Both the position numbers and the translations under genes were made by a program. Below the pieces are notes generated by a model, which did not search any database, had not been told where the DNA came from, and saw only the letters and a program-made list of their open reading frames with translations. A stretch of 64,000 nucleotides of DNA from Zeimonas sediminis (lineage in GTDB: Bacteria; Pseudomonadota; Gammaproteobacteria; Burkholderiales; Burkholderiaceae_E), in the NCBI RefSeq assembly GCF_023721795.1, contig NZ_JAMQYE010000001.1, forward strand, positions 1,302,001 to 1,366,000, given 5' to 3'. Positions 1 through 64,000 of the stretch are shown in pieces. How positions within the stretch are numbered: the first letter of the stretch is position 1; the number at the start of each line of letters is the position of its first letter.

Positions 1-963
1 CGAAACATCGGCAACGAGTACTTCGGGCTGTCGAGCGACTTCAACTTCCGCGACCTCGACGTGCTCGGCATCGGCCCCGTGGCGCGCCAGGCCTCGTCGG
101 TGTTCGATCGCTTCTGGAACAGCGAGTGGGTCGTGCCCGTCGCCGCGCTCGGCGTCGCCACGGATTCCGGCGAGCTGTCGCGCGTCCAGGCCCCGCTTCG
201 CGAGCGCCTGAGGTCTGCGCCTTCGCTCTCCCGCTTCCCCGTCGACCCGGAAGACTGGAGCGACCGCCTGGCTCGCGCGGTGGCGAGCCTGCACGTCGGG
301 ACCAGCCGGGTCCACACCGACACCCCGGATCCCGACGCGCTCAAGCACCACATGCCGGCCGCGATCCGCGAACTGCTCGCGGGCGCGAAGCGCGAGGTCC
401 TGATCACCAACGCGTACATCATCCCGGGCCCCCACGCCCTCGAGCGCATGCGAGACCAGATCGCGCGCGGCGTCAGGTACCGGATGCTCACGAACTCGCT
501 GGCCTCGCACGACGTTCCGGCAGTCAACAGCCACTACAAGCAGTGGCGCCGCCCGCTGCTCGAGGCAGGCGTCGACCTGCACGAGATGCGCGCCGACGCG
601 GCGGTGCGCCCCCTGCTGGCCGACACGGCCCCGACCGAAGCCGGGTTCATGGGCCTTCACGTCAAGGCCATCGTGATCGACCGGGAGAGGGTCTTCGTCG
701 GCTCGATGAACCTGGATCCCCGCTCGTGGGACATCAACAGCGAGATGGGCGTCGTCGTCGACAGCCAGGGGCTCGCCCGGGAGCTTGCCGCGTCGATGGA
801 GCGCGACATGCGGCCCGAGAACGCCTGGCGGGTCTCGCTCGGCGATGACGGCACGGTGCGCTGGACCGCCGGGGACCGGGTCCTGACCGCCCAGCCCGCA
901 CGAAGCTTCTGGCAACGTGTCCAGGACGTCTTCTTCATGTTCTTTCCCCGCGACCTGTACTGA
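1..963 (+). CDS. Phospholipase D family protein (cardiolipin synthase-like), 5' end outside window
   Basis: The reading frame is open from base 1, so the gene starts upstream; the first codons read RNIGNEYFG, the stretch that normally follows the first HKD motif of bacterial PLD proteins. The second HKD motif is complete: HxK begins at bases 658-660, followed by the D and the GSMNLDPRS block. Such enzymes transfer or hydrolyse phosphatidyl groups at the inner membrane; cardiolipin synthases and secreted PLD-like hydrolases share the fold. The visible part is 320 codons. The first catalytic HKD lies outside the window, so the exact subfamily cannot be judged. The next gene is on the opposite strand, 17 bases downstream. 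Confidence 0.85.
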   Translation, partial: RNIGNEYFGLSSDFNFRDLDVLGIGPVARQASSVFDRFWNSEWVVPVAALGVATDSGELSRVQAPLRERLRSAPSLSRFPVDPEDWSDRLARAVASLHVGTSRVHTDTPDPDALKHHMPAAIRELLAGAKREVLITNAYIIPGPHALERMRDQIARGVRYRMLTNSLASHDVPAVNSHYKQWRRPLLEAGVDLHEMRADAAVRPLLADTAPTEAGFMGLHVKAIVIDRERVFVGSMNLDPRSWDINSEMGVVVDSQGLARELAASMERDMRPENAWRVSLGDDGTVRWTAGDRVLTAQPARSFWQRVQDVFFMFFPRDLY

Positions 964-980
964 AGGCGGGGCCGGTGACG

Positions 981-2018
981 CTAGCGGGCGCGGTCGCGCA
1001 GGGTCGCCGCGACGACGTCGATCGCCGCCCGCACGAGCGCCGCGCGGGGCACGTCGTCGTGGAAGGCTGGCGATAGGACGGGCAGGCTCTCGGAAAGCGG
1101 GATCGCGATCGCATAGTGGTCGGCATTCGCATAGCCCAGCAGGTGGCTGCGCGGGGCAATCTGGTCCGTCCACAACAGCTTCCCGTCGTTTCGGGGGTCG
1201 ACCGTGGCAAGCCGCTCGTAGCTGAACCGCGTGATCGCCGAGACCCGTTCGGGCCGGGGAGCGGCGACCAGCGCGAAGATCGGCACCGACAGGGAGTTGC
1301 CGTATCGGCGCCACCACTCCAGGCGCACGTCGCGGCGCAGGTCCCGGATTTCCTCGCCGCTGCCGCGCTCGCAGCCAGGCAGCGGAAGCCGCGCACCGAG
1401 CCACCGGTACGCCCCCTCCACGCGCCCTGCCAGCGGACTGCCGTTCGCCGCACCGGCCACGGAAACGACTGCGGCGACCTGTCGCCCCGCGTCAGGATGC
1501 CCCGCAAGGAATTCGAGGACATCGGGCAGGCCCTTCGAGTACGCGAACACGATGACCGGGGGCTGCCCGCCGGCGCCTCGCGCGAAGTGCTCGGCGATCC
1601 TTCGCGCGTTCCCGGCGGAGGTGCCACGGCCCGGAACGTCGAGGAGGTCGACCTGGAAGCCCTCCGCCTCCAGCGTCGGCACCACGTCGCGAAACGGCTC
1701 GCCGACCTCGCCGAAGCACTCCGAGAAGAAGCCCGGGACGAATGCGATCCGGTAGCGCGCCGCGGCGTTTCCGACGACAGGCGCCGCGCCGCCCTCGCCC
1801 TCCCCCGGCAAGCGCAGCAGGACATCGTCGCACGCGTCGGCCCCGATCGGCAGGCGGCTGCAGACGGCGGCCCGGTAGACCGCGCGCATGTCCTTCACCC
1901 CGGCGTTCTCGATCGTCGTGAGCACCGTCGGGGGCGTCGCCTCGGAGAAGATCTCGAGCGGCGGAGAAGCGCAGGCCCCGAGCATGAGCGCGGCGCAGCA
2001 CGCGGCCAGGCACCTCAC
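981..2018 (-). CDS. Alpha/beta-hydrolase-fold lipoprotein
   Basis: The chosen start is GTG at 2018, one base after the stop of the upstream metallophosphoesterase gene. From it the protein opens with a short lipoprotein signal ending in the lipobox LGAC. Longer in-frame versions (from 2084) would overlap the neighbour and bury the signal. The body (345 aa) has the alpha/beta-hydrolase look: a PGFFSECFG strand-turn, an IVFAYSKG nucleophile elbow with Ser in a relaxed GxSxG, and a late YANADHYA segment that could supply the histidine. The substrate is unknown. Tight coupling to the phosphoesterase suggests a shared envelope job. Confidence 0.7.
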   Translation of the reverse strand: MRCLAACCAALMLGACASPPLEIFSEATPPTVLTTIENAGVKDMRAVYRAAVCSRLPIGADACDDVLLRLPGEGEGGAAPVVGNAAARYRIAFVPGFFSECFGEVGEPFRDVVPTLEAEGFQVDLLDVPGRGTSAGNARRIAEHFARGAGGQPPVIVFAYSKGLPDVLEFLAGHPDAGRQVAAVVSVAGAANGSPLAGRVEGAYRWLGARLPLPGCERGSGEEIRDLRRDVRLEWWRRYGNSLSVPIFALVAAPRPERVSAITRFSYERLATVDPRNDGKLLWTDQIAPRSHLLGYANADHYAIAIPLSESLPVLSPAFHDDVPRAALVRAAIDVVAATLRDRAR

Positions 2019-2019
2019 G

Positions 2020-3891
2020 CTACTGCATCCCGACCGTGGCCTCGATCCTGAAGAAGTCCATCCGGCGCCGGTTTTCCTCGCCACGCCCGACCCGGCGCGA
2101 GTCCGGGGTCAGGTCGTAGTCGGTGCGGGCGGCAACCACGGCACGACAGGCCATGTAAGCGCGCACGCGAGGATCCTTCAGCCCGTCGAACTGGTGGTTC
2201 AGCGCATCGACCAGCCCGGCCTTGCGCCTGAACAGTTCGATCGTGCCTTCCAGGTCGCGGGGGGTTTCGCTGCGCAGCCCGACGATGCAGGCCGGGAGTG
2301 ATTGCGTTCCGCAGGTCGACGGCACGCGCATCGCCGCGACCTCCGGCAGGCGATCCGAGAAGTCGGCGTGCAGCTGGTAGGCGGTCTCGAGCAGCGCGTC
2401 CTGGTAGCGCATGCCGCTCTCGTAGAGCGCCTGCTGGCAGGGCCGGCACCATTCTCCGAGTCCCTCGAACAGCCACTCGAGCAAGGTGCCCCGGGCGTCC
2501 CGTTGCGCCTTGACGACGTGCAGGCTCTCCAGCTCGGCGACGAAGGCCGAGTAACCCGATGCCGCGCACACCTGCGACTCCCAGGCGCGCAGGATGTCGA
2601 CGTCGCTTTGGACACCGCCCCCATCGTTGGGCATGATCTCTGCGCGGACCTTGAGCCGCTTCGCCTTCTCGTCCAGGGCGAAGCTGACCCGCCGGTACGC
2701 GATCGGCCAGTCCGACAACGAGCTGACGTTCAGCTCGAGCAGGCTCCGTTCCCCGATCCGGTGGGTGGCCCAGAAGCCCCGGTGCGTGTGCGCCGACAGG
2801 TACACCAGCGGGTGGTCCAGGTCGGAGACGAGCGCGGTGATCCGGAACTGCGAACCGAAGCTGAGCTGGTTCCAGTTGTGATGCCCGGCGAGAACGACGA
2901 TGTCGCCCGCCCGCCTTGCTTCGTCCAGCCAGGGCGCGATCGCCTCGAGCTGGTCCGCGCGCACGTGGCCGATGTGTCCCGGGCTGATCGACCTCAGCGT
3001 GTCCAGGGTGCCGACCAGCACGTCGACCTGGTTCGTGTCGAAGCCGATCATCGTGACGCGCCGCGTCGCCCCCGGCGCGGCGGGCAGGCGCAACTTCTGG
3101 ACGACGAACGAATTCGCATAGAAGCGCTCGTCGAGCAGCTTCGCTTCGATCGCCTGCAGGTAGGCCTCGGGATCGGGATTCCGCCACGAGACCCTGACTT
3201 CGCCGGAGGGTCCCGGCGCCGAGAGGCCGGGCGCCCGGCTCCGGGCGAGCGTCTCGAGATAGGCCGTGACGAAGCCCCGCTTGTCGACCGCAACCTCCTT
3301 CGGATCGAGCCGCTGTCCCGGGTCTCCCTGCCTTGCCCCGCGCACGCAACCGCGATACCACGCACGGCTGCCGCCGTCCGTCAGCGCGGCAGCCAGCGGC
3401 TGGTTGAAGATGCCGAACATCAGTCCGTCGTGATTGCCGGGAAGAAGCGCCGCAGCCTGGCCGGCATGTTCGAAGACGGCCCCGATCCGGGCGAGCTCGG
3501 ACCTGCACGACATGTCGAGAACGTCGCCGAGATGAATGACCGGCTCTCCGGGATGGGCGGCAAGCGCCCACTCGAGGATCCGGCGCCCGAACAGTGGCTG
3601 CTCCGGCGGGCGCTGCGCGACCTCGACGTAGGAATCCACGGCGCCATCGTTGTCGTGCAGCGGAAAGCCGGTCGTCTCGTGCTCCTGGGTGTCGCCGAGC
3701 GCGATGATCGGCAGCGTGAGCTCCGCGAACTCGCCCGGCGGATCGGGCGGCGGAGGCACGGGGACGATGAACTGCGCGCAGCCCGCTGCCAGCCCGCCCA
3801 GCAGAAGGCTCGCGACCGCTCGAAACAGCCTGGCGGGTCGGCGCTCGGCGCCTTGGCGAATCGGCAGGTCGGGAACTGGTCGAACGTGCAT
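2020..3891 (-). CDS. Calcineurin-like metallophosphoesterase, predicted lipoprotein
   Basis: The ATG at 3891 is chosen because GGAG sits 7 bases upstream and the resulting N-terminus is a lipoprotein signal ending in LAAGC; longer in-frame forms (to 4374) lack this. The 623-aa protein shows the metal-binding blocks of the calcineurin fold in order: ALGDTQ, HLGDVLD, LLPGNHDG, LAGHHNW and SAHTHRG. These coordinate a dinuclear metal centre that cleaves phosphoesters. The roughly 300-residue C-terminal part is cysteine-containing and unrecognised. It sits at the outer membrane or periplasm by prediction and is followed one base later by an alpha/beta-hydrolase lipoprotein gene. Confidence 0.8.
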   Translation of the reverse strand: MHVRPVPDLPIRQGAERRPARLFRAVASLLLGGLAAGCAQFIVPVPPPPDPPGEFAELTLPIIALGDTQEHETTGFPLHDNDGAVDSYVEVAQRPPEQPLFGRRILEWALAAHPGEPVIHLGDVLDMSCRSELARIGAVFEHAGQAAALLPGNHDGLMFGIFNQPLAAALTDGGSRAWYRGCVRGARQGDPGQRLDPKEVAVDKRGFVTAYLETLARSRAPGLSAPGPSGEVRVSWRNPDPEAYLQAIEAKLLDERFYANSFVVQKLRLPAAPGATRRVTMIGFDTNQVDVLVGTLDTLRSISPGHIGHVRADQLEAIAPWLDEARRAGDIVVLAGHHNWNQLSFGSQFRITALVSDLDHPLVYLSAHTHRGFWATHRIGERSLLELNVSSLSDWPIAYRRVSFALDEKAKRLKVRAEIMPNDGGGVQSDVDILRAWESQVCAASGYSAFVAELESLHVVKAQRDARGTLLEWLFEGLGEWCRPCQQALYESGMRYQDALLETAYQLHADFSDRLPEVAAMRVPSTCGTQSLPACIVGLRSETPRDLEGTIELFRRKAGLVDALNHQFDGLKDPRVRAYMACRAVVAARTDYDLTPDSRRVGRGEENRRRMDFFRIEATVGMQ

Positions 3892-4462
3892 CGGGGAACT
3901 CCAAGGACGCATGCGGCCCCGGGCAGTCCGCTCGACAGCCTCCCGGTTCCGGAGCGGCTGGCGCCGGACATCGGGGACGCGGCACCCGGAGTGTGCAATA
4001 TCCCCGGGGCATCCGGCAATCGAGAGAACCTGCCGGCGACAGTCAAACGGAGGCACCAAAGCAATCGCTCGGCAGCGAGCGGCGCCGGCGGACGAGTTGG
4101 TGCGCGGGGGCCGCGCGCGTCGTGGTTGCGCGCTCCGGGCAGGCGAAGCCCGCTGTCGTTTCGGATGGAAACGCGCTGGCCGACGCTCGAGCGCGACGAT
4201 CTGCCAAACGTCGGGTCTCCGCCCGGGCAGAGCACGCGACACTTTCGCGCCATGCAGCTTTCCGGCCCTCACCAGCGACATTGACAAAAGGCAAGGGGGC
4301 GAGCAGCCCAGGCCGAAGAATGTCAAGTGCCTGCTAGTTGGGGAGCCCTCGGGGTTCGTAAAGTCCGCTTCCACCGACTGGCCGTGCCGCCAATCGCATC
4401 CACCGAAGGCGTCGCGGCGGGCTCGGCCCTAAACCAAAGTTCTCGACGAGGAAACTCCGGGC
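3892..4462. other. Divergent intergenic region, 571 bp
   Basis: This lies between the minus-strand metallophosphoesterase gene and the plus-strand run of small secreted proteins, so promoters for both must be here. Open frames crossing it are low-complexity GC-driven shadows without ribosome binding sites. A perfect TTGACA occurs at 4281-4286, but no acceptable -10 hexamer follows at 16-18 bases. No RNA gene, repeat or operator could be supported. Confidence 0.5.
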
Positions 4463-5122
4463 ATGTCTTCACGCTCCCGCCTCTCCCGATCGCTGGCGCT
4501 CGCTTCCGTCCTGGCCGTGCTCGGCCCGGTTGCGCACGCGGCGGCAACCGACGACATGCTCGCCCAGTGCCGCGCACGGGCGTCGAAGGAACTGGGCGTC
4601 GATCCCTCCTCGGTCCAGGTGAAGTACGAAGGACAGCGCACCGACAAGTCCCACGCGGTCAACGGATCGGCGGTCGTGAGCGGACAGACCCGCACGTTCC
4701 AGTGCTCCTTCGAGAAGACCGGTCACCGGATCAGCCGGTTCGTGACGAACCCTGCAGAGAGCGGGTCGGCACCGCAATCCGGGGACGCGGATCCCAGGAT
4801 GTCGGCTTCGGCACGCCGCGCCGGCGAAGGCAGCTTCGATGCCAGGGGGCCGATCCCCTGCGCGCATGCCAGGGGCCAACCGATGACCCAATGCGACTTC
4901 GCGGCTGCGCGCGGCGGGGGTGGAAGCGCCACCGTGGTCGTGACCCACCCCGGCGGACGCAAGCGGACCATCTTCTTCAGTCGGGGCAGTGCCGTCAGCG
5001 CCGACACCAGCCAGGCCGACGGCTACGGCGCGTTCCGCGCCCGGAAGGAAGGCGACCTGCACTTCATCCGGGTCGGCGACGAGCGTTACGAGATTCCCGA
5101 TGCGGTGATATTCGGCGGCTGA
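4463..5122 (+). CDS. Secreted protein of unknown function, 219 aa
   Basis: The ATG at 4463 follows a GAGGA motif. Residues 1-27 form a Sec signal peptide (basic start, then a hydrophobic core ending AHA), so the product should be periplasmic or secreted. The mature part contains scattered cysteines (CRARA, FQCSFE, PCAHARGQPMTQCDF) that could form disulfides, and it ends in a short basic and aromatic domain. I do not recognise a family. It is the first of five same-strand genes for small exported proteins with gaps of 30-81 bases, possibly one transcription unit. Confidence 0.75.
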   Translation: MSSRSRLSRSLALASVLAVLGPVAHAAATDDMLAQCRARASKELGVDPSSVQVKYEGQRTDKSHAVNGSAVVSGQTRTFQCSFEKTGHRISRFVTNPAESGSAPQSGDADPRMSASARRAGEGSFDARGPIPCAHARGQPMTQCDFAAARGGGGSATVVVTHPGGRKRTIFFSRGSAVSADTSQADGYGAFRARKEGDLHFIRVGDERYEIPDAVIFGG

Positions 5123-5164
5123 TCGCCCCCCATTGCGCAACGAACGAGCGAAGGCACACCCTCA

Positions 5165-5476
5165 ATGAAGACATTCGTCACCTTTGTCCTCGGGCTGCTC
5201 ATCGGCGGGGGCGCCATGCTGCTGCTCGCGCCGGCCGCCGTCGGCGTCGGCGCGGGAGCCGGCATCGTCACCGGCATGAAGGCCGGCGCGTGCCTCACGG
5301 TCGAAGCAGCCAAGGATGCAGGGCTGATCACCGCGGAACAGGTGGACCAGGTTCTTAGAGCCGCGAGCATCCGGATCGGCGCCTCGGGATCCGGCGACGC
5401 CGCTTCGCAGGGCGGCAGCGGTGACGCCGAGTGCAGGAAGCTGCTTGCGGAGCTCGCCAGCGGCGTCGAGAAGTGA
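5165..5476 (+). CDS. Small membrane-anchored or secreted protein, 103 aa
   Basis: The gene starts 42 bases after the preceding one. The N-terminal 40 residues are a glycine/alanine-rich hydrophobic segment (FVLGLLIGGGAMLLLAPAA), either an uncleaved membrane anchor or a signal peptide. The rest is a short soluble tail with two cysteines (ACLTVE and ECRKLL). No known family is evident. Its position among exported proteins supports an envelope location. The open frame, good start and continuous spacing make it a believable gene, though its function is unknown. Confidence 0.65.
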   Translation: MKTFVTFVLGLLIGGGAMLLLAPAAVGVGAGAGIVTGMKAGACLTVEAAKDAGLITAEQVDQVLRAASIRIGASGSGDAASQGGSGDAECRKLLAELASGVEK

Positions 5477-5529
5477 TCCGCGTTGTTCCGTTCTTGTTGG
5501 ACCAATCCCCTAACTTGCTGGAGACGAGC

Positions 5530-5904
5530 ATGATCAAGAACCTTCTCGCCGCGGTCGCGCTGTCCTGCGCCGTCGCCGTGCCCGCGTACGCCCAGGGCGC
5601 AGCGTCCTCCACGGATCCCGTCGTGCAGATGCGGGCGGCGGAGCGCGAGGCCAACAAGGTCTATGCGCTGAGGTTGATGGAGGCCTGGTCGAACCGCTCC
5701 AAGAAGGTCAATGCGGCAGCCGAAGCTGCGACCAGGCGAGCAGCCGAGGACGGCAAGGACCCGCTCGTTGCCAAGCGCGACGCGATCGCGCAGGCAGAGA
5801 AGTCCACGCAGGGCGAATACGACGCCGCGTTGAAGGCGGCATTGGACGAACGCGACGCGGCGATCGCGGCAGCGAAGAAGAAGGGTTCCGGAAGCAAGGG
5901 TTGA
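5530..5904 (+). CDS. Small periplasmic alanine/lysine-rich helical protein, 124 aa
   Basis: The ATG at 5530 gives a clean Sec signal peptide (MIKNLLAAVALSCAVAVPAYAQ) with an AYA-Q cleavage site; the frame is open further upstream to 5431, but that would overlap the previous gene and hide the signal. The mature protein is almost entirely helical and charged: KVNAAAEAATRRAAEDGK is followed by repeats of A-x-K-A and DERDAAIAAAKKK, ending in a lysine tail. That composition suggests an extended periplasmic helix or coiled coil. No enzymatic motif is present. Confidence 0.7.
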   Translation: MIKNLLAAVALSCAVAVPAYAQGAASSTDPVVQMRAAEREANKVYALRLMEAWSNRSKKVNAAAEAATRRAAEDGKDPLVAKRDAIAQAEKSTQGEYDAALKAALDERDAAIAAAKKKGSGSKG

Positions 5905-5985
5905 ACCTCTCGCAGTCCGGCACGCAATCTCGTCGTGCGCTCGGCCGCGGCGTCGATCGCCGACTGCACACCCAGGGAACAGAAC

Positions 5986-6843
5986 ATGATCGGCAAGCAG
6001 ACCCCAGAGCAGGCGACGTCATCGGCGGCTCCGACCGCAAGGGGAAGATGGGAAAGAATCCTGGCCGCCCTCGTGTCGGTGGCGCTCGTGGCAGCGCCGC
6101 TCCAGGTGCGCAGCCAGGCCAGCGAGTTGAGCGACCTCGTCCACCAGAGCGATGAGTTCGCCTCTCGCGAACTCCCGAGAAGGGGCTACGTGCTCACGCA
6201 CAGCGATGCGCGAAGCGGCACGATCTGGCAGTACTGGTGGAGTTCCGCGCGCGCCGACTGCGTGCGCGTCGCGGTCTCCCGAGGCCGCGTGTCCGGGGTT
6301 GCCGGTTCTGACGCGCACGACTGCAACCAGCACACCGGCGACTCGAAGGGTATGAGCGACGGCGCCAAGGTCGCCTTGGCAGCGGCTGCGATCCTCGGCG
6401 TGGCGGCACTCGCCCACAAGTCGCACGAGCGGGACAAGGAGCGCTCCTCGCAATCCCCGCAGGACGTCGCCGAATTCGAGCGCGGCTACCGGGACGGCCT
6501 CTACCACCACCCGTACCACAACTACAACAATCGTCAGGACTACAGTGAGGGCTACCAGCGCGGTGCGGAGAAGCGCGCCGCGGAGACCGCCTATCGATCG
6601 CCCCACGGCCATCACAGCGGTTACGCCCGGTATGTGAACGTCCAGGATCTCATCGGGGCTCGAGCATCGTCGGCCCTCACGGAACTGCGAGCCCGGGGCT
6701 TCGTCGACAAGGGCGGCTACCAGTCCGACGGGCGCGCCTTCACGACCTGGTGGCATTCGGGCACGCGGCAATGCCTGCAGGCAGTCGTGGGCGAGGGTCG
6801 CGTCGAGCGGCTCGACGCGATCTACGAAGGCAACTGCACCTGA
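5986..6843 (+). CDS. Exported protein with an internally duplicated domain
   Basis: The ATG at 5986 is preceded by AGGGA. A long basic N-region and a hydrophobic core (ILAALVSVALVAAPLQV) form a signal peptide. The mature part carries the same roughly 60-residue unit twice: first around ASRELPRRGYVLTHS to DAHDCN, then around SALTELRARGFVDKGGY to YEGNC. Each copy has an RGF/RGY turn, a W-W strand, an ADC/RQC cysteine, a GRV segment and a final xxC. Between them lies a hydrophobic helix and a His/Tyr-rich linker (YRDGLYHHPYHNYNN). The function is unknown. It belongs to the secreted-protein run. Confidence 0.75.
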   Translation: MIGKQTPEQATSSAAPTARGRWERILAALVSVALVAAPLQVRSQASELSDLVHQSDEFASRELPRRGYVLTHSDARSGTIWQYWWSSARADCVRVAVSRGRVSGVAGSDAHDCNQHTGDSKGMSDGAKVALAAAAILGVAALAHKSHERDKERSSQSPQDVAEFERGYRDGLYHHPYHNYNNRQDYSEGYQRGAEKRAAETAYRSPHGHHSGYARYVNVQDLIGARASSALTELRARGFVDKGGYQSDGRAFTTWWHSGTRQCLQAVVGEGRVERLDAIYEGNCT

Positions 6844-6873
6844 TCCTCCCGTCCCTTCCTCCAGGAGTGCCAC

Positions 6874-7296
6874 ATGACGATTCGACTTCGCGCAGCGATC
6901 GCCTTCACCGTCCTCCACGCAGCGAGCGCTCTCCTCCTCCTGCCGGCCTCGGCGCATGCCACCGAGCAGAACACCTGGGAGAAGGTGAAGGCCTATTCCC
7001 ACGAAAAGAAGAACGAGGCGATCGAGCACGGCAAGGCCATCCTCGCGCAGACCGAGAAGAAGATCGACGAACTGGAGAAATCGGCGGCCGCCTCCGGCCG
7101 CGAGGCCAGGGCCGTCCACGAGGAGAACATGAAGGCCCTCCGCGCGAAGAAGAAACTCGCCCAGGAAAAGCTGGCCTCGATGGAGCGATCTTCCGGTCAG
7201 GCGTGGGAGGCCACGAAGTCCGGCTTCTCCGAGGCCTACGAGGACCTGCACCGGTCCTACGAGAAGGCGCACCGCGCGGTAACGTCCGGAAAGTAG
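6874..7296 (+). CDS. Periplasmic coiled-coil protein, 140 aa
   Basis: AGGAG lies 6 bases before the ATG. A Sec signal peptide covers residues 1-30 (to SAHA). The mature chain is a charged, heptad-like helix (KKIDELEKSAAAS, ALRAKKKLAQEKLASMER) with a tryptophan near each end, resembling short periplasmic or apolipoprotein-like helical proteins. No catalytic motif is visible. It is the fifth member of the secreted run and precedes the symporter fusion gene by 188 bases. Its role is unknown; a structural or membrane-associating one is a guess. Confidence 0.7.
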   Translation: MTIRLRAAIAFTVLHAASALLLLPASAHATEQNTWEKVKAYSHEKKNEAIEHGKAILAQTEKKIDELEKSAAASGREARAVHEENMKALRAKKKLAQEKLASMERSSGQAWEATKSGFSEAYEDLHRSYEKAHRAVTSGK

Positions 7297-7463
7297 TGCT
7301 CAGTGAAAGGCGCCACCAGCCCGGCCCCCGGCGGGCAACCGTCGCGGTCGCGCTGACCCTGGCGGCAGCCGGGGCCGCACTCGCGTCGGAGCGCGTTCGA
7401 GGCGAAGCCGTCCTCCGCGACGGCCGCGTGGCGGAGGAGCGGCCGGCTTGCGGCGCACCCTGA
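7296..7463 (+). CDS. Possible small secreted peptide, 55 aa
   Basis: A GTG overlaps the stop of the previous gene (TAGTG at 7294-7298) and opens a 55-codon frame. Its N-terminus looks like a signal peptide: basic ERRHQPGPRR, hydrophobic ATVAVALTLAAAGAALA, then SERVRGEA. The mature peptide would be about 25 residues ending CGAP. No good ribosome binding site is present, so translation would depend on coupling. GC-rich chance frames can look like this, so treat it as a candidate only. Confidence 0.3.
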   Translation: MLSERRHQPGPRRATVAVALTLAAAGAALASERVRGEAVLRDGRVAEERPACGAP

Positions 7464-7484
7464 CCCGCCGAAAAGTTCGCGAGG

Positions 7485-9707
7485 ATGTCCGCTTCCCCTG
7501 CCCCCTCCCCGACCGCCGCATCCGCGCGCCTCGGACTGTCGGCCCGGATCCTGATCGGCCTTGCCGTCGGCGTGCTCGCCGGCCTGTTCTTCGGCGAGCC
7601 GGCCGCCGCCCTTCAGCCGATCGCCGACATCTACATCCGGCTTATGCAGATGACGGTGCTGCCCTACCTGGTGCTGACCCTGATCATCGGACTGGGCCGG
7701 ATGGAAGCCGCCGAGGCGAAGCGGCTCGCGGTGCGCGCCAGCGTCCTGCTCCTCGTGTTCTGGGCCGCGGCCCTGGCGGTCGTCGGCGCGACGACCCTGG
7801 CCTTCCCCGACATGGAAACGGCGTCCTTCTTCAGCTCCTCGCTGGTCTCGGCGCGCGAGCCGCTCGCCCTGCACGAGCTCTACGTCCCGTCCAACCCGTT
7901 CAACGCGATGGCCAACGCGGTGATCCCTGCCGTCGTGCTCTTCAGTTCGGCCTTGGGCGTGGCGCTCATCGGGATCGAGAAGAAGGCGACGTTGCTGGGG
8001 AACCTTCAGGTTCTCGAGCAGGCCGTTTCCCGCGTCACCCGCTTCGTCATTTCGCTGACGCCGATCGGCGTGTTCGCGATCGCGGCCGTCTCCGCCGGCA
8101 CGATGTCGCCCGAAACGCTCGAGCGGCTCGAGGTCTACTTCGCGGCCTTCGCGGTGGCCTCCCTGCTGCTCGCCTTCGTCGTGCTCCCGCTGGCGGTGGC
8201 GGCGGTCACGCCCTTCACATACCTCGAGATCGTGCGCGCCTCGCGCGACGCGCTGCTGACGGCCTTCGTGGCGAGCAACGTGTTCATCGTCTTGCCGATG
8301 CTCGTCGAGCAGGCCAACGCCTTGATGGAAAAGCGCGGCGTTCGATCGCCTCAGGCGAGCTCGACGGTCGAGGCTCTCGTGCCGATGGCCTTCACCTTCC
8401 CGAACGCCGGCAAGCTCCTGACCCTTCTCTTCGTGCCCTACGTCGCGTGGCTGAGCGGCGTCCCGCTCGAGGCGGACCGCTTCGGCACGCTGTTCGGCGC
8501 GGGGCTGCTCGCCTATTTCGCCAAGGCGCAGGTGGCGCTGCCCTTCCTGCTGGACCTGATGGACCTGCCCCACGACCACTTCCAGCTCTACATCCCGACA
8601 ACGATCGTCACCGGCAAGTTCGACTCGATGGTGTCGGCAATGAGCCTGCTCGCGTTTTCGCTGATCGGCGCCGCGGCGATGACCGGATTCCTGCGGATCT
8701 CGGCGGCCAGGCTCCTCCTGACCCTCGCCCTGATCGCCGCCGCGGGGGCGGCGTCGGTGCTCGGGACTCGCGCCGTGCTCTCCGCGACCGTCGACACGAG
8801 TTATCACAAGGGAGAGGTGCTCAGGAAGATGCACGCGTCGAGGTCCGAGGCGCCGAACCTCGTGCACCGGGATCTCTCGAACCTGAAGCAGGACCCCGAG
8901 CTCGAGGGCCTGTCGCCGATCCAGCGGATCCGCGCCCGGGGCACGCTGCGCGTCGGCTACGACCCCGGCAACCTTCCGTTCAGCTTCTTCAACGCCGACG
9001 GAGATCTCGTCGGCCTGGACGTCGAGCTCGCGCAGGCCTTCGCGGAGTCGATCGGCGTGGTGGCCGAGTTCGTCCCGGTCGCGTGGCAGGAATTGCCTCG
9101 CATGCTGGCTTCGGACACGATCGACCTGATGCCGGGCGTCTGGTACCGGCCATTCTGGTTCTCGTCGGTGCGCCTGTCCGAGCCCTACTTCGAGGGCACC
9201 ATGGGCTTCGTCGTGCGCGATGCCCGACGTCACGAGTTCGCGAGCACCGACACGCTCCGCCGTCGCCGGGGCCTGCGCATCGGCGTTCCGCTCGATCCGG
9301 ATCAGGTCCGCGCCAGCCTCGAACGCTACTTCGGGAGCGCCCGGGTGGATTTCGTTCCGCTGGAGTCCGCGGCGCCCTTCCTCGAGGGCCGGCATCCCGA
9401 GCTCGACGCGTTCCTGATGCCGGCGGAGGCCGGCGCCGCGGCCACGCTGCTCCACCCCGAATACGCGATCGTGGTTCCCCAGCCGAATCCGGTCAGGGTG
9501 CCCACCGCCTTCGGCGCGGCACCCGACGCGCGCGACCTGATCGAGACCGTGAACGAGTGGATCGTCTTTGCCCAGAGCAGCGGCCGGATCCGGGAAGCCT
9601 ACGACTACTGGGTGCTGGGCCAGGGCGCCGAGCCGAAAGGCCGGCGCTGGTCGATCCTGCACGACCTGCTCGGCTGGGGCCACGAGGCCTCGGACAGACC
9701 CCGCTGA
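7485..9707 (+). CDS. SLC1/DAACS-type symporter fused to a family 3 solute-binding domain
   Basis: This 740-aa protein joins two normally separate modules. Residues ~1-410 are a dicarboxylate/amino-acid:cation symporter-like membrane domain with about eight helices and re-entrant loops; the usual NMDGT sodium motif is not visible, and FPNAGK occupies the comparable place near residue 305. One extra hydrophobic segment (RLLLTLALIAAAGAASVLG) follows and could bring the C-terminus to the periplasm. Residues ~480-730 are an amino-acid ABC-type binding protein (GTLRVGYDPGNLPFSFFN, GLDVELAQAFAE). It probably binds and imports an anionic or amino-acid solute. The next gene starts 34 bases on. Confidence 0.8.
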   Translation: MSASPAPSPTAASARLGLSARILIGLAVGVLAGLFFGEPAAALQPIADIYIRLMQMTVLPYLVLTLIIGLGRMEAAEAKRLAVRASVLLLVFWAAALAVVGATTLAFPDMETASFFSSSLVSAREPLALHELYVPSNPFNAMANAVIPAVVLFSSALGVALIGIEKKATLLGNLQVLEQAVSRVTRFVISLTPIGVFAIAAVSAGTMSPETLERLEVYFAAFAVASLLLAFVVLPLAVAAVTPFTYLEIVRASRDALLTAFVASNVFIVLPMLVEQANALMEKRGVRSPQASSTVEALVPMAFTFPNAGKLLTLLFVPYVAWLSGVPLEADRFGTLFGAGLLAYFAKAQVALPFLLDLMDLPHDHFQLYIPTTIVTGKFDSMVSAMSLLAFSLIGAAAMTGFLRISAARLLLTLALIAAAGAASVLGTRAVLSATVDTSYHKGEVLRKMHASRSEAPNLVHRDLSNLKQDPELEGLSPIQRIRARGTLRVGYDPGNLPFSFFNADGDLVGLDVELAQAFAESIGVVAEFVPVAWQELPRMLASDTIDLMPGVWYRPFWFSSVRLSEPYFEGTMGFVVRDARRHEFASTDTLRRRRGLRIGVPLDPDQVRASLERYFGSARVDFVPLESAAPFLEGRHPELDAFLMPAEAGAAATLLHPEYAIVVPQPNPVRVPTAFGAAPDARDLIETVNEWIVFAQSSGRIREAYDYWVLGQGAEPKGRRWSILHDLLGWGHEASDRPR

Positions 9708-9741
9708 GGGCGAGCGCGCCCAGGAAAAGGAGGATCACCCC

Positions 9742-12696
9742 TTGAGCCGACCATCTTCGCTCCGCGCGAAACGCGTCGCGGCCTGCATGCTGTTGTCGAC
9801 GGCGCTCGCGAGCGGCGCCACGCTGGCGAGCGCCGAAAAGGAGGCCAGCGACGCCGGCGACCGGCATCGCGGCTGGATCGCCGACATGAAGGAGCGCCCC
9901 CGCGGCCCCTTCTCCGCGATCAAGTGGTTCTGCAAGGACGGCAGGGTGTTGCCGCCGAAGGACTACTCGTGCGCGAAGCGCGGCGAGGGGTGGCAACACG
10001 GCGAATGGAGCGATCGCACCAGGGAGCTTCGCTCGAAGGGATACGCGATCGCGACGCTGCTCGCGGGCATGGAAGCGAGCAAGGCGATCGCATCGCCGTC
10101 GTTTCCCGACACCTACGCGCAGATCCTGGTGGAGCGTTTCCTCGTGGCGGCCGACGATGGCTGGATCTTCCGCAAGGCGCGCTTCTACCGGGGCGCGATC
10201 CAGGAAGAGGACGAGCGCGAGGGGGCCCGCAACCTGCTGACCGCATTGGCCGGTCGCGACGACTGGATCGGATACCGGTTTCCCGCGCTGCGGGCCGGCG
10301 TGCGCCTGCTTCCGCACGGCGCCGAGACGGCGTCGGCGCAGCGGGTCCGGAACATGGCCGCGGCCCTGGCAGATGCCGACCCGGCCTTCCAGCCGCTCCG
10401 GGTCAAGATCCACGGCTCTCCCGATGCCTCGGATGCTGCGAGCGTTCGCGACTACGGTGCCCGGTCCGCGAACGCCGGTCTGCGGCAGCGGGCGGAGGCG
10501 CTCGCCGCCGAGATCGACCGGGTCTACGCGCCGCGGCCGATCGCCGACGCGCTCGAGCGGGCCGCGAAGGACCTGGGAAGTTCGCCCCGGCTGCAGGCGC
10601 GCCTGCGCACGGCCGGCAGCGCCCTTTCCGCCGAGCGCAGCGCTATCCAGCGCTTCGTGACCACTGCCGCCCTGCTCGCCGACCTGCGCGACTCGCTGCC
10701 CGGGCTGGGAGCGCCGGCGGCACGCCTGAAACTGCTCGATCTGTCGTTGGCGGTGGAACTGGAGAACTTCCGCGCAGCCACGGAAATGGCAAGGGAGTTG
10801 CCGTCGACGAGCCGGCAGGACGGCCTGCGGCTGCTGTCCGCAGCCGCCGACGCGGCGTACGGGACCGGCATGCTCCGCGCCCGCGAGCACGCCGAGCTGC
10901 GGAAGTCGTTCCGCAGCGTCGCGTCCGATGCCATCCCCCTGTCGGACTACCTGGCGGCGCTGCGCCACCTCGCGCTCGTCCCCGGCTGGGGAACGCAGGG
11001 CCTGCGGATGCACTTCGGCGACGCAATGGACAAGCTTGGCGAGATCGAACCGCTCGCCGGCCTGTTCATCCAGGACCAGCTTCGCGGCAGCCCGCTCCTG
11101 TTCTACTCCCGGCTTCTCGACGCCTTGTCGCGCGACGCGAATCGGCTGGCGGGCGTGCGCCACAAGCTTCTCGGACGCGACATCGGTTCGGGCTTCAGCG
11201 CGCTGAATCCCGGCCTTGCGCGCGGGATCCTCAGGGCTGCCCCCGACATGAAGCGGGTCGAGGAATTCCGCCCAGACGGCATCTACGTCCTGCCGGAAAC
11301 CGTTTCGGATCTTCCGCCGCTTGCCGGGATCCTGACCGCCGGCGCCGGGAACCCCCTGTCCCACGTCCAGCTTCTGGCGAGAAACCTGGGGATCCCGAAC
11401 GTGGCGGTGGACGAGTCGCTGCTGCCGGAACTGCGCCGGCACGACGGCAAGCGCATCGTGCTCGCAGTCAGTCCGGCGGGGCTGGTCGAGATCAACGAGG
11501 ACGGACAGGGCTGGGATCGGGTGTTCGGCGAGCATAAGCAGGCCGAACCGGGGGTCATGTTCGAACCCGACCTGGACAAGCTGGATCTCCGCAGGCGGGG
11601 CTTCGTGAGTCTGGACGAACTGCGCGCGAGCGACTCGGGACGCATCGTGGGGCCCAAGGCTGCCAAGCTGGGCGAACTCAAGGCGAGCTTTCCCGACCGC
11701 GTGGCGCCCGGCGTCGCCATCCCGTTCGGCCTCTATCGGGAAACGGTGCTCGAGCGGCCCCACCGGAACTCCGGAAAATCCGTCTACGAGTGGATGGTCG
11801 AGAGCTTTCGCAGGCTCGAGTCGATGCCCTCGGGCTCCGCGGAAGCCACGGAATTCGGGGAGCGGCTGCGGGCCGAGATCTACGCGATCGTCCGGCACAC
11901 CGACCCGGGGCCGCGCTTTCGGCAGCGCCTGCGACAGGCGATGGACAATGCATTCGGCCGCGGCTTCGACGGCGGCGTCTTCGTCCGCTCGGACACCAAC
12001 GTGGAGGACCTGCCCGGGTTCACCGGCGCCGGTCTCAACCTCACGCTCTTCAACGTCGTCGGCTTCGAGAACGTCGTGCAGGCGATCGCCGAGGTGTGGG
12101 CGTCGCCCTATACCCCGCGGGCCTGGGCGTGGCGACAGTCGCACATGAAGGGACCCGAGCACGTCTATCCGGCGGTGCTGCTGCTGAAGACGGTTCCCTC
12201 CGAGATTTCCGGCGTGATGATCACGCAGGACGTCGACACGGGAGACCCGGACCGACTGTCGGTGGCGGTGAACGAGGGCGTCGGCGGCGCGGTCGAGGGG
12301 CAGGCCGCAGAGTCCGTCCGCATCGACCGCCGTACCGGCGTCGTGAGCCTGATGGCCACGGCGACCGCTTCGCGCCGGATGGTGCCGAGGTCGAACGGAG
12401 GCATTGCAAGGGTTCCCGTCTCCGGGGCCGATACCTTGCTGAACGAGGATCAGACAAGACAGCTGATAGCGTTCGCCGACGAGATCCCGAGGAAATTCCC
12501 TCAGCTGGGCGAGGACGGCAAGCCGGTGGCCGCCGACGTCGAGTTCGGGTTCGTCGGCGGGAAACTTTGGCTGCTGCAGATCCGGCCCTTCAATGAAAGT
12601 CGGGAGGCCCGGGGATCCGACTACCTGATCGGCATGGACATGGCGCTTTCGACGAGCCTCGGCCGCACGGTCGACATGAGGGAGTCATTCCGATGA
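9742..12696 (+). CDS. Exported PEP-utiliser/pyruvate-phosphate-dikinase-like protein
   Basis: The start is TTG at 9742, preceded by a perfect AGGAGG eight bases upstream; the frame is open to 9568, but that would overlap the symporter. The N-terminus reads as a Sec signal peptide (AKRVAACMLLSTALASG, then ASA). The 984-aa protein has an unrecognised helical N-terminal ~480 residues. Next comes a phosphohistidine domain with the catalytic-type His at 541 (NPLSHVQLLARNLGIPNV), then a PPDK-type ATP-grasp from ~635 to 950 (GPKAAKLGEL, VFVRSDTNVEDLPGF, LLQIRPF). His-domain-first order is that of glucan water dikinases, not of PEP synthase. Export of an ATP-grasp enzyme is unexpected. It is coupled to the next gene by ATGA. 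Confidence 0.75.
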   Translation: MSRPSSLRAKRVAACMLLSTALASGATLASAEKEASDAGDRHRGWIADMKERPRGPFSAIKWFCKDGRVLPPKDYSCAKRGEGWQHGEWSDRTRELRSKGYAIATLLAGMEASKAIASPSFPDTYAQILVERFLVAADDGWIFRKARFYRGAIQEEDEREGARNLLTALAGRDDWIGYRFPALRAGVRLLPHGAETASAQRVRNMAAALADADPAFQPLRVKIHGSPDASDAASVRDYGARSANAGLRQRAEALAAEIDRVYAPRPIADALERAAKDLGSSPRLQARLRTAGSALSAERSAIQRFVTTAALLADLRDSLPGLGAPAARLKLLDLSLAVELENFRAATEMARELPSTSRQDGLRLLSAAADAAYGTGMLRAREHAELRKSFRSVASDAIPLSDYLAALRHLALVPGWGTQGLRMHFGDAMDKLGEIEPLAGLFIQDQLRGSPLLFYSRLLDALSRDANRLAGVRHKLLGRDIGSGFSALNPGLARGILRAAPDMKRVEEFRPDGIYVLPETVSDLPPLAGILTAGAGNPLSHVQLLARNLGIPNVAVDESLLPELRRHDGKRIVLAVSPAGLVEINEDGQGWDRVFGEHKQAEPGVMFEPDLDKLDLRRRGFVSLDELRASDSGRIVGPKAAKLGELKASFPDRVAPGVAIPFGLYRETVLERPHRNSGKSVYEWMVESFRRLESMPSGSAEATEFGERLRAEIYAIVRHTDPGPRFRQRLRQAMDNAFGRGFDGGVFVRSDTNVEDLPGFTGAGLNLTLFNVVGFENVVQAIAEVWASPYTPRAWAWRQSHMKGPEHVYPAVLLLKTVPSEISGVMITQDVDTGDPDRLSVAVNEGVGGAVEGQAAESVRIDRRTGVVSLMATATASRRMVPRSNGGIARVPVSGADTLLNEDQTRQLIAFADEIPRKFPQLGEDGKPVAADVEFGFVGGKLWLLQIRPFNESREARGSDYLIGMDMALSTSLGRTVDMRESFR

Positions 12697-13964
12697 AGGG
12701 ACTTCGAATCGCACGGCCCCTCGTCCTCGCGGTCTGCGGGGCGCTGGCGGCCGCTGCACTCGCCTACCCGCTCGACGGCTACGAGGAAACCGGCATCCGC
12801 CGGCTCGAGGGCAGCCGTCTGGCGAACGAGGGAAAGGTCAAGGACGTCGGGCAGCCGCCGGGCGCGCTGCTGGGGCTCGACGCGGTCGACCTGCGGCTGC
12901 TCGGCCAGGATTTCGATCTTCCCGAACCGGACCCGGAATTCACCCGCCAGGTCAACCGAGTGCTGACGGGCAGCATGGACGCGTACGGCCTGGCGGTGCT
13001 CGACCTCAGCGACCCGTCCAGGCCGCGCTACGCGGAACACCGGGGCGATCACCGCCAGAACGTCGGCAGCGTGGGCAAGCTGGTGGTCGCGCTGTCGCTG
13101 TTCCAGGCCCTGGCGGACACCTATCCGGAGGATGTCGAAGCGCGCAGACGGGTGCTGGCGCGCACGGTCGTCACCGCCGACGGCTTCTCGCAGTCGGATC
13201 ATCACACCGTCCGGATCTTCGATCCCGCGACCCGGACGCTGACCCGCCGTGCGGTGCAGATCGGCGACCGGGCGACCCTGTACGAGTGGCTGGACTGGAT
13301 GCTGTCGCCGAGCTCGAACTCGGCCGCCGGGATGGTCATGCGCGAAACGATGCTGCTGCGGCAGTACGGGAAGGCCTACCCGCCGGCCGAGCCGGAGATC
13401 CGCCGGTTCTTCGATGAAACGCCGGCGAAGGCCCTGACCGAGCTCTTCGAACGCTCGTTCTACGAGCCGTTGACGCGAAACGGCCTGGACCTCGGCATGC
13501 TGCGGCAGGGAAGCTTCTTCACCGCCACCGGCAAGCGGAAGGTCCCCGGCCCGGGAGACAGCTACGGCACCGCGCGGGAGTTGATGCGTTACCTGTTGCG
13601 AATGGAGCAGGGACGCCTCGTGGACCCCTTTTCGAGCCGGGAGATCAAGCGGCTGATCTACGTCACCGAGCGGCGGATCCGCTATGCGTCCTCGCCGGCG
13701 CTGACCGAGTCCGCGGTCTACTTCAAGTCGGGATCCCTGTACGAGTGCGCGAAGGAGCCGGGGTTCGCCTGCCGCCCTTACGCAGGCAACGTCAGGAACT
13801 ACATGAACTCGACCGCGATCGTCGAGCATCCCGCCGGAGATCGGAGGCTCTACTACATGAGCACGCTGGTCACCAACATCCTTCGCAAGAACTCGGCCGC
13901 GGAGCATCAGGCGCTCGCAACCCGCCTGCACGGGCTGATCGAGTCGATCCACGCGCCCAGGTGA
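12693..13964 (+). CDS. Secreted serine hydrolase of the class A beta-lactamase/PBP fold
   Basis: The ATG overlaps the previous stop as ATGA, so translation is coupled. A signal peptide covers residues 1-24. The three hallmark motifs of active-site serine penicilloyl transferases are present in order: SxxK at Ser126-Lys129 (GSVGKL), SxN at Ser207-Asn209, and KSG at 345-347. At 423 aa it is much longer than class A beta-lactamases (~290), with an insertion between motifs two and three and two cysteines beside KSG. Peptidoglycan or another acyl substrate is possible; antibiotic resistance cannot be assumed. It ends the three-gene unit and faces a second hydrolase of the same fold. Confidence 0.75.
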   Translation: MKGLRIARPLVLAVCGALAAAALAYPLDGYEETGIRRLEGSRLANEGKVKDVGQPPGALLGLDAVDLRLLGQDFDLPEPDPEFTRQVNRVLTGSMDAYGLAVLDLSDPSRPRYAEHRGDHRQNVGSVGKLVVALSLFQALADTYPEDVEARRRVLARTVVTADGFSQSDHHTVRIFDPATRTLTRRAVQIGDRATLYEWLDWMLSPSSNSAAGMVMRETMLLRQYGKAYPPAEPEIRRFFDETPAKALTELFERSFYEPLTRNGLDLGMLRQGSFFTATGKRKVPGPGDSYGTARELMRYLLRMEQGRLVDPFSSREIKRLIYVTERRIRYASSPALTESAVYFKSGSLYECAKEPGFACRPYAGNVRNYMNSTAIVEHPAGDRRLYYMSTLVTNILRKNSAAEHQALATRLHGLIESIHAPR

Positions 13965-14041
13965 ACAGCGTGGACGCGCCCGTCCCTTCGCCGAGTGCCG
14001 AAGATGCCCCCGCCCCCCAGCGGGACCGGCGGCGCGAGACG

Positions 14042-14950
14042 CTAGCGTCCGATCGGGGCCGTGACGAGGTCGTGCAGCGGCGCCGCCAGCCGAAGCAGCC
14101 ACTCGCCGCCGTCGGCATCGTCGGCGATCCCGACGAGGATGTAGCGATGCGCGCCGTGCTCGACCAGCACGCTGTCCGCGTGGTGATTGCGCCAGGTGCC
14201 GGACTTGCGGAACACCGCGCCGCCGGGCCGCGCCTCGAGCCCCGCGACGAACTTGTGCCGAATGCCCGGATTGGACAGGACATCCTTCATCAGCGCGTTC
14301 AGCGGCGGCGCGAGCAGCCTGTCGTTCGCGAGCAGGTAGTACAGCCGCGCGACCTGGAACGCCGTCGCGCCGTGCGAGAAGTTGTGCAAGGGATCGCGCC
14401 GGTAGGCACTCTGCCTGCCGTAGGACTTCCCGACCCACAGCCCCCCGCCGAGCTCCGGGTCGTACAAGCGGAATCGCGGCGACTGCAGGATCTCCAGCAG
14501 GCGTTCCTCGCCCACTTGCCTGAGCACGCGGGTCGCATCCTCGTTGCTGGAGTAGCGGATCATGTTGGTCATCGCCGCGAGCAGGTCGGCATCGATCGGC
14601 ATGCGCCCGTCTTCGGCCTCGGCGAGCGCGCCGAGCAGGATCGCGATCTTCGGAAGGCTCGCGGCGTACATCATGTGGTCGCCGTTGATCATCGCGAGCC
14701 GGGGCGCGCCGGGTCGTGTCGCGTCGACCAGCGCAAGCGCGAGCCGGCGCGCCCGAACCGCCTCTTCCAGCCCGAGCTCCCGCACGACGCGCTCGAGACC
14801 GGCCTGCAGCGCGGCATCGCGAGCCTGACGAAGCTCGGGCAGGACGCCGCTCGCGGCGTGAACGGCCAGCGGCGCCGAGAGGGCCGCGAGAAGCAGCGAA
14901 AGCCGGCAGAGGATGCGACGCAGGATCAATACGGCTCGGCCCGGCGGCAC
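14042..14950 (-). CDS. Secreted class A beta-lactamase-like serine hydrolase
   Basis: The frame is open to an ATG at 15064, which would cross the start of the divergent neighbour. GTG at 14950 follows AGG and gives a good signal peptide (ILRRILCRLSLLLAALS, ending VHA), so it is preferred. In this numbering SxxK is Ser98-Lys101 (ASLPK), SxN is Ser134-Asn136, and KSGT is 249-252. The ~300-aa size fits class A enzymes, but the omega-loop glutamate could not be placed with confidence. It converges on the preceding hydrolase gene, 77 bases apart, and could be a paralogue. Confidence 0.75.
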   Translation of the reverse strand: MPPGRAVLILRRILCRLSLLLAALSAPLAVHAASGVLPELRQARDAALQAGLERVVRELGLEEAVRARRLALALVDATRPGAPRLAMINGDHMMYAASLPKIAILLGALAEAEDGRMPIDADLLAAMTNMIRYSSNEDATRVLRQVGEERLLEILQSPRFRLYDPELGGGLWVGKSYGRQSAYRRDPLHNFSHGATAFQVARLYYLLANDRLLAPPLNALMKDVLSNPGIRHKFVAGLEARPGGAVFRKSGTWRNHHADSVLVEHGAHRYILVGIADDADGGEWLLRLAAPLHDLVTAPIGR

Positions 14951-15051
14951 GCGCCGACCTTCGCGCCTCGAAGCGAAGCGAGCGGCCTCGCCGGGCGGCA
15001 GGCCTTTGCGGCATCGGGAAGAACGGAAGACCACCACTGGAGCAAGGCGAA

Positions 15052-15990
15052 ATGAAAGGCTCAATCTGGATCGGCGCGATCGCTCTCGCCGCCGCCGGTG
15101 CGTTCACCACGATCGCGGGTGCCGCGCCGGAATCCATTCGGACCGAGACGGTGCGCTTCGAACGCGGCGCATCCGGCGCAGTCGTCGAGGACACGATCAC
15201 CGGCCGCCAGATCGTCGACTACGTGCTGCGCGCCCGGGAAGGACAGTCCATGAACGTCAGCATGGCGACGGACAACGGCGCGAACTACTTCAATATTCTC
15301 GCACCCGGCGAGGGGGAAGTCGCGCTCTTCAACGGTTCGACGTCGGAAAACCAGTTCGAGGGCGTCCTGCCCCGCAGCGGCGATTACCGCATCAGGGTGT
15401 ACCTGATGCCGTCGGCCGCGCGTCGGCACGAGGCGGCCAGGTATCGTCTCGAGATGATCGTGTCCGGTCCGGCAAGAGCCTCGGGCGCGCGGGCCGGTGC
15501 GACGGCCACCGCCGCACCGTCGACGAGCGGCTCCGATGCCGATCTCGGTCGAGCGATCCGGAAGACGCTCGGTGGCGACTGGGAGGCGAACTACTTCGAT
15601 GCCCGGGTGGACCTCGACGGCGACGGCACACCGGAGGTCGTGGCCATGGTCGCCGGCCCCATGGTGTGCGGCACGGGCGGTTGCCCGGTGCTCGTGTTCA
15701 CGCCGTCGCCGGACGGTCTTCGGCTCGTCTCGCGGATCAGTGTGTCCCGTCCTCCGGTGGCGGTTTCGAGCCGGAGCTCTCATGGCTGGCGCAACCTCAT
15801 CGTCACCATCGGTGGCGGCGGAATCCCCTCCGGCAGCGCAGAGTTGCGGTTCGACGGCAGGCGCTACCCGTTCAATCCGACGGTGCCGCCGGCCCTGGCG
15901 CCGGCCGATCTCGCGTCGGGGGAAGTCCTGATCCCCGAATTCCGCTCGTTCAGGGACGGCAAGCCGCTTCCCGCCGCTGCGGCCGAGTGA
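15052..15990 (+). CDS. Secreted two-domain beta-rich protein
   Basis: The ATG at 15052 gives a Sec signal peptide of ~24 residues; an open frame from 14716 is antisense to the hydrolase gene and is not used. The first half (~residues 25-135) resembles a bacterial pre-peptidase C-terminal type beta-sandwich (IVDYVLRAREGQSM, FEGVLPRSGDYRIRVY). An alanine/threonine/serine linker follows. The second half includes DLDGDGTPEV, a calcium-loop-like motif of FG-GAP/VCBS repeats, and a CGTGGC pair. The function is unknown. It is followed 16 bases later by another exported protein and is probably co-transcribed with it. Confidence 0.7.
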   Translation: MKGSIWIGAIALAAAGAFTTIAGAAPESIRTETVRFERGASGAVVEDTITGRQIVDYVLRAREGQSMNVSMATDNGANYFNILAPGEGEVALFNGSTSENQFEGVLPRSGDYRIRVYLMPSAARRHEAARYRLEMIVSGPARASGARAGATATAAPSTSGSDADLGRAIRKTLGGDWEANYFDARVDLDGDGTPEVVAMVAGPMVCGTGGCPVLVFTPSPDGLRLVSRISVSRPPVAVSSRSSHGWRNLIVTIGGGGIPSGSAELRFDGRRYPFNPTVPPALAPADLASGEVLIPEFRSFRDGKPLPAAAAE

Positions 15991-16006
15991 GCATGAGGCT
16001 GAAACC

Positions 16007-16735
16007 ATGAAACTGCCGAAGGCCGTCAACGCCGCAAGCCTCGCGTGTTGCATGCTGGCCGCCGCTCTTGGCGCTCATGCGCAGGAGATCCTCGGCGACC
16101 TGAGCGCCCCCCTCGCCGGCCGGGTGTTCGGGAACGCCGTCCACGTGGCCGATCCGGACGAACTGCGCTTCGTGATCGTGCGGGAGCTGACGGACCGCTA
16201 CGCCGCCGAGCGCGGAATCCGGGTCACGCAGACCGAGCGGGACGCGTATGTCGCGCATGTGGAGTCCTTCTTCCGGCAGGAACGCGCGCGCCGAACCGAG
16301 CAGCGCGACGTGCTGAAGCGTCGACTGGAAGCGGGTGCTGCCTCGACCGAGGAGCGCACCGCCCTGGCCTCGGAACTCGATTCCGCGGAGCGAGCGCTCG
16401 CGGCCCTCGCCGAGCCGACCGGCTCGCCGCAGGAGACCCGGGCGGCCCGGAACCTGGTCGCCGACGCGTTCATCCGGCAGTGGAAGATCAACAGCGCGCT
16501 TCACCGCCAGTACGGCGGACGGGTCGGGTATCAGCAAGGCGGCCCGGAACCGCTGGACGCCTACCGCCGCTTCCTCGAGGAACGGGAAGCCCGCGGCGAC
16601 TTCGCGATCTACGACGAGAGGATGCGGACCGCATTCTGGCGCTACTACCTGACCGACTCGATCCACGACTTCTACGCGCCCGGCAGCCGCGAGGAATCTC
16701 GCGCCTTCGCAGCGCCGCCCTGGCGTCGCGACTGA
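16007..16735 (+). CDS. Exported helical protein of unknown function
   Basis: A signal peptide (to GAHA-Q, ~residue 25) precedes a 217-residue helical chain. The segment DELRFVIVRELTDRYAAERGIRVTQTERDAYV resembles the N-terminal helices of SurA-like chaperones in general character, but no parvulin domain follows. Instead there is a charged coiled coil (RRTEQRDVLKRRL to ALASELDSAERAL) and an aromatic-rich end (FWRYYLTDSIHDFY). It is probably periplasmic and in an operon with the preceding gene. No family can be named safely. Confidence 0.65.
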   Translation: MKLPKAVNAASLACCMLAAALGAHAQEILGDLSAPLAGRVFGNAVHVADPDELRFVIVRELTDRYAAERGIRVTQTERDAYVAHVESFFRQERARRTEQRDVLKRRLEAGAASTEERTALASELDSAERALAALAEPTGSPQETRAARNLVADAFIRQWKINSALHRQYGGRVGYQQGGPEPLDAYRRFLEEREARGDFAIYDERMRTAFWRYYLTDSIHDFYAPGSREESRAFAAPPWRRD

Positions 16736-16781
16736 CCCGCGCGCGCCCCCGCCCCGGGGCGGCCCGGCGCCGCGACACGGC

Positions 16782-18566
16782 TCAGCGACCGGCCGGAATC
16801 GCCGGCGCGATCGCGCCGTGCAGGTGCACGTCGCGCTGCGGGAAGGGGATCGAGATGCCCTCTTCGTCGAAGCGCTCCTTGACCCGACGGGTGATGTGCC
16901 AGCGCAGTTCCCAGTAGTCTTCGGTCCGGCACCACGGCCTGACGATGAAGTTCACCGAGGACTCGCCGAGCTCCGCCAGCCGAATCAGCGGCTCGGGAGA
17001 CGCCAGGACCCGCTGGTCCGCTTCCAGGATCTCCCGCAGGACGCGCTCGGCCCGGATCACGTCGTCGGAATAGCCGATCCCGAAGGTGAGGTCGATCCGG
17101 CGGGTCCGCTCGGCCGTCACGTTCCGGATGATGTTTCCCCAGATCTTCTTGTTCGGGACCAGGAGCCGCTGGTTGTCCCCCGTCAGGATCGTCGTCGAGA
17201 CCAGGTTCATGTGCTGGACGCGGCCGAAGGCATCGGGCACCTCGATCCAGTCGCCGATGTCGTAGGGCCGATACGCGAGGATCATGACCCCCGCGGCGAA
17301 ATTTCCCAGGATGTCCTGCAGCGCGAAGCCGACGATGAAGCCGGCGATGCCCAGGCCCGCCAGCATGTGTCCGACCTCGATGTCGAACTGGGACAGCACG
17401 ACGAGGATGCCGATCAGCATCACCACCGTGCCCGCGGCCCTGACGGCGAAGCGCTGCATCAGCGCCGAGGCGCCGAGCCTGGGGCTTCTCAGCAGGCGCC
17501 GCACGGCCCGCCTCGCGAGCCCGGCCAGCAGCTTGAAACCGACCAGCAGGGCAAGGACCACCAGGATCCGGAAGCCGATCGCCGGGCCGCGCTCCCGCAG
17601 CCACTTCTCGGCCTGCTGCAATTGATGGGAGAAGAACGAGCGCGCGACCTCGGCGTCGAGGATCTCGGCGCTGATCTGCCCGGTCGCCCGGATCAGCAAC
17701 TCGCCGTACTCCGCCTCGTCGAGACCGCGAGCCTTCATGAGCGCGACGAGCTTGCCCAGGCTCTCCACGGCGCGGTCCTTCTCGCGCTGGACCGCAGCGA
17801 CGCGCCTGGACAGGGCCTCCTTGTCGGTGGCGGTCGCCCCGCCGAGCTGCTCGCGCAGGCCCTCGATCTGCTCGAGCGCCAGCTTGATCTCGCCGGCCAC
17901 CGAGCTGGCGCGCGCGGCGATCTGCCGGTCGAGATAGGCGCCGTCGCCCGACGCGTCGAGACCGATGCGCCCCGCGAGAACGGTGTTCAGGTGGAGGTCG
18001 GCAAGAAGCGCATCCATTCTCTCCTGGCGCTTGGCGATCCGCTCCGCCCGAGCCGCCAGATACGCCTCGTCGCCCTTGGCGCGCTCCTGCCGAAGCGACG
18101 CGATTTCACTCCGCAACTCGTCGATCCCCGAGCGCAGGATCCGGCTCTCCGCCCTGAGGAGATCACCGGCGCGCGCGGCCAGAGCGGCCGCCTCGGGCCC
18201 GCCGCCCTGCGCCTGTCCCAGCAGCTCGGGCAGTTTCCCGAGCAGCTGCCGCAGGTCGGTCTCGACGTCGCGAAGCTGCAGCCGGGCCGCTTCCTGCTGG
18301 TCTCCCTCGAGCCGGCGAGTCTCCGAACTCAGCGCGGCCCTGCGCTGGCCGAGCTCGTCGATCCGTTCGAGCAACGCGCGCTGCGCGTCCGCCGGCTCGG
18401 CCCCGGCTGCCGCGCCGCGATCCGTCGCCGAGTAAGACGGATCGGGGACGGACTGCGCGCCGACGGCATGTGGCATCAGGAGCCACGAAGCAAGGAGAAC
18501 GCAAGGCACGGTTCCCACGACGGCACCGTACGCCTTCGAAACCACTCTGGTGACAGATACCGGCAT
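16782..18566 (-). CDS. MscS-family mechanosensitive channel with periplasmic coiled-coil region
   Basis: The ATG at 18566 has GGAG upstream; an in-frame GTG at 18602 is an alternative. The 594-aa chain has a signal peptide, a long charged coiled-coil region (~residues 35-280), then three or four membrane helices (ILVVLALLVGFKLLAG, VVMLIGILVVLSQF). It ends with the conserved MscS pore helix and beta domain (GLGIAGFIVGFALQDILGNFAAG, YDIGDWIEV). The layout matches KefA/YbdG-type channels that release solutes on osmotic downshock. It is convergent with the preceding gene and probably monocistronic. Confidence 0.9.
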   Translation of the reverse strand: MPVSVTRVVSKAYGAVVGTVPCVLLASWLLMPHAVGAQSVPDPSYSATDRGAAAGAEPADAQRALLERIDELGQRRAALSSETRRLEGDQQEAARLQLRDVETDLRQLLGKLPELLGQAQGGGPEAAALAARAGDLLRAESRILRSGIDELRSEIASLRQERAKGDEAYLAARAERIAKRQERMDALLADLHLNTVLAGRIGLDASGDGAYLDRQIAARASSVAGEIKLALEQIEGLREQLGGATATDKEALSRRVAAVQREKDRAVESLGKLVALMKARGLDEAEYGELLIRATGQISAEILDAEVARSFFSHQLQQAEKWLRERGPAIGFRILVVLALLVGFKLLAGLARRAVRRLLRSPRLGASALMQRFAVRAAGTVVMLIGILVVLSQFDIEVGHMLAGLGIAGFIVGFALQDILGNFAAGVMILAYRPYDIGDWIEVPDAFGRVQHMNLVSTTILTGDNQRLLVPNKKIWGNIIRNVTAERTRRIDLTFGIGYSDDVIRAERVLREILEADQRVLASPEPLIRLAELGESSVNFIVRPWCRTEDYWELRWHITRRVKERFDEEGISIPFPQRDVHLHGAIAPAIPAGR

Positions 18567-18660
18567 CCGGCCGTCTACTCCACGAGAAAAGGACTGAGGC
18601 ACGCGCAGCGCACCGATGTCGCCGTGTCGCGCCTGACAGCGGCGATGCGCACCGGCTCGT

Positions 18661-19113
18661 TCATCGTCGCATCGGCCGCCAGCTGTAGATGCCCGCGTCG
18701 GCCATCAGTGACATGTGCAGGTAGCCATCGCGCAGCAGATAGCCTCGAACGTAGCCGAGATCCATGATCAGCTTCTCGTCCATCGAAGGTGGCGGACAGA
18801 GCGCACGCGTGCCGGCCAAGGGGCCGAAAGAGAGCCTGCCGGAAAGGCCGTCGGTCGCGGGACTCGCCTGCCAGGTTCCTCTGGCAAGATTGCAGTCGAG
18901 CCGGAACGAGGCGCTGCCGTCCGCACCGAACGTGACCGTGTACAGCGTCGGATCGGCGATCCGGGTCGTGCCCTGCGCGTCGTCCATCGACTGGAACCGG
19001 ATGAGTTCCCACGACGTGCCCGCCAGCACCCCGATCGCCGAAGGCGACTGGGAAGCGCATCCCGCGACGACAGCTGCCGCGGCCGCCAAGATCAGTGAAG
19101 CCAACCTCTTCAT
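18661..19113 (-). CDS. META/HslJ-domain lipoprotein
   Basis: AGGAG seven bases before the ATG at 19113 fixes the start; a longer frame to 19854 is the antisense and readthrough of the neighbouring regulator. The 150-aa product has a lipoprotein signal ending VAGC, then a META-type domain beginning GTSWELIRFQ, with conserved ARGTW, LSGRLSFGPLAGTRALCPP and a C-terminal GIYSWRP. META/HslJ proteins are outer-membrane-associated and in E. coli are linked to heat-shock and novobiocin resistance. The gene lies 80 bases downstream of a Crp/Fnr regulator on the same strand. Confidence 0.8.
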   Translation of the reverse strand: MKRLASLILAAAAAVVAGCASQSPSAIGVLAGTSWELIRFQSMDDAQGTTRIADPTLYTVTFGADGSASFRLDCNLARGTWQASPATDGLSGRLSFGPLAGTRALCPPPSMDEKLIMDLGYVRGYLLRDGYLHMSLMADAGIYSWRPMRR

Positions 19114-19193
19114 TCGCGCTCCTACGGTCTTCCCTCTGCTATGGCCGTCCTTCGAACGCGGACGCTGCTCGACCGGCATGCCAGACCGGCCGC

Positions 19194-19937
19194 CTAGATG
19201 CTTCCGTCGACCCCCATTCTGGCAATTCCGCGCAGTCGTGGCAGGTCGAGAAGCTCGACGCGCCCGTACCGCCACTTCAGCAGGCCCTCCTCGCTCATCT
19301 CCTTCACCATCGCGGTGGCGGTCTGGCGCGAGACCCCCAGCATCTCGGCAAGCTTCTCCTGCGGCAGACGCGGCTTGATCGCGGTCGCCCCGCCGTTCGC
19401 GCACTCCCCGCGCGTCTCGGCTAGATCGAGGAGCAGCGACGCCATCCGGGAACGCAAGGAATCGAAGGCCAGACTCTTGATCTGGCCGGTATAGAGCCGG
19501 GCGCGCGCGCCGAGCTCCATCGCTATGCTCTCCCAGAGCCCCGGCGCCAGATCGAGCTCGGCGCGGATCGCGGCGTACGGAATTTCCAGTGCCAAGCTGT
19601 CCTCGGTGGCCAACACATCGTTCGGCATCTCGCGCCCGTCGACGAACGACAACAAGCTGGCGATCTGCCCCACGATGAACGGCCTGAAGGTGAACCGGCG
19701 ACCGCTCGCGTCCGTGGAACTGGCCTCGACGTTTCCGCTCACGATCAGCTGCATCGCGGTCGCACGCCCCCCTCGCATCGCGAGCAGCGCACCCCGCGGA
19801 TACTCCACGAGCCTCGACGCCTCCGCGAGTCGGGCAATTGCCGCATCCGGCCACGCGACGAACGGCGGAGTCGCAGCGATCAAGCCGGCGCGGACCGCCG
19901 TACTGAACTGCAACGAGCGTGAAATGCGGCCACTCAT
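19194..19937 (-). CDS. Crp/Fnr-family transcriptional regulator
   Basis: The 247-aa protein has a cyclic-nucleotide-binding-like beta barrel (~residues 30-140: EYPRGALLAMRGGRATAMQ, FIVGQIASLLSF), a dimer helix, and a C-terminal winged helix-turn-helix around LPQEKLAEMLGVSRQTATAM. It lacks the N-terminal cysteine cluster of FNR, so oxygen sensing is unlikely; the ligand is unknown. The start ATG at 19937 is the first giving a normal-length protein. A 17-bp dyad lies just upstream at 19955-19971 and may be its own operator. The META lipoprotein gene downstream is a plausible target. Confidence 0.85.
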   Translation of the reverse strand: MSGRISRSLQFSTAVRAGLIAATPPFVAWPDAAIARLAEASRLVEYPRGALLAMRGGRATAMQLIVSGNVEASSTDASGRRFTFRPFIVGQIASLLSFVDGREMPNDVLATEDSLALEIPYAAIRAELDLAPGLWESIAMELGARARLYTGQIKSLAFDSLRSRMASLLLDLAETRGECANGGATAIKPRLPQEKLAEMLGVSRQTATAMVKEMSEEGLLKWRYGRVELLDLPRLRGIARMGVDGSI

Positions 19938-20250
19938 GTGAGGCGATATCCGACGATTCGGCAAGCGAATCCTATTCGGGGCGGCTGCGGCGATGGACAA
20001 TTCCGAGTGCCCGATTCGGATAAGCCTGCCCGGATCGCTCCTGCGTCCCGGCGGTCGACCCGACGCACCCGCGCCACGCCGACAAGCAGTGTGTCCCGGG
20101 GCCGCGACGCCATCGGTTAGCATGAGGCGCCTGGAGGGCGAAGCCACGGCGCGCTCGCACGATCGATGAGGCCGGATTCGATTGCGGCCCCCGAGCGGGC
20201 AAGCCACCGTCACGCCCCCTCCGGAACCGCCGCCCGGCACACCGATGCTC
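19938..20250. other. Divergent intergenic region, 313 bp
   Basis: This lies between the Crp/Fnr regulator (minus) and the PhzF gene (plus). It contains the GATTCG-N5-CGAATC dyad at 19955-19971 and another GATTCG at 20013-20018. No credible small gene, RNA or terminator could be identified in the remaining sequence, and no sigma-70 promoter with both hexamers stands out. Confidence 0.5.
19955..19971. promoter_or_regulatory. Palindromic candidate operator upstream of the Crp/Fnr gene
   Basis: GATTCG and CGAATC are perfect inverted arms separated by GCAAG. The centre is about 26 bases upstream of the regulator's start codon, which suits an autoregulatory site. It does not match the classic FNR (TTGAT-N4-ATCAA) or CRP consensus. 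A third half-site, GATTCG, lies 42 bases further on at 20013-20018. Confidence 0.4.
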
Positions 20251-21105
20251 ATGCCCCGCCCCTTCCACCAGCTCGACGTCTTCACCGACACCCCGTACAA
20301 GGGCAACCCGCTCGCGGTCGTCCACGACGCGCAAGGCCTCACCGACGCCCGGATGGCCGAGTTCGCCCGCTGGACCAACCTGTCGGAAACCACCTTCCTG
20401 CTGCCGCCCGTGCATCCCGACGCCGACTACCGGGTCCGCATCTTCACTCCCGGGGGCGAGCTGCCCTTCGCCGGCCACCCCACGCTCGGCAGCTGCCACG
20501 CCTGGCTCGCGGCCGGCGGCCGCCCCCGCCAGGCCGACACGATCGTGCAGGAGTGCGGCGTGGGCCTGGTGCGCATCCGCCGCGACGGCAGCCGGCTGGC
20601 CTTCGCCGCGCCGCCGCTGCGCCGGACCGGGCCGATCGAGGCCGGCCTGCTGACTCGCATCGCCGGCGCCCTCGGCCTTGGCGACGACGAGATCGTCGCG
20701 CACCAGTGGGTCGACAACGGCCCCGGATGGTGCGCGCTGCTGCTGCGATCGGCCGAGCGGGTGCTGGCCGTCCGCCCCGACTGGGCCGTGCTCGGCGACG
20801 TCAAGCTCGGCCTGGTCGGCCCGCAGCCGGCGGGCAGCGACACCGACTTCGAGGTGCGCGCCTTCGTGCCGACGCTCGGCGTGCCCGAGGACCCGGTCAC
20901 CGGCAGCCTGAACGCAGGCCTGGCCCAGTGGCTGATGGGCGCCGGCCTGGCGGCGCCGCGCTACGTGTCGCGCCAGGGCACCGCGCTCGGCCGCGCCGGC
21001 AAGGTGTTCCTGGAACGCGTCGGCGACGACGTCTGGGTCGGCGGCCAGGTCGCCGGCTGTATCGCGGGCACCGTCGAGTTCCCCTCCGAACGAGCTCCAG
21101 CATGA
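20251..21105 (+). CDS. PhzF-family isomerase/epimerase-like protein
   Basis: The 284-aa product has the PhzF fold of two similar alpha/beta halves. It carries the catalytic-type Glu46 (NLSETTF), the GELPFAGHPT block (residues 69-78) and the second-half DPVTGSLNAGLA motif. PhzF proper isomerises a phenazine precursor; most family members, as here without other phenazine genes, have unknown substrates. ATG at 20245 is an equally possible start two codons earlier. The stop overlaps the next start (ATGA), so it is co-translated with an enoyl-CoA hydratase. Confidence 0.85.
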   Translation: MPRPFHQLDVFTDTPYKGNPLAVVHDAQGLTDARMAEFARWTNLSETTFLLPPVHPDADYRVRIFTPGGELPFAGHPTLGSCHAWLAAGGRPRQADTIVQECGVGLVRIRRDGSRLAFAAPPLRRTGPIEAGLLTRIAGALGLGDDEIVAHQWVDNGPGWCALLLRSAERVLAVRPDWAVLGDVKLGLVGPQPAGSDTDFEVRAFVPTLGVPEDPVTGSLNAGLAQWLMGAGLAAPRYVSRQGTALGRAGKVFLERVGDDVWVGGQVAGCIAGTVEFPSERAPA

Positions 21106-21884
21106 CGAACGAAGACTTCTCGATCGAGCCGATTCCCGAGGGCGCCGTCTTCCGGATCGAGCGCCCCGCCAAGCTGAACGCGATCACCAGGCCGGTGCTG
21201 CTCGGCCTGGCCGCCTGCCTCGACGAGCTGGAAGCACGCGGCGCCCGGCTGCTGGTCGTGACCGGCGCCGGCGAGCGCGCCTTCTGCGCCGGCACCGACC
21301 TCGGCGAGCTGAAGGGCCTCGACGCCGAGACCCGGCTGACCAAGACCGCGATGGCGCGCGACCTGCTGGTCAGGCTGTCGCGCTCGCCGCTGGTCAGCGT
21401 GGCCGCGATCAACGGCCTGGCCTTCGGCGGCGGCCTGGAGCTCGCGATGGCCTGCACGCTGCGCATCGCGGCGCCGCACGCCACGATGTCGCTGCCCGAG
21501 GTGAAGCTCGGCCTGCTGCCCGCCTACGCCGGCACCCAGTTCCTGCCGGCGATCGTCGGCAAGGCCCGGGCGCTGGAGATCATGATGACCGGCCGCGTGC
21601 TGTCCTCGGACGAGGCGCTGGCTATCGGCCTGGTGCACAGGCTCGCGGAGCACGGCGCGCCCGTGCTGGACCAGGCGCTGGCCTTCGGCCGCGAGGTGGT
21701 CCGCTGGTCGCCGGGCGCGCTGGCGTGGATCCGCCGCTGCGTCGACGCGGCCGGCCCGGAGGTGACCGACGCCGGCCTGGCGGTCGAGGACGCCGCGGTG
21801 CGCGCCAACTTCAATTCGGCCGATGCGCGCGAGGGCATCGCGGCCTTCCTGGAGAAGCGCGAGCCGCGCTTCGGAAAGGGCTGA
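21102..21884 (+). CDS. Enoyl-CoA hydratase/isomerase family protein
   Basis: This 260-aa crotonase-fold protein has the oxyanion-hole segments AFCAGTDLGEL and AINGLAFGGGLELAMAC, followed by LPEVKLGLLPAYAGTQ, which holds one of the catalytic acidic positions. It probably acts on a CoA thioester in beta-oxidation or a related ring or branched-acid pathway; the substrate cannot be told. It overlaps PhzF by four bases and is followed four bases later by a YqaA-type membrane protein, so the three are co-transcribed. Confidence 0.88.
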   Translation: MTNEDFSIEPIPEGAVFRIERPAKLNAITRPVLLGLAACLDELEARGARLLVVTGAGERAFCAGTDLGELKGLDAETRLTKTAMARDLLVRLSRSPLVSVAAINGLAFGGGLELAMACTLRIAAPHATMSLPEVKLGLLPAYAGTQFLPAIVGKARALEIMMTGRVLSSDEALAIGLVHRLAEHGAPVLDQALAFGREVVRWSPGALAWIRRCVDAAGPEVTDAGLAVEDAAVRANFNSADAREGIAAFLEKREPRFGKG

Positions 21885-21888
21885 CCGA

Positions 21889-22470
21889 ATGAAACTGTTC
21901 TCTCCCCTCTACCGCCGCGCGATGACCTGGTCGCGCCATCCGCACGCGCCCTGGTACCTCGGCGGCCTGAGCTTCGCCGAGTCGTCGTTCTTTCCGGTGC
22001 CGCCCGACGTGATGCTGGCGCCGATGAGCCTCGCGAACCCGCGCCGCGCGATGGCCTTCGCGCTGCTGACCACGCTGGCCTCGGTGGCCGGCGGCCTGCT
22101 CGGCTACGCGATCGGACTGTTCGCGATCGACGCGATCCTGCCCTGGCTGAAGGAGAGCCGCTACTGGGGCGCCTACGAGACCGCGGTCGCGTGGTTCGGA
22201 GAGTGGGGCGTGTGGGCGGTCTTCATCGCCGGCTTCTCGCCGATCCCGTACAAGGTGTTCACGATCGCCGCGGGCGCGCTGTCGATGGCCCTGCTGCCGT
22301 TCACGATCGCGTCGATCGTCGGGCGCGGCCTGCGCTTCTTCCTGGTGGCCGGCCTGATGGCCTGGGGCGGCGAGCGGATGGAGGCGATGCTGAACCGCTA
22401 CGTGGACCGCCTCGGCTGGGCGACCGTCGGCCTGGTCGCCCTGGCCGGAATCTGGTACGCGTATCGATAG
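21889..22470 (+). CDS. YqaA/DedA-like inner membrane protein
   Basis: The 193-aa membrane protein has an amphipathic start, a conserved FAESSFFPVPPDVMLAP segment and GFSPIPYKVFTIAAGALSM, typical of YqaA-type members of the SNARE-associated/DedA superfamily. Four or so membrane helices are visible. DedA-superfamily proteins are now linked to lipid flipping across the inner membrane. It lies four bases after the hydratase gene and 25 bases before the nitroreductase gene. Confidence 0.85.
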   Translation: MKLFSPLYRRAMTWSRHPHAPWYLGGLSFAESSFFPVPPDVMLAPMSLANPRRAMAFALLTTLASVAGGLLGYAIGLFAIDAILPWLKESRYWGAYETAVAWFGEWGVWAVFIAGFSPIPYKVFTIAAGALSMALLPFTIASIVGRGLRFFLVAGLMAWGGERMEAMLNRYVDRLGWATVGLVALAGIWYAYR

Positions 22471-22495
22471 AAGATCACGCCCGGGAGGGAGCCCG

Positions 22496-23518
22496 ATGAG
22501 CCGCTACGACGAAGCCGTCCGCGACACCTGGCGGCACGCCGCGTCCCCCGCGGGCGCGAGCCGCGAGGCGCTGTTCCGGGAGCTGGTTCGCTACGCGACG
22601 CTGGCCCCGTCGAGCCACAACACCCAGTGCTGGAAGTTCCGGCTCGCCGGCGATTCGATCACGATCCTGCCCGACTTCGACAGGCGCTGCCCGGTCGTCG
22701 ATCCCGACGACCACCATCTGTTCGTGAGCCTGGGCTGCGCCACCGAGAACCTGCTGCAGGCCGCGGCCGCCTTCGGCCTGCGCGCCGAGCCGCGCTTCGC
22801 AACCGGCCGCGATCCGGCGATCGAGATCGCGTTGACGCCGGCAGCGCCCGAGCGCTCGGCCCTGTTCGACGCGATCCCGCTGAGGCAGTCGACCCGCTGC
22901 GAGTACGACGGCAAGCCGCTGTCCGCCTCCGACCTGCGCCTGCTGGAGGCCGCCGGCGACGCACCGGGCGTGCGGCTGCGACTCATCACCGCGCGGCCCG
23001 AGATCGAGAAGGTGCTCGAGTACGTGGTCGCCGGCAATACCGCGCAGATGCGCGACCCCGACTTCGTTCGCGAGCTCGAGCGCTGGATCCGCTTCGGCGA
23101 CGCCGAGGCGATCGCGCGGAGCGACGGACTGTTCTCCCGCTCGTCGGGCAACCCGGCCGCGCCGCGCTGGCTGGGCAGGCGGCTGTTCCGCATCTTCTTC
23201 CGGGAGAAGACCGAGAACGACAAGTACGCGCGCCAGCTGCGCAGCTCGGCCGGCGTCGCGGTGTTTTCCACCGAGTCGAGCGACCCTGGACACTGGGTGG
23301 AGGCAGGCCGTGCGTTCGAGCGCTTCGCGCTGCAGGCCACCGCGCTGGGCGTGCGCACCGCGCACCTGAACCAGCCGGTCGAGGTCGCGCAGGTGCGCGC
23401 GCAGTTCTCGGCCCACCTCGGCGTGGCCGGCGGGCGTCCCGACCTGGTGATCCGCTTCGGCCGCGGGCCCGAGATGCCACGATCCTTGCGCCGGCCGGTC
23501 GACGCGGTGCTGGCCTGA
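22496..23518 (+). CDS. Acg-type nitroreductase-family protein
   Basis: The 340-aa protein opens with the Acg-family signature LVRYATLAPSSHNTQCWKF and continues with DRRCPVVDPDDHHLFVSLGCATENLL, as in the dormancy-associated FMN nitroreductase-like Acg proteins. These bind FMN or sequester it; enzymatic activity is uncertain because the family often has a lid over the flavin. AGGGAG precedes the ATG. It is in the same run as the YqaA gene upstream. Confidence 0.82.
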   Translation: MSRYDEAVRDTWRHAASPAGASREALFRELVRYATLAPSSHNTQCWKFRLAGDSITILPDFDRRCPVVDPDDHHLFVSLGCATENLLQAAAAFGLRAEPRFATGRDPAIEIALTPAAPERSALFDAIPLRQSTRCEYDGKPLSASDLRLLEAAGDAPGVRLRLITARPEIEKVLEYVVAGNTAQMRDPDFVRELERWIRFGDAEAIARSDGLFSRSSGNPAAPRWLGRRLFRIFFREKTENDKYARQLRSSAGVAVFSTESSDPGHWVEAGRAFERFALQATALGVRTAHLNQPVEVAQVRAQFSAHLGVAGGRPDLVIRFGRGPEMPRSLRRPVDAVLA

Positions 23519-23570
23519 GCCGGCTGCGACGATCGGGGCGCCGGGTGCCGCACCGACGAGGCCGCGCGCG

Positions 23571-23981
23571 ATGACGAGGGCGCTGGTCGCAGGGCTCGCG
23601 TACTTTGCCGCGGTCTTCGCGGCGGGCTTCGCGCTGGGGATCGTTCGAACGCTACTCGTGCAGCCACTGGCCGGCGCGACGCTGGCGGTCGCGATCGAGC
23701 TGCCTATCATCGTCGGCTTCGCGTGGTTCGCCTGCCGCGTGCTGGCCCTGCGCCTGCGCGTTCCGGCCGGCGGCGGGCACCGTCTCGCGATGGGCGGGCT
23801 CGCCTTCGGGCTGTTGATGATCGCCGAGCTGGCGACCTCGATGCTGCTGGGCGGGCGCAGCGCGGCGCAGCACCTGGCCCTCTACCGCGAGGCGCCGCAC
23901 CTGCTCGGCCTAGCCGGCCAGATCGCCTTCGGGCTGTTTCCCTGGCTGCAGGGCCCGAGGAAAGCCCCCGCGGGCGCCTGA
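23571..23981 (+). CDS. Small integral membrane protein, four helices
   Basis: The 136-aa product is almost entirely hydrophobic, with helices around ALVAGLAYFAAVFAAGFALG, TLAVAIELPIIVGFAWFA, LAMGGLAFGLLMIAELATS and LLGLAGQIAFGLFPWL. The charged loop between helices two and three is arginine-rich. Similar short proteins are widespread as uncharacterised membrane proteins in proteobacteria. No functional residue pattern is recognisable. It sits 52 bases after the Acg-type gene and 47 before the DUF2889 gene. Confidence 0.75.
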   Translation: MTRALVAGLAYFAAVFAAGFALGIVRTLLVQPLAGATLAVAIELPIIVGFAWFACRVLALRLRVPAGGGHRLAMGGLAFGLLMIAELATSMLLGGRSAAQHLALYREAPHLLGLAGQIAFGLFPWLQGPRKAPAGA

Positions 23982-24028
23982 CGTAAACTGCCCCGCACCG
24001 AAAACGACCGCCACTGTTCGCAGACGCC

Positions 24029-24610
24029 ATGCCCTTCTCCGACCCCGCGCCCCGGCGCCACCTGCACACCCGCAAGGTCCACTGCGAAGGCTTCCTGCGC
24101 GAGGACGGCCTGTGGGACATCGAGGGCCGCATCCTCGACACGAAGACCTATACGTACACCGAGCCCTACCGCGGGGTTCGCGAGCCCGGCAGCGAGGTGC
24201 ACCACATGGCGATCCGGCTCACGATCGACGACGACCTGGTGGTGCGCGCGATCGAGGTCGACATGCCTTCCACGCCCTACCCGACCTGCGTCGGCGCCAG
24301 GCCGAACTTCGACGGGCTGGTCGGCGCCTGCATCGCGCGCGGCTGGCGCAAGTCGGTCAACGAAGCCGTGGGCGCCACCCGCGGCTGCACCCACGTGCGC
24401 GAGCTGCTGTTCCCGATGGCCACAGTGGCCTTCCAGACCGTGCTGGGCTGGCCGGAGGACGGGCCCGAAGGCGTCTGCAAGCCGAAGCACGAGTCGACCG
24501 GCGAGCGCCCCCACTTCATCGACGGCTGTCACGCCTGGGCCGCCGACGGCGAGGTGGTCGCCACCCTGCATCCGCAATTCTCGACGCGACGGAAGAATCC
24601 GGGCGCCTGA
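24029..24610 (+). CDS. DUF2889 domain protein
   Basis: The 193-aa soluble protein fits DUF2889: RRHLHTRKVHCEGFLREDGLWDIEG at the start, a YRGVREPGSEVHHM segment, and a late GCTHVRELLFPMATVAFQT. The Cys/His positions (C20, CVGARP, GCTH) are suggestive of a metal site, but that is inference. The function is unknown. It ends at a strong nested hairpin shared with the convergent cytochrome gene. Confidence 0.82.
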   Translation: MPFSDPAPRRHLHTRKVHCEGFLREDGLWDIEGRILDTKTYTYTEPYRGVREPGSEVHHMAIRLTIDDDLVVRAIEVDMPSTPYPTCVGARPNFDGLVGACIARGWRKSVNEAVGATRGCTHVRELLFPMATVAFQTVLGWPEDGPEGVCKPKHESTGERPHFIDGCHAWAADGEVVATLHPQFSTRRKNPGA

Positions 24611-24615
24611 AGAGG

Positions 24616-24657
24616 CGGCTCGGGACCGACCGGGCAGCGGTCCGGCGCCCCGAGCCG
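24616..24657. terminator. Bidirectional nested hairpin between convergent genes
   Basis: CGGCTCGGG (24616-24624) pairs perfectly with CCCGAGCCG (24649-24657), and the loop contains a second stem, GACCG (24628-24632) with CGGTC (24638-24642). It fills the whole 48-bp gap between the DUF2889 and cytochrome genes. There is no T-tract, so termination would be hairpin-only or Rho-assisted. Confidence 0.55.
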
Positions 24658-24658
24658 G

Positions 24659-26125
24659 TCAGTCGTTGAACTTCGCCTTGATCGTAGCGCTCGAACCCTC
24701 CGCCCCGAGCGTGACCGGAAAACTCACGAAGTGCCAGCGGCCGGCCACGTTGTCGTCGTGGATCGCGAAGGCGAAGCTGTAGTTCTGCTGGTCGGGGTTC
24801 AGCGAGTGGTCGTCGGCATTCGTCGTTTCCCGATCGCGTTCGAAGACCACGGTCCAGGTGCCGGCTTCCCACTTGCTGTAGGTCTTGACGTTGGTGCGAC
24901 TGCCGCCGTTGTCCACCAGTGACTCAACCGGCTTGAGCACGCGGCGCGGCAGGATGGCCCCGCCCGGCACGGTCTGCGCGGCGTCGAAGGGCACCGCGTT
25001 CTTGCCCGGACCGTCCACGACCAGCGCCGGCAGCGTGTTCCCGAGATCCTCGGCGAACTGCTCGCGCGTCACCATGCTGAAACCGGTCACCGCCTTGTCG
25101 TACATCCAGAGCGGGTTGCCGTTCGCATCCAGGTTGTTGGTGCTGAACACGTCGGTGCCGGTGTCGCCGCGCCGGGCGTCGAGCACGTAGGCATCGGTGG
25201 CCGACTGCACGGCAGCAGCGCGCCCGCCGCGGAAGTGCCACATGTCCGGGAATTTGAGGGCGAGCTTCAGCGCGTCGAGGTCCAGCGCGGGGATGGTCGG
25301 GCCGCCTACCCGACCGTCGACGCGCGTATTGAGCAGGTACTTGCTCGCCGGAGTCGGCACGAAAGCGGCCGCCGCCATCCCGGACTGGTCATTGTGGCAG
25401 CTTGCCCAGCAGCCGACGGCGTGAAAGTCCGGAGCGCCGATCGCGGCATCGGCGGTCGTGACGCTGCTGGGCAGGAACAGCATGCTGACCCGGTCCTCGG
25501 CGCTGTAGACGTCGTAGTCGTTCGCCAGCGGCTCCTGCTTCTCGATCCCGGTGGTCAGCCACGCCCCCTGCCCCGCGTCGTCGACGACGTAGGTGAGCAG
25601 GTCGTGGCTCGCGCCCGGACGCGGGTACTGTGTCCGCCACGAGACTTTCAGGTAGAACTTGCTCGCCGTGTACGCGGCCTGCACCGTGACGTCTCGCGAC
25701 CCGACCTTGCCCGCCACCGGATCGGCATCCTTGACGACCAGGCTGTCGCCCAGCGCAGCCGGCGCGGGCGCGGTCGAACCGTCGTGACACGAGGCGCACG
25801 CCGCCCCCGCCTTGACCGCATCGCTGGCCGACTGCGGGTGGGAGTCGCGAGGCGGGACCCAGTCGCGCACGACGTACTGCCAGCTTCGCTGGGCCGGCGC
25901 AAACGCGGTGACGTTCACCGCAGGGCCCCAGGCAAGCGCGTCGGGCGCATCCTTCAGGTAGTCGACGACGACCGACGGGGCCGGGACGGGGGCCGGATCG
26001 GGGAGCGGCACCTGCCCGTCGGCGACACTGTCGCTCGAGGAATTGCAGCCGGACAGTATCGTCCCGGCCAGTGCGGCGCCCAGGATCAGCCCCGCTCCGC
26101 GGCGACGAAAGAAACTTGCGCTCAT
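24659..26125 (-). CDS. Ethylbenzene-dehydrogenase-related cytochrome c lipoprotein
   Basis: AGGAGG upstream fixes the ATG at 26125. The 488-aa protein has a lipoprotein signal (LSGC, Cys27) and a proline-rich spacer. A CxxCH haem site is at Cys110-His114 (CASCH), and an unusual CxxxCH is at Cys239-His244 (CWASCH). The segment KFYLKVSWRTQYPRPGAS to DRVSMLF matches the haem-binding EB_dh domain of ethylbenzene/DMSO dehydrogenase gamma-like subunits. It is probably a periplasmic or outer-membrane electron carrier. No molybdenum subunit is encoded nearby. The flavoprotein gene upstream is 116 bases away on the same strand. Confidence 0.82.
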   Translation of the reverse strand: MSASFFRRRGAGLILGAALAGTILSGCNSSSDSVADGQVPLPDPAPVPAPSVVVDYLKDAPDALAWGPAVNVTAFAPAQRSWQYVVRDWVPPRDSHPQSASDAVKAGAACASCHDGSTAPAPAALGDSLVVKDADPVAGKVGSRDVTVQAAYTASKFYLKVSWRTQYPRPGASHDLLTYVVDDAGQGAWLTTGIEKQEPLANDYDVYSAEDRVSMLFLPSSVTTADAAIGAPDFHAVGCWASCHNDQSGMAAAAFVPTPASKYLLNTRVDGRVGGPTIPALDLDALKLALKFPDMWHFRGGRAAAVQSATDAYVLDARRGDTGTDVFSTNNLDANGNPLWMYDKAVTGFSMVTREQFAEDLGNTLPALVVDGPGKNAVPFDAAQTVPGGAILPRRVLKPVESLVDNGGSRTNVKTYSKWEAGTWTVVFERDRETTNADDHSLNPDQQNYSFAFAIHDDNVAGRWHFVSFPVTLGAEGSSATIKAKFND

Positions 26126-26241
26126 GTGCCGTCCCCTCCTGACGAGCGGCCTCTCTCGGCCGCCGATGTTCGACATGCGCAGATCCTATCGGGGGATTCC
26201 CGCAAACGGTGCGTGATGACAGACGGGCTTGATGACAAATG

Positions 26242-27657
26242 TCAGTCCAGCGCCTCGGCCTGGAAGCCACCGCACGCCGAGAGATCCGACACGCCGCCGT
26301 CCGGCAGCTGCTTCGCCAGCGCGCGGAACGCGCCGCGCAGGCCCTCCTCGAGCACCGGGTGGTAGACCGGCATCCGCAGCATGTCGGCCACCGTCAGGCC
26401 CTGCCCGACCGCGAGCGCCAGCAGGTGCGCCATGTGCTCGCCGCCGGGCACGCACATCGCCGCGCCGAGCAGCCGGCCGCTCGCGCGGTCGGCGTACACG
26501 CGCGCGATGCCGCGGTCGCGACCGGTCATCCGCGCGCGGCTCTGGCGACGAAAGTCGGCCTCGCCGACGATCGCGCTCGCCTCGTCGAGCTGGTCGAAGC
26601 GCGCGCCCACAGTGGCCAGGTTCGGATCGCAGAAGACGACGCCCATCGGCGTGCGGCGCTCGAAGCACAGCGGCTCGGGGGAGACCGCGTTCAGCCCGGC
26701 GATGTGGCCTTCGTCGGCCGCCTCGTGCAGCAGCGCCCGGTCGCCGTTGGCGTCGCCGGCGAGAAAGACCGGCAGGTCGCCGATCCGCATCGTGCCCGGG
26801 TCGACCGGCGGCATGCCGCGGTCGTCGAGCTTCACGCCGAGGGCCTCGAGCCCGAGGCCTCCGAGATTCGGCCGCCTGCCGACGGCGGCCAGCACCTTGT
26901 CGACCACGATCCGCGCGTCGCCCGCCCGCACCTCGACGCCGTCGCCCGCCGCGGCGAGTTCGACCGCGACGCCGGTGCGAACCGGGAACTCGCGGCCGAG
27001 CGCCTCGCGCAGCGCCTCCTCGACTTCCGGATCGGAGAGCCCGGCAAGGCGATCGGCCGCGTCGAAGGCGGATACCTGGATGCCCAGCCGCGACAGCGCC
27101 TGCGCGATCTCGACACCGATCGCGCCGAGCCCGACGACCGCGATACGGGGCGGCAGCGACTGCTGCTCGAACAGGGTGTCGGTGGTCAGGATCCGATCGC
27201 CCAGCTCGCGCCAGGGCTTCGGCACGACGGGACTGCTGCCGGTGGCCAGCACGATGCTGCGCGCGCGGTATTCGCGGCCGGCCACCTCGATCCGGTCGGG
27301 CGCGAGCAGCCTGGCCCGGCCGGCGATGCTGCGCTCGCCGAGCCTGTCGGTGAGCTTCAGCGTGCCGGCCACGAAGTCGTCGCGCAGCGCGCGAACCCGC
27401 GCGAGCACCGCCGGCAGGTCGGCCGACAGGCCGGCCGCGCCGCGGATGCCCATCTCGTCGAAGACCACGCGCTTGTGAAAGGCGTTGGCCGCCTCGATCA
27501 GCACCTTGGACGGCATGCAGCCCACCCGCGCGCAGGTGGTGCCGTACGGGCCGTCGTTGACCAGCAGGAAGCGCTCGGTGCGCTTGCCGATTTCCCTGAC
27601 CGCCGCCAGGCCGGCAGAGCCGGCGCCGACCACGATCGCGTCGAGCGATTCGGTCAT
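26242..27657 (-). CDS. Dihydrolipoyl dehydrogenase/mercuric-reductase-like flavoprotein
   Basis: This class I pyridine nucleotide-disulfide oxidoreductase has 471 aa. It shows the FAD GxGxxG at residues 11-16, the redox disulfide Cys42/Cys47 (CARVGC followed by MPSK), an NAD-binding VVGLGAIGVE, the FAD-phosphate GDANGD, and a C-terminal interface HPVLEEG. The usual His-x4-Glu pair of lipoamide dehydrogenase is shortened, and no MerA Cys pair is at the C-terminus. The substrate is therefore open (lipoyl, glutathione-like or other disulfide). It is cytoplasmic and lies on the same strand between a cytochrome and an LVIVD lipoprotein gene. Confidence 0.85.
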   Translation of the reverse strand: MTESLDAIVVGAGSAGLAAVREIGKRTERFLLVNDGPYGTTCARVGCMPSKVLIEAANAFHKRVVFDEMGIRGAAGLSADLPAVLARVRALRDDFVAGTLKLTDRLGERSIAGRARLLAPDRIEVAGREYRARSIVLATGSSPVVPKPWRELGDRILTTDTLFEQQSLPPRIAVVGLGAIGVEIAQALSRLGIQVSAFDAADRLAGLSDPEVEEALREALGREFPVRTGVAVELAAAGDGVEVRAGDARIVVDKVLAAVGRRPNLGGLGLEALGVKLDDRGMPPVDPGTMRIGDLPVFLAGDANGDRALLHEAADEGHIAGLNAVSPEPLCFERRTPMGVVFCDPNLATVGARFDQLDEASAIVGEADFRRQSRARMTGRDRGIARVYADRASGRLLGAAMCVPGGEHMAHLLALAVGQGLTVADMLRMPVYHPVLEEGLRGAFRALAKQLPDGGVSDLSACGGFQAEALD

Positions 27658-27727
27658 CGTCGTCTCCCTGACGGGCCTGCGGAGGCAAGGGCGACCTGCG
27701 CCGCCGCCCCCTGCGCGCCCGGAGCGG

Positions 27728-30700
27728 TTACTTGAACACGGCGAGCCCCCCGGCGCCGTCGGCCACGTAGACCCTGCCATTGGCGACGGCCGTGGCCGAA
27801 GCGCTGCCGACCGTGTCCTGGATCGCCATCATCTGCGGGTTCGCCGGATCGCTCCAGTCGAGCTTGACCACGCCGGCGGCGCCGTAGGCGACGTAGAACA
27901 GCAGGCGGGGCGCATCGAGCGTGTAGGTGTTGCTACCGTCGCTCAGCAGCACGTTGGCCGGGAAATACTGCGGGGTCATGAACAGCGCCCCGCCGTCCGC
28001 GGTCTCGTACCCGGCGACGCTCTGCAGCCTGAACCGGCCCACCGACTCCGGCCGGCAGTCGACCGCGCGGCCCTGCTTGGCCGACAGCGCGGTCACGTCG
28101 GTCACGTCGGCGCAGGCGCCCTCCGGCTGCCCGACCGGCTGGAACTCGACCACCGGCTGGATCAGGTCGGCGATGCTGTAGGCCACGAGACCGAAACTGT
28201 CGTAGCTGAAGAACACGTGGTCGCCGACCACGTGCACGTCGACGCTCTTGCCGTCGGCCGAGCCGACCTTGTCCTCGTCGTACTTCTTCGGCTCGAAGGT
28301 CTTGATCAGCTTCAGTCCGGGCACGACGCCGTTGACCAGCAGGTCGGTCACCTCGACCACCGACACGCCGTAGGCGCCGGCCGCCACGAAGGCATACATG
28401 CGCGCCGTCTGCGGGTCGGTCCAGAGCTTCACCGACGAGCTCCGGCCCAGCGGCGGTCGCCCGGGTTCGGTGCCGCCGATGTTGGCCACCAGGTGCGCCG
28501 AGGTCCCGGCGGCGGGATCCGCCGTCACGTCGTACACGGTGAGACCGTTGCCGCCATCGGCCACCAGCGCGTACTTGCCGTGGAAGGCCACGCCGTACGC
28601 ATGGTCCTGGCTGTTCACCGCGGTGATCTTCTTGTCGACCGTGTACAGATCGGTGCTGTGCTCGAAGATGTCGCTGGCGGTCAGCGTGAGCAGCGTCGGC
28701 GCGCCCGGCGCCGCGAAGGGCACGCCGGACACGTCGACCCGGCGCATGCCCAGGCTCTGCGACATCACGTAGGCCTTGCCCGGTTCCTCGCCGAAATAGA
28801 CCTTGAACGCGTGCGGCGTGGGCAACACGCCGTTGACCGGGTACTCGGCCTGCAGCGTGTTGGCGACCAGGCGCAGATCGTCGGTCGGCACGCCGCCGGA
28901 GGCGATCCGCCAGACGCTTATGCCGTGCGGCCCGTCCGCCAGGTAAGCGTGCTCGCCCGACACGGTCACGCCCTCGGCGTGGCCGATCGCGATCGGCTGG
29001 GTCGCCGAACCGTCGGCGGCAGCGCCGACCTCCGCGGTGCTCACGTGCCGCACCGGCACCTCGAAGTAGTCGGTCAGCGCCGTGCCCGAGAAGCCCTTGA
29101 TGTCGATGAAGTTCAGGCCGCCGCCTCCGGTCGCCTGCACCACGTCGACCTGTCCGGCGGCACCGGCGTCCATGCCCGGCATCAGGAACAGCGCCCCACC
29201 GTGGCCGCTGATCTCGCCGGAGACCAGCTGCACCGGCCCAATGAAGCTGCTGCCGTCCAGCGTGACGAACTTCGGCATCGACTCGTCGGAGCCGGACAGC
29301 GTGACCGGCGTCATGTCGTAGGACGTGACGAACTCGTAGTCGGGCCAGTAGGGCTCCGGGAAGATGTCGTTGTCGAACGGGGCGCCGGCGTTCCGCCAGC
29401 GCGCACCGGGATCTTCGGCACCTTCGACGACCACCAGCCCGGCGAAGTGATCGGAGTAATAGGCCTTGTGGCCGCCCGCGTCGGCGACGACCCGCACGTC
29501 GACCACGCCCGCTTCCTTCAGCATGCCGGACCCGAAGTGCGGGAACAGGCTGCGGGCCTGCGTGCCCGTCGGCCTTTCGGCGCCGTGCGCGGGAACCGCC
29601 GCCACGTAGCCGGCGTAGCTCGGGGCGGCGTTCTCGGGGTCGCTGACGTCGACGGCGACCAGCCCGCCGAGCGAGTACGCAATGTAGGCCATCGTGCGCG
29701 CCGGTTGGCCGCCGGCCGCCGGCAGATTGACGATGTCCAGCGCCCGCGCCTTGTAGTAGTACTTGCCGTAGCGGTCGAAGCTGGCCCACGGCGCGCACCA
29801 GTCCGGGTTCTTGCAGATCGAGGTGTCGATGCCGCTCTCGCGCCACAGCGTGTTGATCTCCCACTCGGCCTGCTGCCAGGTCGGCATGCCGGTGTCCGGG
29901 TCGAGGTAGGTCGGCGCCGCCACCGAGGCGCTGAGGCTGCGCGCGCCGAACCAGTCCTCGCTGACCGTTTCGTCGGTGTACAGGTTGTACCGCGCGGGCC
30001 TCACGTAGCCCGCGTTGGCGGGGTCGTAGACGGTCAGGTCGGCCGGATCGTAGATCGCGATGCCGAGAAAGCCCAGGGCCGCGTAGAGCCTGAGCTTGCC
30101 GGCCCCGTCCTGGTGAAGCTTCAGGCTCTCGGGGCCACCCCACGCGATCTCCCCAGCGTACTGCAGCGTCCACAGTTCCGAGTCGACGAGCAGCGTGCCG
30201 TCGGCCTCGGTGACCGGCGCGGGCAGCAGGTTGGACAGGCGGGTCTTGTGGATGCCGAACGCGCCGTTGGCGATCAGCAACTGGTTCACACCCGCTTCCT
30301 CGTAGACCGCGAGATCGGTGATCGATCCCGCAGTGCCGGCGATCGTCGCGCCGGCCACCGGGTTCCCGCCACCGTCCACGTAATCGACCCCGGTCTTCTC
30401 GTAGTTCACGTTGATCACGTGCACGAGGCTCATCGCGGCAGGGTTCGACAGGTCCACTACGCCGATGCCCTTCTCGCCCATCGACAGCAGCGCATAAGGC
30501 GTTCCCTCGTGCGTGACCGGCGTGATGTGCAGGATGTAGCCCGGCACGGTGATCTCCGCGGCGGCGGCCTTGGTCGTTCCGATCGGCGTCGCAGCGAAGC
30601 GGTTGGCCATGCTGAACAGGGCCCACTCGGTGCCGGCGGCGTCCTTGTAGTAGCTCGTGGCAGCGGTCGCGCCACCGATCTGGGCAACCTGCGTGTCGAG

Positions 30701-30844
30701 CTTGGCCTCGATGATCACGGTCGGCGCGACGCCGTCGGAGCCGGAACCGCAGCCGGCCAGTCCGAGAACGGTCAGCGAAGCGGCCAGCAAGGCAAGAGGC
30801 CGCAGCTTCGATGCGGCAGCGAACGCGGTCGGGAGGAACTTCAT
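27728..30844 (-). CDS. Large LVIVD-repeat beta-propeller lipoprotein, 1038 aa
   Basis: GGAG seven bases upstream supports the ATG at 30844. The signal ends in a lipobox LAGC (Cys32). The body repeats LVIVD-type blades throughout, for example LLSMGEKGIGVVDLSNP, IAYSLGGLVAVDVSDPENA, YAFVAAGAYGVSVVEVTD, FYVAYGAAGVVKLDWSDP and VYVADGAGGLAVFK, each a strand-turn followed by a D-P loop. Such proteins fold as propellers at the cell surface or in the periplasm and usually bind partners. Two cysteine pairs are present. The 3377-bp open frame antisense to it is a GC-driven shadow. Its partner and ligand are unknown. Confidence 0.85.
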   Translation of the reverse strand: MKFLPTAFAAASKLRPLALLAASLTVLGLAGCGSGSDGVAPTVIIEAKLDTQVAQIGGATAATSYYKDAAGTEWALFSMANRFAATPIGTTKAAAAEITVPGYILHITPVTHEGTPYALLSMGEKGIGVVDLSNPAAMSLVHVINVNYEKTGVDYVDGGGNPVAGATIAGTAGSITDLAVYEEAGVNQLLIANGAFGIHKTRLSNLLPAPVTEADGTLLVDSELWTLQYAGEIAWGGPESLKLHQDGAGKLRLYAALGFLGIAIYDPADLTVYDPANAGYVRPARYNLYTDETVSEDWFGARSLSASVAAPTYLDPDTGMPTWQQAEWEINTLWRESGIDTSICKNPDWCAPWASFDRYGKYYYKARALDIVNLPAAGGQPARTMAYIAYSLGGLVAVDVSDPENAAPSYAGYVAAVPAHGAERPTGTQARSLFPHFGSGMLKEAGVVDVRVVADAGGHKAYYSDHFAGLVVVEGAEDPGARWRNAGAPFDNDIFPEPYWPDYEFVTSYDMTPVTLSGSDESMPKFVTLDGSSFIGPVQLVSGEISGHGGALFLMPGMDAGAAGQVDVVQATGGGGLNFIDIKGFSGTALTDYFEVPVRHVSTAEVGAAADGSATQPIAIGHAEGVTVSGEHAYLADGPHGISVWRIASGGVPTDDLRLVANTLQAEYPVNGVLPTPHAFKVYFGEEPGKAYVMSQSLGMRRVDVSGVPFAAPGAPTLLTLTASDIFEHSTDLYTVDKKITAVNSQDHAYGVAFHGKYALVADGGNGLTVYDVTADPAAGTSAHLVANIGGTEPGRPPLGRSSSVKLWTDPQTARMYAFVAAGAYGVSVVEVTDLLVNGVVPGLKLIKTFEPKKYDEDKVGSADGKSVDVHVVGDHVFFSYDSFGLVAYSIADLIQPVVEFQPVGQPEGACADVTDVTALSAKQGRAVDCRPESVGRFRLQSVAGYETADGGALFMTPQYFPANVLLSDGSNTYTLDAPRLLFYVAYGAAGVVKLDWSDPANPQMMAIQDTVGSASATAVANGRVYVADGAGGLAVFK

Positions 30845-30982
30845 TGGCGTCTCCAGCGGTGAGCTCTGGCATCGCCTTGCATGGCAATGCTCGGTCACCC
30901 CGAATTTAAGGGCCGCCCCTACGACTTTCCCTGCGCTCGATCAATTTCCGGGTATCCGGAGGCCCCGGAAGGCGCACCAGGT

Positions 30983-31678
30983 TCACCCCGAATGTGACGA
31001 TTGATACGCTGCGCGCCGGCTCAGTGCTCGCGCCAGACTCGCCCCCAGCCCGGCTCCGCATTCGGCCTGGACTTCGGCGATCGCCTCGTCGAGCCTGCCG
31101 CCCTCGTCGCGGGTCCATTCGGCAATGTGCAGGAACGCGCCGTCGAATGCATCGACCGCGCACCCCTCGTGCCAGGCCGCGGTCGGCAGGTTCAGCGCCC
31201 CCTCCCCGCTCAGCACCTGCCCGAGGGGAACGATCTTCGCCACGATCCCGGCCTGCAGTCGATACCGCCACAGATCCGGCGGAAGGCGCCGGTAGACGAG
31301 CTTCCAGGTGGCGTGCAGGAACAGCACCGGCTGGGCCGGATCGAGGCGCAATGCACCGACCTCCCGGCCCACTGCGATCCCGGTCGAGCCGTTGGCCAGC
31401 AGCGGGTTGGCGGCGACGATTCGCTCGGCGACGCCCATCAGCGGGCGGACCGGATCGAAGCGCTCGACCACCGGGTCGCCCCGCCGCTCGAGCCCGAGAA
31501 CCTTCAGTTGCTCGTCCATCCGAAAGCCGGCGGGCGCGAACACGACGAACCGGTGCGGCTGCGCCAGGAAGGCGTCGAGCATCTGCCGACGCGCGGCCGG
31601 CTCGCCGATCGTGGCGGCGCAGCCGGTCAGCATCGCGAGCGCGCCGGCGCAGAGCGCCAGCCTGGCCAGCCAGCGCAC
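30983..31678 (-). CDS. Lipoprotein of unknown function, 231 aa
   Basis: The start is GTG at 31678, directly abutting the stop of the upstream SDR gene (TGAGTG), so the two are translationally coupled. The signal ends with LTGC, predicting lipidation. The mature part contains HRFVVFAPAGFRMDEQ, VLFLHATWKLVYRRLPPDLW and an AWHEGC segment. No known domain is recognised. It is likely an outer-membrane or periplasmic lipoprotein; the link with an SDR may be positional only. Confidence 0.68.
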   Translation of the reverse strand: MRWLARLALCAGALAMLTGCAATIGEPAARRQMLDAFLAQPHRFVVFAPAGFRMDEQLKVLGLERRGDPVVERFDPVRPLMGVAERIVAANPLLANGSTGIAVGREVGALRLDPAQPVLFLHATWKLVYRRLPPDLWRYRLQAGIVAKIVPLGQVLSGEGALNLPTAAWHEGCAVDAFDGAFLHIAEWTRDEGGRLDEAIAEVQAECGAGLGASLARALSRRAAYQSSHSG

Positions 31679-32428
31679 TCAGGCCTTCCCGGAGGCCCCC
31701 AGTTCGCGCAGGTCGGCGACCGGCTGCTCGCCGAACGCATCGCCCAGCAGGTGCCCGACGATCCGCCCCGCGCACTCGTCGGCGCTGACCAGGACCCCGT
31801 CGCGCTTCATCGCCTCGAAGCGCTCCCGCACCGGAAACCGCTCGAGGTCGGTAGAGCGGATCTCGGCCTGCATGTCGGTGTCGATCACGCCGGGCGCAAG
31901 GCTGCAGATCCGCAGGCCGGGGGTCTTGTCCAGCACGACCGCGCGGGCATGATGATCGAGCGCCGCCTTCGTGGCGCAGTAGACCGACCAGCCCGGATAC
32001 ACGTGCCGCCCGGCCCCGCTGGAAACGTTCAGCACCCGGCAGTCCGTGCCCGGCCGGCAGCGCGCGACGAATGCGGCCGACAGCATCAGCGGCGCCGCCA
32101 CGTTCAGCGCGACCGCCTTCGACACCGCGGCGGCGCCCTGCGAGGGCAAGGGACCGATCGGCTGGACCGTGCCCGCGTTGTTCACCAGCAGCGCGGTGCC
32201 GGCGTCGGCCAGCCACGCGTCGAGCGCGCCGCCGTCGATCCACTGCGCCAGCGCGGCGGCGTCGGCCAGGTCGATCTCGACCTGCTCGAGCAGCTCGGGG
32301 TGGTGCCCGGCCAGGTTGTCGTTGCGGGCTCTGGCGAGCCCGAGCACGGCGATGCCGCGCCCGAGCAGCTTCGAGGCGATCGCGGCGCCGAGGCCGCGGG
32401 AATGTCCGGTGACGATTGCCTTGATCAT
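31679..32428 (-). CDS. Short-chain dehydrogenase/reductase
   Basis: The 249-aa protein is a classical SDR. It has the Rossmann T7-G-H-S-R-G-L-G motif, LLVNNAGT, a catalytic Ser in LNVSSGAGR, and the YCATK active-site Tyr/Lys. The compact N-terminus and long alpha-helical C-terminus resemble sepiapterin-reductase-like bacterial SDRs. NAD(P) preference is not determined from the visible residues. It is followed without a gap by a lipoprotein gene. The upstream side is divergent from the isochorismatase-type gene (149 bp apart). Confidence 0.88.
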   Translation of the reverse strand: MIKAIVTGHSRGLGAAIASKLLGRGIAVLGLARARNDNLAGHHPELLEQVEIDLADAAALAQWIDGGALDAWLADAGTALLVNNAGTVQPIGPLPSQGAAAVSKAVALNVAAPLMLSAAFVARCRPGTDCRVLNVSSGAGRHVYPGWSVYCATKAALDHHARAVVLDKTPGLRICSLAPGVIDTDMQAEIRSTDLERFPVRERFEAMKRDGVLVSADECAGRIVGHLLGDAFGEQPVADLRELGASGKA

Positions 32429-32577
32429 GTCCGAAGGATAACGTCTCCCCGCCCACGAACACCATCACCGCCGGGACGACCCGGCACCACGCTCGGCACG
32501 CACGCCGAGCCGATCGCAGCCGCGCGCGCCCCGCCGGGCGCACCGCCCAGGACTCCTGACCGACCCACGGAGCACCG

Positions 32578-33273
32578 ATGAACTGGAAGACCGCCTACCG
32601 ATCGATCTACTACCAGGGCGCACCCGAGCCGGCAGACCCCGCGCTCGACCCGCGAACGACCGCGCTGCTGGTCATCGACGTGCAGAACACCTATCTGGAG
32701 CGCCCGGACAGGGCGAGCCTCTCCGAGGAAGGCCGGCGCGTCTACGACGCCTGGACGCCTTTTCACGAACGCATGAACCGGCAGGTGATCCCCCGCACCC
32801 GGCGGCTGCTCGACCTGTTCCGCGCGCGGGGCATCGAGTGTCTGTTCGCGCGGATAGCCTGCCAGACCCGCGACGGCCGCGACCGCTCGCTGAGCCAGAA
32901 GAAGCCGGGCTGGAACAACCTGCTGCTGCCGAAGGACGAGCACGCTTCGCAGATCGTGCCCGAGCTGGCGCCGCTGCCCGACGAGATCGTCGTCACGAAG
33001 ACCACCGACTCGGCGCTGACCGGCAGCAACCTGCGGCTGATCCTGCACAACCTGGGCATCCGCACCGTGGTCTGCTGCGGGATCTTCACCGACCAGTGCG
33101 TGTCTTCCACCGTGCGCAGCCTGGCCGACGAGAGCTTCGAGGTGCTGGTGCTGGAAGACTGCTGCGCGGCCGCTTCCGACGAGCTCCACCGCAAGGAGCT
33201 CGAGATCGTCAACATGATCTACTGCCACGTGATGTCGAGCGACGAGCTGCTCGACCTGATGAAGCTCGGCTGA
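32578..33273 (+). CDS. Isochorismatase-fold cysteine hydrolase
   Basis: The 231-aa protein has the cysteine hydrolase triad Asp34 (VIDVQ), Lys141 (VTKTT) and Cys174 (FTDQCVSST). That places it with N-carbamoylsarcosine, biuret and ureidoacrylate amidohydrolases rather than with true isochorismatases, whose cysteine is absent. It probably releases ammonia or carbamate from an amide or ureido compound. Its position beside D-aminoacylase and, further on, two N-carbamoyl amidohydrolases makes a ureido substrate attractive, but that is inference. Confidence 0.85.
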   Translation: MNWKTAYRSIYYQGAPEPADPALDPRTTALLVIDVQNTYLERPDRASLSEEGRRVYDAWTPFHERMNRQVIPRTRRLLDLFRARGIECLFARIACQTRDGRDRSLSQKKPGWNNLLLPKDEHASQIVPELAPLPDEIVVTKTTDSALTGSNLRLILHNLGIRTVVCCGIFTDQCVSSTVRSLADESFEVLVLEDCCAAASDELHRKELEIVNMIYCHVMSSDELLDLMKLG

Positions 33274-33321
33274 ACCGCGGGCGGCTCCGCCGGCTGGCGG
33301 ACCCGGCGCGCGGCGCCTTCT

Positions 33322-34761
33322 TCAGCGCCCGCGCCGGATCGCGGTGCCCGCCCGCGCGCCGGTGTGCCCGCCTGCGGTCCAGCTCTCGACGCCGTTCACG
33401 AACACCGACACGATGCCGGCTGCCGGGCTCACCGGCTTCGCGAAGGTAGCCGTGTCGGCGACCGTGTCGGGGTCGAAGACCACCAGGTCGGCGGCGTAGC
33501 CGGGCCGCACAAGGCCGCGCCCGGCCAGCCCGAAGCGCCCGGCGGAAAGCCCGGTCATCTTGTGCACCGCAGTCTCGAGCGGGAACAGCTTGCGCTCGCG
33601 GGCATAGTGCCCGAGCACGCGCGGGAACGCGCCCCACAGGCGCGGGTGCGGGAACAGGTCGTGCGGCAGGCCGTCGGAACCGACCATGGTTTCCGGGTAG
33701 GCCAGGATGCGCTCGACATCGGCCTCGTCCATCATGAAGTAGATCGCGCCGGCTGGCTGCAGAAGCTCGACTGCCGCGGCGGGCGCCACGCCCAGCTCGG
33801 CGGCGATCGCGTCGAGGTAGCGGCCCGCGAACTCGGGCCGCGGCGTGGACCATGTGACCAGCGTGCTCGCGGCGATGTTGGCCGCATCGGCGCGCAGGAT
33901 CGTCGACGAGGCCGCGTACGGATAGCAGTCGAGGCAAACGTCGGCGCGCTTGCGGGTCTCGTCGAACAGCGCGAGCGTCTCGGAGGAGCGGCCGAAGTTG
34001 GCCTTGCCGGCGAGCTTGTGGTGCGAGATCACCTGCCGAACGCCGAGTTCGGCGGCGATGCCGAAGGCCTCCCGCATCGCCTGCAGCACGCCGTCGGTTT
34101 CGTCGCGGATGTGCGAGGCGATGAGCGCGCCGCTGCCGCGCAGCGGCTCGAGCACCCGGCGGATCTCGTCGGCCGTGGCGGCCGACGCCGGCCCGTAGTA
34201 GGTGCCGGTGGACGCGCCGATCGCGCCCGCCTCGATCGCCTCCGCGACCAGCGCCTGCATCGCGGCGATCTCGGCGCCGGTGGCCGGGCGGTCGAGCGCG
34301 GCCATCGTCCGCACCCGCAGCGTGGTGTGGCCGACCAGCGCCGCGCAGTTCACGCTGGGCGGGCTCGCGTCGAGCGCGGCGAAGTAATCGGCGAAGGAGC
34401 CGAAGCGCCGGCCGTCCTCGACCTCGGCGACCAGGTTGATCGGCGGCACCGCCTCGGCATCGCCGAGCGGCGCCAGGCTGATGCCGCAATTGCCGGCGAT
34501 CACCGTGGTCACGCCCTGGCTGAGCTTGGGCGTCATCGACGGATCGGACAGCAACAGGCGATCGTCGTGCGTGTGGACGTCGATGAAGCCCGGCGCGAGC
34601 GCGAGGCCGTCCAGGTCGCGCACGCTCGCCGCGTCGCCGGGATCCAGCCGGCCGACCGCCGCGATCCGCCCGCCGGCCAGCGCCACGTCGGCGCTGGCGG
34701 CCGGCGCGCCGCTTCCGTCGATCAGGTGCGCACCGCGCAGCAAAAGGTCCCAGGCAGCCAT
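33322..34761 (-). CDS. D-aminoacylase / N-acyl-D-amino-acid deacylase family amidohydrolase
   Basis: The ATG at 34761 has GAGG six bases upstream. The 479-aa protein starts with the small beta domain typical of amidohydrolases (LLLRGAHLIDGSG). It then has the metal motif FIDVHTHDD, GNCGISLAP, the acidic/His region SHIRDETDGV and ISHHKLAG, and a C-terminal GYAADLVVFD. N-acyl-D-amino-acid deacylases free D-amino acids from N-acetyl or N-formyl forms in the cytoplasm. It is transcribed away from the ABC transporter operon and probably serves the same pathway. Confidence 0.85.
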   Translation of the reverse strand: MAAWDLLLRGAHLIDGSGAPAASADVALAGGRIAAVGRLDPGDAASVRDLDGLALAPGFIDVHTHDDRLLLSDPSMTPKLSQGVTTVIAGNCGISLAPLGDAEAVPPINLVAEVEDGRRFGSFADYFAALDASPPSVNCAALVGHTTLRVRTMAALDRPATGAEIAAMQALVAEAIEAGAIGASTGTYYGPASAATADEIRRVLEPLRGSGALIASHIRDETDGVLQAMREAFGIAAELGVRQVISHHKLAGKANFGRSSETLALFDETRKRADVCLDCYPYAASSTILRADAANIAASTLVTWSTPRPEFAGRYLDAIAAELGVAPAAAVELLQPAGAIYFMMDEADVERILAYPETMVGSDGLPHDLFPHPRLWGAFPRVLGHYARERKLFPLETAVHKMTGLSAGRFGLAGRGLVRPGYAADLVVFDPDTVADTATFAKPVSPAAGIVSVFVNGVESWTAGGHTGARAGTAIRRGR

Positions 34762-35114
34762 TCTCACCTCGTCCGGTTGGTCGATCGCCCGCCAGTCTGG
34801 GCTCGCCCGGCGCGCGCCGCAAGCCGGCCGGGCCCGACCGGGGTCCTGCCGTTCCGGTCGGCACCGAATGCGTGCTCCGCGCACCGTTTCCGGGACAGGC
34901 TTTCCGGCACTCCCGTGCCTCGTCTGGACTTGCCGGCCCCGGCGCACTAAAGTGGGGCCCGCACGCGCGGAGGAGGCACGACATGCGTGCACAAAGGAGG
35001 CCGAAGGCGGCAAAACCGGACCCGGAACCACCGGGCACGCGCCTTGCTTCACCAGAGTCTCCGGAAAGCTCGGGCCCTGTCGCGTCCGCGTTCCATCAAA
35101 TCCTGGGGGAATCC
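34762..35114. other. Divergent intergenic region, 353 bp, with leader frame
   Basis: This separates D-aminoacylase (minus) from the ABC operon (plus). It holds a promoter-like pair at 34925-34953. A strong GGAGGAGG (34969-34976) lies six bases before an ATG at 34983 that is in frame with the binding-protein gene, giving a possible 44-codon N-terminal extension. No inverted repeat resembling a regulator site stood out. Confidence 0.5.
34925..34953 (+). promoter_or_regulatory. Candidate sigma-70 promoter of the ABC/amidohydrolase operon
   Basis: TGGACT (34925-34930) and TAAAGT (34948-34953) are separated by exactly 17 bases. The pair lies 30 bases upstream of an ATG with a near-perfect Shine-Dalgarno sequence and 162 bases upstream of the binding protein's signal-peptide start. 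It is in the right place to drive the nine-gene operon. Confidence 0.45.
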
Positions 35115-36725
35115 ATGAATCAGAAGTTCTCGTCCCGACCGATCGCGGGCGCGCTGGCTCGCGCGACCTTCTCGCTGGTCGCCGCCGCCACCTTCGCGGT
35201 CGCCGCGCCGGCCTTCGCGCAGCAGAAGGTCCTTAAGTTCGTTCCCGAAGCCGATCTGCGCAGCCTCGATCCGATCTGGACCACGGCCTACATCACCCGC
35301 AACCACGGCTACATGATCTACGACGTGTTGCTGGCGGTGGACGAGAACTTCAACGTCAAGCCCCAGATGGTCGACAAGTGGGAGATCAGCGCCGACAAGC
35401 TGACCTACACCTTCACGCTGCGCGACGGCCTGAAGTTCCACGACGGCCAGCCGGTCCGCTCGGCCGACTGCATCGCGTCGATCGAACGCTGGGCCAAGCG
35501 CGACGTCTTCGGCCAGAAGCTCGGCGAGATGACCAAGAGCTGGACCGCGGTCGACGACAAGACCTTCAAGCTCGAGCTCAAGCAGCCCTTCGCCTACGTG
35601 CTCGACGCGCTGGCCAAGCCCTCGTCGAACGTGCCGTTCATCATGCCGGAGCGCCTGGCCAAGACCGACGCGTTCACGCAGGTGACCGAGGCGATCGGCT
35701 CGGGCCCCTTCAAGTTCGTCAAGGAAGAGTGGGTCCCGGGCAGCAAGGTCGTCTACGTCAAGAACACCGACTACAAGCCGCGCTCGGAACCGCCGTCCTG
35801 GGGCTCGGGCGGCAAGGTGGTCAAGGTCGACCGCGTCGAGTGGATCTACATCCCCGACTCGGCCACCGCGGCCGCGGCGCTGAACGCCGGCGAGGTCGAC
35901 TGGTGGCAGCAGCTGCCGCCCGACCTGATCCCGCTGCTGTCGAAGAACAAGGAGGTCAAGGTCGAGAACGTCGACCCGCTCGGCTCGATCGGCCTGATGC
36001 GCTTCAACCAGCTGCAGCCCCCGTTCAACAACGTGAAGCTGCGCCAGGCGGTGCTGTCGGTCGTCAACCAGCAGGACTACGCGCTGGCGATCGCCGGCGA
36101 TCCGAAGAGCGGCAAGCCCTGCCCCTCGGTGTTCACCTGCGGCACGCCGCTGTCGAACACCGCGGGCTCCGAGGTGCTGACCGGCAAGCGCGACGTGGCC
36201 AAGGCCAAGCAGCTGGTCAAGGAGTCGGGCTACAAGGGCGAGAAGGTCGTGCTGATGACCGCCACCGACCAGCCGATCGTGCACGCCCAGGCGCTGGTCA
36301 CCTCGGAGCTGCTGCGCTCGATCGGCATCAACGTCGAGCTGGCCGCAAGCGACTGGGGCACGCTGATCACGCGGCGCTCGTCGAAGGAGCCGATCGACAA
36401 GGGCGGCTGGAACATCTTCCACACCTGGTTCGTCGGTCCCGACCTGGTCAACCCGGCGCTGAACACGCCGCTTCGCGGCGCGGGCGAGAAGTCCTGGTTC
36501 GGCTGGCCGAACGATCCGAAGCTCGAGGAGCTGCGCGACGCCTGGTTCGCCGCAGGCTCGGCCGCCGAGCAGAAGAAGCTGGCCGAGGAGCTCCAGAAGC
36601 GCGCGTTCGAGACGGTGCCGTTCATCCCGACCGCGCAGTTCATCATCCCGACCGCCTACCGGACGAACATCACCGGCATCATCAAGTCGCCGGTCACGTT
36701 CCTGTGGAACGTCGAGAAGAAGTGA
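35115..36725 (+). CDS. ABC transporter substrate-binding protein, peptide/opine type (SBP family 5)
   Basis: The ATG at 35115, after GGGGGA, begins a good signal peptide cleaved after AFA-Q. The 536-aa protein is a family 5 binding protein: VLKFVPEADLRSLDP, WEISADKLTYTFTLRDGLKFHDG, GSGPFKFVKEEW and YIPDSATAAAAL. Such proteins capture oligopeptides, opines or modified amino acids in the periplasm for the Dpp-type permease encoded next (21 bases on). An in-frame ATG at 34983 with a stronger ribosome site would add 44 Pro/Ser-rich residues. Confidence 0.92.
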   Translation: MNQKFSSRPIAGALARATFSLVAAATFAVAAPAFAQQKVLKFVPEADLRSLDPIWTTAYITRNHGYMIYDVLLAVDENFNVKPQMVDKWEISADKLTYTFTLRDGLKFHDGQPVRSADCIASIERWAKRDVFGQKLGEMTKSWTAVDDKTFKLELKQPFAYVLDALAKPSSNVPFIMPERLAKTDAFTQVTEAIGSGPFKFVKEEWVPGSKVVYVKNTDYKPRSEPPSWGSGGKVVKVDRVEWIYIPDSATAAAALNAGEVDWWQQLPPDLIPLLSKNKEVKVENVDPLGSIGLMRFNQLQPPFNNVKLRQAVLSVVNQQDYALAIAGDPKSGKPCPSVFTCGTPLSNTAGSEVLTGKRDVAKAKQLVKESGYKGEKVVLMTATDQPIVHAQALVTSELLRSIGINVELAASDWGTLITRRSSKEPIDKGGWNIFHTWFVGPDLVNPALNTPLRGAGEKSWFGWPNDPKLEELRDAWFAAGSAAEQKKLAEELQKRAFETVPFIPTAQFIIPTAYRTNITGIIKSPVTFLWNVEKK

Positions 36726-36746
36726 ACGTGATCCGCTGAGGCAGTC

Positions 36747-37688
36747 TTGATCTACTACATCGTCAAGCGACTGCTCGCGACCATCCCCGTCATGGGGGTG
36801 GTCGCGCTGTTCGTGTTCTCGCTCCTCTACCTGAGCCCCGGCGATCCGGCGGCGGTGATCGCCGGCGACATCGCAACCGAGGAAGACATCGCCCGGATCC
36901 GCGCCTCGCTGGGCCTGGACCAGCCCTACCTGGTGCGCTTCGGACACTGGCTCGGCGCGCTGGCGCAGGGCGACCTGGGCACCTCGATCTTCACCAACCT
37001 GCCGGTCACGCAGCTGATCGCGCAGCGGGTCGAGCCCACGATCGCGCTCACGCTGTGCACGCTGATCGTGTCGATCGTGATCGCGGTGCCGCTCGGCGTG
37101 ATCGCCGCGGCGCGCGCCGGCGGCTGGATCGACCGGCTGGTGATGGCGGTATCGGTCATGGGCTTCTCGGTGCCGGTGTTCGTTCTCGCCTACGTGCTGA
37201 TCGCGGTGTTCTCGATCCAGCTCGAGTGGCTGCCGGTGCAGGGCTACAAGAGCATCACCGAAGGCTTCGTGCCGTTCATCCGGCACATGATCCTGCCGAG
37301 CGTGGCGCTGGGCATCGTCTACATGGCGCTGATCGCGCGGATCACCCGCGCCAGCATGCTCGACGTGCTCTCGCAGGACTACGTCCGCACCGCGCAGGCC
37401 AAGGGCCTCGCGCCGCAGACCGTGCTGGTCGGCCATGCGCTCAAGAACGCAGCGGTGCCGGTCGTGACCATCATCGGCATCGGCGTCGCGCTGCTGATCG
37501 GCGGCGTGGTCGTCACCGAGACCGTGTTCGCGATCCCGGGCATCGGCCGGCTGACGGTCGACGCGATCCTGCGCCGCGACTACCCGATCATCCAGGGCGT
37601 CACCCTGCTCTTCTCCGCGGTCTACGTGATCGTGAACCTGCTGGTCGACCTGTCGTACACGCTGTTCGACCCGCGCATCCGCTACTGA
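36747..37688 (+). CDS. ABC transporter permease, DppB type
   Basis: The start is TTG at 36747 with GAGG just upstream. The 313-aa protein has six membrane helices beginning YYIVKRLLATIPVMGVVALF, the LGLDQPYLVRFGHWL periplasmic segment, and the EAA coupling loop around DYVRTAQAKGL. It forms the membrane channel with the next permease. Spacing of 21 bases on either side places it firmly in the operon. Confidence 0.92.
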   Translation: MIYYIVKRLLATIPVMGVVALFVFSLLYLSPGDPAAVIAGDIATEEDIARIRASLGLDQPYLVRFGHWLGALAQGDLGTSIFTNLPVTQLIAQRVEPTIALTLCTLIVSIVIAVPLGVIAAARAGGWIDRLVMAVSVMGFSVPVFVLAYVLIAVFSIQLEWLPVQGYKSITEGFVPFIRHMILPSVALGIVYMALIARITRASMLDVLSQDYVRTAQAKGLAPQTVLVGHALKNAAVPVVTIIGIGVALLIGGVVVTETVFAIPGIGRLTVDAILRRDYPIIQGVTLLFSAVYVIVNLLVDLSYTLFDPRIRY

Positions 37689-37709
37689 TCCGCCACTGAC
37701 CGAGTCCCG

Positions 37710-38600
37710 ATGAGTTCCGCGACCGCAGTTCCCGCGGCTGCCTCGGCGCAGCCCGATTCGCCCCGCAAGAGCCGGTTCCGGGATGCGCTGCGGCGCCATC
37801 CAACCGCGATCTTCGGCGGCGTCGTCCTCGTGCTGATGGCGCTGGTCGCCATCCTCGCGCCCTGGCTCGGCACCACCGACCCGCTGGCGCTGTCGCCGAT
37901 CAGGCGGCTTCGCCCGCCCGGCGAGCAATGGTGGTTCGGCACCGACATGCTGGGCCGCGACGTCTACAGCCGCGTCGTCTACGGCGCCCGCGTGTCGCTG
38001 TCGGTCGGCCTGGCGGTCGCGATCCTCAGCTCGATCGTCGGGCTGGCGATCGGCCTGTTCACCGGCTTCGTGCGCTGGGCCGACGCGATCGTGATGCGGG
38101 TGATGGACGGGCTGATGTCGATCCCGTCGGTGCTGCTGGCGATCGCGCTGATCGCGCTGACCGAGGCGAGCCTTCAGAACGTGATCATCGCGATCACGAT
38201 CACCGAGATCCCGCGCGTGGTGCGGCTGGTGCGCAGCCTGGTGCTGACGCTGCGCGAGCAGCCCTACGTGGAGGCCGCGATCGCGTCGGGCACCCGGCTG
38301 CCCCGCATCCTCTGGAAGCACATCCTGCCCAACACGATGGCGCCGCTGCTGGTGCAGGCGACCTACATCTGCGCGTCGGCGATGATCACCGAGGCGATCC
38401 TCAGCTTCATCGGCGCCGGCACGCCGCCGAACATCCCGAGCTGGGGCAACGTGATGGCCGAGGCGCGCAGCCTGTTCCAGATCGCCGGCTACCTGATCTT
38501 CTTCCCTGGCCTGTTCCTGTCGCTGACGGTGCTGGCCGTGAACCTTCTCGGCGACGGCATGCGCGATGCGCTCGACCCGCGCCTGGCGCGCCGGATGTGA
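37710..38600 (+). CDS. ABC transporter permease, DppC type
   Basis: The 296-aa protein has a cytoplasmic N-tail, the DppC-type [22 protein letters not shown] first helix and the [20 protein letters not shown] signature. The EAA loop [14 protein letters not shown] comes later, with [18 protein letters not shown] near the end. It is the partner permease of the heterodimeric importer. The ATPase gene begins two bases after its stop. Confidence 0.92.
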
Positions 38601-38602
38601 GC

Positions 38603-39642
38603 ATGAGCGAGACCAAGCCCCTTCTCCGGGTCGCCGACCTGAAGACCCACTTCGAGAACCGCGACGGCATCGTTCGCGCGGTCGACGGCGTCTCCTTCGA
38701 CGTGATGCCCGGCGAGACGCTGGCAGTGGTCGGCGAGTCCGGCTGCGGCAAGAGCGTGACCTCGCTGTCGATCCTGCGGCTGATCCCGACGCCGCCGGCG
38801 CGCATCCTGCCCGGCAGCCGGATCGAGTTCGACGGCCGCAACCTGCTCGAGCTGTCCGACGCCGAGATGCGCGAGATCCGCGGCAACGAGATCTCGATGA
38901 TCTTCCAGGAGCCGATGACCTCGCTGAACCCGGTGCTGACGATCGGCCGGCAGATCTCCGAGGCGCTGGTGCTGCACAAGGGCATGACCAGGCAGCAGGC
39001 CACCGAGCGCGCGATCGAGATGCTCAGGCGGGTCAACATTCCAGAGCCGGCGCGGCGCGTCACCCAGTACCCGCACGAGCTGTCGGGCGGCATGCGCCAG
39101 CGGGTCATGATCGCGATGGCGCTGGCCTGCGAGCCGCGCCTGCTGATCGCCGACGAGCCGACCACCGCGCTCGACGTGACGATCCAGGCGCAGATCCTCG
39201 ACCTGATGCGCGACCTGCGCGACGACACGCACGCGTCGATCATCCTGATCACCCACGACCTGGGCGTCGTCGCCGAAATGGCGCAACGGGTCGTGGTCAT
39301 GTACGCCGGCCGCAAGGTCGAGGAGGCGCCGGTGAGGCAGCTGTTCGCGGTGCCCCGCCATCCCTACACCCGCGGCCTGCTCGACTCGATGCCCAAGCTC
39401 GGCGAGTCGCTGGCCGGCCACGACCGGCAGCGGCTCACCGAGATCCCCGGCATGGTGCCCTCGCTGAAAACCGAGATGCCGGGCTGCCTGTTCGCGCCGC
39501 GCTGCGCCTTCGCCACCGAGCGCTGCAGCCGCGAGGTGCCGCCGCTGAAGGACTACGGCGACGGGCACCTTTCGGCCTGCTGGGAGTCCGATCGCGTTGC
39601 CGAGCTCGCGTCGGCCAGCGCCACGCAAGGGAGCGCCGCCTG

Positions 39643-39643
<1 letters not shown>
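38603..39643 (+). CDS. ABC transporter ATP-binding protein, DppD type
   Basis: The 346-aa ATPase has Walker A GESGCGKS, the Q-loop in [12 protein letters not shown], signature LSGGMRQR, Walker [13 protein letters not shown] and the switch His in LITHDLG. The C-terminal cysteine-containing oligopeptide-transporter extension ([14 protein letters not shown]) is complete and in DppD-type proteins can hold an iron-sulfur cluster. Its stop overlaps the next start by one base. Confidence 0.93.
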
Positions 39644-40652
<1,009 letters not shown>

Positions 40653-40653
<1 letters not shown>

Positions 40654-41897
40654 TGAACACCCTTCCCGACAAGATCGAACCGGGCGCCCAGGCCCGGGCC
40701 GTCGCCAACCCGAATGCGGCCCCGCCGTCCGAGCCCTACGGCGCGGCGCGCTCCGAAGTGATGAGCGCCGCGCAGTTCCGGGCCGCGCTGGCCGAGATCT
40801 CCAGCTGGCCCGGCTACGCGCGCACGCCGCTCACCGGGCTGCCCGGCCTGGCAGCGGCGCTCGGCCTGGCGCAGGTCCACTACAAGGACGAACGCGGCCG
40901 CTTCGGCCTGCGCAGCTTCAAGGCGCTGGGCGGCGCCTACGCGGTGTCGAACGTACTGCGCAGGAAGATCGCGGCGGCCAAGGGGCTCGCGGCCGTCTCG
41001 TCGGCCGACCTGCTGTCGGGCGCGCACGACGACGTCATTCGCGGTGAAACCGTCACCTGCGCCACCGACGGCAACCACGGCCGCTCGGTCGCCTGGGGCG
41101 CGCAGCTGTTCGGCTGCGGCTGCGTGATCTTCGTGCACGAGGCGGTGAGCCAGGGCCGGCGCGACGCGATCGCGCAATACGGCGCGCAGGTCGTCGAGGT
41201 CAAGGGCAACTACGACGACGCGGTCCGCCACGCGGCGCAGCAAGCCGCCGCCAACGGCTGGACCGTCGTTTCCGACACCTCCTACCCTGGCTATCGCGAG
41301 ATCCCGACCGACGTGATGCACGGCTACGGCGTGATGGCCGCCGAGATCGCCGACCAGATGCCGGGAGGCGAGCCGCCGACCCACGTGTTCGTGCAGGCCG
41401 GGGTCGGCGCGCTGGCCGCCGCGATCTGCGCCGATTTCTGGATACGCTGGGGCGAGCGACGGCCCTGCTTCGTCGTGGTCGAGCCGCTGTCGGCCGACTG
41501 CGTCTACCGCAGCCTGGAAAAGGGCGAGCAGGTGGTCGTGCACGGCTCGCTCGACACGGTAATGGCGGGCCTGGCCTGCGGCGAGGTGTCCGACCTGGCC
41601 TGGGCGATCCTGCGCGGCGGCGCGAATGCGGCGATCGCTGTCGACGACCGCTACGCGCTGGCCGGCATGCGGCTGTTCGCGGATCCCTTGCCCGGCGATC
41701 CGGCGATCGTTTCCGGCGAGACCGGCGCGTCGGGCCTGGCCGCGCTGCTGGCCGCGCGCGACCACCCGGGGCTGGCGGCCACGCTTCGGCTCGACGCGAA
41801 CTCGCGCGTGCTGCTGCTGGGCAGCGAGGGCGACACCGACCCGGCGATCTACCGGCAGGTCGTCGGCCGCGCCGCCGAAGAGGTGGCGCCGGCATGA
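40653..41897 (+). CDS. dpaL: Diaminopropionate ammonia-lyase
   Basis: This is a PLP fold-type II enzyme of 414 aa. The Schiff-base lysine is Lys90 in GLRSFKALGGAYA, the phosphate/substrate loop is ATDGNHGRS, and FVQAGVGALAAA and ETGASGLAAL follow, as in DpaL (YgeX). It splits D- or L-2,3-diaminopropionate into pyruvate and two ammonia. It sits between importer and carbamoyl amidohydrolases, so diaminopropionate is probably released from a modified precursor taken up by this operon. It overlaps the next gene by ATGA. Confidence 0.88.
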
Positions 41898-43174
41898 GCT
41901 GCTGCGAGCGTCACGGTGCCGCGGGCCCGGTCGCCGTCGACCCCGCGCTGGCGGGGCTGAGGATCCGCCCCGAGCGCCTGCTCGGCCGGCTGGAGCAGCT
42001 GGCCGCGATCGGCCGCACCGACGAGGGCGCCTGCTGCCGGCTCGCGCTGACCGACGAGGACAAGGCGGGGCGCGACCTGCTCGTGTCCTGGATGCGCGAG
42101 CTGGGCCTGGAAGTTCGCGTGGACCGGATCGGCAACGTGTTCGGGCTGCGTCGCGGCACCGAGGACCTCTCCCCGGTGATGAGCGGCTCGCACATCGACA
42201 CGGTGCGCACCGGCGGGCGCTTCGACGGCAACCTGGGCGTGATCGGCGCGCTCGAGGCGATCGAGACGCTGAACGACGCCGGCGTGCGCACCCGGCGGCC
42301 GCTGGTCGTGGGCGTGTTCACCAACGAGGAAGGCGCGCGCTTCGCCCCCGACATGATGGGCTCGCTGGTCTACGTGGGCGGCCTGCCGCTGAAGGAGGCG
42401 CTGGACACGGTCGGCATCGACGGCAAGCGCGTGGGCGACGAGCTGGCCCGGATCGGCTACGCCGGCGACGCCGGCCTGGGCCTGTACCGCCCGCACGCCT
42501 TCGTCGAGCTGCACATCGAGCAGGGCCCGGTGCTGGACATCGAAGGCGTGCGGATCGGCGCGGTCGAGAGCCTGCAGGGCATCTCCTGGCAGGAGGTCAC
42601 GATCACCGGCCAGTCGAACCACGCCGGCACCACGCCGATGCGGCTTCGCCACGACGCCGGCTACTGCGCGGCGGCGATCGGCACGAAGCTGCGCGAGATC
42701 GCCCGCGAGCTGGGCGGCGACCAGGTCTGCACGATGGGCCTGGTCAAGCTGCACCCGAACCTGATCAACGTGATCGCGGCCCGCGCCACGGTCACCGTCG
42801 ACATCCGCAACACCGACGAGGCCACGCTGCGCGAGGCCGAGCGCCGCTTCGCCGCCTTCCTCGAAGAGCTCGCCGCCGCCGAGGGCGTGAAGATCGAGAC
42901 CCGCCGCCTGGCCCGCTTCGAGCCGGTGCAGTTCGACGACGGCATCGCACACCTGGTCGAGCACCACGCCGGGCGGCTCGGGCTGTCGTGCCGGCGCATG
43001 ACCTCGGGCGCCGGCCACGACGCGCAGATGCTCGCCCGGATCTGCCCGACCGCGATGATCTTCGTGCCGAGCATCGGCGGCATCAGCCACAACCCGGCCG
43101 AGGACACCCGCCCCGAGGACCTCGCCGCCGGCACCGACGTGCTGCTGCACACGCTGCTCGAGCTGGCGAGCTGA
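41894..43174 (+). CDS. Hydantoinase/carbamoylase-family amidase (M20-type zinc hydrolase)
   Basis: The 426-aa protein is of the AllC/HyuC/beta-ureidopropionase type. Metal ligands appear at His100 (SGSHIDT), Asp111 (RFDGNLGV) and Glu145/Glu146 (TNEEGARF), and a dimerisation-domain segment GQSNHAGTTPM follows. Members hydrolyse N-carbamoyl-L-amino acids, allantoate or ureidopropionate. The conserved GEFLELHIEQGP-like stretch is present as FVELHIEQGPVL. It is coupled to dpaL by a 4-base overlap, implying one metabolic sequence. Confidence 0.88.
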   Translation: MSCCERHGAAGPVAVDPALAGLRIRPERLLGRLEQLAAIGRTDEGACCRLALTDEDKAGRDLLVSWMRELGLEVRVDRIGNVFGLRRGTEDLSPVMSGSHIDTVRTGGRFDGNLGVIGALEAIETLNDAGVRTRRPLVVGVFTNEEGARFAPDMMGSLVYVGGLPLKEALDTVGIDGKRVGDELARIGYAGDAGLGLYRPHAFVELHIEQGPVLDIEGVRIGAVESLQGISWQEVTITGQSNHAGTTPMRLRHDAGYCAAAIGTKLREIARELGGDQVCTMGLVKLHPNLINVIAARATVTVDIRNTDEATLREAERRFAAFLEELAAAEGVKIETRRLARFEPVQFDDGIAHLVEHHAGRLGLSCRRMTSGAGHDAQMLARICPTAMIFVPSIGGISHNPAEDTRPEDLAAGTDVLLHTLLELAS

Positions 43175-43239
43175 GCGCGGCTCAGCCGGCCGGCGCATCC
43201 CGAACCGCCGCGAACCTCACCATCAACGGAAGACAAGGC

Positions 43240-44187
43240 ATGTCCCGCATCGTCACCGTCGGCGCCGCACAGCTCGGCCCGATCGCCCTGAAGGAATCCC
43301 GCGCCGAGGTCGTCGAGCGCCTGCTCGCGCTGATGCGCCAGGCCAAGGCTCACGGCTGCGACCTGGTCGTGTTCCCCGAGCTCGCGCTGACCACCTTCTT
43401 CCCGCGCTGGTACTTCGAGCACCAGGAAGAGATCGACGCCTTCTTCGAGCGCCGGATGCCCGGCCCGGAAACCCAGAAGCTGTTCGACGCCTCGCGCGAG
43501 CTGGGCATCGGCTTCTACCTCGGCTACGCCGAGCTGACCGAGCAGGACGGCCGCCCGCGCCGCTTCAATACCTCGATCCTGGTCGACAAGGCCGGGAAGA
43601 TCGTCGGCAAGTACCGCAAGATCCACCTGCCGGGCCACCACGAGCACGAGCCCTGGCGCGCCTTCCAGCACCTGGAGAAGCGCTACTTCGAGCGCGGCGA
43701 CCTCGGCTTCCCGGTCTACCGCGCCTTCGGCGGGCTGATGGGGATGGCGATCTGCAACGACCGACGCTGGCCCGAGACCTACCGGGTGATGGGCCTGCAG
43801 GGCGTGGAGATGGTGCTGCTCGGCTACAACACGCCGGTGCACAACCCGCCTGCGCCAGAGCACGACGCGCTGTCGAACTTCCACAACTCGCTGGTCATGC
43901 AGTCGGGCGCCTACCAGAACGGCACCTGGGTGGTCGGCGTGGCCAAGGCCGGCCGCGAGGAAGGCGTGGACCAGATCGGCAACTCGGTCATCGTGGCGCC
44001 TTCGGGCGAGATCGTGGCCGCCTGCTCCACGCTGGGCGACGAACTGGCGATCGCGCGCTGCGACCTGGACCTCACCAAGTCCTACAAGAACACCACCTTC
44101 AACTTCGCACGGCATCGCGAGCCGGACCAGTATCGGATGATCGTCGAGCGGAAGGGCGCGGAGCCGCCGCCCGAGGGGAACGCGTGA
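43240..44187 (+). CDS. N-carbamoyl-D-amino-acid hydrolase, nitrilase family
   Basis: The 315-aa protein has the nitrilase triad at exactly the positions known for the Agrobacterium enzyme: Glu47 (FPEL), Lys127 (YRKIHLPG) and Cys172 (AICNDRRWPE). It also keeps the HHEHEPWR loop and GYNTPVHNPPAPEHD. It converts N-carbamoyl-D-amino acids to D-amino acid, CO2 and ammonia in the cytoplasm. It is the last gene of the operon (65-base gap) and ends just before a nested inverted repeat. Together with the preceding amidase, both stereochemical series are covered. Confidence 0.92.
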   Translation: MSRIVTVGAAQLGPIALKESRAEVVERLLALMRQAKAHGCDLVVFPELALTTFFPRWYFEHQEEIDAFFERRMPGPETQKLFDASRELGIGFYLGYAELTEQDGRPRRFNTSILVDKAGKIVGKYRKIHLPGHHEHEPWRAFQHLEKRYFERGDLGFPVYRAFGGLMGMAICNDRRWPETYRVMGLQGVEMVLLGYNTPVHNPPAPEHDALSNFHNSLVMQSGAYQNGTWVVGVAKAGREEGVDQIGNSVIVAPSGEIVAACSTLGDELAIARCDLDLTKSYKNTTFNFARHREPDQYRMIVERKGAEPPPEGNA

Positions 44188-44200
44188 ATAAATCTACTGC

Positions 44201-44276
44201 GCGGCCCGATCTCGCACCTGCGATGCTCGCCGTACTCCTCCGTACGGCTGCGCTTCTCGGCGCGACCTCGGGCCGC
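44201..44276. repeat. Nested inverted repeat between convergent genes
   Basis: An outer stem pairs 44201-44215 with 44262-44276 (13 of 15 bases, including perfect GCGGCCCGA with TCGGGCCGC). An inner stem pairs GCCGTAC (44229-44235) with GTACGGC (44242-44248) around the loop TCCTCC. The element lies between the convergent carbamoylase and LysR genes. Its form is that of a dispersed extragenic palindrome or bidirectional terminator; no T-tract follows. Confidence 0.6.
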
Positions 44277-44279
44277 TCG

Positions 44280-45209
44280 CTACGATTTCTTCACGCGTTC
44301 CGGGTTGCTTCCACTTAGGTCTGCGAGCCGCTCGGGAATTCGCGCGGCCAGGAAGTCGTAGACTCGCCTGACCACGCGGTTGCCGCGAATCTCGCGGTGC
44401 ACCGCCAGCCAGCAGGGCAGCGGCGGGATCCTCAGCTGCGGCAGGATCCGCCGCAGCCCCTGCTGGCCCGCCACCGTGTAGTGCGCGAGAAAGCCGATTC
44501 CCGCGCCTTCGGCCACCAGGCGGCCGTAGGCGATGTGGTCGTCGGTGCGCAGCGCGAAGGCCTCGCGGGCGATCGGCAGGCCCAGCGCGGCGAACCCCCG
44601 CAGGATCGTGTCGTCGCGATCGTGGCCGACCAGCCGATGCGCAGCCAGGTCCTCCGGGCTGCGCGGCTCGCCGGCGCGGGCCAGGTAGCGCTCGTGCGCA
44701 TAGGCGCCGACCCCGATCTCCGCCAGCTTGCGAGCCACCAGCGAGCCCTGGGCCGGCCGAACCATCCGGACCGCGATGTCCGCCTCGCGGCGCAGCAGGT
44801 TGCTCAGTGCGTTGGACGCGACCAGCTCCACCTGGACGCCGGGCTCGGCCAGCTGCAGCTCGGCCAGCAGCGGCGGCAGCAGCCAGGCCGCGGCCACCTG
44901 GCTCGCGGTGACCCTGACTACGCCGGTGGCCATGTCGCGCTGCCGGGCCAGGGCGCGCTCCAGGCCGAGCGCGCCCTCCTCCATCTGCCGCGCGGCATCG
45001 GCGATCGCCAGCGCTGTGGCGGTCGGCACCACGCCGCGACCGGTGCGCTCGAACAGCGGCGCGCCGAGTTGCGCCTCCAGTTCGGCGACGTGCCGGCTGA
45101 GCGTCGGCTGCGTGGAGCCGATCGCGCGGGCCGCACCCATCAGGCTGCCGGCGTCGAGAACGGCGAGGAAGCTGTGGACAAGGGTCCAGTCGAAGCGTTG
45201 CGTGCCCAT
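44280..45209 (-). CDS. LysR-family transcriptional regulator
   Basis: The 309-aa protein has an N-terminal winged helix (FDWTLVHSFLAVLDAGSLMGAARAI, STQPTLSRHVAELEAQLGAPLFER) and an effector domain with VTASQVAAAWLLPPLLAEL and the usual two-lobed fold. The target is uncertain: it is divergent from an epimerase gene 117 bases away, which is the standard arrangement for a LysR target, and convergent with the amidohydrolase operon. Confidence 0.9.
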   Translation of the reverse strand: MGTQRFDWTLVHSFLAVLDAGSLMGAARAIGSTQPTLSRHVAELEAQLGAPLFERTGRGVVPTATALAIADAARQMEEGALGLERALARQRDMATGVVRVTASQVAAAWLLPPLLAELQLAEPGVQVELVASNALSNLLRREADIAVRMVRPAQGSLVARKLAEIGVGAYAHERYLARAGEPRSPEDLAAHRLVGHDRDDTILRGFAALGLPIAREAFALRTDDHIAYGRLVAEGAGIGFLAHYTVAGQQGLRRILPQLRIPPLPCWLAVHREIRGNRVVRRVYDFLAARIPERLADLSGSNPERVKKS

Positions 45210-45326
45210 ACCGAATCGTATGGCTGGAATACGCTGCCAGGCAATTGTCGGATGGCCTTCGGGCGACGACACTTCGAGGCGTCGCAACACCGATCGCCCG
45301 CCGGGCGAACCGAAGGAAGGCCCGTC

Positions 45327-46343
45327 ATGAACCCGAATGCCAAGGTCCCGGACACCCGCACCGTGCTCGTCCTCGGCGCCAACGGCCGCTTCGGCGCCGC
45401 TGCCTCGAAGGCCTTCGCCGCTGCCGGCTGGAAGGTGCTCGCCCAGGCGCGCCGCGCGCCGGCCGCGCTTCCGCCCGGCGCCCGCCACCTCGCCACGCCG
45501 CTGGCCGACCTCGAAACCATGGCCGCCGAGGCGCGCGGCGCCGATACGGTCGTCTACGCGGTCAACCCGCCCTACACCCGCTGGGCCGAGCAGGCGCTGC
45601 CACTCGCGCGCGCCGGCCTGGCGCTGGCCGAACGGCTGGACGCGCGCCTCATGATCCCGGGCAACGTCTACAACTTCGGCGAGGCGATGCCGCCGCTGCT
45701 TCGCGAGGACACGCCGCAGGACGCCACGACCCGCAAGGGGCGGATCCGGGTCCTTATGGAGCGCGAGCTGGAGGGGCGCGCGGCCGCCGGCCTTCGGGCG
45801 ATCGTGATCCGGGCCGGCGACTTCTTCGGGGGCGGCACCGGCAGCTGGCTCGACCTGGTGATCGCGAAGTCCTTGCGCGCCGGGAGGCTGGTCTATCCTG
45901 GGCCGACCGACCTGCCGCACGCCTGGGCCTACCTGCCCGACCTGGCGCGGACCTTCGTCGCGGTCGCGGAGCGTACGGACCTGCCCGCCTTCGAACGGCT
46001 CCATTTCGGCGGGCACACGCTGACCGGCGCCGAACTGCTGCGCGCCATCGAGCGGGCTGCCGAGGCGGGCGGCATTCGGCCGGCCAAGGGCTGGCGGCAC
46101 GGCGCCGTGCCCTGGCCCCTGCTTCGCGCGGGCGGCTGGTTCGTCCCGATGTGGCGGGAGATCTCCGAAATGGCCTACCTGTGGCGCGTGCCGCACGCGC
46201 TGGACGACTCGCGCCTGAGGCACACGTTCGCGGCGCTGCCTGGCACCCCGATCGACGCCGCCATCGGGAGCGCGCTGGCCGCGCTGGGACTGATCGGCAG
46301 CGGACCTGCCACGAAATGCCCGGTGGAAGCCGCTCTTTCTTGA
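45327..46343 (+). CDS. NAD(P)-dependent epimerase/NmrA-like reductase
   Basis: GGAAGG precedes the ATG. The 338-aa extended-SDR-like protein has a Rossmann start VLVLGANGRFGAAA and an AVNPPYTRW loop. NVYNFGEAMPPLL stands where the catalytic YxxxK would be, without a clear match, followed by VIRAGDFFGGGTGSW. It probably binds NAD(P) and reduces or epimerises a sugar- or flavonoid-like substrate, or acts as a redox sensor. It is divergent from the LysR gene and is that regulator's likely target. Confidence 0.82.
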   Translation: MNPNAKVPDTRTVLVLGANGRFGAAASKAFAAAGWKVLAQARRAPAALPPGARHLATPLADLETMAAEARGADTVVYAVNPPYTRWAEQALPLARAGLALAERLDARLMIPGNVYNFGEAMPPLLREDTPQDATTRKGRIRVLMERELEGRAAAGLRAIVIRAGDFFGGGTGSWLDLVIAKSLRAGRLVYPGPTDLPHAWAYLPDLARTFVAVAERTDLPAFERLHFGGHTLTGAELLRAIERAAEAGGIRPAKGWRHGAVPWPLLRAGGWFVPMWREISEMAYLWRVPHALDDSRLRHTFAALPGTPIDAAIGSALAALGLIGSGPATKCPVEAALS

Positions 46344-46435
46344 CCGATCTTTACGGAAAAGTCCAAACTCCTTAGGCGATTAGGTACTTTTTCGGCGGAA
46401 ATCGAGCCGCTATTCTTCGTCACAGGAGAATGCCC

Positions 46436-47146
46436 ATGGCTCGATCCCCCGATTCCTTCGCCGCAGTGCCGATCAAGGCCGTCGTTTTCGACGCCTACGG
46501 CACGCTTTTCGACGTGCATTCGGTGGCGAGCCTGGCCGAGCAGCTGTTCCCCGGCAAGGGCGACGCGCTGTCCCAGTCGTGGCGGCAGAAGCAGCTCGAG
46601 TATTCGTGGCTGCGCGCGATGTCGGGCCGCTACAAGCCCTTCTGGGACATCACTCGCGACGCGCTGCACTTCTCGGCCGAGCGCCTCGGGCTGCCGCTGC
46701 CGGCCGAATCCGAGCGACGGCTGATGAACCAGTACTCCAGCCTGTCGGCCTTCCCCGAGAACCTCGGCGCCCTGCGCGCGCTGAAGGCGGCGGGCCTGCC
46801 GCTCGGCATCCTGAGCAACGGCAACCGCGACATGATCGAGGTTTCGGTGCGCAGCGCCGGCATGACCGGCCTGTTCGACCACCTGCTCTCGTCCGAACAG
46901 GTCGGCACATTCAAGACCATGGACAGCGTCTACGCGCTCGCGCCCGAAGCCTTCGGCTGCCGCGCGCGCGAGATCCTGTTCGTTTCCTCGAACTGCTGGG
47001 ACGCGATCGGCTCTCGCTGGTACGGCTTCACCAGCTTCTGGATCAACCGCGGCGGCGCGCCGCTGGACCGGCTCGACACCGAGCCGGACCACACCGGAAG
47101 CCTGCTCACCGACGTGCTGCCGGTGGCGAAGCCGGCCGCCGCCTGA
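46436..47146 (+). CDS. Haloacid dehalogenase, type II
   Basis: Two in-frame ATGs occur; AGGAG is only one base from the first (46430) but seven from the second, so 46436 is used. The 236-aa HAD enzyme has nucleophile Asp19 in [13 protein letters not shown], the ILSNGNRDM motif, a lysine in [10 protein letters not shown] and [12 protein letters not shown]. This pattern is characteristic of L-2-haloacid dehalogenases, which replace the halogen of short 2-haloacids by hydroxyl. Chloroacetate would give glycolate, a short step from the glyoxylate used by the malate synthase encoded next. Confidence 0.88.
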
Positions 47147-47226
47147 TCCGCCGCCATCCGAACTGCCTGCCCGACCCCCTGGCCCGGCACCCCGTCCACC
47201 ATCCATTCGACTCCCGGAGACATCCC

Positions 47227-49389
47227 ATGACCGACCGCATCGAGAAATTCGGCCTGCAGGTGGCCCGCCCCCTGTACGACATGATCGAGAACGAGGCGCT
47301 GCCGACGACCGGCGTGTCCTCGGACCAGTTCTGGAAGGGGCTGTCCGACCTGGTCCACGAGAAGGGCCCGAAGAACCGCGCGCTGCTCGCGAAGCGCGAC
47401 GAACTGCAGGCGAAGATCGACGCCTGGCACCGCGAGCGCCGCGGCAAGCCGCACGACGCCACCGCCTACAAGGCCTTCCTGGTCGAGATCGGCTACCTGG
47501 TCCCCGAAGGTCCGGCCTTCGCGGTCGACACCGCCAACGTCGATCCCGAGATCGCCAGCATTCCCGGCCCGCAGCTGGTCGTGCCGGTGATGAACGCCCG
47601 CTACGCGCTGAACGCCGCGAACGCTCGCTGGGGCAGCCTGTACGACGCGCTGTACGGCACCGACGCGATGGGCGATTCCCCGCAGCCCGGCGGCTACGAC
47701 CCGGTGCGCGGCGCGCGCGTGATCGCCTGGGCCAAGCACTTCCTCGACGGCGCGGCGCCGCTGGCCCGCGGCAGCCACGCCGACGCGACCGGCTATCGCG
47801 TGGCCGGCGGCAAGCTGGTCGTCGACACCGCGGCCGGCGAGACCGGTCTGGCCGACCCGTCGCTCTTCGCCGGCCATGCCGGCGACGCGGCCGCCCCGTC
47901 CGCGATCCTGCTGCGCCACAACCGGTTGCACGTCGAGATCCGGATCGACCGCAAGCACCAGATCGGCAAGACCGACAAGGCGGGCGTGGCCGACGTGATG
48001 ATGGAAGCCGCGGTCACCACGATCATGGACTGCGAGGACTCTGTCGCCGCGGTCGACGCCGAGGACAAGGCGCTCGCCTACCGCAACTGGCTGGGCCTGA
48101 TGCGCGGCGACCTGGTGGAAACGGTGGCCAAGGGCGGCGGCAGCTTCGAGCGAAAGCTGAACCCCGACCGCGCCTACACCGCGCCCGACGGCTCCGCCCT
48201 CTCCCTGAAAGGCCGCTCGCTGATGCTGGTGCGCAACGTGGGCCACCTGATGACCAACCCCGCGGTGCTCGATCGCGACGGCAACGAGGCCCACGAGGGC
48301 CTGCTCGACGCGATGTGCACCGTGCTGATCGCGATGCACGACCTCAGGAAGACCGGCGGCGCGCGCAATTCCACGCAGGGCTCGGTCTACGTGGTCAAGC
48401 CGAAGATGCACGGCCCCGAGGAGGTCGCGTTCGCCGACGAGATCTTCACGCACGTGGAGAAGGCGCTCGGCCTGCCGCAGAACACGGTGAAGATCGGCAT
48501 CATGGACGAGGAGCGCCGCACCACGGTGAACCTGAAGGAATGCATCCGCGCGGCGAAGTCGCGGGTGGCATTCATCAACACCGGCTTCCTCGACCGCACC
48601 GGTGACGAGATCCACACCTCGATGGAGGCCGGCGCAATGGTCCGCAAGGCCGACATGAAGGCCCAGCCCTGGATCGCCGCCTACGAACTGGCCAACGTGG
48701 ACATCGGCCTGGAGTGCGGCCTGGCCGGCAAGGCCCAGATCGGCAAGGGAATGTGGGCGATGCCCGACCTGATGGCAGCGATGCTCGAGCAGAAGATCGG
48801 CCATCCGCAGGCCGGCGCCAACTGCGCCTGGGTGCCCAGCCCGACCGCGGCCACGCTGCACGCGACCCACTATCACAAGGTCGACGTGCTGGCCCGCCAG
48901 GCCGAGATCGCCAAGCAGGGGCGCCGCGGCGAGCTCGACCACATCCTGATGATCCCGGTCGCGAAGGACCCGAACTGGACCGAGGCGGAGATCACCGCCG
49001 AGCTCGAGAACAACGCGCAGGGCATCCTCGGCTACGTGGTGCGCTGGGTCGACCAGGGCGTGGGCTGCTCCAAGGTGCCCGACATCAACAACGTGGGCCT
49101 GATGGAAGACCGCGCCACCTGCCGGATCTCGTCGCAGCACATCGCCAACTGGCTGCACCACGGCGTGGTCGCCAAGGACCAGGTCATGGACGTGATGAAG
49201 CGGATGGCCGCGGTCGTGGACAAGCAGAACGCCGGCGACCCGCTGTACCGGCCGATGGCCCCGTCCTTCGACACGGTGGCCTTCAAGGCGGCCTGCGACC
49301 TGGTCTTCGAGGGCACGACGCAGCCCGCGGGCTACACCGAGCCGATCCTGCATCGGCGCCGGCTGGAGTTGAAGGCGTCGATGGCTTGA
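47227..49389 (+). CDS. glcB: Malate synthase G
   Basis: The 720-aa protein matches the length of GlcB-type malate synthases (723 in E. coli). It condenses glyoxylate with acetyl-CoA to malate. Visible blocks include [34 protein letters not shown] (as TTIMDCEDS), [18 protein letters not shown] and the catalytic-base region [15 protein letters not shown] with Asp628. CGGAGA precedes the ATG. It closes the two-gene unit with the dehalogenase and is followed by a strong terminator. Confidence 0.96.
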
Positions 49390-49413
49390 GCGTCGTTCGC
49401 CGTTCAGAGAAAG

Positions 49414-49437
49414 AGCCCGCTCCGGCGGGCTTTTTTT
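49414..49437 (+). terminator. Rho-independent terminator of glcB
   Basis: AGCCCGC (49414-49420) pairs with GCGGGCT (49425-49431) around a TCCG loop and runs directly into seven T residues (49431-49437). It lies 25 bases after the malate synthase stop. This is the cleanest intrinsic terminator in the window. Confidence 0.95.
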
Positions 49438-49472
49438 CGGCCATCATGGTCAGTGTGGCCTGGAGAAACCGA

Positions 49473-50336
49473 ATGATTGCCCGGCGCCTGGCATGCCCGG
49501 CCGCCTTCGCCGCGGCGATGGCACTCTTCGCCGGCTGCGCGCTGCCGCCGCCGCCGGGCGCGTTCGTCGAGGTAGCGGTCGTGCGACCGAGCGAGATCCC
49601 GGCTTCACGACCCCTGGTCGCGGTGCCGGTCCGGTGGGACGCCCTGCTTCACGGCACCGCGCCGGCCCAGGATTGCGGCATCGAGCGCTGCGCGAGCGAT
49701 CCCGGCGGATGGCACGCGCGCTGCCTGGCACCGCGCGCGACGGACGCGGCCCGCCAGATTCGAAGCCGGCTGCTCGCAGGCGACCGCTGGCACGCCGCGG
49801 CCCTGGCCAGCCTGGCCGGCGTGCCCGCGGACCACGGCCCCGCATTGCCGCCTTTATGCGACGAGGATCGCCTCCTTCAGCAGGCGGCCGCCGCGATCGT
49901 GCGGGCAGTGGGCGAGCTCGCGGCGACCGAGGCGACGGCCGCATGCCCGGCGCTCGCGCTTCGACGCGTCGTGTTCGGTCTTTACGAGATCGACCGGTCG
50001 AAGGAGAGCTTCGGGGAATGGCTCCGGTACGACTATCCCTCCGTCGTCGGCGGGAGCTTTCTCGGTATCCTGACGGGCGCCGTCGCAATGCCGGCCGGCG
50101 ACATCCTCAGCCGCGTCGCAACGCTGGAGCTGGCCCTCGCTCGCAGCGGACCCGGCCGTGCGCAGCTTCCCGACCTGGAGCTGGCCGTGAGAGGCGGCGC
50201 CAGCGTGAGAATCGCGTCGGGCAAGGTGCTCGACGCGAGCAACCCGCCTCCTGCGGAACTCGTGCCGGTCGCGCTGGGCGACGCGATCGGCGAGCTCTCC
50301 CGCGCATTGCGCGCCTTCGCCGACGCCGGCTGCTGA
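49473..50336 (+). CDS. Lipoprotein of unknown function, 287 aa
   Basis: GGAG seven bases upstream selects the ATG at 49473. The signal (ACPAAFAAAMALFAGC) ends in a lipobox FAGC. The mature protein has two cysteine pairs (DCGIERC and ARCLAP/CPALAL), a glycine-rich membrane-like segment SVVGGSFLGILTGAVAMPAGDIL near residue 190, and a basic C-terminus. No domain is recognised. It is transcribed separately from glcB, after the terminator, and is convergent with the DUF2202 gene. Confidence 0.68.
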   Translation: MIARRLACPAAFAAAMALFAGCALPPPPGAFVEVAVVRPSEIPASRPLVAVPVRWDALLHGTAPAQDCGIERCASDPGGWHARCLAPRATDAARQIRSRLLAGDRWHAAALASLAGVPADHGPALPPLCDEDRLLQQAAAAIVRAVGELAATEATAACPALALRRVVFGLYEIDRSKESFGEWLRYDYPSVVGGSFLGILTGAVAMPAGDILSRVATLELALARSGPGRAQLPDLELAVRGGASVRIASGKVLDASNPPPAELVPVALGDAIGELSRALRAFADAGC

Positions 50337-50411
50337 CAGGCCACGCGCGCCGCGGCGCTGGACGCCTGCGGCAGCCCGCAGCGCGCGTCGGTACGTGCTC
50401 GCGTGCGGACC

Positions 50412-51083
50412 TCAGGCGGTGCAGGAAGCGGTGCCCGCCACGATCGCGTCCCACTCCTCCTGCGTGATCACCTGCGACTGGTAGCTGACGCCGTTGGCGC
50501 GCAAGGCCTTGTCGAAGGCCTGCAGGTGCTCGTAGGAGCCGCACAGCAGGTTCTGGTAGACCTGCAGGATGCTGGCCTCGTCGGTGTCCTCCATCTTCTC
50601 GCGGATGTCGACGATGTCGGTCTCCTCGATCAGCGCGCCCACCTTCAGGCCTTCGATCAGGCTGACGCTGCCCATCGCGATCAGCTTGTCGTACAAGGCC
50701 TGGAGATACGGGTCCTCGAACACGCCGACCGGATTGCCCTCGGCGGGATCCTCGATTCCGTAGAGCTCGATCTGGCCGAGCACCGCCTCGGTGTGCGCGG
50801 TCTCGCTGGCCGCGATGTTCGAGAAGATCTCGGCACCCCAGGTGTTGAACAGCGTGGCGTAGACGTCGTGCGCCAGCTTCTCTTCCTCGCGCATGAACTT
50901 CAGGCCCGCGATTTCGATCTCGTCCAGCCCGGTCGAGGTGAGCGTGGTGTCGCCGGTCACACCGGCCTCGGCGATCGTGTTCAGCGAGTCGTCGCCGCCG
51001 CTGCCGCAGGCGGTCAGCACCGGCCCGAACACCACAGCGCCCAGCATGGCGCTCATGCCGCGGATGAAGTGCTTGCGATCCAT
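50412..51083 (-). CDS. DUF2202 ferritin-like lipoprotein
   Basis: The 223-aa protein has an N-terminal signal with lipobox LTAC (Cys26). The DUF2202 four-helix core follows: MREEEKLAHDVY (Glu68, His72), FSNIAASETAHTEAV (Glu94, His97), LIEGLKVGALIEETDI and YQNLLCGSYEHLQAF. The repeated Glu/His pattern is that of ferritin-like di-metal bundles, although activity for DUF2202 is unproven. It is probably periplasmic or surface-bound. It appears monocistronic. Confidence 0.82.
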   Translation of the reverse strand: MDRKHFIRGMSAMLGAVVFGPVLTACGSGGDDSLNTIAEAGVTGDTTLTSTGLDEIEIAGLKFMREEEKLAHDVYATLFNTWGAEIFSNIAASETAHTEAVLGQIELYGIEDPAEGNPVGVFEDPYLQALYDKLIAMGSVSLIEGLKVGALIEETDIVDIREKMEDTDEASILQVYQNLLCGSYEHLQAFDKALRANGVSYQSQVITQEEWDAIVAGTASCTA

Positions 51084-51256
51084 GGCTGCTCCTTCTGTCT
51101 GTATGAGTCAAGGCTCATATTGCGCCGAATGCGACAAGCCGTACCCCTGGCGGAAACGCGATTCGAATCAATTGCTTGCAACGGATCTCCAATTCGGGCA
51201 GAGCGCGGCAAGGACCCGCTTTCGCCGCGGCGCGAATCGGGCAGACCCGGGGCAGC

Positions 51257-51538
51257 TCAGGCGGTGGGCCGCTGCATGAAGCCTTCGAAGGACGAGGCCT
51301 CGTCGGCGCGCTCGACGACGTCGACCCGCGCGACGCTCGCAGCGGGCGGCCCGCGGCGCGCCCATTCGACGAGCGCCTCGACCGCCGGCTCCGGCCCCGC
51401 TGCCAGCGCCTCGACCGAGCCGTCGAGCCGGTTCCTCACCCAGCCCACCACGCCGAGCCGCCGCGCCTCGCGGGCCATGGCCGCGCGGTAACCGACGCCC
51501 TGCACGCGTCCCTCGATCCGCAGCAGAACCGACCTCAT
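51257..51538 (-). CDS. acyP: Acylphosphatase
   Basis: The 93-aa protein is the size of a classical acylphosphatase. The phosphate-binding loop GRVQGVGYR contains catalytic Arg18, and Asn36 in [12 protein letters not shown] is the second catalytic residue. It hydrolyses acyl phosphates such as carbamoyl phosphate or acetyl phosphate in the cytoplasm. The ATG overlaps the stop of the upstream TlpA-type gene (ATGA), so the two are translated together. Confidence 0.92.
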
Positions 51539-52368
51539 CGATCGCTCCCGGGGCGAATTCGTTGCAGCTTCGCCGCGAGCGAGGCCTCGGACAGCGCGCC
51601 GAGATGCGTGTCCACCAGCCTGCCCTGCGCGTCGTAGAACAGCGTGGTGGGCATCGCCCGCGAGCCCACGCTGCGCGCCAGCGCCCCGCCCGGATCGAGC
51701 AGCATGTTGCCGAGGTCCAGCTTCTGCGCGGCGACAAAGCGCTCGACCTGCCCGGCGCCCTCGCCCTGGTTCGCGAACATGAAGACGATGCCGGTCTCGC
51801 GCTTCTGCGCGGCCGCCAGCACCGGCATCTCGCGCACGCAGGGCGGACACCAGGTGGCCCACAGATTGACGACGGCCGGCCGGCCCTGCACCAGCGCCCC
51901 CAGCGAAATCGGCTCGCCGGCCAGCGAACGAAGCTGCGTGTCCGGCAGCGCGGGCGCCGACTGCCTGATCTGGTGGATGCCGACAGCCAGCCCGCCCCAT
52001 GCGAGCGCGCCCGCGACCAGGGCCGCGGCCAACGGCCTGCGCAGCGCCTCGCGACGCCAGGCCCGCCACGCTCCGAAGGCCAGCGCCGCGGCGACGCCCG
52101 CCCAGGTCTCGAAACCGCCGTCGCGGATGTCGAGCATGGACAGCGGTTCGCCACGGTACTGGTCGAACCAGCGCGCGACGAACGCGACCCGTGCGACGAC
52201 GAGCCCCACCAGCACCATGTCGGGCAGCACCGCGCCGATGCCCGCGCCCTTCGGCGTGCCGAGGCGGCGACCGGCGAGCCAGCCGGCGACGAGCGCCACG
52301 AAGATCGCGACGATCATCAGCAAGCGATCGACCGAGAGGCCCAGCGGACCGAGATTCACCGAGAGCAT
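51535..52368 (-). CDS. TlpA-type membrane thioredoxin with N-terminal multi-helix domain
   Basis: The 277-aa protein begins with three or four membrane helices (residues ~10-35, 45-65, 90-130) that resemble part of prolipoprotein diacylglyceryl transferase ([31 protein letters not shown]). A periplasmic thioredoxin domain follows with Cys174-Pro-Pro-Cys177 in [15 protein letters not shown] and cis-Pro region [11 protein letters not shown]. It is expected to reduce disulfides in the periplasm, for instance in cytochrome c maturation. It is co-translated with acylphosphatase. Confidence 0.85.
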
Positions 52369-52461
52369 GGGCGAGAGCCTAACGGATCGGGGCGGCGATG
52401 CGGCGATGCGGGGCGGTGACGCGCCGACGCGCGACCACGATGCGACGGCGCCGCGCGCGCT

Positions 52462-53094
52462 TCAGCCGAACCAGCGCGCGAACCAGTCCGCAGCGTGACC
52501 CGCCGCCTGCGCCAGCGTGCCCGGCTCCTCGAACAGGTGAGTGGCCCCGGGCACGATCACCAGCTCGTTCTCGCAGCGCATGCGGGCCATCGCCTTTCGG
52601 TTGAGGCCGATGACCACGTCGTCGAACCCGCCCACGATCAGCAGCGTCGGCGCGGCGACCGCCTCGAGCAGGCCGGCCCGCGCCAGGTCGGGGCGTCCGC
52701 CGCGCGAAACGACGGCCGCGACCCGGCTGCCCGGGGCGGCTGCTGCCTCGAGCGCCGCCGCCGCGCCGGTGCTGGCGCCGAAGTAGCCGAGCGGCAATGC
52801 CGAGACCGCGTCCTGCCGCGCCAGCCAGTCGGTGGCGGCCAGCAGGCGCTCGGTGAGCAGCGGGATGTCGAAGCGCGCCTCCGGGTCTCGGTCTTCCTGC
52901 GGCGTGAGCAGGTCGAAGAGCAGCGTGGCGATGCCGCGCTGCTGCAGCACCTCGGCAACGTAGCGGTTGCGCGGCGAGAGCCGGCTGCTGCCGCTGCCGT
53001 GGGCGAAGGCCACGATGCCGCGCGCCGAGGCAGGCACCGTGAGCGTGCCGGGCAGGCCGCGCTCGAGCGCGGGCACGTCGATCAGGATCTCCAT
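52462..53094 (-). CDS. Alpha/beta hydrolase, dienelactone-hydrolase-like
   Basis: GGGAGG before the ATG at 53094 sets the start; the longer frame to 53145 lacks a site. The 210-aa protein has an oxyanion HGSGSSRLSPRNRYVA segment. The nucleophile is Ser108 in GASTGAAA, an acid lies at Asp158/Asp159 (GGFDDVV) and His186 is in GATHLFEEPG. Proteins of this type are often annotated as hydrolases or fused to phosphoribosyltransferases; the substrate is unknown. It is probably cytoplasmic, as no signal is visible. Confidence 0.82.
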   Translation of the reverse strand: MEILIDVPALERGLPGTLTVPASARGIVAFAHGSGSSRLSPRNRYVAEVLQQRGIATLLFDLLTPQEDRDPEARFDIPLLTERLLAATDWLARQDAVSALPLGYFGASTGAAAALEAAAAPGSRVAAVVSRGGRPDLARAGLLEAVAAPTLLIVGGFDDVVIGLNRKAMARMRCENELVIVPGATHLFEEPGTLAQAAGHAADWFARWFG

Positions 53095-53182
53095 CTCGCC
53101 TCCCCGATGAATCGGCTCGAGACTTGCGACATCGGCCCGGGCCACGGCGCTTCGAGCCGCAAGGCTCGGCGCTCGGCGCCCG

Positions 53183-54109
53183 TCAGCCGATCACGCTGGC
53201 AACGTCGAGCGGCTGCGTGATGTCGACACCCGGCATGACCGCTTCGAGCAGCTCGGTCAGCTGCGCCGCGCTGACCGGCGCCAGCGCCCCGCCCGGGTGC
53301 CGGACGGTGCCGGTGCCGAGCAGCCCGCGCCGCCGCAGCAGCTCCTTGCGTACCGCCACGCCCGGTTGCTGCTCGAACACGATCAGCGGCAGGAAGTGGT
53401 TCCAGATCCGCCGGGCGAGCGCCTTGTCGCCGTGCTGCCAGGCCGCCACGTGGGCCTGCAGCACCTCGGGGAACGCGAAGCCGGTGTTGTAGCCGCTGGA
53501 TCCCTGCTCCAGGTCGAACTGGCCGTACAGCGCGCCCAGGCCGGTGAGCATCGGCAGTTCGCGAGACAGCGCAGCCTTCATCGCCGCGATCTTCGGCGCC
53601 GAGGGCACCGCCTCGGCCTTGATGCAGGCGATGCGGGCGTTGTCGGCGACGATCTTCGCGATCAGCGGCACGCCCATGTGCACGCCGGTCGACGCGGGAT
53701 GGTCCTGCAGCACCACCGGCAGGCTCACGCCTTCGCAGACCCGGCCGAAGTACTCGGCCACCCGCGCATCGTTGGGCGCCGGCTCGGCCGACGGCGTGAC
53801 CATCAGCGCGTCGGCGCCCAGCTCGGCGGCCATTCGGCCGAGCTCGACCGTGGCGCGGGTGCCCGGATGCGAGATGCCGACGATCACGGTCATCGTTCCG
53901 CCGACCGCGCCGACGGTCGTTCGCACGATCGCCTCGCGCTCGCGGTCGCTCATCCGGTTCGCCTCGCCGAGCACGCCCAGCACGGTGACGCCCTGCACGC
54001 CGATGCGCTGCATGAACGCGAGCATCCGGCGAAGCGAGTCCTCGTCGAAGCTCTCGTCGTTTCGGAACGGGGTGGCCAGGATCGGGTAGACGCCCTTGAA
54101 ATCGTGCAT
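53183..54109 (-). CDS. Dihydrodipicolinate-synthase superfamily lyase (not DapA itself)
   Basis: This class I aldolase-like protein has 308 aa and the Schiff-base lysine at Lys164 (CIKAEAV). It departs from DapA at two key places: the Thr-Thr of GTTGE is replaced in GVLGEA, and the conserved YNVP tyrosine is replaced by QDHP (Gln135). It therefore probably cleaves or forms another 2-oxo acid aldol (N-acetylneuraminate- or dehydratase-type relatives). It is not evidently grouped with a pathway; the neighbours are a hydrolase and a metal regulator on the same strand. Confidence 0.82.
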   Translation of the reverse strand: MHDFKGVYPILATPFRNDESFDEDSLRRMLAFMQRIGVQGVTVLGVLGEANRMSDREREAIVRTTVGAVGGTMTVIVGISHPGTRATVELGRMAAELGADALMVTPSAEPAPNDARVAEYFGRVCEGVSLPVVLQDHPASTGVHMGVPLIAKIVADNARIACIKAEAVPSAPKIAAMKAALSRELPMLTGLGALYGQFDLEQGSSGYNTGFAFPEVLQAHVAAWQHGDKALARRIWNHFLPLIVFEQQPGVAVRKELLRRRGLLGTGTVRHPGGALAPVSAAQLTELLEAVMPGVDITQPLDVASVIG

Positions 54110-54190
54110 CGCTTGTTCTCGTGGTTTTCTCGGCAAGTTCGCAGCGCGCCGGGTGGCGCGTCGAGTCAGGGCCTCATTTTGCGCCAAGGC

Positions 54191-54622
54191 TCATCGCTTC
54201 GCACCGTGGCAGGCGCAGGCTTCGCCCTGGGCCGCCGACACCAGCTCCTGCAGGATTCCGCATTCGCGGGCCGCGTGGGGCTCGCGGCACTGCGCGCTCA
54301 GCGAGGCGAGCTGGCGCTCGAGCGCGCGCAAGCTGTCGAGCCTGGCGCGGACCCGCGCCAACTGCTCGTCGATCAGTTCGTTGATGTCGCCGCAGTCCGC
54401 GTCCGGATGGTCGACGAAGCCGAGCAGCCGCCTGACCGCGTCGAGCGGCATGTCGAGCGCCCGGCAATGCCTGACGAAAACCAGCCGCTCGACGTGCGCC
54501 GGGCCGTAGGAACGGTAGGCGTTGGACTCGCGCGCCGGTTGCGGCAACAGGCCGCTCTTCTCGTAGAAGCGGATCGTCTCCACGTCGACGCCGGTCATCC
54601 TGGAGAGCTCGCCGATTCGCAT
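54191..54622 (-). CDS. MerR-family Cd/Pb-type metal-responsive regulator
   Basis: The 143-aa regulator opens with MRIGELSRMTGVDVETIRFYEKSGLL, the MerR helix-turn-helix. The effector end carries Cys residues at the CadR/PbrR positions (DCGDINELIDEQL, SAQCREPH, ECGILQEL) and a CACHGAK tail. It should bind a 19-bp-spacer promoter and activate it on divalent metal binding. The divergent cation efflux gene 110 bases away has such a promoter, which makes it the target. The exact metal (Cd, Pb, Zn) is not resolved. Confidence 0.9.
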   Translation of the reverse strand: MRIGELSRMTGVDVETIRFYEKSGLLPQPARESNAYRSYGPAHVERLVFVRHCRALDMPLDAVRRLLGFVDHPDADCGDINELIDEQLARVRARLDSLRALERQLASLSAQCREPHAARECGILQELVSAAQGEACACHGAKR

Positions 54623-54669
54623 CGCCACCTCCGTGCGGGGAGAACGTCTCGATCTTTCGATGATAGCCC

Positions 54670-54700
54670 TTGACTCCGTAGCGACTCCAGGCTTTTGAAT
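54670..54700 (+). promoter_or_regulatory. MerR-type promoter with 19-bp spacer
   Basis: TTGACT (54670-54675) and TTGAAT (54695-54700) are separated by 19 bases, the over-long spacing that MerR-family activators correct by DNA distortion. The spacer begins CCGTAG and contains ACTCCAG, a weak dyad. It lies between the divergent regulator and the cation efflux gene and reads towards the latter. Confidence 0.75.
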
Positions 54701-54732
54701 GACGGCCATGACAACGCACGACGGAGAGGCCC

Positions 54733-55368
54733 TTGTCCCACTGCCACGATGATCACTGCACATCGTCGGAATTCGATGCGGCGAACCCCCGGCTGCGACG
54801 CGTGCTGTGGATCGCGCTCATCCTCAACGCCGCGATGTTCGGGATCGAGATCGTGGGCGGCCTCAAGTCCGGATCCGTGTCCTTGCTCGCCGATGCGGTC
54901 GACTTCGCAGGCGATGCGGCCAACTACGCACTGTCGCTGGCGGTCCTGTCGATGGGATTGCTGTGGCGCGCGCGCGCCGCCTGGATCAAGGGAGCCACGA
55001 TGGGCGCGTGGGGCGCATTCGTGCTGGGCAAGGTCGCCTGGGCAGCTGTCCTCGGGGAGGCGCCGGAACCTTTCACGATGGGCGCGATCGCCTTGCTCGC
55101 GCTGGCGGTGAACGCCGGGGTGGCGGCCATGCTGTTCTCGTTCCGGGAAGGCGACGCCAACCTGCGTTCGGTCTGGCTGTGCAGCCGAAACGACGCGATC
55201 GGCAACCTGGCGGTGGCTGCGGCTGCGCTGGGCGTGTTCGGCACCGGCACCGTCTGGCCCGATCTGCTGGTCGCCATCGCGATGGCCGGACTGGCCCTGA
55301 GCGCCTCGATCTCGGTGCTCAGGCAGGCTCGTTCGGAAATCGCGCTGGCGAGATCGGGCATCTCCTGA
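54733..55368 (+). CDS. Short cation diffusion facilitator-type transporter
   Basis: The start is TTG at 54733 with GGAGAGG upstream. The 211-aa protein has a His/Cys N-tail (SHCHDDHC), six membrane helices, and the two metal-site motifs ADAVDFAGDAANY and SRNDAIGNLA, corresponding to the DxxxD and HDxxxD sites of CDF proteins, with Asn replacing the His. It ends right after helix six, so the usual cytoplasmic C-terminal domain is missing. It is expected to export divalent cations under control of the adjacent MerR regulator. Confidence 0.85.
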   Translation: MSHCHDDHCTSSEFDAANPRLRRVLWIALILNAAMFGIEIVGGLKSGSVSLLADAVDFAGDAANYALSLAVLSMGLLWRARAAWIKGATMGAWGAFVLGKVAWAAVLGEAPEPFTMGAIALLALAVNAGVAAMLFSFREGDANLRSVWLCSRNDAIGNLAVAAAALGVFGTGTVWPDLLVAIAMAGLALSASISVLRQARSEIALARSGIS

Positions 55369-55411
55369 GACCGCGCCGGCCCGGCCGGCGCGGCTCGGGT
55401 GCGCCGGGGCT

Positions 55412-55918
55412 TCAGCCCAGTTTCTCGTCGGCCTGCACGCCGGCGTGATAGGTCTCGTAGACGATGACCGGAATGCCCAGGTCGCCGAGGTGCTGCTGGA
55501 CGACCGGCTTCACGTCGGCCCACTGCAGGCCGCCGACACCGGTAGCCAGCCGCGGCAGCGCCAGGCTGCGAACCTTCTCGTCGCGCGCGAACTTGGCCAA
55601 CGCCTTCAGCACGCGGCTCACGTTCTCGACCGTGGCCTTGCCGGGCCTCGCCGAGCCGCCGGATCCGATCATGTCCTGCGTGAGCAGATTGACCACGCCG
55701 CGGGCGCTGCCGTCGGCATCGACGCCGGCCCAGGCCCAGATCTCGCCGGCCGCCAGCGGATGGTTGCGGGTGGCCTGGCGGTAGTCGCGCACCATGGCCG
55801 GCCAGCGCTCGCGCAGCGCGAGCGCCAGACCGTTGTCGAAGTGGTCCTGCGGCGCGATGCCGTGGGCGATGAACTGGGCCTTGCTGAGAAGGATGTCGCC
55901 TTCGGTTTCTCGAATCAT
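55412..55918 (-). CDS. Macro domain protein
   Basis: The 168-aa protein begins MIRETEGDILLSKAQFIAHGI, a typical macro-domain first strand (GDI...A..I.H). It has a GGARPG-like loop (SGGSARPGKATVENV) and LALPRLATGVGGLQWADV near the end, the second ADP-ribose phosphate loop. Macro domains bind or hydrolyse ADP-ribose derivatives. Length and motifs suggest a single-domain hydrolase or reader. It is convergent with the cation transporter gene. Confidence 0.85.
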   Translation of the reverse strand: MIRETEGDILLSKAQFIAHGIAPQDHFDNGLALALRERWPAMVRDYRQATRNHPLAAGEIWAWAGVDADGSARGVVNLLTQDMIGSGGSARPGKATVENVSRVLKALAKFARDEKVRSLALPRLATGVGGLQWADVKPVVQQHLGDLGIPVIVYETYHAGVQADEKLG

Positions 55919-56115
55919 CGGGGGTCCTGGACTGGGGTTGAACTGAAGCGGGAACGATCGGAACGGCGTGCGCGACACCGTTCACTGCCGATGTCATGAT
56001 TGTCCGGCTTGCGGCCGGTTCCGGTGATGACGCCGGTCAAGCAAGCACGACGGCCGGCCGCGGGCAGCGGGACCGGCCCGCAGGGTCGGCATCACCCGCA
56101 ACGCACTGCGAGACC

Positions 56116-57099
56116 ATGGACAGCACCGATCTCTCGGTCCTTCGCGCCGCGATCGACTGGCTGCGCGCCGGCCGTCGCGTGGCGCTGGCGACCGTCGTGG
56201 AAACCTGGGGCTCCGCGCCGCGCCGGCCGGGCGCCTGGCTGGCGATCCGCGACGACGGGCAGGTGGTCGGCTCGGTGTCGGGCGGCTGCGTCGAGGACGA
56301 CCTGATCGCGCGGGTCCGCGAAGGCGCGCTGCAGCGCGAGCTTCCCGAGCTCGTCGTCTACGGCGCGACCCGCGACGACGCGAGCCGCTTCAACCTGCCT
56401 TGCGGCGGCCGGCTGCGCATCGTGGTCGAGCCGCGGCCGCGGCCGGACCTGCTCGAGGCCCTGCTCGCCAGGACCGCGGCCAAGCGGATCACCACCCGGT
56501 CGCTCGACATGGCAACCGGCGCGTCCAGCCTCGCCGACGCCGCGCGCTCCGACGTCTTCTCCTTCGACGGCCGCACGATGCGCGCAGTCCACGGCCCTCG
56601 CTGGCGCCTGGTCGTCATCGGGGCCGGCCAGCTGTCGCGCTGCGTGTGTGAAATCGCGCTGGCCGCCGACTACGAGATCGTGGTCGTCGATCCGCGCGAG
56701 GAGTTCGCCGAAGGCATGACGATCGAGGGCGTGAGCCTGCTGCGCGAGATGCCCGACGACGCGATCCTCGCGCTCGGCATCGACGACCGCACCGCGATCG
56801 TCGCGCTGACGCACGATCCGAAGCTCGACGACATGGCGCTGCTCGAGGCGCTGAAGTCCCCGGCCTTCTACGTGGGCGCGCTGGGCAGCCGGGCGACCAC
56901 TGCGAGCCGCAGGGCGCGGCTCGCGATGTTCGACATGACGCCCGAGGAAATCGACCGGCTGCACGGACCGATCGGCCTGTTCATCGGCGCCCGCACGCCG
57001 CCCGAGATCGCGATCTCGATCCTGGCGGAGATCACCGCGGTCCGCCACGGCGTTCCGCTGCTGCAGCGGCGCCGGGAGGCACCGGCGGGCGCCGATTGA
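56116..57099 (+). CDS. XdhC/CoxF-family protein
   Basis: The 327-aa protein has the XdhC N-terminal domain (TVVETWGSAPRRPGAWLAI, VGSVSGGCVEDDLI with the conserved Cys), a linker, and a C-terminal Rossmann domain (LVVIGAGQLSRCVCEIALAADYEI, YVGALGSRATTASRR). Family members bind and sulfurate or insert molybdenum cofactor for xanthine dehydrogenase-type enzymes. No such enzyme is encoded in the window, so its client is elsewhere. An MFS transporter gene follows within eight bases. Confidence 0.88.
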   Translation: MDSTDLSVLRAAIDWLRAGRRVALATVVETWGSAPRRPGAWLAIRDDGQVVGSVSGGCVEDDLIARVREGALQRELPELVVYGATRDDASRFNLPCGGRLRIVVEPRPRPDLLEALLARTAAKRITTRSLDMATGASSLADAARSDVFSFDGRTMRAVHGPRWRLVVIGAGQLSRCVCEIALAADYEIVVVDPREEFAEGMTIEGVSLLREMPDDAILALGIDDRTAIVALTHDPKLDDMALLEALKSPAFYVGALGSRATTASRRARLAMFDMTPEEIDRLHGPIGLFIGARTPPEIAISILAEITAVRHGVPLLQRRREAPAGAD

Positions 57100-57107
57100 G
57101 TCCGACG

Positions 57108-58328
57108 ATGCGCGCGGGCCCCCTGGTTGCGTCGATGTGCGCGGGCCAGCTCGGCAGCCTGCTGCCGCACATGGCCTTCTCGGCGCTGATCCCTCGCTTC
57201 GCCGAGCTCTGGGGGCTGAGCGCGACCGAAAGCGGCGCGATCGCCGGCGCCTACTTCATGGGCTACGCGGTCATGGTGCCGCTGAGCACCACGCTGACCG
57301 ACCGGGTCGACGCACGGCGCATCCTGGTGTCCGGCACGCTGCTCAGCACGGTCGCGACCCTGGCCTTCGCGATGTTCGCGCAGGGCTTCTGGTCGGCGGC
57401 GTTCCTGTGGGCGATCGCGGGCGCCGGCTTCGCGGGCGCCTACATGCCGGGCCTGCGCGCGCTGACCGACCGGCTGCCGCCGGGCGACGCCTCGCGCAGC
57501 ATCACGCTGTACACCTCGAGCTACTCGGTCGGCGTCGGCCTGTCCTTCCTCGGCGCGCAACTGGTCGAGCGCCAGTTCGGCTGGCAGGCCGCCTTCGTGG
57601 CCGTGGGCTGCGGCCCGCTGGTCATGACCGCGGTGGCACTGTCGCTTCCCGCGCACCGGCCCACGCCGCGCGCGGGGGCCAGGCTGCTCGACTTCCGGCC
57701 GGTGCTGGCCAACCGGCCCGCGCTGGGTTTCGTGCTCGGCTACGGCGCGCACTGCTTCGAGCTCGCCGCGATCCGCGCCTGGATCGTGTCGTTCTGGCTG
57801 TTCACCGCAGCGCGGGAGGGCGCGCCCGCGTGGATCGACGCGGTCGTCGTCAGCGTGGCGGTCACCCTGATCGCGATGCCTGCCAGCATCCTGGGCAACG
57901 AGATGGCCCTTCGGATCGGCAGGCGGCGGCTGATCGCGGCCGTCATGGCGGCGTCGGCGGCGTTCGCCGTCGGCCTCGGGCTGGCCTCGGCCGGCCCCTG
58001 GCTGCTGGTGCTCGCGCTGCTGCTGCTGCACGGCTGCGCGGTCCCCGCGGACTCGGGCGCGCTCACCGCCGGCATGGTCGGGGCCGCCGACCCCGACTAT
58101 CGCGGCGCCACCATGGCGCTGCACTCAACGGTGGGCTTCGCGGCGTCCTTCGTAGGGCCGCTGGCGGTGGGGCTCGCGCTCGACGCCTTCGGCGGGCCGG
58201 CCAGCGCGACCGGCTGGCAGGCCGCCTACTTCGTGCTCGCGCTGGCCGCCGCGGCGGGCCTCCCGGCCATCAGGCTGGGCAAGGCCCGCGCGGCCTCGGC
58301 GGCCAGCGCCCCGGCCCAGACGCGGTAA
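57108..58328 (+). CDS. MFS transporter
   Basis: The protein has 406 aa and twelve predicted helices. A major-facilitator pattern is visible (GAYFMGYAVMVPLSTTLTDRVDARR after helix two, GAGFAGAYMPGLRALTDRLPP). ATG at 57108 is used; an overlapping TTG at 57096 would add four residues. The substrate is unknown; pairing with xdhC hints at a purine-related or other small metabolite but is weak evidence. Its last 103 bases overlap the convergent SGNH hydrolase gene. Confidence 0.87.
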   Translation: MRAGPLVASMCAGQLGSLLPHMAFSALIPRFAELWGLSATESGAIAGAYFMGYAVMVPLSTTLTDRVDARRILVSGTLLSTVATLAFAMFAQGFWSAAFLWAIAGAGFAGAYMPGLRALTDRLPPGDASRSITLYTSSYSVGVGLSFLGAQLVERQFGWQAAFVAVGCGPLVMTAVALSLPAHRPTPRAGARLLDFRPVLANRPALGFVLGYGAHCFELAAIRAWIVSFWLFTAAREGAPAWIDAVVVSVAVTLIAMPASILGNEMALRIGRRRLIAAVMAASAAFAVGLGLASAGPWLLVLALLLLHGCAVPADSGALTAGMVGAADPDYRGATMALHSTVGFAASFVGPLAVGLALDAFGGPASATGWQAAYFVLALAAAAGLPAIRLGKARAASAASAPAQTR

Positions 58329-59035
58329 CCGGCCGGCGACGGGTGGAAGCCGTCCTCGGCCATCAGCGATCGGTCGGCCAGCGCGGGCAGCGGCAGGTGG
58401 CGCATCGCCGGCTGCCCGGCGCAACGTCGGGCGAGGGCCTCGTCCAGGTGCCGGGCGCGCGCCCCCAGGTACCAACGCAGCGGTTGCGGCAGCAGCGGGA
58501 AGCGATGCATCGGCGGAAGGCCCGAGACGATCACGCAGGCCGCGCCGTGGCGGTGCTGCAGCGTCGACGCCAGTCGCTCGACCACGCGCAGCCAGCGCGC
58601 GGGCGGCGTGGCGCCGGTCACATCGTTGACGCCCACCGCTACCACGGCCAGGTCGCAGCCGCGCGGCGCCAGCGCCTCGATCATGCCCAGCGCCTCGGCC
58701 GCGTTCGCACCGGTGCGCGCTGCCAGCGACCATTCCACGCGATCGGGAGCGACCGGCGGCGCGGGCCCGGCGGCGCTCTCCGGGTTCGCGCCGAGCAGCG
58801 CCCGCGCCAGGTTCCCGGCCAGCGCATCGTCCTGGGTCGGCGCGCCGACGCCGGCAGCCGAAGAATCCCCGACGACCAGCAGCCTCAGCGTGCGGGCAGC
58901 ACGCTCGGGAGATCGCCCTGCGGCGCCTTCGCGCGGGCCCGCCGCCTCGGGCAGGCGCAGCGCGATCCGCCGCACCCGCCTCCCCTGAACGACCAGCAGC
59001 GGCGCCAGCGCGAGCCCGGCGGCGGCCAGCTTCAT
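58226..59035 (-). CDS. SGNH/GDSL-family esterase
   Basis: The 269-aa hydrolase has all four SGNH blocks: Ser58 in GDSSAAGVG, Gly in the SLAARTGANA loop, Asn137 in GVNDVTG and His231 in DGFHPSPAGY. The N-terminal hydrophobic stretch (LAAAGLALAPLLVVQ) may be an anchor. Its start overlaps the rlmJ stop by four bases, and its 3' end overlaps the convergent MFS gene by 103 bases. The substrate may be an acyl ester or acetylated polysaccharide. Confidence 0.82.
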   Translation of the reverse strand: MKLAAAGLALAPLLVVQGRRVRRIALRLPEAAGPREGAAGRSPERAARTLRLLVVGDSSAAGVGAPTQDDALAGNLARALLGANPESAAGPAPPVAPDRVEWSLAARTGANAAEALGMIEALAPRGCDLAVVAVGVNDVTGATPPARWLRVVERLASTLQHRHGAACVIVSGLPPMHRFPLLPQPLRWYLGARARHLDEALARRCAGQPAMRHLPLPALADRSLMAEDGFHPSPAGYRVWAGALAAEAARALPSLMAGRPAAAASASTK

Positions 59036-59970
59036 CGGCGCACTGGCGCCTTGGTTCGCGCCGGCCGCGCGGGTCGCGGCGGTCGCGCCGACTGCACCGG
59101 CTGCGCCGGCGACCCCTCGCCCCCTTGCTCGAGCGAATGCCGCGCACCGTCGTCCTGTCGAAGCGCGGCGGTCAGCCACGGCAGGCAGGCCCGCAGCGAC
59201 TCGTGCAGCGTCCACGGCGGATTGACGACGAACATCCCGCTGCCGTGCAGGCCCAGGCCGTCGGCGGCCGGATGGCGGACGGCCAGCGTGACGTGCAGCC
59301 AGCGGATGCCGGGCTGGTTCGTCAGCCGCCGCGCGAGGTCGGCAGGCTCCGGCCGCTGCACCAGCGGGTACCAGATCGCGTAGCAGCCGGTCGCGAATCG
59401 CTCCAGCCCCTCGCGCAGCGCGGCGAGCGCCCGCGCGTAGTCGCGCTTGTCCTCGTACGACGGATCGATCAGCACCAGCGCGCGCCGCGGCGGCGGCGGC
59501 AGCAGCGCCTTCAGGCCCGCGAAGCCGTCGCCGGGCGAGACGATCGTGCGCCGCTGCGCGTCGCGCCCGGCCTCCTCGATGTTGCCGGCCAGCACCCGGC
59601 TCTCGTTCGGGTGCATCTCGAACAGCCTGAGCCGGTCGCGATCGCGAAGGTGGCGCAGCGCGATGAAGGGCGAGCCGGGGTAGTGGCGAAGCCGGCCCTC
59701 CGGGTTGACCGCGCGCACCTCGTCGAGATAGTCGGCCACCGCCGGCGGCGCGTCGGCCCGCCCCCACAGCCTGCCGATGCCGTCGGCGAATTCGCTGCGC
59801 TTGGCCGCCCACTCGCCCTCGAGCGAATACAGGCCCGCCCCGGCATGCGTGTCGATGACCCAGAACGGCGTCTCCTTCAGCGCCAGGTGGCGTAGCAGCT
59901 GAACGAGCACCACGTGCTTGAGCACGTCGGCGTGGTTGCCCGCGTGGAATGCGTGACGGTAGCTGAACAT
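59032..59970 (-). CDS. rlmJ: 23S rRNA (adenine(2030)-N6)-methyltransferase
   Basis: The 312-aa protein opens with the RlmJ signature MFSYRHAFHAGNHADVLKH, has an SAM-binding DTHAGAGLY segment, and carries the N6-adenine methyltransferase motif IV as DPSY (Asp169-Tyr172). GSGMFVVNPPWTL follows. RlmJ methylates A2030 of 23S rRNA. A ~30-residue Pro/Ala/Arg-rich tail goes beyond the E. coli length. It is translationally coupled to the esterase gene. Confidence 0.95.
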   Translation of the reverse strand: MFSYRHAFHAGNHADVLKHVVLVQLLRHLALKETPFWVIDTHAGAGLYSLEGEWAAKRSEFADGIGRLWGRADAPPAVADYLDEVRAVNPEGRLRHYPGSPFIALRHLRDRDRLRLFEMHPNESRVLAGNIEEAGRDAQRRTIVSPGDGFAGLKALLPPPPRRALVLIDPSYEDKRDYARALAALREGLERFATGCYAIWYPLVQRPEPADLARRLTNQPGIRWLHVTLAVRHPAADGLGLHGSGMFVVNPPWTLHESLRACLPWLTAALRQDDGARHSLEQGGEGSPAQPVQSARPPRPARPARTKAPVRR

Positions 59971-59982
59971 GCGACGCCTCTT

Positions 59983-60225
59983 TCAGGACTTCGGCGAGCG
60001 CCGGCGCAGGCGCACGAGCTTCGCCGCGAGCAGCGCCCACGGCAGGCCGTGCAGCAACAGGTCGAACACGTCGACCGGGCGGGAGAGCGCGCCGGCCGCC
60101 AGCATCTTCAGCTTCTCCCAGACGTGCGGTTCGGGCAGGTAGGGCGCAAGGCCCAGCGTGGCGCAAAGCAGCGCCACGATGCTGAGCGGAAACCGGTCGA
60201 GAAGGCGGGTCGGGCTGTTCGGCAT
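59983..60225 (-). CDS. Small conserved membrane protein, 80 aa
   Basis: ATG at 60225 begins an 80-aa protein with two hydrophobic segments (PLSIVALLCATLGLAPYLP and VDVFDLLLHGLPWALLAAKLV) separated by the conserved-looking EPHVWEKLKMLAAGAL stretch. Very similar small proteins are common in beta- and gamma-proteobacteria, often loosely labelled RND-transporter associated. No function is known. It precedes rlmJ by 12 bases and is probably in its operon. Confidence 0.75.
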   Translation of the reverse strand: MPNSPTRLLDRFPLSIVALLCATLGLAPYLPEPHVWEKLKMLAAGALSRPVDVFDLLLHGLPWALLAAKLVRLRRRSPKS

Positions 60226-60352
60226 GGCGAGATCATCGCAGATCGACGGGGGGCCGGCCGTGGGCCCGGGCGCCGGGGGCCGGGCGGTCTGGGCGAGGCG
60301 CCGCCTTTCCCGCGCCGCCCGGCCACCCGCGCGCCGCGTTACGATCGCGCAG

Positions 60353-61402
60353 ATGAGCTCAACCGACACGAATGCCGCCAGCGAGGGCTACCTCGAGGAA
60401 GCCCGCTCGGCCCGCCTGTACCGCGCGCTCGCGCAGATCGAGACGGATGCGCGAATCTCGCGCATGTACCGCGAGCTCGGCGCGGCCGCCGAGCAGCAGG
60501 CCGGGTTCTGGGCCGGGCGACTGCGCGAGGCCGGCCGGCCGGTGCCTGCCGAGGTGCCGCTGGGCTTCCGGGCGCGGGCCGCGCTGGCGCTTGCCCGCCG
60601 GCTGGGCGTGCGGCCGCTGCGACCCGCGTTCGCCGCGCTGAAGGTCAGGGGCTTGTCGGTGTATTCGGCGCCGCCGCCGGCAGGGCACCCGCGGCCCACC
60701 GACGTCGAACAGATCGGCAAGCGGCACCACACCGGCAGCGGCAACCTGCGCGCGGCCGTGTTCGGCGTCAACGACGGCCTGGTGTCGAACGCGAGCCTGA
60801 TCCTCGGCATGGCCGGCGCGGCGGCCGAGCCGCGCACGCTTCTGCTGGCCGGCGTGGCCGGGCTGCTGGCGGGCGCCTTTTCGATGGCGGCCGGTGAGTA
60901 CGTGTCGGTGCGCTCGCAGCGCGAAGTCTTCGAGTACCAGATCGGGCTGGAGCGCGAGGAGCTCGAGGAGTACCCGCAGGCCGAGGCCGACGAGCTCGCG
61001 CTGATTTACGAGGCGAAGGGCTTCCCGCCCGACGACGCGCGCCGCATGGCGCAGACGCTGATCGCCGACCCGGAGCGCGCGCTGGACACGCTGGCGCGCG
61101 AGGAGCTCGGCCTGAATCCCGACGAGCTCGGTTCGCCCTGGGGCGCGGCGATCTCGTCCTTCCTGGCCTTCGCGGCCGGGGCGGTGATTCCCTTGTTGCC
61201 GTGGCTGCTGCTCGGCGAGGCGATCGCGCTGGGCGCGTCGATCGGACTGGCCGCCGCGTCGCTGTTCGCGGTCGGCGCGGCGCTGTCCTTCTTCACCGGG
61301 CGCGGCGCGCTGCTGTCGGGCCTGCGGATGCTCGCGATCGGCGCGGCCGCCGGCGCGGCCACCTACGGAATCGGCGCGCTGGTCGGCGTGAGCGTGGGCT
61401 GA
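60353..61402 (+). CDS. Ferritin-like/VIT1 fusion, predicted membrane iron or manganese exporter
   Basis: Residues ~10-125 form a ferritin-like helical domain (YLEEARSARLYRALAQIE with Glu16, AAAEQQAGFW with Glu47), and residues ~125-349 are a VIT1/CCC1 domain (GNLRAAVFGVNDGLVSNASLILG, AGAFSMAAGEYVSVRSQRE). This matches MbfA-type proteins that export iron across the inner membrane. The usual ExxH histidine after Glu47 is replaced by alanine (Ala50), so the di-iron site looks incomplete. It is monocistronic. Confidence 0.88.
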   Translation: MSSTDTNAASEGYLEEARSARLYRALAQIETDARISRMYRELGAAAEQQAGFWAGRLREAGRPVPAEVPLGFRARAALALARRLGVRPLRPAFAALKVRGLSVYSAPPPAGHPRPTDVEQIGKRHHTGSGNLRAAVFGVNDGLVSNASLILGMAGAAAEPRTLLLAGVAGLLAGAFSMAAGEYVSVRSQREVFEYQIGLEREELEEYPQAEADELALIYEAKGFPPDDARRMAQTLIADPERALDTLAREELGLNPDELGSPWGAAISSFLAFAAGAVIPLLPWLLLGEAIALGASIGLAAASLFAVGAALSFFTGRGALLSGLRMLAIGAAAGAATYGIGALVGVSVG

Positions 61403-61585
61403 GGGCGACGAAGCCAGGTTCCCGCCGGCCGACTCCGGGTTTCCCGCACCGGCGATGCCGCAAACGGAACCGTCGGGCGGCCTTGCTTAACAAATGTCAA
61501 CGACCCTCCTTCGGGAAAACCCGTAATTCCGCCCTGCGTTGGTAAAGTGCAAGTCGCTGTTTTACCCCCGCAGGAGACCTTCCCC

Positions 61586-63127
61586 GTGCAGCTTCCCTTC
61601 TCGAGCAAGACGCTCGCGCGCTGTGTCGCGCTGGCGCTCGTCGCCGCGCCGGCCTTCGCCGGCGAAATCCAGTCGATCGATCTGACCAACCTGAAGTCGA
61701 GCGACACCGCCCCCATCACCACGATCTACGACCGCGACGTGACCGCCGGCACCGACGGGGCGATCACCTACGGGGAGATCGGCTGGGACGTGGTCAAGGC
61801 CGTCGCGCCTGGCATCACCGTCTTCAACAACGTCCCGCCGCGCAACGCCAACCAGATCTACGCCGACTGCGTGATGGCGCCGCGGACCGACGCACTGAAG
61901 TTCGCCAACGGGCACACCTACGACTGGGCGTGCAACGACACCTTCCAGTCGCACAAGCGCTACAAGATGAGCGCCAATGCAATCGGCCCGATCGACCTGG
62001 TGTTCAAGGTCAAGCCGGGCGACTTCTACGCGCCCATCGTCGACAAGGACGGCAACGTCATCGATCCGCAGGCGGACCAGGATCCGACCCTGAACGCCTA
62101 CCGGATGATCGGCAAGCTGAACAACCACACCGGCAAGCGGCTGGCCGGGTTCAAGATCGAGCTCGGCTTCAACATCGGCGGCAACTTCGTGAAGTCGACC
62201 AGCGGCGACGGCGTGAAGATCCGCCTGTACGAGGAGATCGCCGACCCGATCGCCAATCCGCCGACGCCGCTCGGCACCAAGGACATCGCCGAATTCCCCG
62301 GCGGGCTGTTCTACGGCCCGGCCGACGACAAGCACTACTGGGGCTTCTTCAGCAGCACGCGCGCCTATTTCGAGGTCGACACCTCGACGCTCACCAGCGA
62401 CGAGGACATGCTGACCAGCGGCATGCTGTCGAAGAACTACACCGACAACTTCGGTCAGTGGCTGCCGATCAACTGGGTGCCGCCGGGCTGGCTCTACGAC
62501 GCCGACGGCAACCCGGGGACCGACGACGATGTCGTTGCATGGTTCAACGGCACGAACTGGATCACCTACGACGTCGACCCTGTGACCGGCGACCGGACCG
62601 AGCGGATCGTCGACGCCGCCACGATCGCGATGTACGAGTCCACGCCGACAACGGTGTGGCTCGACGATGGCGACGTCAACACGGCCGGCGGCACGTTGTA
62701 CGCCACCTGGGACGCGGAGAGCTCGGTCTACACGCTGGCCGCTGGCGGCACGGCAACGAACGACGAGATCGCTGCGCAACTCGTTGCGAACCCGCTGCTG
62801 GAGCGTCGCGCCGGCTACCAGAGCGGCCCGATCGAGGATCTGGCGAACCTCAACCTGAACTACTACATCGAGGTCAAGGATCCGACCCTTTGGACCACCT
62901 ACGACGCCAACACGGGTGAAGGGACGTTCACGCTTCGGATCACGCCGATCGAGGCCGCGGACAACACGCCGCCGGCCTGGCTGCCCGCCGAGGAGACGCC
63001 GGTCACCACCTCCGGCGACGGTGGCTGCACGATGGCCTCCGGCAAGGCGCCCTTCGACCCGACGCTGCCGCTGCTGCTGGCGGGCGGCATCGCGGCGATC
63101 GCGCTGCGCCGTCGCGCGTCGCGCTGA
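61586..63127 (+). CDS. Choice-of-anchor protein with C-terminal sorting signal
   Basis: GTG at 61586, with AGGAG nine bases upstream, gives a proper signal peptide (KTLARCVALALVAAPAFAG). The 513-aa secreted protein is beta-rich, with repeated Asp/Gly loops and FFSSTRAYFEVDTST in the middle, resembling choice-of-anchor family proteins. The end is a sorting module: GGCT with Cys481, then DPTLP, a hydrophobic helix and RRRASR, of the JDVT-CTERM kind recognised by rhombosortase- or exosortase-like proteases. It should be cell-surface displayed. A double-hairpin terminator follows directly. Confidence 0.8.
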   Translation: MQLPFSSKTLARCVALALVAAPAFAGEIQSIDLTNLKSSDTAPITTIYDRDVTAGTDGAITYGEIGWDVVKAVAPGITVFNNVPPRNANQIYADCVMAPRTDALKFANGHTYDWACNDTFQSHKRYKMSANAIGPIDLVFKVKPGDFYAPIVDKDGNVIDPQADQDPTLNAYRMIGKLNNHTGKRLAGFKIELGFNIGGNFVKSTSGDGVKIRLYEEIADPIANPPTPLGTKDIAEFPGGLFYGPADDKHYWGFFSSTRAYFEVDTSTLTSDEDMLTSGMLSKNYTDNFGQWLPINWVPPGWLYDADGNPGTDDDVVAWFNGTNWITYDVDPVTGDRTERIVDAATIAMYESTPTTVWLDDGDVNTAGGTLYATWDAESSVYTLAAGGTATNDEIAAQLVANPLLERRAGYQSGPIEDLANLNLNYYIEVKDPTLWTTYDANTGEGTFTLRITPIEAADNTPPAWLPAEETPVTTSGDGGCTMASGKAPFDPTLPLLLAGGIAAIALRRRASR

Positions 63128-63132
63128 GTTTC

Positions 63133-63195
63133 GGGGGCCTTCGGGCCCCTGCCGCAAGGGCCGGCGCTCCCTCGGGGGCGCCGGCCTTTTCTTTT
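63133..63195 (+). terminator. Double-hairpin Rho-independent terminator
   Basis: The first hairpin is GGGGCC (63134-63139) with GGCCCC (63144-63149) around a TTCG tetraloop. The second pairs GGCCGGCGC (63159-63167) with GCGCCGGCC (63178-63186) and ends in TTTTCTTTT (63187-63195). It begins six bases after the sorting-signal gene's stop. Confidence 0.9.
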
Positions 63196-63217
63196 GACGC
63201 GCCGGCCCTCTTCCGTG

Positions 63218-64000
63218 TCAGCGCGCCGGCTGCGCCGCCGGCATCGCCCTGACCTGCCTGAGCTTGCCGCTGACCGGGTTCGCCTCGGGCGGCTGCGAAT
63301 CCAGCGCGAGCTTCACCGGGCGGGCCCCTTGCCCCTTCAGGAATCGCGCCACCGCCCGCCTGACGCTTGCGAAGGCCGCGGCGCGGTCGGCCTCGTCGGC
63401 CAGGTCCAGTCTCAGGCTCATCGCGCCCGGGGCGGTCTGGGTGAGCTGGAAGCGGTGCACGCCCGCTTCTTCCTCGATCACGGTCTCGATCGCCAGCGGC
63501 AGGATGCGCACGCTCGCCACGCCGTGCCCGGCCGCCGGCAGGACCAGCACGTCGTCGCGCCGGCCCTCGATGCGCACCGACGGCTGCCGGCGCCCGCAGT
63601 CGCAGGGCGTGTCGTCGACCGTGACGCTGTCGCTCAGGTCGTAGCGGACCAGCGGCTGCACCCGGTTGGCCAGGTTGGTGATCAGCACACTCGCCGACGG
63701 CTGCCCGGCCGGCACCGGCCTGCCCTGCTCGTCGATCGGCTCGAGCACGACCCAGTCGTCGTTCACGTGAAGCCTGCCGTGGCGGCAGGCGAAGGCCATG
63801 TTCATGCACTCCGAGGCGCCGTAGTCCTCCACCACCGGGCAGCCGAAGGCCTGCTCGATCGCGGCGCGATCGGCCTGGGTCAGGCCCTCGCCGCCGCACC
63901 ACAGGGCCTGCGGCTCGATCGCCAGCCGGCCCTCGCAGCGCTCGCGCGCGAGCAGGGTCAGCATCGTCGGGTAGGTGGCCACGAAGGCCGGCCGCCACGC
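63218..64000 (-). CDS. Phenylacetate-CoA ligase (PaaK) family protein, 5' end outside window
   Basis: The frame continues to base 64000 without a start, so the N-terminal part is missing. The visible 260 residues show an AMP-binding segment VVEDYGASECMNMAFACR, a cysteine-rich CDCGRR loop and NLANRVQPLVRYDLSD, as in PaaK-type ligases. The C-terminal domain ends NPVSGKLRQVRAM, carrying the lysine equivalent to the adenylation-domain catalytic lysine. It activates an aryl acid or another carboxylate as a CoA thioester. Confidence 0.85.
   Translation of the reverse strand, partial: AWRPAFVATYPTMLTLLARERCEGRLAIEPQALWCGGEGLTQADRAAIEQAFGCPVVEDYGASECMNMAFACRHGRLHVNDDWVVLEPIDEQGRPVPAGQPSASVLITNLANRVQPLVRYDLSDSVTVDDTPCDCGRRQPSVRIEGRRDDVLVLPAAGHGVASVRILPLAIETVIEEEAGVHRFQLTQTAPGAMSLRLDLADEADRAAAFASVRRAVARFLKGQGARPVKLALDSQPPEANPVSGKLRQVRAMPAAQPAR

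Follow-up and report, generated by a model that had tools for sequence, protein, structure and literature searches.

A conserved proteobacterial module comprising an apparently exported dikinase, two serine proteins and a putative nucleotide transporter

The ATP site of the dikinase superfamily is marked by a set of Lys, Arg, Glu, Gln and Arg residues. In plant glucan water dikinases (GWDs), which phosphorylate alpha-glucan with the use of ATP and water, a phosphohistidine domain precedes a C-terminal ATP-grasp of the PPDK type, there is no TIM barrel, and the N-terminal side carries carbohydrate-binding modules. Rifampin phosphotransferase (RPH), another dikinase, is cytoplasmic. More generally, enzymes that use ATP would not be expected to work in the periplasm. 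As described in the available part of PMC4844700, RPH has its ATP-grasp first (residues Lys22, Arg117 and Glu297), then the drug domain, and His825 near the C-terminus. According to the accessible portion of PMC5381601, characterised NTT nucleotide transporters are mainly importers, none of those presented there feeds a periplasmic enzyme, and the role of NTT proteins in free-living bacteria is left open. In the available part of PMC7432876, extracellular ATP is reported to enter the E. coli periplasm, where a steady-state level is given, and the route of ATP from cytosol to periplasm is treated as an open question.

The window analysed here, a stretch of 64,000 nucleotides from Zeimonas sediminis (NZ_JAMQYE010000001.1, positions 1,302,001 to 1,366,000), carries on its forward strand a gene for a predicted exported dikinase-like protein of 984 residues (9742..12696), delineated from the open reading frame and its translation, Pfam matches and full-length homologues. 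Direct reading places the TTG start codon at 9742, the stop at 12696 and a Shine-Dalgarno-like AAGGAGG at 9727..9733 (forward strand), 8 bases 5′ of the start; an earlier note on this DNA had indeed described a TTG start preceded by AGGAGG. Residues 1-31 (9742..9834) read LSRPSSLRAKRVAACMLLSTALASGATLASA, followed by E; they have the appearance of a Sec signal peptide and are positive in our own heuristic. An N-terminal domain of about 440 residues comes next (about residues 45-480; 9874..11181) and holds Cys64 and Cys77. The earlier note had called this domain unrecognised, and Pfam gives it no match in the window protein or in family members. It is followed by a phosphohistidine (swivel) domain (about residues 485-600; 11194..11541), in which the codon of His541 occupies 11362-11364. 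This domain is weakly matched by PEP-utilizers (residues 518-555, E 0.0021, below that family's own cut-off) and by GWD1_pHisD (528-581, E 0.11, 12.5 bits against a cut-off of 27). The protein ends with a PPDK_N-type ATP-grasp domain (PF01326; 635-957; 11644..12612; E 3.7e-30, above cut-off) with K639, R749, E934, Q946 and R948, and the best solved match is 8a8e. Thus, the Pfam matches and the position of His541 show that the order proposed earlier, a phosphohistidine domain and then an ATP-grasp running to the C-terminus, is right. AlphaFold2 runs built on three sequences only gave a mean pLDDT of 39 for the whole protein and 48 for its N-terminal part; these low-confidence models suggest that the N-terminal domain may be mainly helical. 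A Foldseek search with the N-terminal model (mean pLDDT 48) returned nothing below E 0.4 and, given these values, no claim is made about the fold.

Both superfamily features, the PPDK_N ATP-grasp residues and the swivel histidine, are found in the window protein. It resembles GWDs in that the histidine domain precedes a C-terminal ATP-grasp and no TIM barrel is found; the LSHV...ARN segment at the active histidine also resembles that of GWDs. It differs from GWDs in being bacterial and apparently exported, and its GWD1_pHisD match stays below the cut-off. Pfam matched no carbohydrate-binding module among 40 members, and the tests made do not link the N-terminal domain to GWD. The earlier note had associated the domain order with plant GWDs: the order stands but its restriction to plants does not, as a Streptomyces plasmid protein aligns with query residues 514-828 as one piece and in the same order. 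PEP synthase and PPDK share with the window protein the PPDK_N ATP-grasp and the swivel histidine domain, but their domain order is the reverse, with the ATP-grasp first, then the histidine and a TIM barrel at the C-terminus. Moreover, unlike them, the window protein appears to be exported, and the TIM-barrel (pyruvate) domain has no Pfam match in it or in 40 members. Pyruvate or PEP is therefore not the expected acceptor. Like RPH, the protein has no TIM barrel, and Lys22 and Arg117 of RPH would correspond by motif to K639 and R749. However, its ATP-grasp comes last, no rifampin-binding domain is recognised in it, and the NCBIfam RPH models reach 69.5 and 54.6 bits where their cut-offs are 999 and 1700, respectively.

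In a sample of 369 genomes from the window organism's class, 35 genomes from 25 families have a homologue of the dikinase. Profile A3, made of the N-terminal part and the histidine domain, avoids PEP-synthase-sized false matches; scans with the whole protein or with A1 (genus, order, family) picked up mainly other proteins, most of them the size of PEP synthase, because the ATP-grasp is shared. Two betaproteobacterial MAG proteins share 69% and 67% identity with the window protein, and with the other 39 sequences in alignment A4 (40 rows, L170 and L172 excluded) its identity is 31-75%, so that the open reading frame is not a chance one. Among 40 family members scanned with Pfam at E ≤ 1, PPDK_N is found in all 40, PEP-utilizers (PF00391) in 39 (best E 2.6e-6) and GWD1_pHisD in nine (best E 0.02), every other Pfam family being confined to at most one member. 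The earlier note had called for a check of the ATP-grasp Lys, Arg and Glu residues; these are present, and 41 of 42 members, with identities as low as about 30%, retain all of H541, K639, R749, E934, Q946 and R948. In L170, five of the six are replaced (H541R, K639Q, R749L, E934R, R948L). The counts on 42 members include the divergent L170, L172 and L173. L174, a duplicate of L054, is left out of all counts except that of cysteines (43 rows); the pieces of L162 (G276), where an in-frame stop splits the gene, were searched separately and are not part of the family alignments. Some match was found in 18 plasmid records, none covering 80% of the query, and the viral contigs searched held no relative of the dikinase. 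A literature search, with most subscription journals and preprints outside its coverage, found no published account of the dikinase module.

Signal peptides were called with our own heuristic. By this measure, 39 of 42 members have a signal-peptide-like N-terminus against 1 of 61 PEP-synthase-type controls, these being open reading frames of at least 700 codons with ATP-grasp motifs at loci L004-L050 and L055-L082, judged by a rule (hydrophobic stretch ending before the GGK motif) whose frame differs slightly from that used for the family. By eye, the remaining three members are borderline. Of the 42 members, 40 have both C64 and C77. From position 40 on, 32 of the 43 rows, which include one duplicate, contain exactly two cysteines; the controls have 4-11 cysteines, counted from the GGK motif on. 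The earlier note had considered that export might be misread, and had named homologues lacking the signal peptide as the evidence against its reading. The heuristic result (39/42 against 1/61), with three borderline homologues, makes such a misreading unlikely. Export of the dikinase, together with the conservation of its module, appears well supported by the sequences.

Two other members of the module are recognised by the hallmarks of the class A beta-lactamase fold, namely SxxK, SxN and K(S/T)G motifs. BLA1 (12693..13964, forward strand; PF13354 E 3.1e-6, above cut-off) is a serine protein whose start overlaps the dikinase stop as ATGA in the window. Of 43 loci, 37 have it beside the dikinase, invariably on the same strand and, in 35 of the 37, within 400 bases; the four-base overlap could be formed in 18 of the 34 loci where this was testable. 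Its motifs S126xGK129, S207xN209 and K345SG347 are each kept in 35-37 of 37 sequences. BLA2 (14042..15064, reverse strand; PF13354 E 1.3e-10, above cut-off), convergent with BLA1, lies near the dikinase in 31 of 43 loci and keeps S136LPK139, S172SN174 and K287SG289, each in 30-31 of 31 sequences. By eye, both proteins also look exported. Thus, BLA1 and BLA2 resemble class A proteins in their PF13354 fold and conserved motifs, but are unlike the known ones in being linked to a dikinase. A phmmer search of the two proteins against solved chains gave no match at E ≤ 1 or E ≤ 0.1. The true start of BLA2 may fall within its open reading frame. As judged from gene order, the dikinase gene is part of a conserved module and not an isolated oddity, and the two conserved beta-lactamase-fold proteins gain a pathway context.

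A TLC-like transporter gene is found in 26 of 43 dikinase loci; the 17 loci without one in the stretch examined include several short contigs. Its place varies: in L052 and L153, for example, it precedes the dikinase, and in other loci it follows it; in L052 the TLC stop and the dikinase start overlap as ATGA, whereas in G464 the two genes are 31 kb apart. These neighbours resemble the NTT/TLC ATP/ADP translocases: the three scanned with Pfam TLC (PF03219) were all above cut-off (E 5.5e-11, 4e-16 and 1.1e-13), and a profile of the neighbours matches the solved ADP,ATP carriers 9j3n (E 5.3e-30) and 9j3j (E 2.4e-21). They differ from such translocases in their scores with the NCBIfam NTP/NDP exchange model TIGR00769, 34.8-55.9 bits against a cut-off of 387.2 (five of five below), which means that they may carry something else. 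In the class sample, PF03219 is present in 31 of 35 dikinase genomes against 36 of 334 others, and TLC in 22 of the 25 families of dikinase genomes. The neighbour-type subfamily, taken at 500 bits or more, is found in 26 of 35 against 0 of 334, a partly circular result as the profile was built with sequences from 15 of the 26 genomes; the 11 genomes outside the profile build are all dikinase-positive at this threshold. The more sensitive profile A5 (E ≤ 1e-10) has a match in 66 of the 334 dikinase-negative genomes. Fisher p values for the association overstate independence, because the sampled genomes are related. In the genome from which the window comes (3 contigs, 99% complete), neither PF03219 nor A5 matched a TLC protein, and among 15 dikinase genomes searched with A5 none was found in this one (G000), in G237 (79% complete), in G847 or in G690. 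In the window, the place taken by the TLC gene in L052 is occupied by a dicarboxylate-symporter (SDF) gene fused to a solute-binding domain (7485..9707, forward strand; PF00375 and PF00497), which stops 34 bases 5′ of the dikinase; strong matches to it beside the dikinase occur elsewhere in L054/L174 and L136 only. With this gene in that place and no TLC match in the genome, nucleotide supply in the window's organism is left unexplained.

Comparative sequence data support the export signal, the intact active-site residues, the conserved module and the co-occurrence. The reading we prefer, at slightly less than even confidence, is that of an exported dikinase with an intact site, which would act in the periplasm, or else at the periplasmic surface of the inner membrane, with a TLC partner and two serine proteins. 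The C-terminal ATP-grasp would move phosphate from ATP to His541, as in relatives, and the swivelling histidine domain would then bring it to an acceptor held by the N-terminal domain, with release of AMP and phosphate. As acceptor one would expect an envelope component (a sugar, a lipid or a peptide) or a small molecule. In most members a TLC/NTT-type exchanger would supply the nucleotide or recover the AMP/ADP product, and the two periplasmic class-A-beta-lactamase-fold serine proteins would process substrate or product. We infer the phosphate donor and acceptor, what the transporter carries and in which direction, and how the serine proteins take part. The novel extracytoplasmic phosphotransfer envisaged in the earlier note thus gains support from the predicted export (39/42) and the six conserved residues (41/42); its suggestion of a donor other than ATP is not favoured, in view of the ATP-site residues in 41 of 42 members and the TLC/NTT co-occurrence.

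It may further be proposed that the TLC/NTT-type transporter provides the periplasm with ATP. In free-living proteobacteria, this TLC/NTT subfamily would export ATP or another nucleotide in exchange for AMP or ADP, the dikinase would phosphorylate an envelope substrate and the two serine proteins would complete the pathway. We regard this fuller scheme as possible, with the balance of probability clearly against it. Sequence does not tell which way the transporter works, and the same module data would also suit an enzyme using nucleotide from lysed cells or leakage, with TLC importing AMP/ADP or another product and no dedicated ATP export. Such scavenging would account for genomes in which no TLC is found, among them that of the window, and fits the entry of extracellular ATP into the E. 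coli periplasm and its steady-state level there, reported in the available part of PMC7432876. However, the TLC subfamily tracks the dikinase (26/35 against 0/334 at 500 bits or more) more closely than a scavenging transporter needs, and no nucleotidase or nucleoside transporter is found among ten annotated neighbour proteins, most clusters in at most three loci being unannotated; we consider scavenging unlikely, if still a serious competitor. That the TLC link reflects only shared ancestry and chance neighbourhood could be argued from the relatedness of the sampled genomes and from the TLC matches in 36 (PF03219) or 66 (A5) of 334 dikinase-negative genomes. We give this little credence, as the transporter stays with the dikinase while its position varies, from upstream to downstream to 31 kb away in G464, and 25 families are involved.

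Other alternatives concern the chemistry itself. Little ATP is expected in the periplasm, and L170, without five of its six catalytic residues, indicates that the protein can persist without chemistry. An exported sensor or scaffold serving the two serine proteins, which binds a nucleotide or a similar ligand and transfers no phosphate, is nevertheless improbable, since the six residues persist in 41 of 42 members even where identity falls to about 30%, as one expects of an enzyme. Very doubtful is a periplasmic island for the modification of drugs or metabolites, in which an RPH-like dikinase and two beta-lactamase-like proteins would inactivate toxic compounds. BLA1 and BLA2 do keep their SxxK, SxN and KSG motifs and RPH is a related dikinase phosphorylating a small molecule (PMC4844700, available part), but in RPH the ATP-grasp is first and His825 near the C-terminus, and its rifampin-binding domain is unrecognised here. 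In addition, a nucleotide transporter partner would be unusual for resistance, and a dikinase spread over 25 families, with none of 18 plasmid records covering 80% of the query, is unlike a mobile resistance gene. As for an ordinary cytoplasmic PEP synthase or pyruvate phosphate dikinase with an N-terminus misread as a signal peptide, it could draw on the PPDK_N domain and on the NCBIfam matches, which are mostly to PEP synthase models, all far below cut-off. It is extremely improbable in view of the signal-peptide-like starts (39/42 against 1/61), the conserved cysteine pair and the exported-looking BLA1 and BLA2. Domain order, the absence of a TIM-barrel match, conserved export and a separate PEP-synthase-like gene in the same genome (G000:C1:353360, PPDK_N E 8.6e-125) led to the rejection of ordinary PEP synthase as a candidate.

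The preferred exported dikinase brings together ATP-site residues kept in 41 of 42 members, a signal-peptide-like start in 39 of 42 and genomes that mostly hold a putative nucleotide exchanger. If the ATP-exporting scheme were true, it would assign a function to one NTT group of free-living bacteria and offer one explanation of how the periplasm receives ATP. A few genes make both the NTT role in free-living bacteria and a cytosol-to-periplasm ATP route testable.

Finally, some features of the neighbourhoods may be mentioned. One larger TLC neighbour gives HEAT matches below threshold, reminiscent of the NTT-HEAT fusions described in the available part of PMC5381601. Neighbour clusters of 3-5 loci, annotated in part, comprise Lon, a Ser/Thr kinase, an SDR, OmpA, a radical SAM protein and dihydroorotate dehydrogenase, which look like lineage neighbours, and a TPR protein is a neighbour in two loci.

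The open reading frame at 9742-12696 (+) begins with TTG, with AAGGAGG 8 bases before it, and encodes a protein of 984 residues. Residues 1-31 are predicted to form a Sec-type signal peptide. The C-terminal end (residues 635-957) matches the Pfam PPDK_N ATP-grasp domain (E 3.7e-30), and a phosphohistidine domain containing His541 lies between the N-terminal part and the ATP-grasp; its PEP-utilizers match is under the cut-off in this protein (E 0.0021). Start codon, ribosome-binding sequence and the order from signal peptide through His541 to a C-terminal PPDK-type ATP-grasp are thus as the earlier note had read them. Its view of the N-terminal domain as unrecognised also stands, because the only Pfam families that matched in more than one of 40 relatives scanned at E <= 1 were PPDK_N, PEP-utilizers and GWD1_pHisD. 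The PEP-synthase-like gene of this genome is a separate gene at another place. A literature search, with most subscription journals and preprints outside its coverage, found no description of such an exported dikinase.

Protein searches found homologues in betaproteobacterial MAGs (L051, 69%; L052, 67%). Among 74 genomes searched within the family of the window's genome, alignment A1 gave one further genome with a homologue, G237. Profile A3, built from the N-terminal and His parts, was run with a threshold of E <= 1e-10. In a class sample it matched 35 of 369 genomes, a few of them by fragments only (G305 and G630, for example); in a phylum sample it matched 24 of 398, of which 19 belong to one genus. 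Both counts include the window's genome. Comparison of neighbourhoods used 43 loci, namely 40 stretches fetched around members plus the window, L051, L052 and L054, minus the duplicate L174. An in-frame TAG splits the dikinase gene of G276 (L162, 8299-11385). A shorter, exported-looking relative in G155 (L172, 8679-10715; open frame of 678 aa) has the His and ATP-grasp domains without the conserved N-terminal Cys motifs. On the Streptomyces plasmid NZ_CP108236.1 (L184, 3350-5356), a PEP/pyruvate-binding domain protein was matched in one piece by query residues 514-828, with the same domain order; it adjoins an ATP-grasp protein and an MFS transporter.

H541, K639, R749, E934, Q946 and R948 are kept together in 41 of 42 dikinase members. 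By motif position, K639, R749 and E934 would correspond to Lys22, Arg117 and Glu297 of rifampin phosphotransferase; in that enzyme, Lys22 and Arg117 are required for drug inactivation and Glu297 is dispensable (PMC4844700). Alignments to solved structures show R749 and the C-terminal motifs, K639 lying outside them. The sole exception, L170 (G847, 8054-10972), has lost five of the six residues and is probably a pseudoenzyme. It has a signal peptide, and the two serine proteins and the transporter described below are absent from its stretch.

The survey of homologues suggested in the earlier note upheld the signal peptide: a heuristic based on start codon, positive n-region and hydrophobic core, rather than a trained predictor, found a signal-peptide-like N-terminus in 39 of 42 members, against 1 of 61 PEP-synthase-type controls under nearly the same heuristic. 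The three members failing it (L143, L156 and L169) are borderline by eye. Export thus looks conserved across the family. C64 is kept in 41/42 members and C77 in 40/42, and 32 of 43 dikinase rows have exactly two cysteines from position 40 on; in the 61 controls the number ranges from 4 to 11, counted from the GGK motif on. The conserved pattern is consistent with a single structural disulfide and an oxidising compartment.

A BLA1-type serine protein (PF13354-like, class-A-beta-lactamase fold) follows the dikinase on the same strand in 37 of 43 loci, at most 400 bases away in 35 of them. In two of the six loci without it, L138 and L173, the stretch stops less than 600 bases from the dikinase. 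An ATGA-type 4-base overlap between the two genes is possible in 18 of 34 testable loci, including the window. A BLA2-type protein occurs in 31 loci, downstream on the opposite strand in 26. The Pfam PF13354 test covered the two window proteins, BLA1 (12693-13964, +) and BLA2 (14042-15064, -). The SxxK, SxN and KSG motif residues are kept in 35-37 of 37 BLA1 and 30-31 of 31 BLA2 proteins, and BLA1 has a conserved Cys pair of its own (35/37). An opposite-strand gene separates dikinase and BLA1 in L140 (12698-15421) and L144 (12345-15074; a TPR-repeat protein in the latter), and BLA2-type genes are doubled in L165 (12246-14364) and L168 (2786-6165).

The third recurrent gene of the module, in 22 of 43 loci by neighbour clustering, encodes a TLC-type (ATP/ADP translocase family) protein; searching with a profile of that cluster gave TLC-like genes in 26 loci, with weak matches in some of them (52 bits for L150). 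Two proteins of the cluster, and one larger protein of another, exceed the Pfam TLC cut-off, and profile A5, built from the cluster, matches the solved ADP,ATP carriers 9j3n and 9j3j. All five TLC neighbours compared with the NCBIfam NTP/NDP exchanger model fell well under its cut-off. The TLC stop and dikinase start overlap in ATGA in L052, whose dikinase is related to the window protein. Larger TLC-type proteins of one cluster lie beside the module in L137 (565-2790), L141 (15523-17841), L142 (15370-17892), L139 (1242-3518) and L145 (1-2018); that of L137, the one scanned, has HEAT-repeat matches below cut-off. NTTs, including NTT-HEAT fusions, occur in many free-living bacteria, their function being described as open (PMC5381601). 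Pairwise distances of the dikinase correlate with those of BLA1 (r 0.90), BLA2 (0.85) and the TLC neighbour (0.65), all exceeding 500/500 permutations; shared species history alone could explain this.

At the sequence level, an export signal, intact catalytic residues and a conserved module are established for the dikinase. The best reading is a pathway comprising an exported dikinase, the two serine proteins and a putative nucleotide exchanger. His541 would be charged with phosphate from a nucleotide and would pass it to an acceptor bound by the N-terminal domain; BLA1 and BLA2 would act in the periplasm in the same pathway, and in most lineages examined the exchanger would supply ATP or recover AMP/ADP. 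The route of ATP into the Gram-negative periplasm is stated as unknown in PMC7432876. PF03219 is present in 67 of 369 class-sample genomes: 31 of the 35 dikinase genomes and 36 of the 334 others (Fisher p 3e-22, relatedness of genomes being ignored). A5, itself derived from these loci, reaches at least 500 bits in 26/35 dikinase genomes versus 0/334 others, and 11 of those 26 contributed no sequence to it; the counts are 30/35 versus 3/334 at 300 bits or more and 34/35 versus 66/334 at E <= 1e-10. In G464, 31 kb separate the TLC gene from the dikinase; in G333, G567 and G440 the two are on different contigs of draft assemblies, in which distance cannot be judged. The main rival explanation is that the dikinase would use ATP that comes from outside. 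Telling against the exchanger, besides the low NCBIfam scores, is the window's own genome (G000): it is 99% complete, yet A5 matches every dikinase genome of the class sample except this one. Among 15 dikinase genomes on which A5 was tried, four gave no match, namely G000, G237 (79% complete), G690 and G847, which carries the degenerate L170.

A symporter gene adjoins the dikinase in place of TLC in three loci: the window, L054 and L136. In the window (7485-9707, +) it immediately precedes the dikinase and encodes a dicarboxylate symporter (SDF) fused to a family-3 solute-binding domain; L054/L174 and L136 also have strong matches to this fusion next to the dikinase. Further upstream, several small proteins are encoded at 4463-7296 (+), and by eye most of them begin with what resembles a signal peptide; the four scanned gave no Pfam match at E <= 0.01. 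A calcineurin-like phosphoesterase at 2020-4374 (-), about 5.4 kb upstream of the dikinase, is exported-looking by eye, and its part 2023-4185 matches Pfam Metallophos (E 4.9e-5).
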